From Thalassobacillus devorans MSP14 (GTDB lineage: Bacteria > Bacillota > Bacilli > Bacillales > Halobacillaceae): a stretch of 47,185 nucleotides of DNA. The position numbers and the translations under genes are program-made. Below are positions 1 through 47,185 of this stretch, one piece after another. A model generated the notes under the pieces. That model was given only the letters and a program-made list of their open reading frames with translations, had not been told where the DNA came from and made no database searches. The DNA is taken from the NCBI RefSeq assembly GCF_000496835.1, contig NZ_KI543236.1, forward strand, positions 1,250,776 through 1,297,960, given 5' to 3'. Within the stretch, counting starts at the first letter, position 1. Each line of letters begins with the position of its first letter.

Positions 1-73
1 ATAAAAATTCATCTGAAATGATATATAGCTTATAAGCAATCAGCCAACCGCTTGCCTGAGCTATCTATCACTA

Positions 74-847
74 TCAGGCTTCTGACTGGTTTGAAGCAGT
101 GTTCTTCCGTTTAGCAATAATTGCCGCGATAACAATTATCATGATCATCACGCCCCAAAATATTACTTTCCACCATAGACTGTGCGTGAATCCTTCGTGG
201 ATCAGTCCAAGTGTGACATTTTTATTCTCCAGAGTGTGGATTGCAAGCTTCACACCAACCCAGGCAACAATAATGAAAGCTGCTTTTTCAATTGTCGGAT
301 ACTTTTTCATATATTTTACCACGTAAGTTGCAGCTATTCGGATGAATGCCAAACCAATTGCCATACCGATGAAGACGACGGCGAATTTGGCTGCATCCAT
401 TCCGCCGAACTTTGGAAATGGTGTGTCAGGCAATGAAACGGCAATCGCAACGGCTGCCAGTATCGAGTCGATGGCGAAAGCAATATCGGTCAATTCAACT
501 TTCAGAATAACCTTCCATAAGCTCTGGTTTTCATTGATTTTATTATTCTCTTTACTATCGTCATCTTCTTTACTGTTTTTAATCATATGCTTTATGCCTA
601 AATAGATAAGGTATGCGGCACCAATAGCCTGTATCTGCCAGATATTCACAACAAATGAAATAGCAAAAAGTGCAGCGAAACGGAAGATATAGGCACCCAG
701 GATTCCATAAAAGAGCGCTTTTTTCCGTTTTTTTTCAGGCAGATCTTTAACTAAAACCCCCATCACAAGGGCATTATCGGCTGACAGCAGGCCTTCCAGA
801 CCGATGATGACAAGAATTGTCCAGCCGAATTCCAGCCATATCCCCAT
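74..847 (-). CDS. TerC family integral membrane protein (YceF/YkoY-like)
   Basis: This 257-residue polytopic membrane protein has the TerC fold. It carries two related acidic membrane motifs, LSADNALV at about residues 21-28 and DIAFAIDSILA at about residue 120, which are the family hallmark. About seven hydrophobic segments are visible, with a charged cytoplasmic loop (KNSKEDDDSKENN) near residue 90-105. TerC proteins of Bacillus are implicated in metal (manganese) export or in loading metal onto exported proteins. That role is family knowledge; the metal cannot be read from the sequence. The start is supported by GGAGG eight bases upstream of the ATG. The gene stands alone. I looked in the 285-nt upstream gap for a yybP-ykoY manganese riboswitch and did not see one. 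Confidence 0.9.
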   Translation of the reverse strand: MGIWLEFGWTILVIIGLEGLLSADNALVMGVLVKDLPEKKRKKALFYGILGAYIFRFAALFAISFVVNIWQIQAIGAAYLIYLGIKHMIKNSKEDDDSKENNKINENQSLWKVILKVELTDIAFAIDSILAAVAIAVSLPDTPFPKFGGMDAAKFAVVFIGMAIGLAFIRIAATYVVKYMKKYPTIEKAAFIIVAWVGVKLAIHTLENKNVTLGLIHEGFTHSLWWKVIFWGVMIMIIVIAAIIAKRKNTASNQSEA

Positions 848-1132
848 AATAATCGCCTCCTTGCGTATCGATATCTTCCCTTTTGTACCCTTTATCGGAA
901 ATGTATAAACAGAAAAGCACCAGTTCTTCCAGCCATTGTTATCTCGGTCATAATTTGGCTAGCATATGACTAAAAAAGCTTTCCAGTGGAAGTCCATCAG
1001 TACGCACCGAAAAAAGTCCTTCTAAAAAGAGAATTAATATGGTTTCTATCCATTTATACAAAAAGCAACTGCTGTCCGGAAGTTTTGCCCCATTAAAAAA
1101 GACCGGGATAGCTTCCCGGCCTCTAGAATACA
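848..1132. other. Intergenic gap between terC-like gene and S9 peptidase gene
   Basis: The gap is about 285 nt. It holds the terminator of the S9 peptidase gene (1095-1122) and the ribosome binding site of the terC-like gene. I see no convincing ORF and no recognisable riboswitch. Confidence 0.6.
1095..1122 (-). terminator. Rho-independent terminator of the S9 peptidase gene
   Basis: On the minus strand, CCGGGA and TCCCGG pair around a short AGCTA loop and are followed directly by TCTTTTTT. It starts about 11 nt past the TAA stop of the peptidase gene. Confidence 0.85.
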
Positions 1133-3118
1133 TTATAGCTTTTCTTCAAACCATCTCATCAGATGCTGCAACCGCTCCAGACGAAGCGAAGGTTTGCCTG
1201 TCCGTGATAAGTTGTGATCGGCATCTGGTATACGTACAAATTCCGTATCCTTCTCCTTACGCTTCAAAGCGATGAAAAGCTGCTCCGATTGTTCAATCGG
1301 ACAACGCAAATCATTTTCACTATGAATAAGCAATAACGGAGTTACCATATTATCCACATATGCCAATGGTGAATGCTTCCACAGTTTTTCGAAGTTATGA
1401 AGATCCGCTTGTATCTGCCACTCACTGAAATAATAACCAATGTCGCTGACCCCGTAAAAACTGATCCAATTGGAAATACAACGCTGTGTCACAGCCGCTT
1501 TGAAGCGATCCGTGTGACCCACGATCCAGTTGGTCATAAACCCTCCATAACTTCCGCCAGTCAATCCAAGCCGCTCCTCATCTATGAACTCATACGCCTC
1601 GAGTAAATAGTCGAGACCATTCATCACATCTACATAGTCGTTGCCGCCATAATCGCCCCGCACGGCATTAACGAATTCCTGATGATAGCCATGCGAACCA
1701 CGCGGGTTGACATAAGCTACAACATAGCCTTGAGCAGCAAGCAATTGCATTTCATGGAAGAACGTATTGCCATACATTGCATGAGGACCGCCATGGACCT
1801 GATATATCAATGGATATTTTTCACCTTCAACGAAATCGACCGGTTTCATCATCCATCCGTGGACATCCCAGCTCTCTACACTTCTGAATATAAATTCCTC
1901 CGGTTCGGAAAGTTTTGTACTACGAAGCCATTCTCCATTAAAATCCGTCACTTTTCTACTTGCCTGCTGGCCCACATCAAATAAATAAAGTTCCCCTGGG
2001 TTCGTCGTAGTGGAAACCACCGCAGCTACTTCTCCTGTTTTCCCATTTACATCAAATCCATAGACATGATGCTTTTCATTCCAAACCCGCTTCAGCTTCC
2101 CCCACGTATTCCCTTTGTATAACACTACATTTCCATATTCACTGACAGGAAAATAGAAGGATTCATCATCCAGCCAGACGATACCTGGAATCTGTGCCCC
2201 CTGCTGTATATCCCCTGCGGTAAAGTCACCTACAGGAAGGTCCAATTGACTGGTCACATTAGTTGTTTCTCCACTCTCCCGATCAAGAATATATAAATCA
2301 GGATGAGAGGCATTCTTATAAACCAGGCCATGGAAGATGAAGGCAAGTTTGCTGCCATCCGGAGACCACTTTGCATCAGAAATATAACCCTTCTCTGTCT
2401 CAACCGTTGTACGCTCCTTACCTTCCACATCATATAAAAACAAATCGGCACTGAATGAGAAATCTTTGTTCTCCGCTTCATCTCCGGAAAAAACCAGTGT
2501 CTTGCCGTCTGGTGACCAGGTTAGCAATCCATAGCTATGTCCGTTCTCTGTCAACTGTGTCATTTCTCCACTGGTTATATCAACGATACCGATTTGCTGC
2601 TCCTGGTCTTCAACAAACCCCACACCATCCGCTTTATATTTCATCTTTGTAATTACTCTTACTTTTTCTTTCTTATCATCCCCTTTGTCTTCCTTCTTTT
2701 GTTCATCAAAAGATTCCTCTGTACTCAAAGAAGCCTGAAATGCAATCCGCTTACCATCCGGAGACCACTCAAAATCACTGACACCGTTCGGACAAGTGGT
2801 AATTTGCTTTGCTTCTCCTCCATATAAAGAAAGCACGTAAAGCTGGCTTTTTTCCTCCCTGGTAGATAAAAACGCCACCAGTTTACCATCAGGGGACCAT
2901 TTCGGCTGATAGTTTTTATCTTCTCCATAAGTCCATTGGTTAATCTCTGCTGTCGTTTTATCAAAATGATACAAATTAGATATGTATTTATCTTCCTCTT
3001 TATTGATATGGGTTTTTACGAATACAACCCCTTTCCCGTCGGGCGACCATTTAGGATTGGTGACCGATTGAATGTTGAAAATATCATCTTTGGTGACAGG
3101 TCTTTTATCTTCAGACAT
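1133..3118 (-). CDS. S9 family prolyl oligopeptidase / acylaminoacyl-peptidase (YuxL-like)
   Basis: This 661-residue cytoplasmic serine peptidase has an N-terminal seven-bladed beta-propeller with repeated WSPDGK motifs (about residues 20-400) and a C-terminal alpha/beta hydrolase domain. The catalytic triad is readable: Ser523 in GGSYGG, Asp603 in ENDLRC and His635 in DADHNLS. Members of this family remove acylated or short N-terminal peptides; the propeller restricts access to small peptides. The length matches B. subtilis YuxL. The start is fixed by AAAGGAGG just upstream of the ATG at 3118, and there is no signal peptide. It is monocistronic, with its own terminator downstream. The exact substrate cannot be deduced. 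Confidence 0.92.
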   Translation of the reverse strand: MSEDKRPVTKDDIFNIQSVTNPKWSPDGKGVVFVKTHINKEEDKYISNLYHFDKTTAEINQWTYGEDKNYQPKWSPDGKLVAFLSTREEKSQLYVLSLYGGEAKQITTCPNGVSDFEWSPDGKRIAFQASLSTEESFDEQKKEDKGDDKKEKVRVITKMKYKADGVGFVEDQEQQIGIVDITSGEMTQLTENGHSYGLLTWSPDGKTLVFSGDEAENKDFSFSADLFLYDVEGKERTTVETEKGYISDAKWSPDGSKLAFIFHGLVYKNASHPDLYILDRESGETTNVTSQLDLPVGDFTAGDIQQGAQIPGIVWLDDESFYFPVSEYGNVVLYKGNTWGKLKRVWNEKHHVYGFDVNGKTGEVAAVVSTTTNPGELYLFDVGQQASRKVTDFNGEWLRSTKLSEPEEFIFRSVESWDVHGWMMKPVDFVEGEKYPLIYQVHGGPHAMYGNTFFHEMQLLAAQGYVVAYVNPRGSHGYHQEFVNAVRGDYGGNDYVDVMNGLDYLLEAYEFIDEERLGLTGGSYGGFMTNWIVGHTDRFKAAVTQRCISNWISFYGVSDIGYYFSEWQIQADLHNFEKLWKHSPLAYVDNMVTPLLLIHSENDLRCPIEQSEQLFIALKRKEKDTEFVRIPDADHNLSRTGKPSLRLERLQHLMRWFEEKL

Positions 3119-3247
3119 AGTACTCCTCCTTTAGACATCGTGTTTAATTTCTATATTTGGAATTATTCTTCCTTCTTATTATTACAATTTATTTCGTTTT
3201 ATTGGCATATTCGTGGTTTTCTTTCATATTATTACAATCTTCGACAA

Positions 3248-3287
3248 TAAAAAACCCCGTGGTTGTTAGTAAAACAATACCACGGGG
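3248..3287 (-). terminator. Terminator of the selenoprotein/ArsA operon
   Basis: On the minus strand a perfect 9-bp stem (CCCCGTGGT with ACCACGGGG) is followed by seven T residues. It lies just past the stop codon of the YogA-like gene and ends the four-gene operon that begins at 5926. Confidence 0.9.
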
Positions 3288-3295
3288 AAAAAGGG

Positions 3296-4291
3296 TTATC
3301 CTTCTACTGTGAAACCAATCTTTCCAAAGTTTTTGGTATCTCTTAGATACTCGAATGCTTCCTTATATTGAGAAAGCTTGAATACACGATCAAGCTCAGG
3401 TTTAATATCATTGGCAGTGATGAATTCCAGCATTTCCTTGAATTCTTCCGCGCTGCCCATGGTAGAGCCGAGCAGGTTGTACTGCCCATAGAAGAATTTG
3501 CGGATATCGATTTCCACCTCATCTTCGGTAGTGGCACCAAAGGTAACGATCGTACCACCCTTACGGACGACACCAAGAGATTTATTGAAGGTAGCCCGAC
3601 CGATGCTTTCAACTACAAGATCAATTTGTTCATCCTGTAATTCATTGTTCCAATCAGACTGGGTGTTGATTGCACGATCTGCTCCCAGCTTCTTGGCTGC
3701 TTCTAATTTTTCTTCGCTTCTTGAAGTCACGATGACACGTGCTCCCAGAGCTTTAGCGAATTTCAAGGCAAAAGTAAGTACTCCGCTCCCGATACCTGGA
3801 AGCAGTACGGTATCTCCCTTTTTCACTTTTCCCCTTGTGAAAATTACACGATAGGCAGTCAGCGCAGCAAGTGGTAAAACACCTGCTTCTTCCCAGGATA
3901 AATGTGCCGGTTTAGCTTCTACATGGTCGCCTGGTACAACCACATATTCACCAAAAGTTCCATGATCCGGAAATCCCATGATTTCAAATCCTTGCGGCGG
4001 TGCATCGCTGTTTTCTTTCCAGCCTAACCCGGGATTGATAACAACTTCATCGCCCGTTTTGACATTGGTCACACCAGCTCCAACTTCCGTTATCACTCCA
4101 GCACCGTCAGAGCCTAACACCAGTGCCGGCTGATCCGGCTTATGGCGGGAAGTTACAGCAATATCCCTGCGGTTCATGCCAGCTGCTTTCAGCTTTACTT
4201 TTACATTGCCAGGAGTGGTCTCCAGTTCATAAATATCGCGATAGGATAAACCATTCAGACCCTCTTTTCCTTCATGTACGATCGCTTTCAT
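3296..4291 (-). CDS. Zinc-independent medium-chain dehydrogenase/reductase (YogA-like)
   Basis: This 331-residue member of the medium-chain dehydrogenase/reductase superfamily has an N-terminal GroES-like domain with a GSDGAGVITEVGAGV motif near residue 60. Its Rossmann domain has the nucleotide-binding turn LLPGIGSGVLTFALKFAKALGA near residues 163-184 and an SRSEEKL stretch that suggests NADP(H) preference. It contains no cysteine at all, so neither catalytic nor structural zinc of classical alcohol dehydrogenases can be bound; a quinone oxidoreductase or enoyl reductase-type activity is more likely. It resembles B. subtilis YogA. Its ATG overlaps the stop of the ArsA-type gene (ATGA), so it is translationally coupled and is the last gene of the operon. 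A role as the operon's reductase is inference. Confidence 0.85.
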   Translation of the reverse strand: MKAIVHEGKEGLNGLSYRDIYELETTPGNVKVKLKAAGMNRRDIAVTSRHKPDQPALVLGSDGAGVITEVGAGVTNVKTGDEVVINPGLGWKENSDAPPQGFEIMGFPDHGTFGEYVVVPGDHVEAKPAHLSWEEAGVLPLAALTAYRVIFTRGKVKKGDTVLLPGIGSGVLTFALKFAKALGARVIVTSRSEEKLEAAKKLGADRAINTQSDWNNELQDEQIDLVVESIGRATFNKSLGVVRKGGTIVTFGATTEDEVEIDIRKFFYGQYNLLGSTMGSAEEFKEMLEFITANDIKPELDRVFKLSQYKEAFEYLRDTKNFGKIGFTVEG

Positions 4292-5244
4292 ATTTCCGAT
4301 TCCTCCTTGAGATTTTGTTGTATATAGTCTGCGAATACCTGTAGTTTTTCCATATCCGAAACGTCCTCTTCAAATAAAGGCACTTTAATCAGTTTCTGCT
4401 TTGGAAAAGTCTTTTCGATTTGTTGAAGATAATTACTTTCCTGTTTTCTCCGCTTGGCTAAAAATGTACCATCAGCATGTTCAGGCAGTACCTTATTGAC
4501 TACAAGTGTCCTGACATGCAGGTGATATTTATCCAACTGCCTGATAGCCTGTTCGGTTTCCAGAATCGGAAGCCGTTCCGGATTCAGGACAAACAGGAAC
4601 CCTGTTTGGCTGCCGTCCAAAATGATTTCCCGAACGGCAGCGAATTTATTCTTCCTTTTCTGTAAAATTTCATAGATTGGGTCTTCAACCGGCTCGCCGT
4701 CATTCAACAACTGTGTATAATTATCGTTGATTTTCTGTCTCCGTTCCAGCATGCCGTCAATCCAGACACTCATTAATTCAGGTAGTGTCAAGAGACGAAT
4801 CGTATGTCCGGTAGGTGCTGTATCGAAAATGATTTTGTCAAAATCACCTGATTCCTCAAGAATGATAGAAATCAGCCGGTCAAATAAAGCAGCTTCATCC
4901 GCACCGGGAGAAGCACTGGCCATATCGATTTGACGGTGGACTTCTTCTACCATTCTCGATTTGACAATCCCCTGTAAGTTATCCTTCACCCCTTCGATAT
5001 AACGTTTCGACTCCCGTTCCGGATCAACTTCGATCCCCCAGAGATTTTCACCAAGTTTCGTTTTTTCGTGTTTCACTTTTTTATGGAAGATATCCCCTAA
5101 GTTGTGAGCAGGGTCAGTGGAGACAATCAATGTGCTATGTCCCGAGTCAGCCAGCGCAAGGGCAAAAGCCGCAGAGGTCGTTGACTTACCCACCCCTCCT
5201 TTCCCGCCCACAAACAGAATTTTTTTATCATGTAGATTACTCAT
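4288..5244 (-). CDS. ArsA/Get3-type ATPase, single nucleotide-binding domain, cysteine-free
   Basis: This 318-residue soluble P-loop ATPase belongs to the ArsA/Get3 (SIMIBI) group. The deviant Walker A, GGKGGVGKST, is at residues 13-22; a switch I STDPAHN motif is near residue 43 and switch II DTAPTGHT is near residue 140. A PGADEA motif near residue 113 corresponds to the Get3/ArsA PGxDE motif. It has one ATPase domain, unlike the tandem ArsA of E. coli plasmid R773. It has no cysteine, so it lacks the thiolates that bind arsenite in classical ArsA. The soft-metal or thiol chemistry must then lie in its partners: the upstream Sec-Cys candidate and the small protein ending in Cys-Cys. It sits 26 nt after the cory-CC-star-like gene and overlaps the oxidoreductase gene by ATGA. 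Confidence 0.9.
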   Translation of the reverse strand: MSNLHDKKILFVGGKGGVGKSTTSAAFALALADSGHSTLIVSTDPAHNLGDIFHKKVKHEKTKLGENLWGIEVDPERESKRYIEGVKDNLQGIVKSRMVEEVHRQIDMASASPGADEAALFDRLISIILEESGDFDKIIFDTAPTGHTIRLLTLPELMSVWIDGMLERRQKINDNYTQLLNDGEPVEDPIYEILQKRKNKFAAVREIILDGSQTGFLFVLNPERLPILETEQAIRQLDKYHLHVRTLVVNKVLPEHADGTFLAKRRKQESNYLQQIEKTFPKQKLIKVPLFEEDVSDMEKLQVFADYIQQNLKEESEI

Positions 5245-5270
5245 TAGCCAAAAACCCCTTCACTCCATAT

Positions 5271-5537
5271 TTAACAGCAGCGAATTCCGTCCAAAGGAGA
5301 TTTTTCCATCCCCATCCTAAGGTGCCAGTCATGAAACTTTTCTATAATATAAGGATAAAGCTCCAGTGTATAATAAAAGGCAGGATTCGGTATGCCCAGC
5401 ATATCTGAATAGACCAGTAATAAAAATAAGTCATCTTCGTCACGCAGTTCCCTGGCTACTTCATTTTTGTGCGGTAGACTTAAAACTTCATCATAAAGTT
5501 CGAAGAGACGTTTCAGCGAAAACTTTTTATCCGTCAT
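5271..5537 (-). CDS. Small protein ending in Cys-Cys-stop (cory-CC-star type)
   Basis: This 88-residue, probably soluble, mostly helical protein has only two cysteines, and they are its last two residues (DGIRCC then TAA). I recall that NCBI annotation uses the name cory-CC-star protein for small ArsA-associated proteins with this tail; I have not checked this against a database. The central segment has the motif YSDMLGIPNP followed by an aromatic FYYTLELYPY stretch. The ribosome binding site TAGGAGGC overlaps the TAG stop of the upstream selenoprotein candidate, so the two are translationally coupled. The terminal vicinal thiols suggest a metal- or metalloid-binding or redox tail that could hand cargo to the ATPase. 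The stop is TAA, so the tail itself is not a recoding site. Confidence 0.75.
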   Translation of the reverse strand: MTDKKFSLKRLFELYDEVLSLPHKNEVARELRDEDDLFLLLVYSDMLGIPNPAFYYTLELYPYIIEKFHDWHLRMGMEKSPLDGIRCC

Positions 5538-5548
5538 ATTGCCGCCTC

Positions 5549-5926
5549 CTAGGTATATAGTATTTCTTTAATCAGTTTATCATAATTGTTAAAATCCTTA
5601 AGGTATCGGCCATTGATGAATACGGCATTGAATTTGATATGAAGGAAAAAATGGGTGAAGCCCTCCCAGGAGGTGATATTGCCTGCTTTTATATGTTTGA
5701 TGAAATAAGCAGCTATCGAAAGCAGGTTTCTTGGATCTAAAAAACTGATATCTACTTTATCTCCATAATCTATCAAGGTCTGGCGATAGATTTCCCCCAT
5801 ATCTTTCCGATCCTTATCATGATGTTTGAATTCTTCAGACATGGTGATGAGCCCGTCATCACTTATTCCACCACATCATCCCATCCCGATTTCTTTTTCA
5901 GCCCGGATAATTATAATATCAACCAT
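5549..5926 (-). CDS. Candidate selenoprotein (in-frame UGA, Sec17-Cys18), ArsD/thioredoxin-like small protein
   Basis: A conventional gene call gives a 97-residue protein from an ATG at 5842, but that ATG has no ribosome binding site. The same frame is open upstream, except for one TGA at 5878-5876, to an ATG at 5926 preceded at 8 nt by AAAGGAGG. Reading the TGA as selenocysteine gives 125 residues: a hydrophobic strand (VDIIIIRAE), then Gly-Met-Gly-Sec-Cys-Gly-Gly, a charged helix, a second strand (DISFLDPRN), and a C-terminal NAVFINGRYL strand. This order resembles ArsD-type thioredoxin folds, where a Cys-Cys pair follows strand 1. Cys18 is its only cysteine. A SECIS-like hairpin starts 13 nt after the TGA. 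It is the first gene of the operon with the CC-tail protein, the ArsA-type ATPase and the oxidoreductase. The alternative is a nonsense mutation or sequencing error at a Cys codon. Coding is likely; Sec insertion is a hypothesis. Confidence 0.65.
5844..5862 (-). promoter_or_regulatory. SECIS-like hairpin downstream of the in-frame UGA
   Basis: On the minus strand GTGATGA and TCATCAC form a perfect 7-bp stem around the 5-nt loop CGGGC. The stem begins 13 nt, and the loop 20 nt, after the TGA at 5878-5876. Bacterial SECIS elements usually place an apical loop about 16-37 nt after the UGA, with a G among its first two loop bases; here G is the second. Function is inferred from geometry only. Confidence 0.6.
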
Positions 5927-5948
5927 TCCCTGCACCTCCTTTGAAAGA

Positions 5949-5980
5949 GAAAAGCCGCACTATTTACAGCGCGGCTTTTC
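5949..5980 (-). terminator. Hairpin after cstA, weak terminator
   Basis: AAAAGCCGC and GCGGCTTTT pair around a 12-nt loop, followed on the minus strand by TCTCTTTC rather than a pure T run. It fills most of the 60 nt between the cstA stop and the start of the selenoprotein candidate, so partial read-through into that operon is possible. Confidence 0.7.
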
Positions 5981-5986
5981 GGTTTA

Positions 5987-7726
5987 CTAAGCACTTCTCT
6001 CGATACTATCATTTTTATTCATGGCTATTGCAGAGAAAGCGGTGATCAGAATCCAGAAGGTGAATATGAGGATGATCGCACCAAAGCTGAATAACATCCA
6101 GTCACTGGTTTCTGTCCATGGCGCCCATTGTGTAAACACCTGGGAGATCATCGCCCATAAAGTCATAAACATGACGAAAGCCATTGGAATGATCGTCGGA
6201 AGATAGTTCCTGCCATTACGCTTCAGCCAGATGGAAACCAGCAATAAACTGATTCCTGCAAGTAACTGGTTCGAAGTACCGAATAATGGCCATAACAGAT
6301 AACCCCCGGAACCGAACCCTTTTGGCCCTTGTGGAATCAATGTCAGTGCTGCACTGGATACTACAGCAATAGTTGTAGCCACATGCGTTTTTGTAATAGG
6401 CTTGACATTATATTCCATACCAAGTTCAGCAATAATATAACGCATCAATCGTACAGAAGAGTCAAGTGTTGTCGCAGCGAAGCTGACAACGATAACAGAT
6501 ACGATAGTAGCAGCAACTGAAGCCGGAATCCCTAATCCTGTTGCCAACTGGGCAGCACCCTGGATAAAGACTCCCAGTCCTGCACCGCTCGCTGCAGTGA
6601 AACCACTATACGTAGCTGTGAATTCTCCTGCTGTCGGGAAAAATGTAACGACAGCGATAATAGCAATCAAAGCCAGCGCACCTTCACCGACAGAACCTAA
6701 ATATCCTACGAAACGGGCATCCGTTTCTTTATTCAACTGTTTAGATGATGTACCGGAGGAAACTAACCCGTGGAACCCTGAAATTGCACCACATGCAATC
6801 GTGATGAACAGTAACGGGAACCAGGATACATCATTGGCCTGAGGGTTCGTAACCGGTGCAGTGATTTCCGGATTGGTAAATAATAATCCTAAATAAAGAA
6901 TGCCTAAACCGACGATCAACTGATGAGAGTTGATATAATCACGTGGTTGAAGCAGCTTCCATACTGGCAGGGTCGATGCGATGTAGACGTATACCATCAA
7001 CACGATGATCCAAACCAAAAATGCTGCAGAAGTGGCACTCATGCCAAATAAAGCTGTGGCACCTTCTCCTCCGAAATATTTCACCAGGTCGATCTGTAAT
7101 GCCGGAACGTAACTGGAAACGATTGCCGCCAGATACATGACTCCTAAAGCTACTATGGAAGGCAGAAGCATGCTTTTTTTCCTTTTGTATACACTGTAGC
7201 CGATCCAGATAGCTAAAGGAATCTGGATGAACACAGATAACACACTTGCCGGGAAGGAAATGAATAAGTTCGCAATAACCCATGCAAATACCGCATTAAC
7301 CATAAGAACTAACAACAGGATGATGAATAAGAACAACACTTTCGCCCTCTGGCCGATAAGCTTGCTGGCTAATGTACCTACGGACTGCCCTTTATTTCTG
7401 ACCGATAACACTAACGTTCCAAAGTCATGGACACCGGCAGCAAAAACAGTACCAAGAAGCACCCATAATATTGCCGGGAGCCAGCCCCAGTAAACGGCAA
7501 TAGCCGGACCGACAATCGGTGCAGCTCCGGCGACGGATGTAAAGTGATGCCCCCATAAAACGAATTTGTTGGTCGGTACGAAATCTACGCCATCTTTATA
7601 CTGATGGGCAGGTGTTGTGTAATTCGGATCCAACCGGTAAATCTTTTCGGCGATGAACTTGGAATAATATCTATATCCGAGAAAGAAAACAAGACCGCCG
7701 ATAAGCGCTAACCAAATACCACTCAT
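5987..7726 (-). CDS. cstA: Carbon starvation protein CstA (peptide/pyruvate transporter family)
   Basis: This 579-residue polytopic membrane protein has about 15 or more hydrophobic segments. Family motifs include the N-terminal RYYSKFIAEKIYRLD and the conserved stretch GHHFTSVAGAAPIVGPAIAV near residue 60. CstA proteins take up peptides or pyruvate when carbon is short. I placed the start at 7726 (MSGIWLAL) because GGAGGAGGGG lies immediately upstream; the frame is open 11 codons further, but no ribosome binding site is there. A sigma-A promoter (7787-7816) and a near-consensus CcpA operator (7764-7777) precede it, in keeping with catabolite repression of cstA in B. subtilis. A hairpin ends the gene at 5949-5980. 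Confidence 0.93.
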   Translation of the reverse strand: MSGIWLALIGGLVFFLGYRYYSKFIAEKIYRLDPNYTTPAHQYKDGVDFVPTNKFVLWGHHFTSVAGAAPIVGPAIAVYWGWLPAILWVLLGTVFAAGVHDFGTLVLSVRNKGQSVGTLASKLIGQRAKVLFLFIILLLVLMVNAVFAWVIANLFISFPASVLSVFIQIPLAIWIGYSVYKRKKSMLLPSIVALGVMYLAAIVSSYVPALQIDLVKYFGGEGATALFGMSATSAAFLVWIIVLMVYVYIASTLPVWKLLQPRDYINSHQLIVGLGILYLGLLFTNPEITAPVTNPQANDVSWFPLLFITIACGAISGFHGLVSSGTSSKQLNKETDARFVGYLGSVGEGALALIAIIAVVTFFPTAGEFTATYSGFTAASGAGLGVFIQGAAQLATGLGIPASVAATIVSVIVVSFAATTLDSSVRLMRYIIAELGMEYNVKPITKTHVATTIAVVSSAALTLIPQGPKGFGSGGYLLWPLFGTSNQLLAGISLLLVSIWLKRNGRNYLPTIIPMAFVMFMTLWAMISQVFTQWAPWTETSDWMLFSFGAIILIFTFWILITAFSAIAMNKNDSIERSA

Positions 7727-7751
7727 ATAACCCCTCCTCCATTTTCGTACA

Positions 7752-7776
7752 GTAAGCAATCTGTGTATTCGCTTAC
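7752..7776 (-). promoter_or_regulatory. Inverted repeat in the cstA 5' leader
   Basis: GTAAGC and GCTTAC form a 6-bp inverted repeat separated by 13 nt, just upstream of the cstA ribosome binding site. One arm overlaps the cre-like site. It could be a leader hairpin or part of an extended operator. Confidence 0.4.
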
Positions 7777-7777
7777 A
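7764..7777 (-). promoter_or_regulatory. CcpA catabolite-responsive element (cre-like) in the cstA leader
   Basis: The minus strand reads TGTAAGCGAATACA, which matches the cre consensus TGWNANCGNTNWCA at all fixed positions but one (A instead of T at position 10). It lies just downstream of the predicted -10 element, a position where bound CcpA blocks transcription. Confidence 0.65.
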
Positions 7778-7786
7778 TGCAATCTA

Positions 7787-7816
7787 ATTATACTATGAGA
7801 GGTTTCTATCTATCAA
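7787..7816 (-). promoter_or_regulatory. Sigma-A type promoter of cstA
   Basis: On the minus strand a -35 TTGATA (7816-7811) is followed after 18 nt by a perfect -10 TATAAT (7792-7787). The predicted start of transcription is near 7780, leaving a leader of about 55 nt. Confidence 0.75.
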
Positions 7817-7876
7817 TAAAGTTGACTGACTTGTCTAAAAATTCCTTTCATTGTACCAAACCATTATTTTCCCACT

Positions 7877-7900
7877 AAAAAAGCCGCCTCGTTGGAGAGG
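7877..7900 (-). terminator. Terminator half regenerated at the left edge of the inserted element
   Basis: On the minus strand GCCTC and GAGGC flank a 6-nt loop and are followed by GGCTTTTTT. The T run and right arm belong to an older terminator of the LysM/3D gene; the left arm now comes from the target duplication plus the element end. Confidence 0.5.
7888..7897. repeat. Target-site duplication, left copy
   Basis: The 10-bp CTCGTTGGAG is repeated exactly at 8674-8683, on the other side of the deleted IS1182-type element. Confidence 0.8.
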
Positions 7901-8175
7901 CCACTGAAAAAGTCCTTTATAACCTAAAGGGGCTGGCAACGTTTGTTGTTGATTCTCACGAATCGCTTGTCGGTGGATGCTTGCCGCGGGCACGACCTCA
8001 GCTAACTTGGCCAAGTGGATCTTCGGCTCGCGCTGTTCCCGCAGGCGTCACCACCGAACGCTCATCGTGGAATCAACTGAGGGTAAACGAAAAAGAATGA
8101 TTTTCTTTGATTTCTAAAAGAAAGTCACTCTTTTTTCTTGTACAATGAAAGTAATACATAAAAGTGAGGGGTTCG

Positions 8176-8415
8176 ATGTTAGAACGTCAATTATCCATGA
8201 ATTTAAGCCAGTACGAAGGACTCTACGATATGGTGGTCCCTAAGGATCATCTTCTTCGGGAAATCAATGAGCTTATAGACTTTTCCTTCGTTTATGACGA
8301 ACTAAAGGATAAATACTGTCATGACAATGGGCAGAACGCAGTTCATCCCATTTGTATGTTCAAATACCTCCTTCTAAAAACCATCTATACAAGAAAAGGC
8401 GAAGATACGATATAA
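8176..8415 (+). pseudogene. IS1182-family transposase, N-terminal fragment
   Basis: The 79-codon fragment starts MLERQLSMNLSQYEGLYDMV and continues with HLLREINELIDFSFVYDEL and FKYLLLKTIY, which is the start of the IS1182 transposase including its DUF772-like segment. GAGGGG precedes the ATG. After LLLKTIY the frame runs into sequence from beyond the deletion and stops. The catalytic DDE core is lost. Confidence 0.88.
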
Positions 8416-8560
8416 GATTGAAGCGAAGAATAGTGAATTGAAGCATAGACACGGATATGAGGTAGCCTCATCATCGGGCCTCGAAGGCATGCGCATGCAA
8501 GGTGCGATGGCGATTTTCACAGCTAATGTGAAGCGAATCGTTAAACTAATGAAGGAATAG
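8408..8560 (+). pseudogene. IS1182-family transposase, C-terminal fragment
   Basis: In a different frame from the N-terminal fragment, 50 codons encode RYKIEAKNSELKHRHGYEVA, then SSSGLEGMRMQGAMAIFTAN and VKRIVKLMKE before a TAG. This is the usual C-terminus of the same transposase family. The junction at about 8404-8410 marks the deletion point. Confidence 0.85.
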
Positions 8561-8586
8561 ACAGTGCAAACCTTTTGTAATTAAAC

Positions 8587-8633
8587 AAAAAGCGTTCTGT
8601 GTGGAAATTACTTTCCATACAAAACGCTTTTTT
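8587..8633 (+). terminator. Terminator inside the IS1182-type remnant
   Basis: AAAAAGCGTT and AACGCTTTTTT pair as the base of a long hairpin with an inner TGGAA/TTCCA stem. It lies 30 nt after the transposase stop and has a T run on either strand. Confidence 0.8.
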
Positions 8634-8673
8634 AAATTCTAATTTTCAAAGATATTCAGTTCTTCAGCGGCCT

Positions 8674-8683
8674 CTCGTTGGAG
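8674..8683. repeat. Target-site duplication, right copy
   Basis: This is the exact CTCGTTGGAG copy matching 7888-7897. Removing the element and one copy restores a continuous hairpin with A-run and T-run flanks. Confidence 0.8.
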
Positions 8684-8700
8684 GCAGCTTTTTTAATCTA

Positions 8701-9450
8701 TTAATCTAAGATTGTCACTTCTACGTTTTGGACGCCCCATGCAAGAGCATCAGAACGATTTGGAATGAATACATCAATCTTATTTCCTTGGATAGCTCCG
8801 CCGATATCTCCGGCTACAGCTCGTCCATAACCTTCTACATATACTTCAGAACCTAGTGGAATGACATCCGGATCGACAGCGATGACCTTTTTGTCAGGAT
8901 TAGCATTAAGGTCGATGCCTGTTGCCGTTACACCAGAGCAGCCTGTGCAATTAGCTGTATAAGCAGTAGCGCTGACATTGATAGTTTGTCCTTCAACTGA
9001 ATTTGAAGCTTGCTCTGTCTCTGTTGTGGTTTCTTTTGCTTCTGTGTTGCTTGTCTGTTCAACAGCACCTTTTAAGCTAAGTTGATCGCCAGGATAAATG
9101 GTAGTGGTGGATAGTTGGTTCCACTCTTTCAGTTCGTTGACAGATACGCCATGATCCTGAGAAATGCCCCAAAGTGTGTCACCGGATTTAACAGTATAGT
9201 AATCGGCACTTGAAACGGCCGGAGTAGCTCCATTATTAGAAACTGTCAATTTATCATTTGGATAGATGAGATTGGAGTCAAGGTTGTTCCAATCTTTCAA
9301 TGAATTTACGGTCACGTTATACTCTTGGGAGATTCCCCAAAGCGTGTCGCCTTTGTTCACCACATATTCCCCATCGTGTGCCTGTGCCTGTACTGCTAGA
9401 CCACCAGAGATTGTGGTTACGGCTGCTAATGATACTACTGTTTTCTTCAC
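8701..9450 (-). CDS. Secreted cell-wall protein with two LysM repeats and a 3D domain (YocH-like)
   Basis: This 249-residue protein has a Sec signal peptide (about 1-24, cleavage after AQA). LysM repeats at about 28-71 and 85-128 bind peptidoglycan (YVVNKGDTLWGISQ and YTVKSGDTLWGISQ). After a Thr/Glu-rich linker there is a C-terminal 3D domain (about 157-249) with the three-aspartate pattern in AVDPDVIPLG, VAGDIGGAI and NKIDVF, as in MltA/YocH-type muralytic enzymes. Acid residues in this barrel act in glycan cleavage in relatives. The length and order match B. subtilis YocH, a WalRK target. A weak WalR-like box (TGTTAC-N5-TGTTCT) lies upstream. Its original downstream terminator has been split by the inserted element. 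Confidence 0.92.
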   Translation of the reverse strand: MKKTVVSLAAVTTISGGLAVQAQAHDGEYVVNKGDTLWGISQEYNVTVNSLKDWNNLDSNLIYPNDKLTVSNNGATPAVSSADYYTVKSGDTLWGISQDHGVSVNELKEWNQLSTTTIYPGDQLSLKGAVEQTSNTEAKETTTETEQASNSVEGQTINVSATAYTANCTGCSGVTATGIDLNANPDKKVIAVDPDVIPLGSEVYVEGYGRAVAGDIGGAIQGNKIDVFIPNRSDALAWGVQNVEVTILD

Positions 9451-9597
9451 AGGAAAACCTCCTTAGAAAATTGGATTAATTTGCTTACAAAACCTAATTT
9501 AACATATGAGGGAAAAATGTGAAGAACAAAACAGTAACAATTATATTTCAGTAATAACATTAATATATCAATAAGATTACAATGGAAAATAATACAA

Positions 9598-9637
9598 AAT
9601 AATAGTGTTATCGCAACATTGCAATAACACTATTATT
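9598..9637 (-). terminator. Terminator of the ABC-F gene
   Basis: AATAGTGTTAT and ATAACACTATT pair perfectly around a 12-nt loop; the minus strand continues ATTTTGTATTATTTT. It lies about 17 nt past the stop of the ABC-F ATPase gene. Confidence 0.8.
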
Positions 9638-9653
9638 CAAATTCAATATTCAA

Positions 9654-11270
9654 TTATAGTAAAGCTTTTAATTTTTGTTCTACTTTCGGATCCTGGATAT
9701 ATTCATCATAGCTCATCTCTTCGTCTACAATTCCATTCGGTGTCAATTCAATGATACGATTTGCTATCGTTTCGATGAACTGATGGTCATGGGAAGAAAA
9801 TAAGATCGACCCTTTAAACTTGATCAGCCCATTATTCAAAGCCGTAATGGATTCCAGATCCAAGTGGTTGGTCGGTTCATCCAGAATCAATACATTAGCC
9901 CCGCTCAGCATCATCTTAGAAAGCATACACCTTACCTTTTCTCCCCCGGAAAGAACACTTGCTTTCTTCAAAGCTTCCTCTCCTGAGAATAACATCCGTC
10001 CAAGGAACCCTCTTAGGAAGGTTTCCGTTTCGTCTTCCCGGGAATATTGACGCAGCCACTCGACCAGTGTCAAATCGCATCCTTCAAAGTATTTAGAGTT
10101 ATCTTTTGGAAAATAGCTTTGAGAAGTCGTAATTCCCCATTTATAGGTGCCTTCATCCGGTTCCATTTCACCGGATAATATCTGGAATAATGTCGTCTTA
10201 GCGATTTCATTCTCACCAACAAACGCGACCTTGTCATCTTTAGTCAAGGTAAAACTGACATTATTCAACACTTTCTCCCCATCAATTGTCTTGGATATTC
10301 CGTCCACCACTAATAGATCATTCCCGATTTCTCTGTCAGCATTGAATGCAATATAAGGATATTTTCGGGATGATGGCTGGATATCATCCAGTGTAATTTT
10401 CTCAAGCAGCTTTTTTCTGGAAGTCGCCTGTTTGGATTTCGAAGCATTGGCGCTGAATCTGGCGATGAACTCCTTCAATTCATTGATCTTCTCTTCTTTT
10501 TTCTTGTTTTGTTCGGCAGCCATTTTTTGTGCCAGCTGGCTGGATTCATACCAAAAATCATAATTCCCGACATAAACCTGGATCTTACCGAAGTCCAAGT
10601 CCGCAATATGGGTACAGACGTTGTTCAGGAAGTGACGGTCGTGGGATACGACAATGACGGTATTCTCGAAATTGATTAAGAAGTCTTCGAGCCATTGGAT
10701 CGCTTTGATGTCCAAGTGGTTAGTCGGCTCGTCTAAAAGTAAAACATCCGGATTACCGAACAATGCTTGAGCCAATAATACTTTTACTTTTTCAGAACCA
10801 CTGAGATCTTTCAATAGTTTTCCATGTAATTCTTCTCCGATTCCTAATCCTTTCAATAACCGGGCAGCGTCAGATTCTGCTTCCCACCCGTTCATTTCGG
10901 CAAATTCGCCTTCAAGCTCAGCAGCCTTGATGCCATCTTCATCAGAGAAATCAGGTTTCATATAGATAGCATTTTTTTCTTCCATCACTTCATAGAGACG
11001 TGCGTGCCCCATAATCACTACCTGTAAAACCTCATACTCATCGTACTCGAAATGGTTCTGTTTCAAAACAGCCATACGCTGCCCCGGTTTCATCGAAACA
11101 TCCCCGGTCTGTGCTTCGATTTCCCCGCTTAAGATCTTTAAGAATGTTGATTTCCCGGCACCATTGGCTCCGATCAGCCCGTAACAGTTACCAGGGGTGA
11201 ACTTTATATTTACGTCTTCAAATAGCTTCTGGTCACCGAATCGAAGACTGACATTGTGTACATTGATCAT
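9654..11270 (-). CDS. ABC-F family ATPase (YkpA-like)
   Basis: This 538-residue soluble protein has two ABC domains and no membrane domain. Domain 1 has Walker A GANGAGKST (about 36-44), signature LSGSEK and Walker B VLLLDEPTNHLD. A charged linker rich in Lys and Glu follows (about 230-300). Domain 2 has GENEIAKTT, LSGGEK and VLILDEPTNHLD. ABC-F proteins act on the ribosome to relieve stalls or give antibiotic protection; this branch resembles B. subtilis YkpA. In the second Walker A the usual Gly before Lys is Ala, which may be typical of the branch but is worth noting. The start at 11270 is chosen because GGAGG lies seven bases upstream; a further in-frame ATG seven codons up has no such site. 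Confidence 0.92.
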   Translation of the reverse strand: MINVHNVSLRFGDQKLFEDVNIKFTPGNCYGLIGANGAGKSTFLKILSGEIEAQTGDVSMKPGQRMAVLKQNHFEYDEYEVLQVVIMGHARLYEVMEEKNAIYMKPDFSDEDGIKAAELEGEFAEMNGWEAESDAARLLKGLGIGEELHGKLLKDLSGSEKVKVLLAQALFGNPDVLLLDEPTNHLDIKAIQWLEDFLINFENTVIVVSHDRHFLNNVCTHIADLDFGKIQVYVGNYDFWYESSQLAQKMAAEQNKKKEEKINELKEFIARFSANASKSKQATSRKKLLEKITLDDIQPSSRKYPYIAFNADREIGNDLLVVDGISKTIDGEKVLNNVSFTLTKDDKVAFVGENEIAKTTLFQILSGEMEPDEGTYKWGITTSQSYFPKDNSKYFEGCDLTLVEWLRQYSREDETETFLRGFLGRMLFSGEEALKKASVLSGGEKVRCMLSKMMLSGANVLILDEPTNHLDLESITALNNGLIKFKGSILFSSHDHQFIETIANRIIELTPNGIVDEEMSYDEYIQDPKVEQKLKALL

Positions 11271-11526
11271 ACATAATCCTCCATATTTCAAAATTCATAC
11301 CAGAAGAATTATATCATTGTTATGCTCAAGATGATATATTTCCACCAGTAATTATCCTTCTTATCTGTCTCATCCGCCCATTCTGCCTCATTAGAAAAAC
11401 ATGGCTTGTCGCAAGTCCTTATGGCGAAAGCCTTAGTTTTTGTTATACTTTAATCCTTTAACAAGGTTAAACGTTCTTAAAGTACAAAACAGGCCACACT
11501 TCACTCTTAGCGTGGCCTGTCGTAAT
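11271..11526. other. Intergenic gap with stem-loop-rich segment
   Basis: The gap is 256 nt. It holds the YdjO terminator (11489-11520) and, at about 11400-11435, a compact stretch with small hairpins (CTTG-TCG-CAAG and GGC-GAAA-GCC) followed by a T run. No ORF is supported. Confidence 0.4.
11489..11520 (-). terminator. Terminator of the YdjO-like gene
   Basis: ACAGGCCAC and GTGGCCTGT form a perfect 9-bp stem followed on the minus strand by TTTTGTACTTT, just after the TAA stop at 11527. Confidence 0.85.
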
Positions 11527-11730
11527 TTATTTATAATAAATACTGTTATTATCTACCACTTGAAGAACCTTCGTAGAGATGCTCATATCACTTTTGCATA
11601 TCGGACAAGTCGGTGTTTCTTCCATTTTAAAATTATCCCTCATCCAACAATTACAGTCCTCTGAGTCACACACCCAAATCTTAGTTTCTTCCTTAATGAT
11701 TTCCTCTTGATTCTTTTTTCCGAATGCCAT
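11527..11730 (-). CDS. Small zinc-ribbon protein, cold-inducible YdjO-like
   Basis: This 67-residue protein has two cysteine pairs in the order CDSEDCNCWMRDNF and TCPICKSDM, a small zinc-ribbon arrangement. The WxRxNF segment between them matches the YdjO family of Bacillus, which is reported as cold-inducible. It starts MAFGKKNQEE after AAAGGAGG. It lies downstream of a cold-shock protein gene in the same direction, separated by a terminator-like hairpin, so it may be partly co-transcribed. Its molecular function is unknown; a nucleic-acid-binding role is inferred from the zinc ribbon only. Confidence 0.8.
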   Translation of the reverse strand: MAFGKKNQEEIIKEETKIWVCDSEDCNCWMRDNFKMEETPTCPICKSDMSISTKVLQVVDNNSIYYK

Positions 11731-11770
11731 CGTATGCCTACCTCCTTTGAAAAATGGGAACCTATGTAAA

Positions 11771-11800
11771 AGAGACTGACTTTCTTAAAGCCAGTCCCTT
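11771..11800 (-). terminator. Terminator of the cold-shock gene
   Basis: GACTGGC and GTCAGTC pair (one wobble) around a 10-nt loop, followed on the minus strand by TCTTTT. It lies between the cold-shock gene and the YdjO-like gene. Confidence 0.65.
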
Positions 11801-11824
11801 TCCTGTCATATGTTTGTGCTACTA

Positions 11825-12025
11825 TTATAGTTTAACTACATTTGCAGCTTGTGGTCCACGGTTGCCTTCAGTGATTTCGAATTCAACTGCCTGGCCTTCT
11901 TCAAGTGTCTTGAAGCCTTCGCCTTCGATTGCACTGAAGTGTACGAATACGTCGTCTTCACCTTGAACTTCGATAAAACCGAAGCCTTTTTCTGCGTTAA
12001 ACCATTTTACTGTACCATTTTTCAT
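11825..12025 (-). CDS. csp: Cold-shock protein (CspA/CspB family RNA chaperone)
   Basis: This 66-residue single cold-shock domain carries both RNP motifs, KGFGFIEV and VFVHFSAI, and the start [13 protein letters not shown]. It binds single-stranded RNA and DNA and melts secondary structure at low temperature. The start at 12025 is set by GGAGG ten bases upstream; the frame is open further but without a ribosome binding site. A strong sigma-A promoter lies at 12189-12217, giving a leader of about 155 nt, typical for cold-shock genes whose leaders control mRNA stability and translation. Confidence 0.95.
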
Positions 12026-12182
12026 TCTTTTGGTCCTCCAATGTTTCATAAAAATTAATATGGACTTCATAAAAAATCACATATTATAAAAAGTATCAGA
12101 TGAATCATCGATCACTCTTTATAATAGGTGATTTTGTTATTCATACGCCAGTTACTTTCTTTTTTTAAAGTGATAAAATTAT
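12026..12182 (-). promoter_or_regulatory. Long 5' leader of the cold-shock gene
   Basis: From the predicted transcription start near 12182 to the ATG there are about 155 untranslated nt, AT-rich with a TGATCGATGATTCATC palindromic patch. Long leaders of this kind act as thermosensors in cspA-type genes; function here is inferred from that precedent. Confidence 0.5.
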
Positions 12183-12188
12183 ATATTT

Positions 12189-12217
12189 ATATTACTATAA
12201 TCTCCTTGATAAGTCAA
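12189..12217 (-). promoter_or_regulatory. Sigma-A promoter of the cold-shock gene
   Basis: On the minus strand -35 TTGACT (12217-12212) is followed after 17 nt by -10 TAATAT (12194-12189). Confidence 0.75.
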
Positions 12218-12284
12218 GATGACAGCCCAAATCACCCCCGCTTCTTACAGTCTATGCAATAGGTTTCCTTTTTATTCAAAAAAA

Positions 12285-12812
12285 TCACATCGGTTTTATA
12301 ATACCGCATGCTAGCCGCTTACCAGCATCCCCGGCAGGCTGAGTCTGATAATCATCCGGACCTTCATGGATGATCACTGTTTTATTCAGGATATCGTCTA
12401 ATTTAAAACGGTTAGTAAAGAACATCATCTGGGCAAAACCATCATTAGAAAACAAGACCGGGAAATCTCCGGCATGGTTGCCATGCGGCTGATTGTCCGG
12501 ATTCCAATGGCCGCCTGCCGCTTGAAAAGGATTTTTCGGATCACCTGCTTCACAAGACCCTTTTTCATGAATATGAAAGCCATGTGGACCGATTTGTTTT
12601 TTTCCATTTCCACCTGTCTGGTATTTCGGGAGTCCTTGGACTTGAACAAACACCTCTACACCATAAGGTAATTCGTAAAAATTAACATCACCTTTCAGTT
12701 TTTCCGCTAACGACCCACCTTCAAGTTTAGCATGGGCGCGCTTGCCTGGCTGCTGCTGACGATAAGGAATAGGGTAATAATAGGTGTAATAAGGAAATTG
12801 ATAGTAATACAT
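12285..12812 (-). CDS. Cu/Zn superoxide dismutase-like protein with Tyr-rich N-terminus
   Basis: This 175-residue protein has the Cu/Zn-SOD fold. GFHIHEKGSC holds the first two copper His, GGHWNP a bridging His, HGNHAGDF further zinc-site His and Asp, IIHEGPDD the last copper His, and the C-terminus is KRLACGII. All the usual metal-ligand positions appear to be filled, unlike B. subtilis YojM, which is reported to lack some copper ligands. There is no signal peptide or lipobox. Instead the first 17 residues, MYYYQFPYYTYYYPIPY, are mostly tyrosine and proline, which looks like a spore-coat or cross-linking tail. A spore-surface role is inference. GGAGGG lies 11 bases upstream of the ATG. Confidence 0.85.
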   Translation of the reverse strand: MYYYQFPYYTYYYPIPYRQQQPGKRAHAKLEGGSLAEKLKGDVNFYELPYGVEVFVQVQGLPKYQTGGNGKKQIGPHGFHIHEKGSCEAGDPKNPFQAAGGHWNPDNQPHGNHAGDFPVLFSNDGFAQMMFFTNRFKLDDILNKTVIIHEGPDDYQTQPAGDAGKRLACGIIKPM

Positions 12813-12964
12813 ATGGAAACCATCCCTCCTCTATTTCCTTTTATCAGCCTATTCGCTGGAATACCAAAATATGTATCTGACTGCTTAGCTTCTGTGTTTA
12901 CAAGCTTATAGGGCTATGCTACACTCCTCTTATGCTTCATCATGTCCACCAAAGGAGAGATAAA

Positions 12965-13723
12965 ATGAATAAAAAGTTACTGACGATCATGTTCGGGATC
13001 GTATTGGTTCTTGGACTCGCTGCCTGCAGCGGCGGAGACAAAGAATCCGGCCAGGGCGAAAGCCAGGAAGGTAAAGAAGGTCAAACAGAGGAAAAACAAG
13101 AGAAAAATGCCGAAGAAAGCAGCAGCGATATTCCAGACCCAGTAGCCGTCGTCAATGGTGAAGAAATTTCAAAAGACAGATTCACCCAACAATACAAGGC
13201 AATGAAAAAACAATATGAACAAATGGGTATGAATGTGGATCAAAATAAAGAACAACTGCAAAAGAGCATTGTCAATTCTTTGGTAGATTCAGAGCTTCTC
13301 GTACAATATGCAAAAAAATCCGGAATTAAAGTGGACGATAAAAAAGTCGAAAAAAAGTACAATGAAATAGAGAAACAAATAAAATCTGAAGAACAAATGC
13401 AGGAATTCTTAAAAATGAACAACATGTCTTCTAAAGAAGAATTGAAACCGAGAATCAGAGAAAGCCTTCAAGTTGAGAAATATGTAGAAGAAAATACAGA
13501 GCAAGCAGAAGTGACCGAAAAAGAACTGAAAGCTGAATATGATAAAATGGTCAAGCAAATGGAACAACAGGCAGAACAAACAGGTAAAGAACAAGAGATT
13601 CCGAAATATGAAGACGTTAAACCACAAGTAGAACAGCAATTAAAGAAATCGAAAGAACAGGAACAAATTTCCAAACTGGTAGAAAAACTGCGTGCGGACA
13701 GTAAAGTAAAAATCAATATTTAA
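12965..13723 (+). CDS. Lipoprotein with SurA-N-type chaperone domain
   Basis: This 252-residue protein has a lipoprotein signal peptide with the lipobox LAAC near residue 20, then a disordered Glu/Gln/Ser-rich linker to about residue 55. A SurA/PrsA N-terminal-type helical domain follows (VAVVNGEEISKDRFTQQYKAMKKQYEQ) and continues to the end. There is no parvulin peptidyl-prolyl isomerase domain, so it is probably a membrane-anchored extracytoplasmic chaperone rather than an isomerase. The start at 12965 follows AAAGGAGA with good spacing; a longer in-frame start at 12932 lacks a site. A shared terminator lies directly downstream. Confidence 0.85.
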   Translation: MNKKLLTIMFGIVLVLGLAACSGGDKESGQGESQEGKEGQTEEKQEKNAEESSSDIPDPVAVVNGEEISKDRFTQQYKAMKKQYEQMGMNVDQNKEQLQKSIVNSLVDSELLVQYAKKSGIKVDDKKVEKKYNEIEKQIKSEEQMQEFLKMNNMSSKEELKPRIRESLQVEKYVEENTEQAEVTEKELKAEYDKMVKQMEQQAEQTGKEQEIPKYEDVKPQVEQQLKKSKEQEQISKLVEKLRADSKVKINI

Positions 13724-13727
13724 TTAC

Positions 13728-13760
13728 AAAAGACGCCTGAGGCTTTACCAGGCGTCTTTT
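13728..13760 (+). terminator. Bidirectional terminator between lipoprotein and dynA
   Basis: AAAAGACGCCT and AGGCGTCTTTT pair perfectly around an 11-nt loop with a T run on both strands. It serves the plus-strand lipoprotein gene and the minus-strand dynamin gene, which converge here. Confidence 0.9.
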
Positions 13761-13766
13761 TTGTGA

Positions 13767-16700
13767 TTAATGGAGTTTATTAAGTTGTTTTAGTTTAATT
13801 CTTAAGGCTTCGATATCCAGTGGATGCTCGAGGTTGTAGTTCAACCCGTCATAGTAATCACCAATTTCACTGTTCTTATCTTGTTTAAGTGCTGTAACGA
13901 TTTCATCCCACTGAGGCAGATAGAGGCCATTCACTTCCTGTTCTGCCTCGTCCAATTGCCCCTTGATAACAGGATCAACCGCCGCTTTGAAAGCTTCTTT
14001 CATCTGCTCTTTTTCATTCTGTTCGAAGAATTTCTTCGTCCCTTTGAAGCTTTGCAATATCCTGTTCGTTTCATTGCTATCAAGGTGGACTATGAAATTG
14101 AAGGCAGGATGTTGTAACTCCTGAGTTTCCGGTTCACTCAGTTCAAAGCTTTTTCTGATCTCCTGGAAACGACGTTGCAAATCCTGGTTTAATTGTATCA
14201 ATGAATCATTTAAAAATCCTTCTATTCTCAATGACACAGCACGAAGTTCCTGGTTCAGTTCATAACTGACTTCCTGGAACAATGATTCTGCAGCCATTTC
14301 CAATTGCAGTTTCGCTTCTTTCCCGCTTCCTTTTATCGTAGCTGGATTAAAGTGATGCTTGAAGTAATCATTGAAGTTCAACAGCATGCGCTGATGAATA
14401 TAATAGACTTGTTTTTCTATTTTTTGCGCTATCCTTGTGTGATATGGTGCATAACTGAAGCTGCTAAGGACTTCGAGCATTTCTTCCTTATCCTGGTTAT
14501 TCACTTCTATCTTCTGCATGCGGGCAGATTGATCAAGGCTCGCATCCGCAATGATCGTATCCATCCTGCTTTTTGCACGGTTGAAATCATGTTCGATCGA
14601 ACGAATCAGCACTTCAGGCAGATCCCTGTCAATAAAGGCATAGAAACGCTCTTCAAAATTCGAAAAACCTTCTCTTGCCTTTCCTGTGAGGTTATCCTTC
14701 TCGTCATCCCCTCTTAAAGCGTAGAGACTGGAGATAGGAAATAATTGAGGTTTCCGTATTTGAAAACGTAACAACTGCTCCTCCATATAAGTGAGTACAC
14801 TATCGAGTTCCTCTTCTGATTGAGCCAGGTCAGCTGCGTTAATAAGGAAAAACATCTTATCCATACTGAAGGCATCTTTCACTCTTCCCAGCTGAGTCAA
14901 AAAGCTTTCATCCGCTTTAGAAAAAGGATGATTATAATAAGTGATGAATAATATTGCATCTGCATTTCGGATATACTCAAAAGCTACATCTGTATGTCTC
15001 GCGTTGACGGAGTCCGCTCCAGGTGTATCCACCAGTGTTATACCTTTTTGAGTCAAAGGGCAGTCATAATGCACTTGCATCCATTCCACGAAACAGGATT
15101 TCTTTTCATCTGCTACATAACCTGGAAATTCATCTAAGCCGATAGTCAACTGCTCACCGATTTTATTCTCAGCTGCCGCGTATCCTTCTAATACCGCATA
15201 TACAAAAGATCGCTGTTTATGCTCTAATGGTTGAAAGTCCTTTTCTTCCAGAGCAGCCAATTCATTCACCAAAGCCGGCAGCCGGTTTTCTTCTATCCCG
15301 AGAATACTTGCAAAAGCTTGCAGGTCTTCTACCATTTGCGATTCTGTTTTCATTTTGACTGAAATGCTTCCATGAGGATGGTGCTCATTTGGCGGAGCAA
15401 TCTTATTGATCGTCGCTGTCGTAGGATTTGGTGATACCGGTAACAGCTTTTCTTTAATCAGCGCATTAGCGAACGAAGACTTACCAGCACTAAAAGCACC
15501 GAATAAAGCGACCGTGAACTCCTGATCCTTCAGGCGTTTTCCCTTTTCTGTCAACTGTGCTGCTAATTCTTGAAAACCTGGAGTATCCTCGATCGTTTCC
15601 ACGACCTGTGCAATCGTTTTGAGGGTTGCATCCTTATCAATAGTTGCCGGTTGTCCCTCATCCTGCGCCTGAAGTTCAACTTCTTCCTGTTCAGGAGCTT
15701 TTTTTTGTTGATAGCCTGCCAGGAAGGTTTCTTTTTCTTCAACGCCAGCCTCCCGCTCTGTCAGCATTTCCTGGATATGTTGCAGATGCTCTCCGTCCAG
15801 CGATTCACTTTGGAAAGCAGTCCATAACTGTGTACGATGATTTTCAATCTCTTTTTCTAAGTTCTCGATCGCCTCACGATAGTGCTGTATTTTTTCGAGC
15901 AATTGACGCTCATCCTCGAAGGATGCCATTTTTGCATTTGATTCCTCATTGATTCCTTTTTTAATGGTTTCCCATAACTCCTTGACATAAGTCTTATAGA
16001 CACGCTTGATATCCTCAGCAACTTTATCGGTATAAACTAAAACATACTGACCTGTCACTTTTGCCCCTGGTTCAATCAGGTCTTCCAATCGCTGCTCTGA
16101 ATAGTGGATATCCATATTCTGTATATGATCTGTCACTTGAGAATGAGCGACAGGATAAGCTTCTACGACTTCCAACAATCTGTCCCGTAACGGCCACTTC
16201 AAGTTTTTTTCTACTACTTTCATCAGATGCGTATAAAAATCCTGTTTTCTTTGGTCGCGTTCTTCTTCTGTCTTTTTCTTCGTAAACATTAAACCAACCT
16301 TGAAACCTGGCTGCATCGCTTCTAAATACCGCTCCGCATCTTCCCTTAATGTTGTCGGCATCAAATAAGCATTTTTAAAAAGGGAAAGCACCCGTTCCTG
16401 ATAAAAAGATTCTGCTTTTTCTTCCCTTGTCGATAACTCCCGGAGTTCCGCTTCCGGGTCTTCACTGTTATTCTGATTATCCATAGCTGTCTTTAATGCT
16501 TCGATGTTATCGATCAACTCAGCTTCTTCCTCATCATTCTCCTCAGCCAGCTGATCGACGCTTTCTTCGATGATCAAGGAAGCGTTACGGAAAATGCTTT
16601 CCGCCCTTTCTCTCTCTTCCAGCTGGTAGATATCTTCAAGGTGTATTTTTAACTGGGGAAGCTCATTTATCACTAAGTCCTGCTTCATCAAGGATGTATA

Positions 16701-17411
16701 GAATATGTTATCCGGGCTCAAATTCCAGTCCTGAAGCGCTTTATTGACACTGGCTTTGAAGTCCAGAAATGATAATTCTTCATCCTGATGTTTGTCAACC
16801 TGATTGATGATGACAGAAAAAGGAAGCCTGTTTTTTTGCATTTCCTGTAAAAAGGAGAGGTTCACTTCTGATTGCACATGATTATAATCCATGACATAGT
16901 ACATATAATCCATCAAATGGAGAGAAGATTCCGTAATGATCCTGTCCGCATCATTGGTGGAATCGACCCCTGGAGTATCGATCAGGGTGACATGCTCCGG
17001 AAGGTTTGTATCACGCTGACTGATTTCTAATGAGACGATTTCGTCCCCATCTTTACAAAGTGACTGGATCGTTTCCATTTCAGGCTTTCCTCGATAATGG
17101 ACCGGGTTTTCCTCCCGGTAAAAAACCCGCGTATAATCATCGCCTGACTGAAGTTTGACAACATTGGCACTGGTCGGTATTGGGCTGGAAGGGAGAATGT
17201 CATCTTCCAACAACGTATTGATCATCGTCGATTTTCCAGCCGAAAAATGACCGGCAAAACCGATAACCAACTGTTTCTTCTCCCATTTACTGATCAAATC
17301 CAATACCTTTTCTGCGTGCTTATCTTTACCTTGGCGATTTAATTCATGATATAAACCACTTAATCGTAGTGCTTCTTTTGTAAGTTGACTGTCTTTCGTA
17401 GTTACATTCAT
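13767..17411 (-). CDS. dynA: Dynamin-like membrane-remodelling GTPase, two GTPase domains (DynA)
   Basis: This 1214-residue protein consists of two fused dynamin modules. The first has G1 GHFSAGKST at residues 54-62 and G3 DTPGVDST; the second has G1 GAFSAGKSS near residue 640 and G3 DTPGADS. Long helical stalks follow each GTPase domain, including acidic coiled-coil segments. In B. subtilis, DynA (YpbR, 1193 residues) tethers and fuses membranes and protects against phage and membrane-damaging antibiotics. The start at 17411 is supported by AAAGGAG eight bases upstream, whereas the open frame further up has none. The internal duplication is normal for this family and is not an assembly fusion. 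Confidence 0.95.
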   Translation of the reverse strand: MNVTTKDSQLTKEALRLSGLYHELNRQGKDKHAEKVLDLISKWEKKQLVIGFAGHFSAGKSTMINTLLEDDILPSSPIPTSANVVKLQSGDDYTRVFYREENPVHYRGKPEMETIQSLCKDGDEIVSLEISQRDTNLPEHVTLIDTPGVDSTNDADRIITESSLHLMDYMYYVMDYNHVQSEVNLSFLQEMQKNRLPFSVIINQVDKHQDEELSFLDFKASVNKALQDWNLSPDNIFYTSLMKQDLVINELPQLKIHLEDIYQLEERERAESIFRNASLIIEESVDQLAEENDEEEAELIDNIEALKTAMDNQNNSEDPEAELRELSTREEKAESFYQERVLSLFKNAYLMPTTLREDAERYLEAMQPGFKVGLMFTKKKTEEERDQRKQDFYTHLMKVVEKNLKWPLRDRLLEVVEAYPVAHSQVTDHIQNMDIHYSEQRLEDLIEPGAKVTGQYVLVYTDKVAEDIKRVYKTYVKELWETIKKGINEESNAKMASFEDERQLLEKIQHYREAIENLEKEIENHRTQLWTAFQSESLDGEHLQHIQEMLTEREAGVEEKETFLAGYQQKKAPEQEEVELQAQDEGQPATIDKDATLKTIAQVVETIEDTPGFQELAAQLTEKGKRLKDQEFTVALFGAFSAGKSSFANALIKEKLLPVSPNPTTATINKIAPPNEHHPHGSISVKMKTESQMVEDLQAFASILGIEENRLPALVNELAALEEKDFQPLEHKQRSFVYAVLEGYAAAENKIGEQLTIGLDEFPGYVADEKKSCFVEWMQVHYDCPLTQKGITLVDTPGADSVNARHTDVAFEYIRNADAILFITYYNHPFSKADESFLTQLGRVKDAFSMDKMFFLINAADLAQSEEELDSVLTYMEEQLLRFQIRKPQLFPISSLYALRGDDEKDNLTGKAREGFSNFEERFYAFIDRDLPEVLIRSIEHDFNRAKSRMDTIIADASLDQSARMQKIEVNNQDKEEMLEVLSSFSYAPYHTRIAQKIEKQVYYIHQRMLLNFNDYFKHHFNPATIKGSGKEAKLQLEMAAESLFQEVSYELNQELRAVSLRIEGFLNDSLIQLNQDLQRRFQEIRKSFELSEPETQELQHPAFNFIVHLDSNETNRILQSFKGTKKFFEQNEKEQMKEAFKAAVDPVIKGQLDEAEQEVNGLYLPQWDEIVTALKQDKNSEIGDYYDGLNYNLEHPLDIEALRIKLKQLNKLH

Positions 17412-17512
17412 AGCTGGGACTCCTTTATATCCGGCAGATACTCTGTAATAATTTATTGTCGTTATTCTTGTTATATATTGTAGCAGGAGCAACGCTCGAT
17501 GAATAGTGTTAC

Positions 17513-19183
17513 CTACATCTTAGCTGGAGCCTTTACCCCGAGTAATCTCAATCCTTCTTTTAATACCGTCTGTACCCCAATTACTACTGGTAAGTATTCT
17601 TTATGATCGATGACTTTCACTTTTCCATAAAGTCTGTTGAATGCTTTTGCCAGCTTCAGTAGATAATCCGCCATAATGGAAGGAGCTTTTTCATGATATG
17701 CTTTTTCCACAACAGACGGGAATGCATCGAGCTGTTTGATAACTCTCCAGCTATCACCATCCTCCAGACCTTGGACCAACAATGCGGGGTTCTCTTTTAC
17801 TTTATCCAGAATTGAACAAGCCCTTACATGGGAATATTGTAAATAAGGCCCTGTTTCTCCTTCAAAACTGGTCATCTGCTTCAGGGAAAATTCCACATCA
17901 TGGAGACGATGATTTTTTAGATCATGAAATATGACAGCTCCCGCTCCTATTTGTTGAATGATCGCTTTCTTATCTTGTAAAGCTGGGTTTTTCGCTTCCA
18001 TTTGTTCAGTAACAAGCAGCTCTATTTCATCCAATACCTCTTGAAGCAGGATCACTTTCCCTTTCCTTGTCGACATTTTCTTGCCATCTTTCAAAATCAT
18101 TCCGAAAGGGACATGGACTATTTCTTCTGCCCAGTCGTATCCCATTTTTGCCAAAACGGCTTTGATTTGTTCAAAGTGAATGGTCTGTTCCCGTCCGACT
18201 ACGTAAAGCGAAGTATCAAAATCATAAGTTTCTTTCCGGTAGATGGCAGCCGCTAAATCTCTTGTCGCATATAGGGAAGTACCATCTGATTTTTGAATCA
18301 AACAAGGCGGTAGCTCATATTCCTCCAGTCGGACAACCATCGCTCCTTCCGACTCTTCCAGTAAGTCCTTCTCCTGCAACAGGTTAACTACCCGCGCCAT
18401 CTTATCATTATAAAACGCTTCTCCGTGATAACTATCGAAACCAACCTGTATTCGATTATAAATCGTCATGAAGTCTTTTAATGACTCATCCCGGAACCAT
18501 TGCCATAATTTTAACGCTTTTGGATCACCTGTTTCTAATATTTTAAACCAGGCTCTCCCCTCTTCTTCTAATTGCGGATATTTTGCAGCCTCATCATGAA
18601 ATTGTACGTAAAGACGAAACAGTTCCTTTATGGGGTTCTGTTTCACTGCCTGCTCATCCCCCCATTTCGAGTAGGCATACAGCAGCTTCCCGAACTGGGT
18701 TCCCCAGTCTCCGATATGATTGATCCGGGTCACTTGATATCCCAGCTTTTCAGCAAGCAGTCCGATAGAATTTCCGATGACCGTCGAGCGGAGGTGCCCC
18801 ATCGCAAAAGGTTTCGCTATATTAGGAGAGGAAAAATCAATATTAATATGCCCATCCTTTTGCTGGCTTCCATAATCAAGCCCTGCACCAATCACCTTTT
18901 CCAGTATTTCCTTGCTTGCCTGGACCCTCTTTAGCTTTATATTCACATACCCGCCGGCTGACTCGATTTGGGTAAACAGTGGATGAGCAAGTTTTTCTGC
19001 AAGCTCATGTGCTATTTTCTGAGGAGGTGACTGGTACACTTTCGCTAACGAAAAACAAGGAAAAGACAGATCTCCATGCGTGTCTAATTTAGGTATCTCT
19101 ATCCGCGCTGCTATTTCCTCAAAAGATAAAACGCCTTTCAATTCTTCCTCTATCACTGTTACAAGTATCTTTTTTCCATACAT
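17513..19183 (-). CDS. argS: Arginyl-tRNA synthetase
   Basis: This 556-residue class I aminoacyl-tRNA synthetase charges tRNA-Arg. It has the N-terminal additional domain, the HIGH-type motif FAMGHLRS near residue 130 after SSPNIAK, and a KMSTRKGK loop that corresponds to KMSKS. A C-terminal DALR anticodon-binding domain ends in KAPAKM. The ATG follows a GGGGG-containing site in a leader that contains a T-box riboswitch (19207-19450), so expression responds to uncharged tRNA. The gene stands alone behind its own promoter. Confidence 0.96.
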   Translation of the reverse strand: MYGKKILVTVIEEELKGVLSFEEIAARIEIPKLDTHGDLSFPCFSLAKVYQSPPQKIAHELAEKLAHPLFTQIESAGGYVNIKLKRVQASKEILEKVIGAGLDYGSQQKDGHINIDFSSPNIAKPFAMGHLRSTVIGNSIGLLAEKLGYQVTRINHIGDWGTQFGKLLYAYSKWGDEQAVKQNPIKELFRLYVQFHDEAAKYPQLEEEGRAWFKILETGDPKALKLWQWFRDESLKDFMTIYNRIQVGFDSYHGEAFYNDKMARVVNLLQEKDLLEESEGAMVVRLEEYELPPCLIQKSDGTSLYATRDLAAAIYRKETYDFDTSLYVVGREQTIHFEQIKAVLAKMGYDWAEEIVHVPFGMILKDGKKMSTRKGKVILLQEVLDEIELLVTEQMEAKNPALQDKKAIIQQIGAGAVIFHDLKNHRLHDVEFSLKQMTSFEGETGPYLQYSHVRACSILDKVKENPALLVQGLEDGDSWRVIKQLDAFPSVVEKAYHEKAPSIMADYLLKLAKAFNRLYGKVKVIDHKEYLPVVIGVQTVLKEGLRLLGVKAPAKM

Positions 19184-19206
19184 GTGAATTCCCCCTAAAT
19201 AAATAT

Positions 19207-19245
19207 AAAAAGACCCCCGTCTCTAATGTATAGAGACGGGGGTCT
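19207..19245 (-). terminator. T-box terminator of argS
   Basis: AGACCCCCGTCTCT and AGAGACGGGGGTCT form a perfect 14-bp stem followed on the minus strand by TTTTTAT. It is the regulated terminator of the argS T-box and competes with an antiterminator that includes the T-box sequence at 19247-19260. Confidence 0.92.
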
Positions 19246-19450
19246 TCCCGCGGTACCACTCTTGTTAAGGGGAAAGCCCGATATTCCCCTCCATCTTGAC
19301 GCTTTAACGCAGCGATACGATCAACTCTACTTTCATTCAAGCCAATATCTCGGAAGTCCGGTTCACCAGCTGCTTTCAACCAGGCTCCCACCACCCCCGG
19401 TTCGCTTTGTGTCTACAACTGATTACTCTCTTCGTCATCGATTTCAAATA
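19207..19450 (-). promoter_or_regulatory. T-box riboswitch upstream of argS
   Basis: The minus strand carries the conserved T-box sequence AGTGGTACCGCGGG at 19260-19247, directly before the terminator. Upstream lies a stem I region with AGAGAGTA and the GGTGGTGGGAGCC distal-loop motif. It senses the charging state of a tRNA; its position before argS implies tRNA-Arg. I could not assign the specifier codon with confidence. Confidence 0.92.
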
Positions 19451-19460
19451 TTTAGAAATG

Positions 19461-19488
19461 ATTATACCTGAATGAAAAATTAATGCAA
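19461..19488 (-). promoter_or_regulatory. Sigma-A promoter of argS
   Basis: On the minus strand -35 TTGCAT (19488-19483) is followed after 16 nt by a perfect -10 TATAAT (19466-19461). It sits just upstream of the T-box. Confidence 0.7.
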
Positions 19489-19501
19489 GACCTTATTTTT
19501 G

Positions 19502-20386
19502 TTAACTTGTACTCTTTTTTACGTAATCGCTGAAACCATCAACCTGGAACTTCTCTACAAATAATGTCTCCAGGTGGTTCATATAGTCATCAGATAGGCA
19601 GTAGGCTGCGCCACGATGAATTTCCTTTGCATAATGAAAAGGCGGAGGAAGATCAGGCTTCTTATCAAGCACGTAAAATGTCAACACATCCTTCAACTGC
19701 TTATCTTCTTGTTTGATATCAACTACGGTAGGACGATAGTGACCCGCTTCGACCCCTTCACGTTTGAACAAATACTCGACGGCATCCAGCGGCGTCCTGT
19801 ATAAGACTCCCTCAACATGGTTATCTGCTTCCATGATATCCGCTCTTCCGCCATCATGGACATGGTGGGAAAAGAGAAGACGATAGCCTTCCAACACTCC
19901 GCGCCCTAGTTTTTGATGGAAATAATGATCGACCCCTGCCAATTTGAAGCGCTCGGCATCCATACATGAGCCAAAGGCGAAGTAGGTGACTTCATCTTTT
20001 TTCAATAATTCGTGCACTTTCCAATCGCCATATTGGATGCTGGTTTCAGCCATCTCCTTTCTATTTGGTGATAAATAATAAACATAAGCCTGATAGCTGC
20101 CCTGATCTGTCTCTACTTCTTTCATCTTTCTATCATATAAATTGTCCAGTCCCCTTTCCTGAAAGCCTTCGAGTTCATCTATCTTAGCAAGGGTTTCATC
20201 ATCTACTTTATATAACTCCCCATAGACCGCCGTATCTTCTTCCATTAATACCGGATAATAACTTGGGCCTTCATACAGTCTACCAGTAGTTCTTGCCTGT
20301 TCTGACACCAGTTCTGCATCTTTTAGATGAAAATGGTTTGGCTGATGTTTGCGCAACGTGCCATAAGCGAATAAATAACGAGGCAT
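19502..20386 (-). CDS. Two-domain gamma-glutamylcyclotransferase-like protein (YkqA-like)
   Basis: This 294-residue cytoplasmic protein has two tandem GGCT/AIG2-like modules. The first starts LFAYGTLRKHQPN and has the acidic patch KIDELEGF; the second starts FAFGSCMDAERF. The glycine-rich YGTL turn binds the gamma-glutamyl group in this fold, so cleavage of gamma-glutamyl amino acids to 5-oxoproline is plausible. The double arrangement resembles B. subtilis YkqA, whose substrate is not settled. Its ATG shares bases with the stop of the P1 peptidase gene (TAATG) and is preceded by AGGAGG, so the pair is coupled. No terminator is visible before the argS promoter. Confidence 0.8.
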   Translation of the reverse strand: MPRYLFAYGTLRKHQPNHFHLKDAELVSEQARTTGRLYEGPSYYPVLMEEDTAVYGELYKVDDETLAKIDELEGFQERGLDNLYDRKMKEVETDQGSYQAYVYYLSPNRKEMAETSIQYGDWKVHELLKKDEVTYFAFGSCMDAERFKLAGVDHYFHQKLGRGVLEGYRLLFSHHVHDGGRADIMEADNHVEGVLYRTPLDAVEYLFKREGVEAGHYRPTVVDIKQEDKQLKDVLTFYVLDKKPDLPPPFHYAKEIHRGAAYCLSDDYMNHLETLFVEKFQVDGFSDYVKKSTS

Positions 20387-21369
20387 TACGCTTTCCTCCT
20401 TTTCTGCAAATCTCTATAGCTTAATAGATTATATGCTGTGGTTGTATCCTTGACCCCTCGCAGTACTGCCTGTTCTACAACTTTTGCTGCAAGCATGCCA
20501 ATGGTGTTGGCATCCGCTTTAACCTCTCCGGTAGCCAGCAAAAATAAGCTGTCTCCATCGACCAGGGTATGGGAAGGACGCATTGTCCGGGCAAATCCAT
20601 CATGGGCAATAGAAGCAACCTTATTTGCCTGTGCTTTTGTTAACTTTGCGTTGGTCATGATGATACCGATCGATGTGTTCCCAGAAAAGCGATTGGCATC
20701 AGCTGTTTTTATTTGTTTTATTAATATATTTTCAGTAGAAAGCAATTCTAAACTATCTTTTTCATATACCCCTGCGATCAATTTGCCGGTTTCAGGGTCC
20801 ATGATATCTCCAAAGCTGTTGACGGCAACTAATGCTCCCATTTGTACATCGGAAGCTTGTACCGCATAGCTTCCGATTCCGCCTTTCATCGCCTGTCCGG
20901 GGCCTAATATCTTACCGATAGAAGCACCTGTACCTGCACCGAAATTGCCTGTGTTATTTTGATGGGCTTTATAAGCGTTCCTGCAAGCCTCATAGCCCAT
21001 TTGAATATCGGGGCGCCTTCGGTTGTCACCTGTTTGAAGATCGTAAAGAATTGCACCAGGTACAACCGGGACTCTTCCTGCCCCGGTATCAAAACCGATT
21101 CCCTTCTCTTCCAGAAACCCCATCACTCCTGACCCGGCCGCCAGTCCGAATGCACTACCGCCAGCTAAAAAAACAGCATGGACACTCTCCACCAGGTTCT
21201 CCGACCTCAATAGATCTGTTTCCCGTGTACCCGGTGCGCCCCCTCTGACATCTACTCCTCCTACAGCTCCCCGTTCGCAAATCACAACCGAGCACCCCGT
21301 TGCTGCTTTATCATCCGAAGCATGCCCAATCCGAAAACCATCGATGGATGATAGGTCTATTTCCCTCAT
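20386..21369 (-). CDS. P1 family peptidase (DmpA/S58-type aminopeptidase)
   Basis: This 327-residue member of the DmpA/ornithine acetyltransferase fold is an N-terminal nucleophile hydrolase that matures by self-cleavage. Visible family motifs include GGVDVRGGAPGTRETDLL, the oxyanion region FLAGGSAFGLAAGSGVM and NFGAGTGASIGK. The segment IIMTNAKLTKAQ probably holds the Thr that becomes the nucleophile after cleavage (inferred from family alignment). Substrates of relatives are D- or beta-amino acid amides and peptides. I chose ATG 21369 over an in-frame GTG at 21381 because AGAGGTGG lies eight bases before the ATG. It is the first gene of a pair with the cyclotransferase. Confidence 0.88.
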   Translation of the reverse strand: MREIDLSSIDGFRIGHASDDKAATGCSVVICERGAVGGVDVRGGAPGTRETDLLRSENLVESVHAVFLAGGSAFGLAAGSGVMGFLEEKGIGFDTGAGRVPVVPGAILYDLQTGDNRRRPDIQMGYEACRNAYKAHQNNTGNFGAGTGASIGKILGPGQAMKGGIGSYAVQASDVQMGALVAVNSFGDIMDPETGKLIAGVYEKDSLELLSTENILIKQIKTADANRFSGNTSIGIIMTNAKLTKAQANKVASIAHDGFARTMRPSHTLVDGDSLFLLATGEVKADANTIGMLAAKVVEQAVLRGVKDTTTAYNLLSYRDLQKRRKA

Positions 21370-21464
21370 ATGAACTGCCACCTCTCTTTGTCATTTAGCA
21401 TATTTTCAGATTACCGGAACAAACTATGTAAATAAACTATTTTGATAGCTGCGGAGGAAACCAA

Positions 21465-21704
21465 ATGGATCATTTGATCGACCCATATGAAGTAAAGAAC
21501 GGTGATGAGGTTTATGTAATCTCAGGCAATATACATAATCCGATGTCCTGGGATGTGAAGCAGGCAAAAGTCGTACAAACGGAAGAAACACCCCACATAA
21601 AAACGATCTGCTTACAGAATAACTATTGTAAGATAGAAGAAAACCATGTATTATTCAAAACCGAACAAGACGCAAGAAACTATTATGAGGAGTTATTTCA
21701 CTAA
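21465..21704 (+). CDS. Small protein resembling the SplA domain
   Basis: This 79-residue soluble protein has the pattern NGDEVYVISGNIHNP, then an Ala-Lys-Val-Val strand and an EQDARNYYEELF C-terminus. This order resembles the SplA domain, found in the regulator of spore photoproduct lyase and in other small Bacillaceae proteins. The match is from memory and is moderate. GCGGAGGA precedes the ATG with good spacing. It is transcribed toward the acylphosphatase gene 71 nt downstream. No spl gene is in the window, so a role in DNA repair is not supported by context. Confidence 0.65.
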   Translation: MDHLIDPYEVKNGDEVYVISGNIHNPMSWDVKQAKVVQTEETPHIKTICLQNNYCKIEENHVLFKTEQDARNYYEELFH

Positions 21705-21775
21705 GCAGTCTTTTAGAGATTTTGAAACGGTTATGGTATAAATAATAAAAAAGTGTACGAATTAGGGGGTAAATT

Positions 21776-22051
21776 ATGGCATCTGCACATATCATTGTAC
21801 ATGGGAGAGTACAAGGGGTAGGATTCAGATTTTCTGCGCAGCAAGTTGCTACGGAACATAACATCAGAGGATGGGTGAAAAATAATTCTGATGGAACCGT
21901 GGAAATGGAAGCCGAAGGCGAAAAGCAGGACCTTGATGCTTTCGTCGCCGATATCGAAAAGGGACCAAGTCCCTATGCAAGAGTAGATCATATTGACATT
22001 ACAACCGAAAAAAATGAAAAGGGATATAAAAAATTCCAAATAAAAGAATAG
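21776..22051 (+). CDS. acyP: Acylphosphatase
   Basis: This 91-residue ferredoxin-like alpha/beta enzyme hydrolyses carboxyl-phosphate bonds. The phosphate-binding loop GRVQGVGFR (catalytic Arg at its end) and the strand GWVKNNSDGTVEMEAEG with the catalytic Asn are intact. It ends KKFQIKE, as usual for the family. The start follows GGGGG. The TAG stop is already inside the terminator hairpin. Confidence 0.95.
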   Translation: MASAHIIVHGRVQGVGFRFSAQQVATEHNIRGWVKNNSDGTVEMEAEGEKQDLDAFVADIEKGPSPYARVDHIDITTEKNEKGYKKFQIKE

Positions 22052-22079
22052 CCGCTGTCCTCACAGCGGCTATCGTTTT
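22049..22079 (+). terminator. Terminator of acyP
   Basis: TAGCCGCTGT and ACAGCGGCTA form a perfect 10-bp stem with a 4-nt loop, followed by TCGTTTTG. Confidence 0.88.
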
Positions 22080-22085
22080 GTTCCT

Positions 22086-22829
22086 TTATTTCTTACCCTG
22101 GGAAGGGCGAACGATCACTTCATTGACGTTGACATAATCAGGCTGTGACACAGCGTACGTAACAGCTCGTGCTATATCCCCTGGTTCCAATGGTGTCATT
22201 TTTCTGTTCTTGAAATTTTCAATGACTTCTTCATCCGTAATATGCTCGGTCAACTCTGTTGAAACTGCCCCTGGTGAAATATTCGTCACCCTGACTCCGG
22301 TTTTAGATAACTCCTTTTCCATCCCCATCGATAATGCCCGGACCGCATACTTTGTCGCACTATAGACAGAGCTGGAAGGAAATACTTCGTGCCCTGCTAC
22401 GGAAGAAACATTTATGATATGCCCACTTTCCTGTTCTAACATCGTCGGGAGTGCAGCGTGAACTCCGAACAGCACTCCTTTTATATTGACATCCACCATT
22501 TTTTCCCATTCATCTACATGATCATTCTTTAAGAAAGAAAGCAGCATAACCCCTGCGTTATTAACAAATATATCGACACTCCCGAACGCTTCCTTAGCTT
22601 CCGCAACCAGTTGTTCAACTTGTTCACGGTTTGTCACATCCGTTTCCACTGCTTTGATATGGACCGAATGTTTTTGTTGAATCTTTAACGCAATTTCCTC
22701 TAAGCGTTCTTTTCTCCTGGCTGCCAGCACGATATTTGCCCCTGCTTCTGCCAGATGCATAGCGATTGCTTCTCCGATTCCACTGCTTGCCCCTGTAACT
22801 ATTGCGGTTTTATTTTTTATACCTGTCAT
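22086..22829 (-). CDS. Short-chain dehydrogenase/reductase
   Basis: This 247-residue NAD(P)-dependent oxidoreductase has the classical SDR motifs: TGASSGIG for the cofactor turn, AARRKERL suggesting NADP, NNAGV, and the catalytic Ser plus YSATK. It closely matches the large YdaD/YdfG-like SDR group (IIVSSVAGHEVFPSS-type active-site region). The substrate cannot be read. The start at 22829 follows AAAGGAGGA; the frame is open 48 codons further upstream but without a ribosome binding site and across the ferredoxin terminator. Confidence 0.9.
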   Translation of the reverse strand: MTGIKNKTAIVTGASSGIGEAIAMHLAEAGANIVLAARRKERLEEIALKIQQKHSVHIKAVETDVTNREQVEQLVAEAKEAFGSVDIFVNNAGVMLLSFLKNDHVDEWEKMVDVNIKGVLFGVHAALPTMLEQESGHIINVSSVAGHEVFPSSSVYSATKYAVRALSMGMEKELSKTGVRVTNISPGAVSTELTEHITDEEVIENFKNRKMTPLEPGDIARAVTYAVSQPDYVNVNEVIVRPSQGKK

Positions 22830-22926
22830 TGATAGTTCCTCCTTTATTACAATCCATCTACACATACGCATACCCTTATCTGGACGAAGGTATTCATGAA
22901 TCGGACAGTGTTTACCAGCCCAACCC

Positions 22927-22957
22927 AAAAAAAGCTGTGTTTGACAACACAGCTTTT
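22927..22957 (-). terminator. Terminator of the ferredoxin gene
   Basis: AAAAGCTGTGT and ACACAGCTTTTTTT pair on the minus strand around a short loop with a 7-T tail, 20 nt past the ferredoxin stop. Confidence 0.9.
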
Positions 22958-22977
22958 CTCCTTGTATTAACATTCAG

Positions 22978-23214
22978 TTATTTTTCGAAAAACTTACGAT
23001 TGATTTCAATGTATTCTTTTTCTTCTTCAGGTACTTCATCCTCCATATAGATTGCTTCAACCGGGCAGACTGCCTCGCAAGCTCCACAATCGATACAGAT
23101 ACTCGGGTCGATATAAAACATATCTTCTCCTTCGTCTATACAATCGACTGGGCATACATCGACGCATTCAGCCGCTTTTTCGTCCTTACATGGTGAAGTA
23201 ATGACAAATGCCAA
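22978..23214 (-). CDS. Ferredoxin, 7Fe/8Fe bacterial type
   Basis: This 78-residue electron carrier has eight cysteines at 9, 17, 21, 25, 40, 43, 46 and 50. The second cluster is a classical CxxCxxCxxxCP [4Fe-4S] site. The first has a longer spacing (C9-x7-C17-x3-C21-x3-C25), as in 7Fe ferredoxins with a [3Fe-4S] cluster. The acidic C-terminal tail is typical. The start MAFVITSPC follows GGAGG. A FNR/CRP-like palindrome lies 47 bp upstream at 23261-23276. No partner reductase is adjacent. Confidence 0.93.
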   Translation of the reverse strand: MAFVITSPCKDEKAAECVDVCPVDCIDEGEDMFYIDPSICIDCGACEAVCPVEAIYMEDEVPEEEKEYIEINRKFFEK

Positions 23215-23260
23215 GTGAATCTCCTCCTTTTATGTTGATAAGTTCTATTAGATTTACAGG

Positions 23261-23276
23261 TGTGATGAACATCACT
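23261..23276. promoter_or_regulatory. FNR/CRP-like palindrome upstream of the ferredoxin gene
   Basis: TGTGATGAACATCACT matches TGTGA-N6-TCACA with one mismatch at the last base. It lies in the 123-bp gap between the ferredoxin and phosphatase genes. No well-placed promoter could be assigned, so this is a weak call. Confidence 0.3.
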
Positions 23277-23337
23277 CCATATAATATCTATTTGATATCC
23301 TCTTATTTAATTCCTGCTTATTTCATAGAAAAAATCA

Positions 23338-23910
23338 CTATTCTGTATGTTGAGGGTGCAGAATGTCATCTTCCCATATCCGTTCTACTGTATAGTCTCC
23401 CCCCATCTTTTGCACAAGGAAAACATCGGGATTACTAATAGCCTTCCAATGTTCGAACCCGACTTCCGCATCAAATGTCTGCAACAGGAGGGCCAATAGA
23501 TTCCCATGTGTGACTAAAGCTACGGCATCATGCTCTTCATCTTGTTCAAGTTCCAGAAGTAATTTCCGGACCCTTGTTTTCGCTTCATTCGAAGATTCAC
23601 CGCCAGGCATTTTAAAATCAAGATCTTTAAATGTTTTTTCTAAATAATCCATGAAGTCATCTAACGGTTCTTTACTCAATATTCGTTCCTGGAGACGGTC
23701 ATCAATTTCAATAGTCAGTCCTTTATTGAAAGCATAGGGCCTGATGGTTTCTACGGCTCGAAAATATGGACTGGAGATCACTCGTTGGATATCGGCTCTC
23801 TCCAGGAAATTAGCAAGCACTTGAGATTGCCTGATTCCTGACTTCGTTAAGGGTGAATCATGATGTTGTCCTTCCGTGGCGCTATGCCGGATAAGATATA
23901 ACTTTTTCAC
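23338..23910 (-). CDS. Histidine phosphatase family protein
   Basis: This 190-residue phosphoglycerate-mutase-like phosphatase has the phosphohistidine motif LIRHSATEG near the N-terminus and the second catalytic His in ALVTHGNLLAL. Arg in SSPYFRAVET and the acidic ERILS region complete the pocket. Substrates of this superfamily vary and cannot be told here. I chose GTG 23910 as start because GAGGAG lies ten bases upstream; an in-frame ATG six codons earlier overlaps that site. Confidence 0.87.
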   Translation of the reverse strand: MKKLYLIRHSATEGQHHDSPLTKSGIRQSQVLANFLERADIQRVISSPYFRAVETIRPYAFNKGLTIEIDDRLQERILSKEPLDDFMDYLEKTFKDLDFKMPGGESSNEAKTRVRKLLLELEQDEEHDAVALVTHGNLLALLLQTFDAEVGFEHWKAISNPDVFLVQKMGGDYTVERIWEDDILHPQHTE

Positions 23911-23982
23911 CTCTGACCATCTCCTCATGTTACAGGTTATCTTTATTATGGAGGATACAGACTATATTGACAAGGCGGCTTA

Positions 23983-25584
23983 CTATCCTTCTTGTTTTTG
24001 ATACACACATCTTCCACGGTGCCACGTTTCGTAGACTTCGATATCTTTTAAATCGCTTACTTCCACATTCCATGGATTCTTATTCAACAGGACAAAATCC
24101 GCCTGGAAACCTGGTTCAATTTTACCCTTTAAGTGTTCCTGATATTCAAGTTCTGCCGGCACAGACGTAAAGCTATGAAAGCTGTCGGATAGAGATAGTT
24201 TTTCCTGAGGCATCCATCCACCCTCGGGATTGCCATCTAAATCAGTACGTGTCACAGCAGCGTAGATGCTTACCAAAGGATTAATGGTTCCTATCGGTAA
24301 ATCAGAACTTAAAGTGATTGGGATATGGCTTTTGATCAGGCTATTGAATGCATCACAGTATGGGAGTAAATCCTCCGGTGTCCATTTGTCCTTATCCATC
24401 CATTCTTCCATTAGAAAAGAAGGCTGGGTTTCAATATAAGGCTTTACCTTTTTCATCCGTTCAATCAAATCCGGTGCCTTACACTGGGCATGAATGATGC
24501 GGTGACGAAGCTCTTTCGTTTTTGCTTCCGGCATTTCTAAAGCAGTGACTGCTTGTTCTACGGCACGGTCCCCGATGGCATGCATGGCAACCTGCATATT
24601 ATTTTCGGCCGCAGTCTTGATCATGCCATTCAATTGTTCCTGGGTGTAGATTAATACTCCCTCTGTGTCGGGTTTATCCGGATATGGATTACGCATAGCA
24701 GACGTATGCAGGCGTTGGGTACCATCTAAAAAGATCTTGATCGCCCCTGCTTTCACCTGTTTTGTCCCATCTCCGGTACGTATGGTATTCTCTTTTACAA
24801 ATTCATCCAAATCGTTTTTATCGAAGATATAGTGGTGCAAGTGGACATCAATTGGTAATTCACCTTCTGATTCCAGCTCTGTATAGGCTTGCCACAACTT
24901 TTCATAGGACCCGATGAAATTCAAGTCATCAGTGTGAAGAGAAGTAATTCCATGTTTCGATATGTGCGGGAAAGCTTTTCTCAATGCTATTTTGGCATCC
25001 TGCACAGAACGCCCCCAAAAATGGCGTTTGATGTAATGTACAGCCGTATCCTTGAAACGCCCATTTAAGTTTCCATGTACATTTCTTTCCTTAAAAATAT
25101 CGGGTTCTTTCTTAAAGTCTTCTTCTTTTTTCAATAGCTCCAATGCTTTCCTGCTGATGACACACTCATGACCATCCTGATGCATAAAATACATATATTT
25201 TCCCGGAAAGATCTCTTCCAGGTCATCTGCTGTCAACAGGTGATCCAGGTCATCAAAAGATCCATCATCAAATCCTTTTCCAAATACCCAATCATATTCT
25301 TCCATCTCTTTATAATGGTTCTGCACAGCTTCTTTCATTTCCTGCCAGCTGGTGATTTCAGTCAAATCCAGCTCTTTTTTCAGAAGACCATAACGCAGCA
25401 AATGCATGTGACTGTCATTGAAACCTGCTGCCAGTACCTGCCCCTTACCATCATGGACATCCTTTTCGTGCCCTTGATAACGACCAGGTGTGATGGAAGT
25501 AATGATTCCATTCTCCAATTCGATATGACAGGTTTGTCCGTCGTTATGATATGGTCGAAACATTTTAATATTATCAACGATCAT
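23983..25584 (-). CDS. YtcJ-type metal-dependent amidohydrolase
   Basis: This 533-residue member of the amidohydrolase superfamily has a composite N- and C-terminal beta-sandwich and a TIM barrel. Visible motifs are the first metal pair NDSHMHL, a catalytic loop AGAIKIFLDGT, MHAIGDRAVE, HAQ in RIIHAQC, and SSDLPIGTINP near the end. The C-terminal GFQADFVLLNKNPW is standard. The substrate is unknown; YtcJ relatives act on N-acyl or exoenzyme-type amides. The start follows GGGGAGGA. Confidence 0.88.
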   Translation of the reverse strand: MIVDNIKMFRPYHNDGQTCHIELENGIITSITPGRYQGHEKDVHDGKGQVLAAGFNDSHMHLLRYGLLKKELDLTEITSWQEMKEAVQNHYKEMEEYDWVFGKGFDDGSFDDLDHLLTADDLEEIFPGKYMYFMHQDGHECVISRKALELLKKEEDFKKEPDIFKERNVHGNLNGRFKDTAVHYIKRHFWGRSVQDAKIALRKAFPHISKHGITSLHTDDLNFIGSYEKLWQAYTELESEGELPIDVHLHHYIFDKNDLDEFVKENTIRTGDGTKQVKAGAIKIFLDGTQRLHTSAMRNPYPDKPDTEGVLIYTQEQLNGMIKTAAENNMQVAMHAIGDRAVEQAVTALEMPEAKTKELRHRIIHAQCKAPDLIERMKKVKPYIETQPSFLMEEWMDKDKWTPEDLLPYCDAFNSLIKSHIPITLSSDLPIGTINPLVSIYAAVTRTDLDGNPEGGWMPQEKLSLSDSFHSFTSVPAELEYQEHLKGKIEPGFQADFVLLNKNPWNVEVSDLKDIEVYETWHRGRCVYQKQEG

Positions 25585-25719
25585 TATCTCATCCTCCCCT
25601 TTTTACTATCCCATTAAAATTACCCATTCCCCCCCTTTATCAAACTTTTCAACTTAAGTAAGAAATGCTACTAAATGAAACGATAGTCTCATACATATAG
25701 GTGTAAAGGAGGAATGTAA

Positions 25720-26093
25720 ATGGGGTAATATTAATTAAACTATCGTCATTGTATTTTTTGCTCGGGGTAGCACTTGGTTATGGTATGTCGATTTCCCATG
25801 ATTATGCGCTCGCGCCTGTTCATGTTCACATCAATTTGCTGGGGTGGACAGCGTTGACATTAGCAGGTATCGTATATCATTTATTTCCTTCAGCTGAGTC
25901 TTCCCGACTAGGCAAATGGCATTTTTGGCTTCATAACATTGGCTTGCCGATTATGATGGGATCACTCGCGCTTATGCTTGTAACCAACAACGAAGCGTTA
26001 GGCGCAGGAACGGCTGTAGGAGCAAGCCTGGTGATGATCAGTGTGGTATTATTCACGATTAATATTTGGAAAAACGTCCACTCAAAAAGCTAG
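25720..26093 (+). pseudogene. Small four-helix membrane protein (cytochrome oxidase subunit I-like) with apparent frameshift at codon 2-3
   Basis: From a TTG at 25749 the frame encodes about 114 residues: FLLGVALGYGMSISHDYALAP, VHVHINLLGWTALTLAG, VYHLFP and two further membrane helices. This is a small haem-copper oxidase subunit I-like protein with conserved His pairs. However, the good start, AAAGGAGG then 7 nt then ATG at 25720, reads ATG GGG TAA. One extra G in the G run would give Met-Gly-Val-Ile-Leu-Ile-Lys-Leu joined to the observed frame, which looks like the native N-terminus. Either one G is missing (mutation or sequencing error) or translation starts at the TTG. The stop lies inside a strong terminator hairpin. 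Confidence 0.65.
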
Positions 26094-26117
26094 ACAGCAT
26101 TTGCTGTCTAGCTTTTT
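26084..26117 (+). terminator. Terminator of the small membrane protein gene
   Basis: AAAAAGCTAGACAGC and GCTGTCTAGCTTTTT form a perfect 15-bp stem with a 4-nt loop. It works on either strand. Confidence 0.9.
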
Positions 26118-26245
26118 GAAAGGTGATGTTCAATTTTATAAATCAGTATAGAGAATCCACTATATCACTTAATTGCAGTGATGTACTTTTATGCCAATGT
26201 TATCAGCAAGTTTCATTTTAATGATGGCTGAAAATGTAGTATCTT

Positions 26246-26452
26246 TTAACTGATTTCCTTGAAATATTCTTTATAGAAGCCACCAATTCTTCCGGAATTA
26301 TCGAGAATGAAATAAAATTCTTCTGTTTCATTTTTTACATCATAGACTTTACCAGGAGTCAGTACTTTATCTACCACAAACTTTTCAGCATTATTATGAA
26401 CACATTCGATTTGCTTTATCGTTTTGCTTGTTTCCCAACTTTTATGGATCAT
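26246..26452 (-). CDS. Small conserved Bacillaceae protein (DUF6501-like)
   Basis: This 68-residue soluble protein starts MIHKSWETSKTIKQIECVHN and continues VDKVLTPGKVYDVKNETEEF, FYFILDNSGRIGGFYKEYF. It looks like a small beta-rich domain. I recall this pattern as DUF6501, but only from memory. AAAGGATGG precedes the ATG. It stands alone between two genes of unrelated function, and nothing in the sequence indicates what it does. Confidence 0.75.
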   Translation of the reverse strand: MIHKSWETSKTIKQIECVHNNAEKFVVDKVLTPGKVYDVKNETEEFYFILDNSGRIGGFYKEYFKEIS

Positions 26453-26509
26453 GTTACCCCATCCTTTTTCCAGTTTATTTTTCTATGATATCGTTTTAGG
26501 TCGGCACGC

Positions 26510-27247
26510 TCAACTATTATCCAATGCAACCTGAAAAAGAATTTCTTTTTCAAATGTGATGCCTGTCCAGTCGACGGAGCATTTGCTTCCAAGGACTGTC
26601 ACCCCATGAACCGCCGCTTGTTTCAAAGCTTCACTGAAGCCCGGATCAATTTCATCCGCTGTTTTAATTGCAGTTATGTCATTACGCTGCGCGACAAATA
26701 ATATAGCGGTGTCCACTTCTCCTTCCTGCTGTATCTGCGTCAGTTCCTCCACATGTTTTTTGCCCCGTTTGGTGACAGCATCCGGAAACTTCCCAAAATT
26801 ATCTTCTCTCATGGTGACACTTTTAACCTCCAATATCAATTTTCTGTTTCCGTCTTCAAGAAGGAAATCGAACCGGGATCGACCAATCGTATATTCTCTT
26901 TTTAGTAGCTTATGGTTTTTTAAGGAAGGGATCACTGCCTGCTGTAATGCTTTTTCTACTAATTGATTGGCAAGCTGTGTATTTAAAGAAACCATGGTAT
27001 TCGTGCTGTTATCTTCAATCATTACCGCCGACCATGCTGTTTTCCTGTTCGGATTCTCATGATATCTGACAATAATGACTGCTCCCTGTCGTAATAAGCC
27101 AGTTAACCTGCCCGGATCAGGAAGGTGTACCCTGATGGTATGCTCATTTTCTTTTAACCGACAATGCAAAATAAAACGATTAGGCCTTTCAAGGAAAACC
27201 GCTTCAAACAATTTATCCTGTACAAATGGTACAAAAGCTGTTTGCAT
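26510..27247 (-). CDS. sfsA: DNA/RNA nuclease SfsA family protein
   Basis: This 245-residue protein has an N-terminal OB-like domain (RFILHCRLKENEHTIRVHLPDPGRL) and a C-terminal PD-(D/E)XK-like nuclease domain. The latter has RSRFDFLLEDGNRKLILEVKSVTM, holding the Asp, Glu-x-Lys catalytic set, followed by FPDAVTKRGKKHVEEL. SfsA was first named as a sugar-fermentation stimulation protein; later work assigns nuclease activity to the family. The start at 27247 has AAAGGTGG eight bases upstream; the GTG at 27259 overlaps that site. Confidence 0.93.
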   Translation of the reverse strand: MQTAFVPFVQDKLFEAVFLERPNRFILHCRLKENEHTIRVHLPDPGRLTGLLRQGAVIIVRYHENPNRKTAWSAVMIEDNSTNTMVSLNTQLANQLVEKALQQAVIPSLKNHKLLKREYTIGRSRFDFLLEDGNRKLILEVKSVTMREDNFGKFPDAVTKRGKKHVEELTQIQQEGEVDTAILFVAQRNDITAIKTADEIDPGFSEALKQAAVHGVTVLGSKCSVDWTGITFEKEILFQVALDNS

Positions 27248-27267
27248 GACACCAGCCACCTTTCTCT

Positions 27268-27304
27268 GTAAAAAGAGACTGTCTCATCGGATTGAGACAG
27301 TCTC
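27268..27304 (-). terminator. Terminator of the MhqD-like gene
   Basis: GAGACTGTCTC and GAGACAGTCTC pair on the minus strand with an 8-nt loop and a TTTTT tail, just past the stop of the hydrolase gene. Confidence 0.9.
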
Positions 27305-27310
27305 CTAACT

Positions 27311-27925
27311 TCATTTCTGAGTCTTATCATACCATTTTTTTGCTTCTTTGACCTCTGCTTCGGTAAGCTGGTGTCCATATTTCTCCCAAAAGACTTCCAC
27401 CGTAGCACCGGCATTTTCGAACAGCTCTTTCAGTTCCTTCGTTTCTTCAGGAGGACAAATCGGATCATTCTCCCCAGCTCCAATGAACAACTGCTTACCT
27501 GTCAAATCTGGGAGCTCCACATTTCTCCTTGGAACCATCGCGTGAAAGAGCATTGCTCCTTTCAAACCGTTCTCCATGTGAAAAAGTAAGCTGGCAGCAA
27601 TATTCGCACCATTAGAATAGCCCACTGCAATTACATGCTCCCGCTCAAATCCATAAGCTTCAGCCGTTTCATCTAAAAACTCATCCAATTCCTTCGTGCG
27701 GTAAATCAAATCTTCTTCGTCAAATACGCCTTCACGCAAACGTTTGAAAAAACGCGGCATTCCGTTTTCCGATACATTTCCACGGACAGAAAGGATCGAG
27801 GCATCTGGATCGATCATATTCGCAATCGGCAAAAGATCCTGCTCGTTTCCTCCCGTACCGTGGAGGAGCAGCAATACATTTTTATTTTCCGTTTTTCCTT
27901 CCCGGAATATATGTTTCATCTTCAT
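27311..27925 (-). CDS. Alpha/beta hydrolase, carboxylesterase/phospholipase type (MhqD-like)
   Basis: This 204-residue single-domain serine hydrolase has the oxyanion motif LLLHGTGGNE, the nucleophile elbow VGYSNGAN, the acid in GENDPICP and the catalytic His in YGHQLT. The size and motifs match Bacillus MhqD/YodD, which belong to the quinone and diamide stress regulon. Whether this copy is under MhqR control cannot be seen. The start follows GAGGAGG with 8-nt spacing. Confidence 0.88.
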   Translation of the reverse strand: MKMKHIFREGKTENKNVLLLLHGTGGNEQDLLPIANMIDPDASILSVRGNVSENGMPRFFKRLREGVFDEEDLIYRTKELDEFLDETAEAYGFEREHVIAVGYSNGANIAASLLFHMENGLKGAMLFHAMVPRRNVELPDLTGKQLFIGAGENDPICPPEETKELKELFENAGATVEVFWEKYGHQLTEAEVKEAKKWYDKTQK

Positions 27926-28018
27926 TCGGGTTGCCTCCTCTTTAAACTATATTTGTAGTCTGATATTCGTTTATCTCAGTATCAAGGTGATGATATCTCA
28001 CATTCAAGATAACGTCAA

Positions 28019-29089
28019 CTAAGACCCCTCAGCCTCCATATTTTCCTTATCCAGTTTTGGTATTACCCACTGCAATACAAAAGGAAGAATCAAGACAATC
28101 ATCAACAGTCGAATCATCTGCAAAGAACTTACGATGGATGGATCTCCTCCCGCTTCATCAGCCGTCAAAGCCATTTCGATAAGTCCTCCAGGAGATATAC
28201 TGAGAATAGCAGTCGGCAATGACATGTTTGTCCACACACTGAGAAAAAAACCGAATCCAAAAGACATCCCTATCAATAACAAAGCCAGAACAAAATAATA
28301 CAAACAATACCGACCAGCTTTGACAAGGTCTGTAATAGACACGGAATTACCTAAGTATACCCCCAGGCTTAATTGAGCTAATATAAATAACATGGCCGGT
28401 AATTCCAATAAAGGGAGACCAAATGCCCTGCTGATTCCTGTAATCAGCATAGGAATAATTACCAAAGATGCGGGCACTCGCTTTTGTAATAAAGAACCTA
28501 GTACGAACGCAGCAATGTAGATACCAAGGGTATACCACTCTCCGGGTGGAGCTGAAGCAGAAACAGGCATCCCTTGCCCTGATTCCCTGGCAAAAAAATG
28601 AGTGGCGGCAAATGGGATGGCAAATAATACAGTGACTAAACGAATGGTTTGGATGATAGTGACAAGCACCGTGTTCCCTTTAAGAGATTCACTTAAGGCA
28701 AGCATAGCAGACAGACCGCCTGGCACACTGCCCAGCATACTTGTTTTGGCATCTACTTTGATCATCTTTGAAAGGAAATAAGCATTCAATAGGCTGACCG
28801 CAATCAATAGAAGTGTAAAAATAGTATAGGGAAATAAATAAGGAATTACATTTATAAACGTGTCAGCAGTAAATGTACTCCCAATTTGAATTCCTAAAAA
28901 ACCAAAACTGATATTCCTTAATTTTAATGAGGCATCAGTTGGTTGTCGGGTGGTCATTTTATAGAGAAGTAAAAAGGTTACCGGACCAAGGATCCATGGA
29001 AGAGGAAGATGCAAAAGATGGAATGCAATTCCGCCGATGACTGCAATCAAATAGGATATGGATATTTTTATAAATCGAAATTCTTTCAT
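28019..29089 (-). CDS. AbrB family membrane transporter (PF05145-like)
   Basis: This 356-residue polytopic protein has about ten membrane helices in two repeats. Each repeat has a PWILGP- or PATLVII-type helix and the motif SVPGGLSAM (first half) or SPGGLIEMAL (second half), diagnostic of the AbrB duplicated family once called putative ammonia monooxygenase. It is probably a transporter; the substrate is not known to me. AAGGGG lies before the ATG. It is in its own transcription unit. Confidence 0.87.
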   Translation of the reverse strand: MKEFRFIKISISYLIAVIGGIAFHLLHLPLPWILGPVTFLLLYKMTTRQPTDASLKLRNISFGFLGIQIGSTFTADTFINVIPYLFPYTIFTLLLIAVSLLNAYFLSKMIKVDAKTSMLGSVPGGLSAMLALSESLKGNTVLVTIIQTIRLVTVLFAIPFAATHFFARESGQGMPVSASAPPGEWYTLGIYIAAFVLGSLLQKRVPASLVIIPMLITGISRAFGLPLLELPAMLFILAQLSLGVYLGNSVSITDLVKAGRYCLYYFVLALLLIGMSFGFGFFLSVWTNMSLPTAILSISPGGLIEMALTADEAGGDPSIVSSLQMIRLLMIVLILPFVLQWVIPKLDKENMEAEGS

Positions 29090-29150
29090 GATAAAATCCC
29101 CTTCCGGATTACTTTATCATATCATTCATTTCCTCCCTGAACACATTCAA

Positions 29151-29184
29151 GAAAGGAATCTTCTATAGTAGAAAGATTCCTTTT
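29151..29184 (-). terminator. Terminator of the AI-2E-type transporter gene
   Basis: AAAGGAATCTT and AAGATTCCTTT pair around a 10-nt loop. The T run is short on both strands, so efficiency is uncertain. Confidence 0.6.
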
Positions 29185-29234
29185 CCCCAAATTATTTAAA
29201 ATTTCTTTTAAACAGATACTAATAAAAAAACAAA

Positions 29235-30305
29235 TTACATGTTTGTGGTACGCAGCTGGTAGAAATCATACAAGTTCTTTAAGGTAACCTTCAAAACGGA
29301 ATATACCGGAATAGCAATCAGCATTCCAATGAATCCATACAATGCAAATGCCACTAATAAAAGCAGAATAATTGTCAGGGGATGAACTGATAATCGGTTT
29401 CCGAGCACGACCGGGGCAACCAGATTCCCTTCCAACTGTTGAACCACAGCCAGTATGATCAATACATACACCACCATCATCGGCTGTTGTGTCAAGGCGA
29501 CCACGATCGCTGGCAGAACCCCAATCATCGGACCAAAAAAAGGGACAACGGCAGTAAGTATTACGAATATACCTAACACCAGCGCATAATCAAGCCCAAT
29601 GATCAAATAACCGATATACATCAGTATCCCATCGACCACAGCGACCGTAATCTGGCCAATAATATAAGCAGCTAAAGTCTCATCGATATTTTTTAATACC
29701 TTTTTCCCTTCTCCTTCATGTTTTTCTGGGAGAAATCTCAGCATGAATGGAATAAAGCGATGATCGTCTTTTAAAAAATAGAATAAAACGAATGGAACCA
29801 GGATAAGAACAGTGGCAGCACCAGTCAATGTGCCAAGAATTTCAGTGATATTATCTCCTAGCTGCTTAACCATATCTCCTGAAAAACTGGCCGCTTTTTG
29901 CCTGAGGCTGCTGATTGAAATCATACCCATATCATTTTGCTCTATCGTTTGTTGTGTCTTTTCTGCTGTTTTTTTCAAATCCTGGGGTAAATTCTTTGTT
30001 AATTTAGAAACCTGCTTCTTTATCGTTTCAGCTAACAATAAAGAAGCAGCATAAATAATACCTGCAATCCCCGCATATACCATTAAAATTGCCACAGCTT
30101 TTGGGATATATTTGATCTTAGCAACCATATGAACAAATGGTTTCAGAATGTAATAAAGGAAGCCAGCTATCAATATCGGGTAGAAGATGCTGCCGATAAC
30201 TGTTTTGACAGGTTCAAAAAAGTTGAGGATCTTTAGAAAGAATATACCGATCAAAATTAATATAATAGCGGTGCTATATTTAAAGAAAGGGTGCTTAACC
30301 CACAT
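29235..30305 (-). CDS. AI-2E family transporter (PerM/YtvI type)
   Basis: This 356-residue protein has paired membrane helices at the N-terminus, a soluble amphipathic region (about 95-150, rich in Lys and Gln), and a C-terminal set of helices with FVLFYFLKDD, a long EGEGKKVLKNIDETLAAYIIGQ segment, PFFGPMIGVLPAI and the closing VHPLTIILLLLVAF. This is the PF01594 pattern. Members export AI-2 or act in Na+/H+ antiport in halophiles; I cannot decide which. The start follows AAGGAGCG. An upstream gap of about 290 nt separates it from the divergent stress gene. Confidence 0.9.
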   Translation of the reverse strand: MWVKHPFFKYSTAIILILIGIFFLKILNFFEPVKTVIGSIFYPILIAGFLYYILKPFVHMVAKIKYIPKAVAILMVYAGIAGIIYAASLLLAETIKKQVSKLTKNLPQDLKKTAEKTQQTIEQNDMGMISISSLRQKAASFSGDMVKQLGDNITEILGTLTGAATVLILVPFVLFYFLKDDHRFIPFMLRFLPEKHEGEGKKVLKNIDETLAAYIIGQITVAVVDGILMYIGYLIIGLDYALVLGIFVILTAVVPFFGPMIGVLPAIVVALTQQPMMVVYVLIILAVVQQLEGNLVAPVVLGNRLSVHPLTIILLLLVAFALYGFIGMLIAIPVYSVLKVTLKNLYDFYQLRTTNM

Positions 30306-30607
30306 GTGAATCGCTCCTTAGTCATACCGACATATTTTTTTATCTTATCTCCCATACCACTTAAAGGTTGCTTTCTAACATTTAACATTCAAAACTATAT
30401 TCCTATACTATCCATACCACCCTTCTTTTATGGGAAGACATATTTACAGGGGAAAGAACATTTATGAAAAAACTGAACAGAAACTAACAAAGTATGCTAG
30501 AAACAAACACCACCCAGACCATATTCCGCTTATGAGGGAATGCATACATTTTCTATTAAGGGGGTATGGGGTAATGTGTACAAATTAAAAGGAGGATGAT
30601 GCTGATT

Positions 30608-31315
30608 ATGGATAAAAAGCTCATCGGAGGCGTATTCACTCACGTAGGAGACGCAGAACGAGCAATCAGGGATTTACAGAATCACGGTTACAGCGGTAAT
30701 GACATTTCTGTCTTTGCCCAGGATAAAAATAAGGTGAATGTGCTGGAGGATGAAACAGATACCACCGTTACCTCAAATAAAGGCGGCAGGGGCAAAAATG
30801 CTGGTAAAGGCGCAGGGATCGGAGCTGCTTCCGGAGGTGTCCTCGGGGGCATTGCCGGTTTAATAACAGGTCTTGGTCTATTGGCTATCCCAGGGATCGG
30901 TCAAATTGCAGCGGCCGGCCCGATCGCAGCAGCACTATCCGGGGCTGGCATCGGTGCCGGCGGAGGAGGTATCGTCGGCGCAATGGTAGGAGCCGGTATG
31001 CCGGAAACAGAAGCAAAACAGTATGAACAATATTTAAAAGAAGGAAAAACCATTGTACTGGTAGAAACAGACGAAAAGAATGAAGAAAAAGTCTATCGTA
31101 CCTTCCTGACAAACAAGACAGAAAATAAATCAATGTATCCTCAGGATGTCGTTAATAGAGATACGAGTCACACTGGAACAACCAATTTCACTGAAAATAC
31201 CAGCCATGACAAAGCAACAAGTAACACTGGGGAAACAGCACCTGAAAGAAAAACCAGCTGGATTAATGAAAACTCGACTCAAACGACAGGAACCAGGACT
31301 CGAAACAGGCGATAA
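30608..31315 (+). CDS. General stress protein 17M-type (YflT-like) with Gly-rich helical hairpin
   Basis: This 235-residue protein has an N-terminal alpha/beta domain (IGGVFTHVGDAERAIRDLQN, YSGNDISVFAQDK) of the general stress protein 17M family. A Gly/Ala-rich hydrophobic hairpin follows (about 70-125, many GxGxG and GAGIG repeats) that could insert in a membrane, then an acid-base strand, KTIVLVETDE. The C-terminal 60 residues are a Thr/Asn/Ser-rich disordered tail. Relatives in B. subtilis are in the sigma-B stress regulon. A GGGTAT, like a sigma-B -10 element, lies upstream, but I found no good -35. I chose ATG 30608 (AAAGGAGG 12 bases upstream) over ATGs that overlap the site. Confidence 0.82.
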   Translation: MDKKLIGGVFTHVGDAERAIRDLQNHGYSGNDISVFAQDKNKVNVLEDETDTTVTSNKGGRGKNAGKGAGIGAASGGVLGGIAGLITGLGLLAIPGIGQIAAAGPIAAALSGAGIGAGGGGIVGAMVGAGMPETEAKQYEQYLKEGKTIVLVETDEKNEEKVYRTFLTNKTENKSMYPQDVVNRDTSHTGTTNFTENTSHDKATSNTGETAPERKTSWINENSTQTTGTRTRNRR

Positions 31316-31427
31316 AACATTAGTAGTTGCTTAGAATGCAAGTAGACCAGATATTGTCGAGCATTTTTAACAATAAAGGGGAACAATGAAATTTACATGG
31401 GAGTAGTAATAGAAGAGAACACCAAAC

Positions 31428-31456
31428 AGCCCAGGGTTAAAACTCTGGGCTTATTT
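31428..31456 (+). terminator. Terminator of the general stress protein gene
   Basis: AGCCCAGGGTT and AACTCTGGGCT pair with a tight loop and are followed by TATTTTG, about 110 nt past the stop codon. Confidence 0.78.
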
Positions 31457-31594
31457 TGTGTAGAGAGAACCGCTTCCCAATTTAATATTAGAAATATAAT
31501 CTGTATAGCTGTCATTTTCCAAAGAGGTTAATAAGAAAATCCAAAGGAAGATCAATTTCAGGTAACAAATCAAATGAGAATCTGGAATGTTTCC

Positions 31595-32617
31595 TTATTT
31601 GTTACGCTGTCCTTTTGCTAATTTTTTTCTATCCTGTGCTTGGGGAGGTTCTTCCATCCACCCATTTTTAATCATGACTTGTCCACTATTTTTAGCAAAA
31701 CTGAAGGTGTCTTGTGCAATTTTCGCCAGTTTCAGAGGTAGATCACTTCGTAAACTAAAAGCTGAACCAATCGCATTACTTGTAAGACCGAAACTTGAGA
31801 ATACACTGGTTTGATACATCATCATTTTGTCCGAAAATGGGGCGTGAGTTGAATCAGTTGCTGTACCTGCCCACATGGAAGGAGTGTGTATATCACTTTG
31901 CCGCATAGCGTCACTTATCTTGGAAACGATTTTTTTGGCAAGTTCCTTTCCATCCAAAAATATTTTCGCAGCTTCATGATTTTGAGCTGTTTGGGCAAAA
32001 CCCGTCATGAGGGTTATTCCCATTGTATTTGCCTCTAACGCTTGATAAAGGTGGGCAATCTCAATTGTATTTAGAGGTCTTTTATTTGTTAACAGATTAA
32101 ACCCAGACATATATTGTTTATTTCGTGCGAATTCAATATCTTTTGGCATCGGTACATAAGGCGGGCGAGGGATAGCCGAATGCTTTAACAGAAACCCTGT
32201 AGTTTTGTCAAAAGCTTCTTGAGCATCAGCTGAAAAAAGCTGATACAATTTTCTTATATCTTCCCTGTAAGCCATAGATAGATGCATTGTGAAAAGACCC
32301 ATATTGATTTGTGTAATCAAACGTAAGTGCATGATATCAAACATTTCATCGAACAGGCGAGGTGCCCCCGGAGTAACATCTTTTTCCGTAAATCCTACAG
32401 GCAAAACAGCCCCTTCGTCCTGAAATATTTTTATTATGGTTTCTATATGCTTGGCTTCCTTGTCATGATAGGATTGTAAAATATCTTTAGCTTCAGGATT
32501 TTCTGCTTTTTCCATATAATATTCCAAAAACCTCATGTTCATCGTCTTGTTTTGATACCCCATCCAAAGTGTTCCCAGTTCCGCACCTGAAATGGACAGG
32601 TGGTCTGATGTTGTCAT
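31595..32617 (-). CDS. DUF3231 family protein
   Basis: This 340-residue, mainly helical protein is made of two similar halves. Each half begins with an SxxExxxLWxxY segment (SGAELGTLWMGYQ; NTIEIAHLYQALEAN) and has a four-helix-bundle look with conserved Glu and His (YHDKEAKHIETI), resembling ferritin-like folds. This is the DUF3231 pattern of Bacillaceae, commonly linked with spores; the molecular role is unknown. The start follows AAAGGATGA. Neighbouring genes are stress-related (stress protein, msrAB). Confidence 0.85.
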   Translation of the reverse strand: MTTSDHLSISGAELGTLWMGYQNKTMNMRFLEYYMEKAENPEAKDILQSYHDKEAKHIETIIKIFQDEGAVLPVGFTEKDVTPGAPRLFDEMFDIMHLRLITQINMGLFTMHLSMAYREDIRKLYQLFSADAQEAFDKTTGFLLKHSAIPRPPYVPMPKDIEFARNKQYMSGFNLLTNKRPLNTIEIAHLYQALEANTMGITLMTGFAQTAQNHEAAKIFLDGKELAKKIVSKISDAMRQSDIHTPSMWAGTATDSTHAPFSDKMMMYQTSVFSSFGLTSNAIGSAFSLRSDLPLKLAKIAQDTFSFAKNSGQVMIKNGWMEEPPQAQDRKKLAKGQRNK

Positions 32618-32684
32618 ATCTAAATCATCCTTTTTAAAACATTTATCTTTAATCTGCCTCCATTCTTACATATTTATTACTTTT

Positions 32685-32745
32685 AAAAAAAGTGCCTGAC
32701 CCCCACTGCTTTAATTTCTTAAAGGTTAGGGAAAGGCACTTTTTT
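32685..32745 (-). terminator. Hairpin with A/T runs downstream of msrAB
   Basis: AAAAAAAGTGCCT and AGGCACTTTTTT pair around a 35-nt loop. It could terminate msrAB on the minus strand. The GTGCCTGACCCCC part resembles a common Bacillaceae IS-border motif, so it may be a remnant of an inserted repeat. Confidence 0.55.
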
Positions 32746-32853
32746 AAATGTTCAGCTATTTTCTTTATATTTTTCCAATACATACTCCATTTTTGCGGCA
32801 GTTGCCAAGTGGGAATTGTTTTAAATACTTCTATTCATATCCCGAGAGGCCCA

Positions 32854-33816
32854 TCAATCAAACAAATAACGTAGATATCCATACCCTTCTTCTTCCATCT
32901 TATCCTTAGGTACGAATTTGAGTGCTGCGGAATTGATGCAGTAGCGCAGGCCGCCTTTATCTCTTGGACCGTCCTCGAAAACATGTCCTAGGTGGGAATC
33001 CCCTTCTTGGCTGCGAACCTCGGTCCGAATCATTCCGTGGGAAGTATCGGTATTTTCGGCAACTTGCTGTTTTTCGATCGGTTTGGTAAAGCTTGGCCAT
33101 CCGCAGCCTGCATCGTATTTATCCTTAGAACTAAATAACGGTTCCCCGGATACGATATCTACATAAATGCCCTCTTCTTCGTTATCGTTATATTCATTAC
33201 GAAAAGGAGGTTCTGTCCCATTTTCCTGGGTGACAAAATACTGCATTTCTGTCAGCCGATGCTTCAGTTCATCTTTGTCCTTTTTATAACCCCAGTTTTC
33301 TTTGATGAAATCAGCTCTGCCTGATCCTTTTTTATACAAGTTATAATGAAAAGACTGTTTTTTATAATAGTCCTGATGTGCTTCTTCAGCAGGATAAAAC
33401 GGTTTTGCTGGCAGTATTTTGGTCACAATCGGATTTTTGAATTTGCCACTTTCCTCTAGATTTCGTTTACTGTTTTCAGCTATTTGTTTCTGCTCGTCGT
33501 CATGGTAAAATATGGCAGTTGTGTAATGTTCTCCGCGATCATTGAATTGTCCTCCTGGATCAGTAGGGTCGATCTGCTGCCAAAATATTTCCACCAATCG
33601 GCCATAAGAAAAAAATTCAGGGTTATAAGTGATTTCTACCGCTTCCACGTGCCCCGTGTCTTTCTTAAAAACATCTTCATAGGAAGGGTTCTCTGTACGG
33701 CCACCGGTATATCCGGAAACCACCTTCTCTATTCCCGGCCGTTCATCAAACGGCTCGACCATGCACCAGAAACAGCCTCCAGCAAATGTCGCTTTTTTCA
33801 AGTTCTGTTCAGACAT
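32854..33816 (-). CDS. msrAB: Bifunctional methionine sulfoxide reductase MsrA-MsrB
   Basis: This 320-residue fusion repairs both S- and R-methionine sulfoxides. MsrA (about 1-165) has the catalytic motif GGCFWCM; MsrB (about 175-315) has [13 protein letters not shown] and the catalytic RYCINSAAL. The MsrB half lacks the two CxxC zinc pairs, as in some Bacillus relatives. Catalytic positions are Cys codons, not TGA. The start at 33816 is set by GGGAGG seven bases upstream; twelve extra in-frame codons upstream have no site. The protein is cytoplasmic. Confidence 0.95.
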
Positions 33817-33906
33817 ATTTAAACCTCCCAAAAGAAAGTGTGTGCATAACACGTATTTCCCTCATTCTTTCTGTTTTAAGAAAAAAAATCAAGTCACATG
33901 CACAGC

Positions 33907-34437
33907 TCAAATATATAATTTGGGCTGTGATATGCCTTGATTGGAACGGGGGGATTCACTAGAACGCAGCTCACCGGGAGACTCATCGCGTCTCCTATTA
34001 CTTTCCCGATTGCTTCTCACTCTTGATTCCATTCGTTCCGGAGACCCCGAATTACTTTCTGCCTGTGATTCTGTTTCTTCGTCAGGCTCCCGCATAATTT
34101 TCCATAGATTGATCAATGTGGGGATGTTTTTCATCATCGGTCCATACTGCTGGATCATCGGTGCAGCACTCTGAGCCACTTTCAGTACTTGTTGGGCGTT
34201 ACCAAGCATGGATGCAAAATCAGTACCGCCACCCTGGACGGCACCACCTACCCCACGCGCTGCAGCACCTGCTCCTCTTTTAGCTAAAAGCTTGGATAAA
34301 AACCCTTGCTTTTGCGGAACTCCCCCGAACTGATTGCCAACTCCGAATTGATTGCCATAAGAACCGATTTGAAAAGGCGATTGCCCTCCAAACCCTGGTG
34401 GTCTTCCTCCCATCGGAGGTCTTGCAGGTGGAAACAT
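33907..34437 (-). CDS. VrrA/YqfQ-like protein, low-complexity N- and C-termini
   Basis: This 176-residue protein starts with a Pro/Gly/Phe-rich segment (FPPARPPMGGRPPGFGGQ, then Gln-Phe-Gly repeats), followed by a conserved helical core (MLGNAQQVLKVAQSAAPMIQ, YGPMMKNIPTLINLWKIM). The tail is charged and rich in Ser, Arg and Glu. The core matches the VrrA/YqfQ family of Bacillus. The N-terminal repeats resemble spore-surface proteins, and in B. anthracis vrrA is a variable-repeat locus. GGAGGG precedes the ATG. Confidence 0.8.
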   Translation of the reverse strand: MFPPARPPMGGRPPGFGGQSPFQIGSYGNQFGVGNQFGGVPQKQGFLSKLLAKRGAGAAARGVGGAVQGGGTDFASMLGNAQQVLKVAQSAAPMIQQYGPMMKNIPTLINLWKIMREPDEETESQAESNSGSPERMESRVRSNRESNRRRDESPGELRSSESPRSNQGISQPKLYI

Positions 34438-34505
34438 ATCTATCCCTCCGTACTCATTCTCTCGTCATAGGATAGTATATGTGAAGCGGTTAAGTTTGCA
34501 TGGGC

Positions 34506-35192
34506 TTAAGCCTTTGTTACTTGTTGAGGCAACTGCCAAACAATTGGCGACTCCCCTATTTCCTCCAGGAAACGATTAGCTTTAGAAAATGGACGACTGC
34601 CAAAAAATCCCCGATAGGCTGATAATGGACTAGGATGTGGGGATTGAATCACAAAGTGACGGCCGCGATCGACAAACGAAGCCTTTTTCTGCGCATGTTT
34701 TCCCCATAGCATGAATACTACCGGCTTTTCTCTTTCATTCAACGCTTCAATGACTTCATCGGTGAATGTTTCCCAGCCTGCCCCCTGGTGGGAATGCGCC
34801 TGATGGGCCCTGACAGTCAGTACATTATTCAATAATAACACCCCTTGCTCGGCCCACGGTTTTAAAAATCCATGATCGGGTATTTCGAACCCTACGTCTG
34901 CTTCCAGCTCTTTATAGATGTTTTTTAAAGATGGCGGTATATCAATTCCCGGCTTTACTGAAAAACTGAAGCCATGTGCCTGTTGCGGACCATGATAAGG
35001 ATCTTGTCCTAAAATGACTACTTTTGTTTCTTGATAAGATGTAGTATGTAAGGCTTGATAGATCTCATGCATATCGGGATAAACGGTATGATAGGAGTAT
35101 TCTTTTTTCAGAAACTCCCGAAGCTTCTGGTAGTATGGTTTTTCAAACTCCTGTTCCAACAGCGGAGCCCAATCGTTATGCAAAATCTTCAT
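34506..35192 (-). CDS. ung: Uracil-DNA glycosylase
   Basis: This 228-residue family-1 enzyme removes uracil from DNA. The water-activating motif GQDPYHG, the uracil-binding LLLNNVLTV and the DNA-intercalating [11 protein letters not shown] are all intact. The start at 35192 follows GGGAGGGG; seven upstream in-frame codons lie in the ribosome binding site region. The gene lies alone, downstream of the candidate 26-residue peptide gene. Confidence 0.96.
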
Positions 35193-35254
35193 ATGCTTCC
35201 CCTCCCTTGGCACTCTATTAAAATAATAACAAAACCTATCAAGTAAACAAAAAA

Positions 35255-35283
35255 ATTCTCCAGGAATATGCAGCCTGGAGAAT
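35255..35283 (-). terminator. Terminator downstream of the candidate 26-residue membrane peptide
   Basis: ATTCTCCAGG and CCTGGAGAAT pair perfectly around a 9-nt loop, followed on the minus strand by TTTTTTT. It follows the peptide stop codon by about 25 nt and precedes ung. Confidence 0.88.
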
Positions 35284-35308
35284 TGGAATGGTTTTCACTG
35301 TAAAACTT

Positions 35309-35389
35309 TTACTCTGACACTAAATCTGCCGTAATAATCAAACCGATGAAACCACTTAGAATCAAACCAAACAAAACACTGCTGAGCAT
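35309..35389 (-). CDS. Candidate 26-residue single-span membrane peptide
   Basis: The ORF starts with ATG at 35389 and encodes 26 residues: MLSSVLFGLILSGFIGL, then an Ile-Ile-Thr-Ala-Asp tail ending Val-Ser-Glu. It would form one membrane helix with an acidic end. GGGGGGAAG lies five bases upstream, a TATACT -10-like element lies about 40 nt further up, and a strong terminator follows 26 nt after the stop. These together suggest a short dedicated transcript. No family is recognised; small sporulation or membrane-regulatory peptides are the nearest idea. Confidence 0.5.
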   Translation of the reverse strand: MLSSVLFGLILSGFIGLIITADLVSE

Positions 35390-35573
35390 GTTATCTTCCC
35401 CCCATTGAAAATATTCATGTAGCTTACTCTTAGTATAAAATGAATATCTCTAAAAATAACGTGTGGAATGTGGCTATTCTTTGAAACTTACTGGTCCAAG
35501 GGAGGGAAATAATTCAGCAAAGTATTTCCCGGGGAAGCGCAAAAACAGACGTTTTTCCCTAAGTGTTGATCTT

Positions 35574-35822
35574 TTAATTGACGCTATATAGCGAAATTAG
35601 TTGATATTTGCAAGTGGTCTGCTGATTTTTGAAAGTCAATTCGACAACTTTCCCGCTTCCGATCAAATCTGCATCCGGATGACGCTTGATTTCAATCATT
35701 TCCTCAATGGGAAATATTTTATATCCCTCAAAAGTGATTTCAAATATGTTATCTTCTGTATTGATTCGCTTTTCCTGGCCTTCGGTAATCATTTTCCACT
35801 CCATTGAAAAGGGTGTAGACAT
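35574..35822 (-). CDS. Small DUF2584-like protein
   Basis: This 82-residue soluble, beta-rich protein starts MSTPFSMEWKMITEGQEKR and ends TTCKYQLISLYSVN. The pattern (EGYKIFPIEEMIEIKR in the middle, CxYQLISL near the end) resembles the DUF2584 family of Bacillus, from memory only. AGGTATAGCC precedes the ATG. The function is unknown, and the neighbours give no clue. Confidence 0.7.
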   Translation of the reverse strand: MSTPFSMEWKMITEGQEKRINTEDNIFEITFEGYKIFPIEEMIEIKRHPDADLIGSGKVVELTFKNQQTTCKYQLISLYSVN

Positions 35823-35884
35823 GGCTATACCTCCGCTCTCATTTACTTTTATCCTATTTAATTACAAGGAGAATTACAAGCATC

Positions 35885-36241
35885 TTAATGGTAGCGGCGA
35901 TATTTTTTTTCAGGAAGGTTGAATAACCGTGCTTCGAAAGGAAACGAAACCCCGTGTCTGGTGAGTATCTTTTTATTAGATTCAAACAAATATCCAGCTT
36001 TTTCTTGCTTGTGTGAGGAAGCATCCAGCAAATGAATAATCGTCTGCAGGGCAATCGTCATTTCGATGATGTCTGACTGATCTTTTACATCCAGATCCGG
36101 TAAGTGAAAAATATCGGTGTTTCCTAACTGTTTTAAATAAGAGGTAGAAAGATAACATGGTAACACTTCTTCTTGAAAATGTCCCCATAACCCGTGTAAA
36201 GCTTCTACCTGAGCTGTCGTTGGTGCATTAATAACTTTCAT
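35885..36241 (-). CDS. Small YhcU/DUF5365-like protein
   Basis: This 118-residue helical protein starts MKVINAPTTAQVEALHGLWG and has the segments FQEEVLPCYLSTSYLKQL, IIEMTIALQTIIHLL and KKILTRHGVSFPFEARLF. The order matches my memory of B. subtilis YhcU (DUF5365). I chose ATG 36241, since GAGAGGGCG lies before it; nine in-frame codons upstream have no site. The function is unknown. Confidence 0.68.
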   Translation of the reverse strand: MKVINAPTTAQVEALHGLWGHFQEEVLPCYLSTSYLKQLGNTDIFHLPDLDVKDQSDIIEMTIALQTIIHLLDASSHKQEKAGYLFESNKKILTRHGVSFPFEARLFNLPEKKYRRYH

Positions 36242-36315
36242 ATGGAACGCCCTCTCTGCTTCTAACATGTGCAGTTAATAATATAACATGAGAGAAACAT
36301 AATTTTAAAAAGTAA

Positions 36316-39300
36316 TTAATGGAATACAAACTCTACATTTGAGCCTTCCGGACTTGGGGAAATATGAAGCTTCGCTTTAATTTCCTCTTTTAACTGTGGA
36401 ACATGGGAAATGATGCCAAGCATACGGTTGCCATCCTGCAAATCTTTTAAGCACCCGATCGCTTGCTCTAATGACAAATCATCCAGTGTGCCGAAGCCTT
36501 CATCGATAAATAGTGTATCCAGCTGGACTCCTCCTGCATGTGCCTGTACGACATCAGCCATCCCTAAGGCAAGGCTCAGTGCAGCTTTGAATCCCTCACC
36601 GCCTGAAAGTGTACGGACAGAGCGCTGCAGTCCTGTGTGATGATCCATCACCTCCAGATCAAGCCCACTCTGGGCACCACGTTTTGCGACCTGGTCACTT
36701 CTGATCAACTGGTAGCGATGATCCGTCATTTGATCGAAGCGGATGTTTGCCTGCATTAAAATCTCATCTAAGAACGCAGAAAGAACGTACCGTTCAAACG
36801 ATAAACGCAAATGATTTTCTCCCCTGGCTAAATCGGCAAGTTCACCAATATCATAATAATCGTTAAGCAATTGCTCCTGCTCCTTGTATAAGGATTCCAC
36901 CGCTGTTTGGACGTCCTGGATCATTTTAAGTTGCAGCCCGGCCTCGTTTTTACGCGAATCTAACGCTTCCTTCACTTTCTCTTCCTGCTCGAGCTTTGCC
37001 TGTAATAATTCTATTTCAGGTTCTTCCCTATCTTTCAAATACGCTTCCAGTTCCGCTGTCTGCTCTACAATTGTTGCCAGTTTCTGCTTGTACTGTTCCA
37101 GTTTATGTTTCAATTCTTCCCATTCCGACTTAGGAAGCTTGACCGCCTGGTAGGCTTCTATGCTGGCAAATTCATGCTTGCTTAGCTGTTCCTGTAATTC
37201 TTCCTGCCATTTGGCGGCCGTCTGCCTGCTTTCTTCGGTATAATTGGTGAGCTCAGAAACTTCCACTTCCAGTTTTTGCAACTGTTCTTTCTTCTCTTCA
37301 TACTGTTTTTTAGCCTTTTCCCAATCTTCTTTAGCTTGTTGAGAATCACGTTCCATACGTGCAATTCTTTCTTTCATTTGCCCTAAACTATCCAGGGTGG
37401 TGATCATACCTTCACTCAACTGTTCGATCCATGTTTCTGTTTTTACCATACTGTTCTCAAGCTGATTATATTGTTCCTGTTCAGCTTCCAGTTCGCTCTG
37501 ATAGGCTTCCAGCTGCTTATCCAATCGCTTGGCTTTTTCGTGTGCAGCAGCTATTTCTTTCAGCCTGACCTCTATTTCCGCTATTTTCTGCTGATACATA
37601 TCAATCGTTTCGGCCTGGTTTTGCTGTGCTTTCTTAATCGTTTCCGCCTGGAGGTCCGGAACATGCTCAGCCACTTCTTCGTGGACCGTTACGAGCAGCT
37701 GTTTTTGTGACTTTCCTTCAGCTTCCAGTTGTATATATTGCTCTTGCTCTTTCTTGACAGCTTCCTCAGCCTGACGATACTTCTCTTGTAACTGCTCGAC
37801 AACCTCCAACGATGAATTTCCCTCGCTGGATGCTCCTGCCGGTGAAGGGTGGTGTTCAGAACCGCACACCGGGCAGGGTTCTCCTGCTTCCAGGGAATGA
37901 GCTAACAGGAAAGCGTGCTGCTGATTCAATTCTTTTTGTTTTTCATCCAGCTGATTCTTAATATGCTCGGCTTCCGAAACTTTTTTATCGTATTGGCGCT
38001 TGAAGTTCCGGTACGTGTCTCGCATGTTCAGGATGTCATCATTGACTTTGACCAGTTTTTCGATTCTATTTTGAATGGTTTTTTGTTCTTGAAAATCCTG
38101 TTTCCATTGATAATACGATTTATTCCATTCACTTTCCTGCTTAAGCAGCCCTTGAAGCTCTGTTCTTTCCCGTTTGTTCGCTTCGACTGCCTGCTTCAGC
38201 TTGTAAATAGCTTGAGCTTTTACTTCCAGCTGCTTTCCGGTTTTTTCTTTCTCTTCGTGAAGGACTTTCAGTTTGTTAAGCTTCTCCAGTTCCTCTTTTT
38301 TTCGTTTGATATCTTCTTTTAACCGCTCTCGCTCTGGCTCTTTTTCTGATTCTTGTTCATAAGTTTTTTGAAGCGTTGTGAACTGTTCGCGACTTTCAGC
38401 AAGATAAGTCTGCTTTTGTTCTAACTGAGCTTTCAAGCGTTCATAGTCCTGTCGGCGGCTCTTCCACTGCTCCTCGACCGGTACCACTTCCATCGCATTT
38501 TCTGCTTGGGAAAGTCTGTCTTTCACTTTTTCCATTTCCGGCTGTTGCTGCATTAATGCCTGTTTTTCTTCCTGGTATTTTTTCAGCCTCGAAAAATCTT
38601 CCTGCAACTGCTTTGCCTGGTAAAATGATTCCTGCGTCTTTTTTAACTTGACGTTTTGTTTCGTCAATTGCTCCTCTACATACTGGAGGGAATTTTGGCC
38701 CTGTTTTTCCTTTTGTTCCAGCAATGTCAGAATCTCTTTCGGATCTTCCAACGTATCTACGGCGTCTTCTTCCTCCCAGGCTACTTTATTTGTCTCCTGT
38801 TTGATTTTCCATTGATACTGGCTGATTTCTTCTTTTAATTGCCTGGAGTGCTGTTTAAGCTCCTCGGTGACTCTTTCATAAAAATGGGTATGGAAAATGC
38901 GCTGGAGAATCTCTTCCCGTTCTTTACTGTTTTCTGAAATAAGCTTTCGGAATTCTCCTTGTGGAATCATAATCATCTTCCGAAATTGCTCATAATCGAG
39001 GCTGATCATCTCTTCCAGCGTTTCATTCACTTCTTTTATACGAGAAGCTACCAATATTTCTTTATCTCCATCAAGAATGTATAATTCTGCTTTCGCAGGA
39101 TCCTCGGTGAATCCCTCGCCTCTCGCTTTTTTCTTCGGCTGTTTCGGCGTTCGGATAACACGGTAGGTTTTTCCTCTCAACTCAAACACAAATTCAACAC
39201 TTGTCTGTTCATCCGGCTCAGCAAAGTGACTGCGCAAGGTATCCTGGTCGCGATCGCTGCCGCTTGCTTTTCCGTACAATGCAAAGCACATGGCATCAAA

Positions 39301-39432
39301 TATCGTCGTTTTGCCAGCCCCAGTTGGACCAGTCACTAGAAATATCGACTCTTCGCCAAGCCTGCTGAAATCGATATGCTGTCGTCCACGATAAGGTCCG
39401 AATGCGGTAACTGTTAACTTAATAGCTTTCAT
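36316..39432 (-). CDS. sbcC: Exonuclease subunit SbcC (Rad50-type SMC ATPase)
   Basis: This 1038-residue protein has split ABC ATPase halves at both ends: Walker A GPTGAGKTT near residue 36 with the N-terminal GPYRGRQHIDF, and a C-terminal signature LSGGEGFKAALSLALG with Walker B DTLFIDEGFGTLD. Between them runs a long coiled coil, broken near residue 519 by the zinc hook CPVCGSEHHP, which joins two molecules. With SbcD it forms the nuclease that opens hairpins and cuts DNA ends. The start lies one base after the sbcD stop (TGA-C-ATG), so the two are coupled. Confidence 0.96.
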   Translation of the reverse strand: MKAIKLTVTAFGPYRGRQHIDFSRLGEESIFLVTGPTGAGKTTIFDAMCFALYGKASGSDRDQDTLRSHFAEPDEQTSVEFVFELRGKTYRVIRTPKQPKKKARGEGFTEDPAKAELYILDGDKEILVASRIKEVNETLEEMISLDYEQFRKMIMIPQGEFRKLISENSKEREEILQRIFHTHFYERVTEELKQHSRQLKEEISQYQWKIKQETNKVAWEEEDAVDTLEDPKEILTLLEQKEKQGQNSLQYVEEQLTKQNVKLKKTQESFYQAKQLQEDFSRLKKYQEEKQALMQQQPEMEKVKDRLSQAENAMEVVPVEEQWKSRRQDYERLKAQLEQKQTYLAESREQFTTLQKTYEQESEKEPERERLKEDIKRKKEELEKLNKLKVLHEEKEKTGKQLEVKAQAIYKLKQAVEANKRERTELQGLLKQESEWNKSYYQWKQDFQEQKTIQNRIEKLVKVNDDILNMRDTYRNFKRQYDKKVSEAEHIKNQLDEKQKELNQQHAFLLAHSLEAGEPCPVCGSEHHPSPAGASSEGNSSLEVVEQLQEKYRQAEEAVKKEQEQYIQLEAEGKSQKQLLVTVHEEVAEHVPDLQAETIKKAQQNQAETIDMYQQKIAEIEVRLKEIAAAHEKAKRLDKQLEAYQSELEAEQEQYNQLENSMVKTETWIEQLSEGMITTLDSLGQMKERIARMERDSQQAKEDWEKAKKQYEEKKEQLQKLEVEVSELTNYTEESRQTAAKWQEELQEQLSKHEFASIEAYQAVKLPKSEWEELKHKLEQYKQKLATIVEQTAELEAYLKDREEPEIELLQAKLEQEEKVKEALDSRKNEAGLQLKMIQDVQTAVESLYKEQEQLLNDYYDIGELADLARGENHLRLSFERYVLSAFLDEILMQANIRFDQMTDHRYQLIRSDQVAKRGAQSGLDLEVMDHHTGLQRSVRTLSGGEGFKAALSLALGMADVVQAHAGGVQLDTLFIDEGFGTLDDLSLEQAIGCLKDLQDGNRMLGIISHVPQLKEEIKAKLHISPSPEGSNVEFVFH

Positions 39433-39433
39433 G

Positions 39434-40585
39434 TCATTTCACCCGCTCTTCAGTCATTAATTTATTGATGACTTGTTCAATGTGCCTGCTCCGCTTTTCA
39501 GGGATAGCATCCCCTTTCATTTCTTCATAAAAGGAAGCAAATAAATCCGTATGGGACATTTCCTGACGTTCTTTGATTTTTGTCAGATCCTCCAGCTTCT
39601 TTTGCGACGAGAGCATATTTCGCTCGAGTCGCAAAATGTTTGGATACTTCCTGCGTAACTTCCCCATCGGATCCACTAACTGACCGTCATCCAGCAATTT
39701 TACATGAAGATAATTTTCTGGATGATCCGGTAATTCCAGATTCAAAAAGTCATCCAGGTAGCCTTCTACGACTTCAAGGTCACGTCGAGGCTTAAGGGGA
39801 ACTTGTCTGATTGTGGTATCTCCACCGGTCAGTTCTACAACCGTGACACCCTTTCGGTGATTCGCTTCAGAAAAAGAATACTTTAAGATGGAGCCACTGT
39901 AACGAATATGCTCAGACCTTACCCGTTGTGGCTGGTGCAAGTGCCCTAATGCCACGTAAGAGAAGTCCTCGAACAGTTCCGCATCGACATACGGACTTCC
40001 ACCTACCATCGATAACCTTTCCTCCGACTCCGTTTCCATCCCTCCAGCTAAAAAGGAATGACCGATCCACACATGGCGTTCTGACATATCATGGTTGGAT
40101 TTTATATGGTCAATCATCCGTTCTGCGGCCTGATGATGAGATTGCACGCTATCATCGTCAAAAAACTGTCTTACTTCCGCTGGTTCCAAATAAGGTACGA
40201 GATGAAAATGGACAGGGCCATGTCCGTCTGTTAGCGTGACAGGGTGAAATTCACCTTTTAATTTAGTATCCAAATATAATTGCTGGGACCGGAATAACTG
40301 ACTCCCGAACTCCAGTCTGTCCGGACTATCATGATTTCCCGAAATTGCTAATACCGGAATTTTCTTATCGATGACCAATTCCGTCAAAACATCATTTAAC
40401 AATTCAACCGCTTCTCTCGGAGGTATCGAACGATCATATAAATCACCCGCGATTATAATCGCATCCGGCTGCTCGTCATCTACTATCTTCAAAAATTCCT
40501 GTAAAATATAACGCTGGTCCTCCGTCATATGTACACTGTTGACGATTTTGCCAAGATGCCAGTCTGCGGTATGTAATAGTTTCAT
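39434..40585 (-). CDS. sbcD: Exonuclease subunit SbcD (Mre11-type nuclease)
   Basis: This 383-residue metallophosphoesterase has the five usual motifs: DWHLGK near residue 8, GDLYDR, SGNHDSP, WIGHSF and GHLHQP. These bind two manganese ions. The C-terminal capping domain follows after residue 270. It pairs with SbcC downstream to process DNA ends and palindromes. GAGGTTATT precedes the ATG. It is the first gene of the sbcDC operon. Confidence 0.96.
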   Translation of the reverse strand: MKLLHTADWHLGKIVNSVHMTEDQRYILQEFLKIVDDEQPDAIIIAGDLYDRSIPPREAVELLNDVLTELVIDKKIPVLAISGNHDSPDRLEFGSQLFRSQQLYLDTKLKGEFHPVTLTDGHGPVHFHLVPYLEPAEVRQFFDDDSVQSHHQAAERMIDHIKSNHDMSERHVWIGHSFLAGGMETESEERLSMVGGSPYVDAELFEDFSYVALGHLHQPQRVRSEHIRYSGSILKYSFSEANHRKGVTVVELTGGDTTIRQVPLKPRRDLEVVEGYLDDFLNLELPDHPENYLHVKLLDDGQLVDPMGKLRRKYPNILRLERNMLSSQKKLEDLTKIKERQEMSHTDLFASFYEEMKGDAIPEKRSRHIEQVINKLMTEERVK

Positions 40586-40733
40586 AGAATAACCTCACTT
40601 TCAAGCTTAAATACCAGTTCTAATTATAAGTCTATTATACACGAACATGGGTTCCGTTACGAACAACAGGGAAATGTTACCTTTTGATAAATGAAAAACC
40701 GCACAACCATCTGGCTGCACGATTTCATTGCAC

Positions 40734-40955
40734 TTATTCCTGTTCATCTCTTTGATACGTCTCCCACAACTGATCAAAAACACGAAGTGCTTCAGGAAAT
40801 GGAGCATTCCATTCCAGATAGTCACTAACCTCATGGTAAGATGTAGATTGCTTAGGAAAACTATGATCCTCAAACATCCAGTCGGCCAATTGTTTTTCAT
40901 GATCCTGCTGCTTATTTCCTCTGAATCGCATCATATAATGGTAAAATGAACGCAC
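40734..40955 (-). CDS. yozE: YozE family protein (UPF0346)
   Basis: This 73-residue, helical, SAM-domain-like protein has RSFYHYMMRFRG, ADWMFEDHSFPKQSTSYHEV and SDYLEWNAPFPEALRVFDQLW. This closely follows the YozE pattern (FYHY, EDHSFPK, YHE, SDYLE). It starts with GTG at 40955; GGGGAG lies six bases before it. The function is unknown. It stands alone with a weak terminator-like hairpin and T run at about 40690-40717. Confidence 0.9.
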   Translation of the reverse strand: MRSFYHYMMRFRGNKQQDHEKQLADWMFEDHSFPKQSTSYHEVSDYLEWNAPFPEALRVFDQLWETYQRDEQE

Positions 40956-41108
40956 CCAAAGCTCCCCCTTACTTCTTACAAACTATTGTATAAGTTTTAT
41001 CATGGTTTCTCGTTAAAATCAATGGATGAGTGATAAACCTCACTTTCAGGGCTGAAGTAACCTGTTATTATATAGGTGTGCAAGTGATGATCCTTTGTTT
41101 GTGTCTTG

Positions 41109-41143
41109 GCCTTGACTGTAAAAGCAGTCGAGGTCTTTTTTTT
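41109..41143 (+). terminator. Orphan plus-strand terminator
   Basis: CCTTGACTG and CAGTCGAGG pair around TAAAAG and are followed by TC and eight T. No gene on the plus strand leads into it; the nearest plus-strand gene is many kilobases away. A short RNA or an eroded small gene may end here. Confidence 0.8.
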
Positions 41144-41191
41144 ATACTCGCATCACCAGTCCAACATCTTCCACTTGCTAATAACTTATTT

Positions 41192-41226
41192 AAAAAACCC
41201 GCTGTCTCAAGGAACAGCGGGTTTTT
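41192..41226 (-). terminator. Terminator of tatC
   Basis: AAAAACCCGCTGT and ACAGCGGGTTTTT form a perfect 13-bp stem with an 8-nt loop directly after the tatC stop. Confidence 0.92.
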
Positions 41227-41228
41227 GA

Positions 41229-42005
41229 TTAGTTTCCATATTCATCATCTTCGAAATCCTGCTCCATAAATTGGCGATGATGCTTTAATTTTTTGCGATA
41301 CACCACGCGGGAAAGTATGATACTCACTTCATATAAGAAAATCAAAGGAACGGCTACTACCAGCTGTAAAATGAAATCAGGCGGCGAAATCATGGTCCCT
41401 ATGATGATCAAAACAAAATACGCATACTTTCTGATTTTCACTAACAAAACAGGGTTGATAACGCCCAGGCTTGTTAAAAACATCGTGATGATAGGTATTT
41501 CAAATAAGATGGCAAACGGGATGGTCACCCGAAACAGAAACTTGAAGTAACGATCGACTGTGAAAATTTCATTGAACATGCCATCATTCAATGACAACAA
41601 GAACGGAAGTATCAATTGGATAAAAATGACGTAACCAAAAGTCAACCCAGCTAAAAACAATAAAAATATAGCTGGGATATAAGAAAGAGAAACCTTTGTT
41701 TCTTTTGGCGTCAAAGCAGGTTTGACAAACAGCCAGATTTGCAGGCTCAGAATTGGCAGCGTACCAATCAAAGCGACAATGCTTGCCATTGTGAAATATA
41801 TCCAGATAATTTCACCCGGACTTGTTACATGTAAGTCGAATGCCAGGTCTCTGACAAAAAACTGATAAATATCTTTAATAAAAATGAATCCAGTAATAAA
41901 AAAGGCCACAAAAGAGACAAGCGTCCAAATGATCCGCTTTCGCAGTTCAGTCAAATGATCGGTCAAGTTCATTTCGACATCTTCTATTTGTTTCTCTTTT
42001 TTCAC
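41229..42005 (-). CDS. tatC: Twin-arginine translocase subunit TatC
   Basis: This 258-residue protein has six membrane helices. The N-terminus, MNLTDHLTELRKRIIW, carries the conserved HLxELRxR that binds the twin-arginine signal peptide; the motif FIQLILPFLLSL and the acidic tail EQDFEDDEYGN are also present. It exports folded proteins across the membrane together with TatA. I chose GTG 42005 as start because AGGAGG lies eight bases upstream. Two tatA genes lie upstream, separated by 214 nt. Confidence 0.95.
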   Translation of the reverse strand: MKKEKQIEDVEMNLTDHLTELRKRIIWTLVSFVAFFITGFIFIKDIYQFFVRDLAFDLHVTSPGEIIWIYFTMASIVALIGTLPILSLQIWLFVKPALTPKETKVSLSYIPAIFLLFLAGLTFGYVIFIQLILPFLLSLNDGMFNEIFTVDRYFKFLFRVTIPFAILFEIPIITMFLTSLGVINPVLLVKIRKYAYFVLIIIGTMISPPDFILQLVVAVPLIFLYEVSIILSRVVYRKKLKHHRQFMEQDFEDDEYGN

Positions 42006-42129
42006 CTTCCACACCTCCTGATGAACCGTTCCTATAAAAACCCAAACACTATGTATCAATGCCTGTTGACTAGACTAGCATGAAAGGATGTAATCTCCAT
42101 TTTGCAGGACTGTCAGGCTTTCAGCTCTA

Positions 42130-42165
42130 TTGCCGGGATACACGACAATTAATATCTCCCGACAA
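42130..42165 (-). other. Hairpin in the tatA-tatC gap
   Basis: TTGTCGGGA and TCCCGGCAA pair (one G-U) around an 18-nt loop without a T run. It could be an mRNA processing or stability element between tatA and tatC. Confidence 0.35.
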
Positions 42166-42219
42166 GTAAAGAAGATGCAAGGTCGCCCCTTACACCTTCA
42201 CCGTATACTTTATTATTTG

Positions 42220-42408
42220 TTATTTGTTTTCATTTTTATCGTCCGACTTTTTATCATCATCGGACATCATATCATTGGTGGCTTTCTTGAACTCTTTTAA
42301 GGAACTGCCTACCGCTTTACCTATTTCAGGCAGCTTGGATGGGCCAAAAATGACTAATGCAATAACCAAAATCAATATAAGACCAGGAACGCCGATGTTG
42401 CTGAACAT
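42220..42408 (-). CDS. tatA: Twin-arginine translocase TatA-type subunit, copy 2
   Basis: This 62-residue protein has one N-terminal membrane helix, the hinge [14 protein letters not shown], an amphipathic helix ([12 protein letters not shown]) and an acidic/lysine tail ([13 protein letters not shown]). TatA rings form the transport pore with TatC. The ATG at 42408 follows AGAGGTG. It is almost identical to copy 1 over the membrane helix and hinge, but its tail is shorter and different. Confidence 0.93.
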
Positions 42409-42433
42409 AACTATCACCTCTAAGTGAGATTAT

Positions 42434-42649
42434 TTATTTGCCCGATGATTGGTGATCATCCTTGAAAGCTTGTTTTACTTCTTTAACGTCACTGGCTAAA
42501 TCGCCAGTCATATCTTTCGCTGACTTTTTAAATTCACTTAAAGTCTGGCCAGCAGCTTTACCTATTTCAGGAAGTTTTGATGGGCCGAAAATAACCAACG
42601 CAATGACTAAAATCAAAATCAACCCTGGTACACCGATACTTGATAACAT
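42434..42649 (-). CDS. tatA: Twin-arginine translocase TatA-type subunit, copy 1
   Basis: This 71-residue protein starts [20 protein letters not shown] and continues [21 protein letters not shown], the same order as copy 2. Its amphipathic helix is longer and its tail ([21 protein letters not shown]) differs. The ATG at 42649 is placed by analogy with copy 2, with GATGGTG six bases upstream. The two copies are 25 nt apart and clearly arose by tandem duplication. Confidence 0.93.
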
Positions 42650-42829
42650 TCCTTTCACCATCCTTCCCAAAATAGAGTACATGATCGAAACTATTTCTCA
42701 TGGTCCCATTATAACGGTTCCGCACTTGAAATACTGTAGTTTTTTCACTGTTGTCATAAAATGTTCGATTGTTTATGCAAGTCTTGTCTCAAGCAACTAC
42801 ATTCTATCACGGAAAGCGAGCCATGTCTT

Positions 42830-43429
42830 TCAACTCTTGATTATTTTTACAATTTCCTGCGCTTTCTCATAGTCACTCGGGTAATTCATATTAAAAAAAT
42901 GCCGCTCCAGTTCAACTTTATCCATGGAGGGAAAATGGTCGACAAACACGGTATCTGCTTCGTCGAATAGCGCCTTCATGCTTCGCTTACCCTGCTTTAA
43001 CAGCTCTCCTGTTTTCTTATAAACCTCTGCTGAATAAACGCCTGACATCGGGTGGAATTTCCCATTGAAAACGGGAATGGCAATATCATGCCCCGCCACT
43101 TGTTGTTTCAAAACTGCATAGACATGAGGAGAAAGGAACGGAGTATCACAGGCGGATAGCAGGTAATAATCAGAGGAACGATAGTGAATGGCGGCATGCA
43201 GTCCCGCCATCGGCCCTTCTCCTTCAAATACATCCGGGTAAGAAGGAATGTCCACAAAAGAAAAGCGTTCCTTCCGGTTGGTGATGATCACCCTCTGATC
43301 TGTTACCTTTCGGAGTCTTTCATCCACCCATTGGACTGTCTTTAGTCCTCCCAGATTAAGCAATGCTTTATCGGTTCCCATTCTGCTTGACTGCCCGCCG
43401 GCTAGTAAGACACCGCAATAGTCAGGCAT
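42830..43429 (-). CDS. mobA: Molybdenum cofactor guanylyltransferase MobA
   Basis: This 199-residue nucleotidyltransferase links GMP to molybdopterin to make the guanine dinucleotide cofactor. The GTP-binding loop LLAGGQSSRMGTDKAL is at the N-terminus, and ACDTPFLSP (metal-binding Asp) and PMSGVYS follow. The ATG overlaps the dfrA stop (TAATG). The dinucleotide form of the cofactor is used by formate dehydrogenases and nitrate reductases, which fits with the Tat system next door. No other molybdopterin gene is in the window. Confidence 0.93.
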   Translation of the reverse strand: MPDYCGVLLAGGQSSRMGTDKALLNLGGLKTVQWVDERLRKVTDQRVIITNRKERFSFVDIPSYPDVFEGEGPMAGLHAAIHYRSSDYYLLSACDTPFLSPHVYAVLKQQVAGHDIAIPVFNGKFHPMSGVYSAEVYKKTGELLKQGKRSMKALFDEADTVFVDHFPSMDKVELERHFFNMNYPSDYEKAQEIVKIIKS

Positions 43430-43923
43430 TATCTAGTCACCCGGTCATACGTACGGAAATAATAATCATATGGATTTTTTTCATCCTTGATTCCTTTTTC
43501 TTCATGCGTCAATTTCCACTCATCTTCCTGGTACTCCGGGAAATAGGTATCTCCTTGAAATGTTTCATCGATGTAAGTCATATACATCCGATCTGTTTGA
43601 TCAAGGATCTGTTCAAATAATACACTCCCGCCGATGACAAACCACTCCGTATCAGGTTTTTCTTCATTCCACTTCACAATTTCGCTGATATTATGGATGA
43701 TCTTACACCCTGGCTGCTTGTAAGTCTCATCTTTTGTCAGGATGACATTCTCCCTTTTCGGTAATGGGCGGTTGAACGATTCATAGGTTTTCCTTCCCAT
43801 TATAATGGTATGTCCGATAGTTTTTTCTTTAAAAAATTTCAAATCATTCGGCAAATGCCAGGGCAGGTCATTGTCCTTTCCCATGACCCGATTCCGGTCC
43901 ATTGCAAATAGTAGTGATATCAT
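43429..43923 (-). CDS. dfrA: Dihydrofolate reductase
   Basis: This 164-residue enzyme regenerates tetrahydrofolate with NADPH. The signature GKDNDLPWHLPNDLKFFKE and the GRKTYES and VIGGSVLF segments are intact. The catalytic acid is Asp in the PNDL helix. The start at 43923 follows GGGAG seven bases away; an ATG two codons earlier overlaps that site. It lies 14 nt after thyA and is coupled to mobA. The thyA-dfrA pair is the usual folate arrangement. Confidence 0.95.
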   Translation of the reverse strand: MISLLFAMDRNRVMGKDNDLPWHLPNDLKFFKEKTIGHTIIMGRKTYESFNRPLPKRENVILTKDETYKQPGCKIIHNISEIVKWNEEKPDTEWFVIGGSVLFEQILDQTDRMYMTYIDETFQGDTYFPEYQEDEWKLTHEEKGIKDEKNPYDYYFRTYDRVTR

Positions 43924-43937
43924 TTCCATGCTCCCTT

Positions 43938-44897
43938 CTAAACAGCAACAGGTGCTTTAATGCCTGGATGTGGGTCGTACCCCTCTATTTTCATGTCTTC
44001 CATTTCAAAGTCAAAGATGGACGTCTTCTCTTGATTCAGTTTCAGCTTCGGAAATGCTTTCGGTTCCCGACTCAATTGGGTTTTCACCTGTTCGGTATGA
44101 TTCGTATATATATGAGCATCCCCCAAAGTATGGATAAACTCTCCCGGCTCTAGCCCGCACGTATGGGCTACCAGATAAGTCAACAGGGCGTAGCTTGCAA
44201 TATTGAACGGGACGCCGAGGAAGATATCTCCGCTGCGCTGATACAACTGGCAGGAAAGTTTTCCATCCGCCACATAGAATTGGAACATCGTATGACACGG
44301 CGGCAAAGCCATATTAGAAGGCACATCTTCCGGGTTCCATGCCGTAACGATATGTCTTCTGGAATCAGGGTTATTTTTGATATTTTCGATTACCTCCTGA
44401 AGCTGGTCCAATGTATCTCCCTGGGATGTTTTCCAGGCTCGCCATTGCTTGCCATATACAGAACCTAAGTTACCAAAAGTTTCCGCAAACCGATCATCGT
44501 CTAAAATCAACTGTTTGAAACGTTTCATCTGCTCCTGGTATATCGTGTTGAATGCTTCATCCTGTTGACTTCGAATACCGAAATCCGTCATATCAGGTCC
44601 ATCATATTCATCACTCTCGACCCATTTTTTAAAAGCCCATTCGTTCCAAATATTATTATTATGCTGTAAAAGATAACGAATATTGGTGTCACCTTGTATG
44701 AACCATAGTAATTCACTAGCTATCAGGCGGAAAGGGACACGCTTTGTGGTCAACAGTGGAAAACCTTCAGCCAGGTCGAACCGAAGTTGTTTACCAAAAG
44801 AGGAATATGTACCAGTTCCAGTCCGATCACCTTTTTTTGTTCCATTTTCCAATACATCCTGGCACATCTCTAAATAGCCCCGCTCTCCAGTTGTCAT
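43938..44897 (-). CDS. thyA: Thymidylate synthase (long ThyA type)
   Basis: This 319-residue enzyme makes dTMP from dUMP with methylene-tetrahydrofolate. The catalytic Cys is in [23 protein letters not shown] binds dUMP. It is longer than the 264-residue E. coli form because of an insertion in the small domain (about residues 85-140), as in lactobacilli and many bacilli. AAGGAGTG precedes the ATG. It is the first gene of thyA-dfrA-mobA. Confidence 0.96.
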
Positions 44898-44939
44898 ATC
44901 CAGTCACTCCTTGTCGAATTCTTTTCTCCCATTTTAACA

Positions 44940-45536
44940 TTATTCTGTGTACCACTCACGATAAAATTGTTTCAAGTACGCTTCCATAAATGCATGGCGT
45001 TCTACAGCAACCAACCTTGCAGACTCGGTATTCATTTTGTCCTTCAGGGTTAACAATTTATCATAAAAATGCTGAATGGATGTCCTTCCCTGTTGTTCAT
45101 CATAAATCAACTGACCTTTTGCCCCACCGAAAGCGAATGTCCGCGCAATACCTATTGCACCGATGGCGTCAAGACGGTCAGCATCCTGTACAATTCTGCC
45201 TTCGAGTGAATCAGGTACTTTTCCTTTTGAAAAAGATACATCCTCAATAGCCGCTTCGATGTCAGCGATTCTTTCAGCGGGCACATTAAGTTCTTTCAAA
45301 TAGTCGTTCATCACTTTTTGTGCATGCGTAGGATCATCAAATAATTTAGCATCTCCAATATCATGCAGCCATCCGGCTGCTTCGGCAAAAAAAGAATCTG
45401 CCCCTTCCTGTTCAGCCAGTTCCCGTGCTTGTCTGGCTACCCGTCTCATATGAAAGTAGTCATGCCCTGTTACATCGTCTTCAAACAATTCCTTAACATA
45501 GCATTCGATTTTTTCTATTACATTGCTTTCATTCAT
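44940..45536 (-). CDS. HD-domain phosphohydrolase (YpgQ-like)
   Basis: This 198-residue HD-superfamily protein has the metal-binding residues His in HDYFHMRRV, HD in AGWLHDIGD, and Asp in QDADRLDAIGAIG. The pattern and size match B. subtilis YpgQ, a nucleotide pyrophosphatase or phosphohydrolase. The substrate cannot be read here. AAGGAG precedes the ATG. It is upstream of thyA by 42 nt in the same direction and may be transcribed into it. Confidence 0.9.
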   Translation of the reverse strand: MNESNVIEKIECYVKELFEDDVTGHDYFHMRRVARQARELAEQEGADSFFAEAAGWLHDIGDAKLFDDPTHAQKVMNDYLKELNVPAERIADIEAAIEDVSFSKGKVPDSLEGRIVQDADRLDAIGAIGIARTFAFGGAKGQLIYDEQQGRTSIQHFYDKLLTLKDKMNTESARLVAVERHAFMEAYLKQFYREWYTE

Positions 45537-45623
45537 TAAACTTCTCCTTAAGAATTGGTTCTGTTAAATCTCAGTGTTGATTTTACAGTTAAGCTCCCGA
45601 TTGCTGGAGACTCAGCTTCAAGA

Positions 45624-45947
45624 TAGTTGGACCCGTTACCATGAGAGTAATGGGATGGTTGGAAACGACTTGCTTTCCAGCTTCATCGCCTAGACACTCG
45701 CGACATAAGCAGTCCATCAACGGGAAGAAAGAGCCCTTCCCATTTGCTGTTCTGCTTATGCGTGTCGTGCCTCCCAAGGCGATTACGCATTCATTTCTTT
45801 CCTGCGGGGGACCTGGCAAGCTTCTCGGGCTGCGCCCTGTGGGATCTCGCCTAGCCCCTTCTCCCGCGGGAGTCTCGCCGTTTCCCTTCCCATCCAGCGA
45901 GTTTAGTAATAAACGGCCCCTTCAAAAAGAGAAAGAATGTCCAACTA
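45624..45947 (-). repeat. Palindromic Bacillaceae-type repeat A (324 bp)
   Basis: The ends are the perfect inverted repeat TAGTTGGAC/GTCCAACTA. Inside, GGATGG with GGAAACG pairs with the other side (CGTTTCC, CCATCC), and a strong inner hairpin is built on CATAAGCAG/CTGCTTATG with GGGAAG/CTTCCC. On the minus strand it carries AACGGCGAGACTCCCGCGGG, the same core as repeat B. It is GC-rich compared with its surroundings. It is probably a non-autonomous mobile or RNA-structured repeat. Confidence 0.75.
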
Positions 45948-46026
45948 CCTTCATACTGTTGCATTTACAAAGTATACAAAGGGGACAGCGTCTTTTTTCA
46001 ACATCCTAGGGCGGTTTCACAAGTGT

Positions 46027-46195
46027 GATTTCGAGAACTTTCTATGGCAAGGTCCGGAGGGGAACGGCGAGACTCCTGCGGGATGAAAATGACAGGTGAG
46101 ACCCCGGAAGACGAAGTCTGAGGAGGCTCAGCGCATGCCCGCGGAAAGGGAGTCGTTCCCCACCGGACCGCTATTCAGACAAACATCTCGAAATC
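46027..46195 (+). repeat. Palindromic Bacillaceae-type repeat B (169 bp)
   Basis: This is a nested long hairpin. The outer arms GATTTCGAGA/TCTCGAAATC are a perfect 10-bp match. The next arms are GGTCCGGAGGGGAACG/CGTTCCCCACCGGACC with one mismatch. Inner arms are GACTCC/GGGAGTC and GCGGG/CCCGC. The core AACGGCGAGACTCCTGCGGG is shared with repeat A, which lies in the opposite orientation. Confidence 0.8.
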
Positions 46196-46261
46196 AAGTC
46201 TTCGACTTTACGGCCCTCCAGTCGAATGTTATGAAAATTCAACAATAACGTTTAACAAAGC

Positions 46262-47122
46262 CTAAAAGTTGAATAAGTCCATTTGTCTAGGGTTAAGATT
46301 TTCATAGTTTATATCCATCATGTCAATCAACTGTTTGGCATTAGCTGCAGCATCGCCGCCAGAATTATTATTAAAAAAGATGGTGATGTCCTTGGTTTGC
46401 TGCTCGAGTTTTTTTATATTTTCCACCCATTCTTCTAATTCTTCCTCGTTATACCGATAAAGAAAGCGAACAGCACGCCAGTCTTTACCTTCCCGGCCAT
46501 TGCGGTTCCATCCATGAACGTTCCGGCCGTGAAAGCGAATCAAGGTCTTTTCTGGATGGGTGGGTTCGAGGATCGTCGGCACTGAATTTTCTCCTGCCTG
46601 CGGTTCATCGACGATGGTATGAATCCATTTTTCTTCCTTCATGAAATCGAGCGTCTGTTGTTTATATTTTGGATCGAACCAGGACTGGTTACGGAACTCC
46701 AGTGCTAAAGGAAGATCAGGCAGCCACTCTCTGATTGTTTTCAGCTTTTTAATATGGGCTTTCCGGACATCGAACCACGGAGGAAACTGAAACAATAGTG
46801 CATTTAACTTGCCAGCCTCCACGACGGGCTGAATCGATTCCCGATATTCTTCCATTACCTCTTTCGCTTCCTGCATCGTCAGCTTAGAACGGTCGTGACC
46901 TGTCAGCTTTTGATAGGCTTTAATGACAAATGAAAAATTTTCAGGAGTCTGACTCAGCCACTTCCGATAATTTTTTTCAGGCTGAATCGCGTAAAAAGCT
47001 GTATCCACTTCCACAACCGGAAAATGAGAAGCATAAGCAGACAGCTTGTCTCCCGGGGCGACACGATCATCGTAGAGAATATCATGGTCCCCCCAGCCGG
47101 TTACTCCTATATTTATGGACAT
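46262..47122 (-). CDS. DUF72 family protein (YunF-like)
   Basis: This 286-residue TIM-barrel-like protein starts MSINIGVTGWGDHDILY and contains VVEVDTAFYAIQP, FVIKAYQKLTGHDR, LLFQFPPWF, LALEFRNQSWF and RFHGRN, with FFNNNSGGDAAANA near the end. These are the DUF72 motifs. The fold is related to sugar isomerase and endonuclease IV barrels, but no reaction has been assigned to my knowledge. AGGTGATAAACA precedes the ATG. The gene runs toward repeat B. Confidence 0.9.
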   Translation of the reverse strand: MSINIGVTGWGDHDILYDDRVAPGDKLSAYASHFPVVEVDTAFYAIQPEKNYRKWLSQTPENFSFVIKAYQKLTGHDRSKLTMQEAKEVMEEYRESIQPVVEAGKLNALLFQFPPWFDVRKAHIKKLKTIREWLPDLPLALEFRNQSWFDPKYKQQTLDFMKEEKWIHTIVDEPQAGENSVPTILEPTHPEKTLIRFHGRNVHGWNRNGREGKDWRAVRFLYRYNEEELEEWVENIKKLEQQTKDITIFFNNNSGGDAAANAKQLIDMMDINYENLNPRQMDLFNF

Positions 47123-47185
47123 TGTTTATCACCTCATACACTCCATGATTCTCTGATTGTAGCAAAAATCTCCCCGCTATTCAGC

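Follow-up and report, generated by a model that had tools for sequence, protein, structure and literature searches.

A predicted selenoprotein with adjacent selenocysteine and cysteine residues in the CstA, CC-star and ArsA gene row of Thalassobacillus devorans

CstA transporters, their partners and the Thalassobacillus locus

One described partner of a CstA-family transporter is the small E. coli protein YbdD, which we take to be a DUF466 protein. CstA-dependent uptake of pyruvate in E. coli has been reported to require this protein (PMC5847655). The C-terminus of DUF466 proteins is described as Cys-Cys, and as Cys-Sec in some Campylobacterales (PMC4607533). In a second line of work, single-domain ArsA, CstA and a CstX protein of about 90 aa were reported to co-evolve, and ArsA was proposed to energise CstA (Castillo and Saier 2010, PMC2963123).

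We analysed a stretch of 47,185 nucleotides from T. devorans MSP14 (the window; contig C1:1250776-1297960 of the 3.9-Mb genome), which holds a gene row akin to both systems. The features that matter here, all on the minus strand, are the following:

5987-7759, minus strand: CstA family transporter, upstream of the selenoprotein gene (PF02554, 503.1 bits)
5954-5970, minus strand: terminator-like hairpin separating cstA from the selenoprotein gene (the region 4000-8000 has 5 such sites against 3.2 expected)
5935-5942, minus strand: Shine-Dalgarno sequence AAAGGAGG, 8 nt 5' of the ATG at 5926
5549-5926, minus strand: predicted selenoprotein gene, 125 aa, Sec at residue 17 within Gly-Met-Gly-Sec-Cys-Gly-Gly, predicted to be thioredoxin-like
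5876-5878, minus strand: in-frame UGA, predicted selenocysteine codon (TGA in 10, TGC/TGT in 29 and degenerate in 1 of 40 near homologues)
5844-5862, minus strand: putative bacterial SECIS hairpin, a perfect 7-bp stem GTGATGA/TCATCAC with loop CGGGC
5271-5537, minus strand: cory-CC-star protein, 88 aa, ending in GIRCC (NF041419, 129.1 bits, cut-off 80)
4288-5244, minus strand: single-domain ArsA/Get3 ATPase, 318 aa, without cysteine (TIGR00345, 301.6 bits, cut-off 135)
3296-4291, minus strand: zinc-type alcohol dehydrogenase-like oxidoreductase, which comes next in some relatives

With the modules of Castillo and Saier the locus shares the single-domain ArsA (about 330 aa there), CstA and a CstX of about 90 aa in one operon (PMC2963123). 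Judged by size and gene order, the CC-star protein of the window is most likely the CstX of the literature. However, the account of carbon-starvation operons in PMC2963123 describes no thioredoxin-like or selenocysteine-containing fourth part, and places thioredoxins in ars operons. What the locus has in common with the KCU-star/DUF466 proteins is a small protein whose vicinal Cys pair has one member exchanged for Sec in some lineages (PMC4607533), as well as, through the E. coli relative YbdD, the partnership with CstA (PMC5847655). Yet Sec is described as the last residue of a KCU-star protein of about 70 aa, whereas in the window protein the pair is located near the N-terminus, at residues 17-18, and the Cys-Cys-COOH end is found on a separate protein, CC-star. 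The family does not fall within KCU-star/DUF466, with no DUF466 Pfam match among its 42 members.

Outside the selenoprotein, the module in the window contains three cysteines, namely the two terminal residues of CC-star, which are its only ones, and one in CstA. The CC-star terminus is CC in 26 of 26 relatives, and the CstA residue is likewise kept in 26 of 26; its motif ACGA(I/V)SGFH also occurs in the distant CstA proteins found. In the window this residue is number 323 of an ORF listed from a TTG, the true start probably being an internal ATG. The ArsA alignment of 26 relatives contains no column in which Cys reaches 30%. As a side observation, joint transcription of cstA and the selenoprotein gene past the hairpin at 5954-5970 would need read-through; otherwise a separate promoter would be required.

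The gene is a member of the CstA/CC-star/ArsA module, with which it forms one conserved gene row. Of 41 loci with longer flanks, which represent 39 distinct places, 38 have CstA upstream on the same strand, and the flanks of L100, L107 and L108 gave no CstA match; CC-star and ArsA follow downstream in 32 of 41, the exceptions being L100 and L103-L110. Of the 101 related genomes, 63 have a CC-star above the NF041419 cut-off, among them every one of the 40 that carry the selenoprotein gene. From the 23 genomes that have CC-star but no match to the window protein we fetched 20 loci (all except those of G015, G093 and G097). In each of these 20, CstA is followed directly by CC-star and ArsA; the gap between CstA and CC-star is too short for the selenoprotein gene, and tblastn found no homologue. 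Therefore, it is reasonable to regard the selenoprotein as an optional addition to a three-gene core. In two loci (L062:4764-5438 and L069:4107-4730) there is no stop between the gene and CC-star, so that one frame runs through both; a true selenoprotein-CC-star fusion is doubtful, as an SD-like stretch precedes the CC-star Met.

The frame through the UGA codon and its homologues

The frame that begins at ATG 5926 meets a TGA at 5878-5876 and then remains open to a TAG at 5551-5549, giving 125 residues if the TGA is read through. This is what the initial annotation had claimed from the sequence of the window, together with an AAAGGAGG Shine-Dalgarno sequence eight bases before the ATG, which is present at 5942-5935, and a Cys codon directly after the TGA, which is the TGT of codon 18. 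By contrast, the ORF listing gives a conventional 97-aa ORF at 5842-5549. The claim that its ATG lacks a ribosome binding site also held, as no SD is visible in front of it. By eye, a purine-rich stretch occupies the SD position in most homologues.

The window protein (P0001) was matched in 40 of 101 related genomes, its own included; the closest named relative seen is Thalassobacillus cyri, with 93% identity in this protein. Homologues had been suggested as a check, to be inspected for TGA or a Cys codon at position 17 and for conservation of residues 1-16. Both were borne out: codon 17 is TGA in 10 genomes (G000-G004, G044, G057, G059, G074 and G090) and TGC/TGT in 29, and residues 1-16 are conserved in Sec and Cys forms alike. 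The remaining copy, in G031, is degenerate, with two TGA and one TAG inside. In 28 of the 29 Cys homologues a start codon (27 ATG, one TTG) stands at the same upstream place. Among the 39 intact near proteins R8, G14, C18, G19 and G20 are invariant, and position 17 is always Sec or Cys. When six UGA copies were compared (15 non-independent pairs; 110 synonymous and 95 nonsynonymous differences in codons 2-16), pN/pS was 0.26 for codons 2-16 vs 0.33 after the UGA; the other two frames gave 1.88 and 2.60 for codons 2-16. This substitution pattern indicates that residues 1-16 are under purifying selection.

Beyond the near relatives, a class-level profile search matched 12 of 398 genomes, own included, of which the distant G119 and G122 have UGA copies as well. 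At the phylum level, 398 drawn genomes yielded a match in the own genome only. Both searches score about ten candidates per genome. A thirteenth UGA copy was found in an independent record of Cytobacillus spongiae (NZ_CP089998.1, 690 kb, PLSDB). This copy is 45.5% identical, has TGA at codon 17, and a hairpin GTGGTGACGGGTTCATCAC of -6.2 kcal/mol follows the UGA. It is annotated there as 'hypothetical protein' WP_233812010.1 with the Met after the UGA as its start, between 'carbon starvation protein A' and 'cory-CC-star protein', the latter followed by 'ArsA family ATPase'. The gene has thus been shortened in the one annotated record found. A tree of 42 rows requires at least four Sec/Cys changes, of which two are forced by well-supported branches.

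A third cysteine also differs between the two forms. In alignment A1, all 29 Cys forms read CCGGxC, with Cys at residue 22, whereas the Sec forms read UCGGx(S/T) and have this Cys in 0 of 10. The difference may reflect a different resolving residue.

Hairpin and selenocysteine machinery

Published rules for bacterial SECIS elements ask for a stem of 4-16 bp, a loop of 3-9 nt with G in the first two loop positions, a distance of 16-37 nt from UGA to loop and an MFE of at most -7.5 (PMC13188914). The perfect 7-bp stem with loop CGGGC that had been noted from the sequence lies at 5862-5844; it begins 13 nt after the UGA, and its loop begins 20 nt after it. The initial annotation had proposed scoring it with a bacterial SECIS model, and by our script, which applies the published rules, the hairpin conforms (7 bp, CGGGC, 20 nt, 57-nt MFE -11.2); the bare stem reaches only -6.8. 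Among 20,000 synonymous shuffles, 210 produced a Watson-Crick stem of at least this length, and among 1,950 TGA triplets in the window 14 are followed by one; when G-U pairs are counted as well, the figures become 943 and 123. A model hairpin of -5.8 kcal/mol or below follows 56 of 1,951 TGA triplets in the window. Taken singly, the hairpin of the window gene is modest evidence. Rfam models matched 5400-6100 three times, each time far under the gathering score, and no SECIS model was among them.

The comparison across species is more telling. Every one of the 13 UGA copies has a hairpin with a stem of at least 7 bp; its energy lies between -5.8 and -8.4 kcal/mol, and the loop begins 20-24 nt from the UGA. 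Only two of 39 intact Cys copies reach -5.8, the near-identical sisters L027 and L028, whose hairpin we ascribe to chance; a third Cys copy, L108, comes near the threshold at -5.6. Because the hairpin accompanies 13 of 13 UGA copies vs 2 of 39 intact Cys copies, its occurrence across species is, on this sequence comparison, not due to chance. The two groups overlap in the energy of the 57 nt that follow the codon (UGA copies, -8.3 to -20.2; Cys copies, -5.0 to -20.5). An alignment of the ten near UGA copies (A4) has standard pairs in all of its 70 pair cells; at the base of the stem six copies have G-C and four C-G, and G-U variants occur at two other pairs. Of 500 shuffles, 5 were as high for pairing plus covariation and 455 for the number of double-change pairs, therefore the covariation in A4 rests on one pair. 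In the two distant UGA copies outside A4 the hairpin is kept with quite different stem sequences.

That no selenocysteine machinery lies in the window had been noted as a limitation. The genome supplies it about 54-60 kb away: a tRNA-Sec with anticodon TCA (C1:1191079-1191171, 61.9 bits, gathering score 47), selB (C1:1192513-1194363, 331.6 bits, cut-off 242.25), selD (L078; C1:1194563-1195492, 398.3 bits, cut-off 125) and selA (C1:1195682-1197046, 525.3 bits, cut-off 267.9). The selD gene itself contains an in-frame TGA (KAG-U-GC), and thus at least one other selenoprotein is predicted in this genome. Downstream of the selD UGA, at 32 nt, there is a 7-bp stem with loop CGTGC that resembles the hairpin of the window gene. 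Formate dehydrogenase alpha gave eight matches in the genome, none with an in-frame stop. Among near relatives, selB scores above its cut-off in 10 of 10 UGA genomes vs 4 of 29 Cys genomes (G020, G024, G028 and G032). Among the distant genomes it is present in both UGA carriers and in six of the nine others, so that it is common among distant Cys genomes taken separately. Pooled, selB is found in 12 of 12 searched UGA-copy genomes vs 10 of 38 Cys-only genomes. In G032, where the gene copy is a Cys form, the selB match (C1:2291498-2292547) is incomplete and has one in-frame TGA; possibly, the Sec machinery is being lost there.

Could the TGA be an ordinary stop after all? The true gene would then begin at Met 5842 and encode 97 aa, and a leader peptide or a decaying remnant would account for the similarity of the N-termini. 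Such an ORF does exist, and the Cytobacillus homologue is annotated with the same kind of start. But this reading leaves the start at 5842 without a visible SD, does not explain why residues 1-16 are kept (with low pN/pS, and with R8 and G14 unchanged throughout the 39 intact near proteins) or why Cys homologues start at the same upstream place, and is at odds with a hairpin and a selB that track the UGA; we regard it as very improbable. Still less credence can be given to the idea that a sequencing error or a mutation turned a Cys codon into TGA in this genome. Degenerate copies such as that of G031 with its three stops do occur, yet 13 copies have UGA at this position (10 near, two distant and the one in C. 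spongiae), each with a SECIS-type hairpin. Judging from the combined sequence evidence, the UGA of codon 17 is almost certainly decoded as selenocysteine.

Fold, family and candidate role

The protein has a putative thioredoxin-like fold, a prediction of fair quality; the loop after strand 1, which would hold the Sec-Cys pair, is a low-confidence part of the model. ArsD is among the Foldseek matches (E 1.8-4.1), and a profile search of PDB sequences with the protein gave nothing significant (best E 0.46). CstA, searched against PDB sequences, had no match at E <= 0.001. P0001 had no NCBIfam match at E <= 1 and none over cut-off in Pfam, where a single chance-looking hit to Dna2_Rift (E 0.024) appeared. 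Scans with all members, a mode that shows no cut-offs, returned scattered hits to unrelated families, in one to three members out of 39 or 42; the best, RpoH in a single member, had E 0.00027. The exception was a CC-star match in two run-on frames. Classical thioredoxins carry a CxxC motif and a cis-Pro before strand 3. The window protein has no CxxC (or UxxC/CxxU) but a vicinal UC instead; at 'FNAVFING' the branch of the window has no Pro, whereas distant CC-only members have one there. The initial annotation had spoken of a sensible redox or metal site, a broad description that can now be narrowed to a vicinal Sec-Cys pair on a putative thioredoxin-like fold, encoded in a CstA/CC-star/ArsA gene row.

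Table 1 of a 2026 review (PMC13188914) lists 119 prokaryotic selenoprotein families and subfamilies, none of which fits the protein, and NCBIfam release 20 has no model for the family. Relative to this table and this model library, on which its novelty rests, the selenoprotein family is new. Our literature search found no paper that joins a selenoprotein with CC-star, or selenocysteine with Thalassobacillus. With its predicted fold the family would belong among the bacterial thioredoxin-like selenoproteins, in a genomic setting that is not described in the literature checked, and would add an entry to the inventory of the review. The Sec.1/Sec.2 (PF13192) and SelW-like proteins are thioredoxin-like, as is predicted for the window family; PF13192 appears sub-threshold in three of 42 members (best E 0.0064) and SelT/W/H in one (E 0.013). 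The motifs listed for those proteins are CxU, UxC and CxxU (PMC13188914), whereas Sec and Cys are adjacent in the window family. The motif letters of form 1 of the CopZ-type 2Fe-2S proteins (GxUC) and of hypothetical protein DG (GUxG), which is described from Desulfosediminicola (PMC12013277), can be read likewise in some members. None of the 42 members has a CopZ-type 2Fe-2S Pfam match, and none matches the DG model NF049953, provided that it is present in the library copy scanned. As far as tested, both are different proteins.

Gene structure, decoding signals and gene row are supported by the sequence, and on this basis we propose the following mechanism. SelB and tRNA-Sec would decode the UGA of codon 17, directed by the hairpin 13 nt downstream. 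The resulting 125-residue protein, presumably cytoplasmic and with its Sec-Cys pair in the loop after strand 1, would serve as an optional fourth part of the CstA/CC-star (CstX)/ArsA-ATPase module. By thiol-selenol exchange it could keep the C-terminal Cys-Cys tail of CC-star in a working redox state, and through this tail the transport by CstA, of pyruvate or peptides, may be kept working, in analogy to CstA-YbdD of E. coli. As one blend of selenocysteine decoding, thioredoxin-like fold and CC-star partnership, we consider this explanation reasonably probable; the role as redox partner of CC-star, suggested by gene order and the cysteines of the module, is a real possibility that falls somewhat short of being probable in itself.

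Other roles have to be weighed against this one. ArsD has a vicinal Cys pair after strand 1 of its thioredoxin-like fold, and E. coli ArsA carries metalloid-binding cysteines. The main rival for the mechanism is that the selenoprotein acts as an ArsD-like metalloid or metal chaperone handing its cargo to the ArsA ATPase. In predicted fold, in the position of its vicinal pair on it and in having an ArsA-family ATPase as a neighbour, two genes on, the window protein indeed resembles ArsD and VcpD, and ArsD is in the Foldseek list. Three of 42 members touch the NCBIfam model of VcpD, an 'ArsD-related vicinal cysteine protein' (best E 0.0022). For two members the bit scores are 17.9 and 13.5, far under the cut-off of 90; the former belongs to a distant member and is the best shown, and P0001 itself does not match. 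However, these scores are no better than those of chance-looking matches such as an exo-glucosaminidase (three members, E 0.0017). One Cys of the pair is Sec here, and the partner ATPase has no Cys, nor do its 26 relatives have a column at or above 30% Cys; with no thiolate acceptor, an ArsD-type metalloid relay is therefore unlikely. Distant members, moreover, adjoin CstA without detectable ArsA. We hold the chaperone role to be unlikely, though worth keeping in mind. Much the same weight, a minor but appreciable one, falls to a stand-alone reductase that acts on a small oxidant or substrate (peroxide, or the disulfide or persulfide of an imported peptide) and not on proteins of the module. 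Most characterised selenoproteins are thioredoxin-like redox proteins (PMC13188914), the oxidoreductase resembling zinc-type alcohol dehydrogenases is the next gene in part of the loci, and CstA may carry peptides, all of which would suit such an enzyme; on the other hand, the protein has no CxxC and no match to a peroxidase family, and gene order ties it to CstA and CC-star.

The redox-partner reading can be carried further, to a scenario that we regard as doubtful in its entirety. CstA-family transporters would depend on a relay of vicinal dithiols, into which selenium entered at least twice, in unrelated partners, namely through the Cys-Sec end of DUF466 in Campylobacterales and the Sec-Cys thioredoxin-like protein in Bacilli. 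The latter would charge or reset the CC-star/CstX tail, which in turn would meet the CstA Cys (ACGAISGFH); uptake of pyruvate or peptides would then be redox-gated or proceed via a covalent thiol intermediate, ArsA contributing an ATP-driven step. With the selenoprotein, the CstA/CstX/ArsA module would gain a redox handle, as Sec form, Cys form and natural absence can be compared directly, and it becomes testable whether Sec has recurred among the partners of a single transporter family.

Finally, some copies show peculiarities of their own. In the UGA copy L064 (G057), about 28 residues that include another CC are inserted downstream of the SECIS region. In a distant CC-only branch (L103, L104, L105, L106 and L110; e.g. 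AACCVPFEG) the gene directly follows a CstA that is 36-39% identical to that of the window, and in at least L103 and L105 a response-regulator-like frame is seen by eye upstream. One genome, G122, contains both arrangements (loci L102/L103): its UGA copy lies in a CstA/CC-star/ArsA row, and its distant CC-only copy follows a second CstA.
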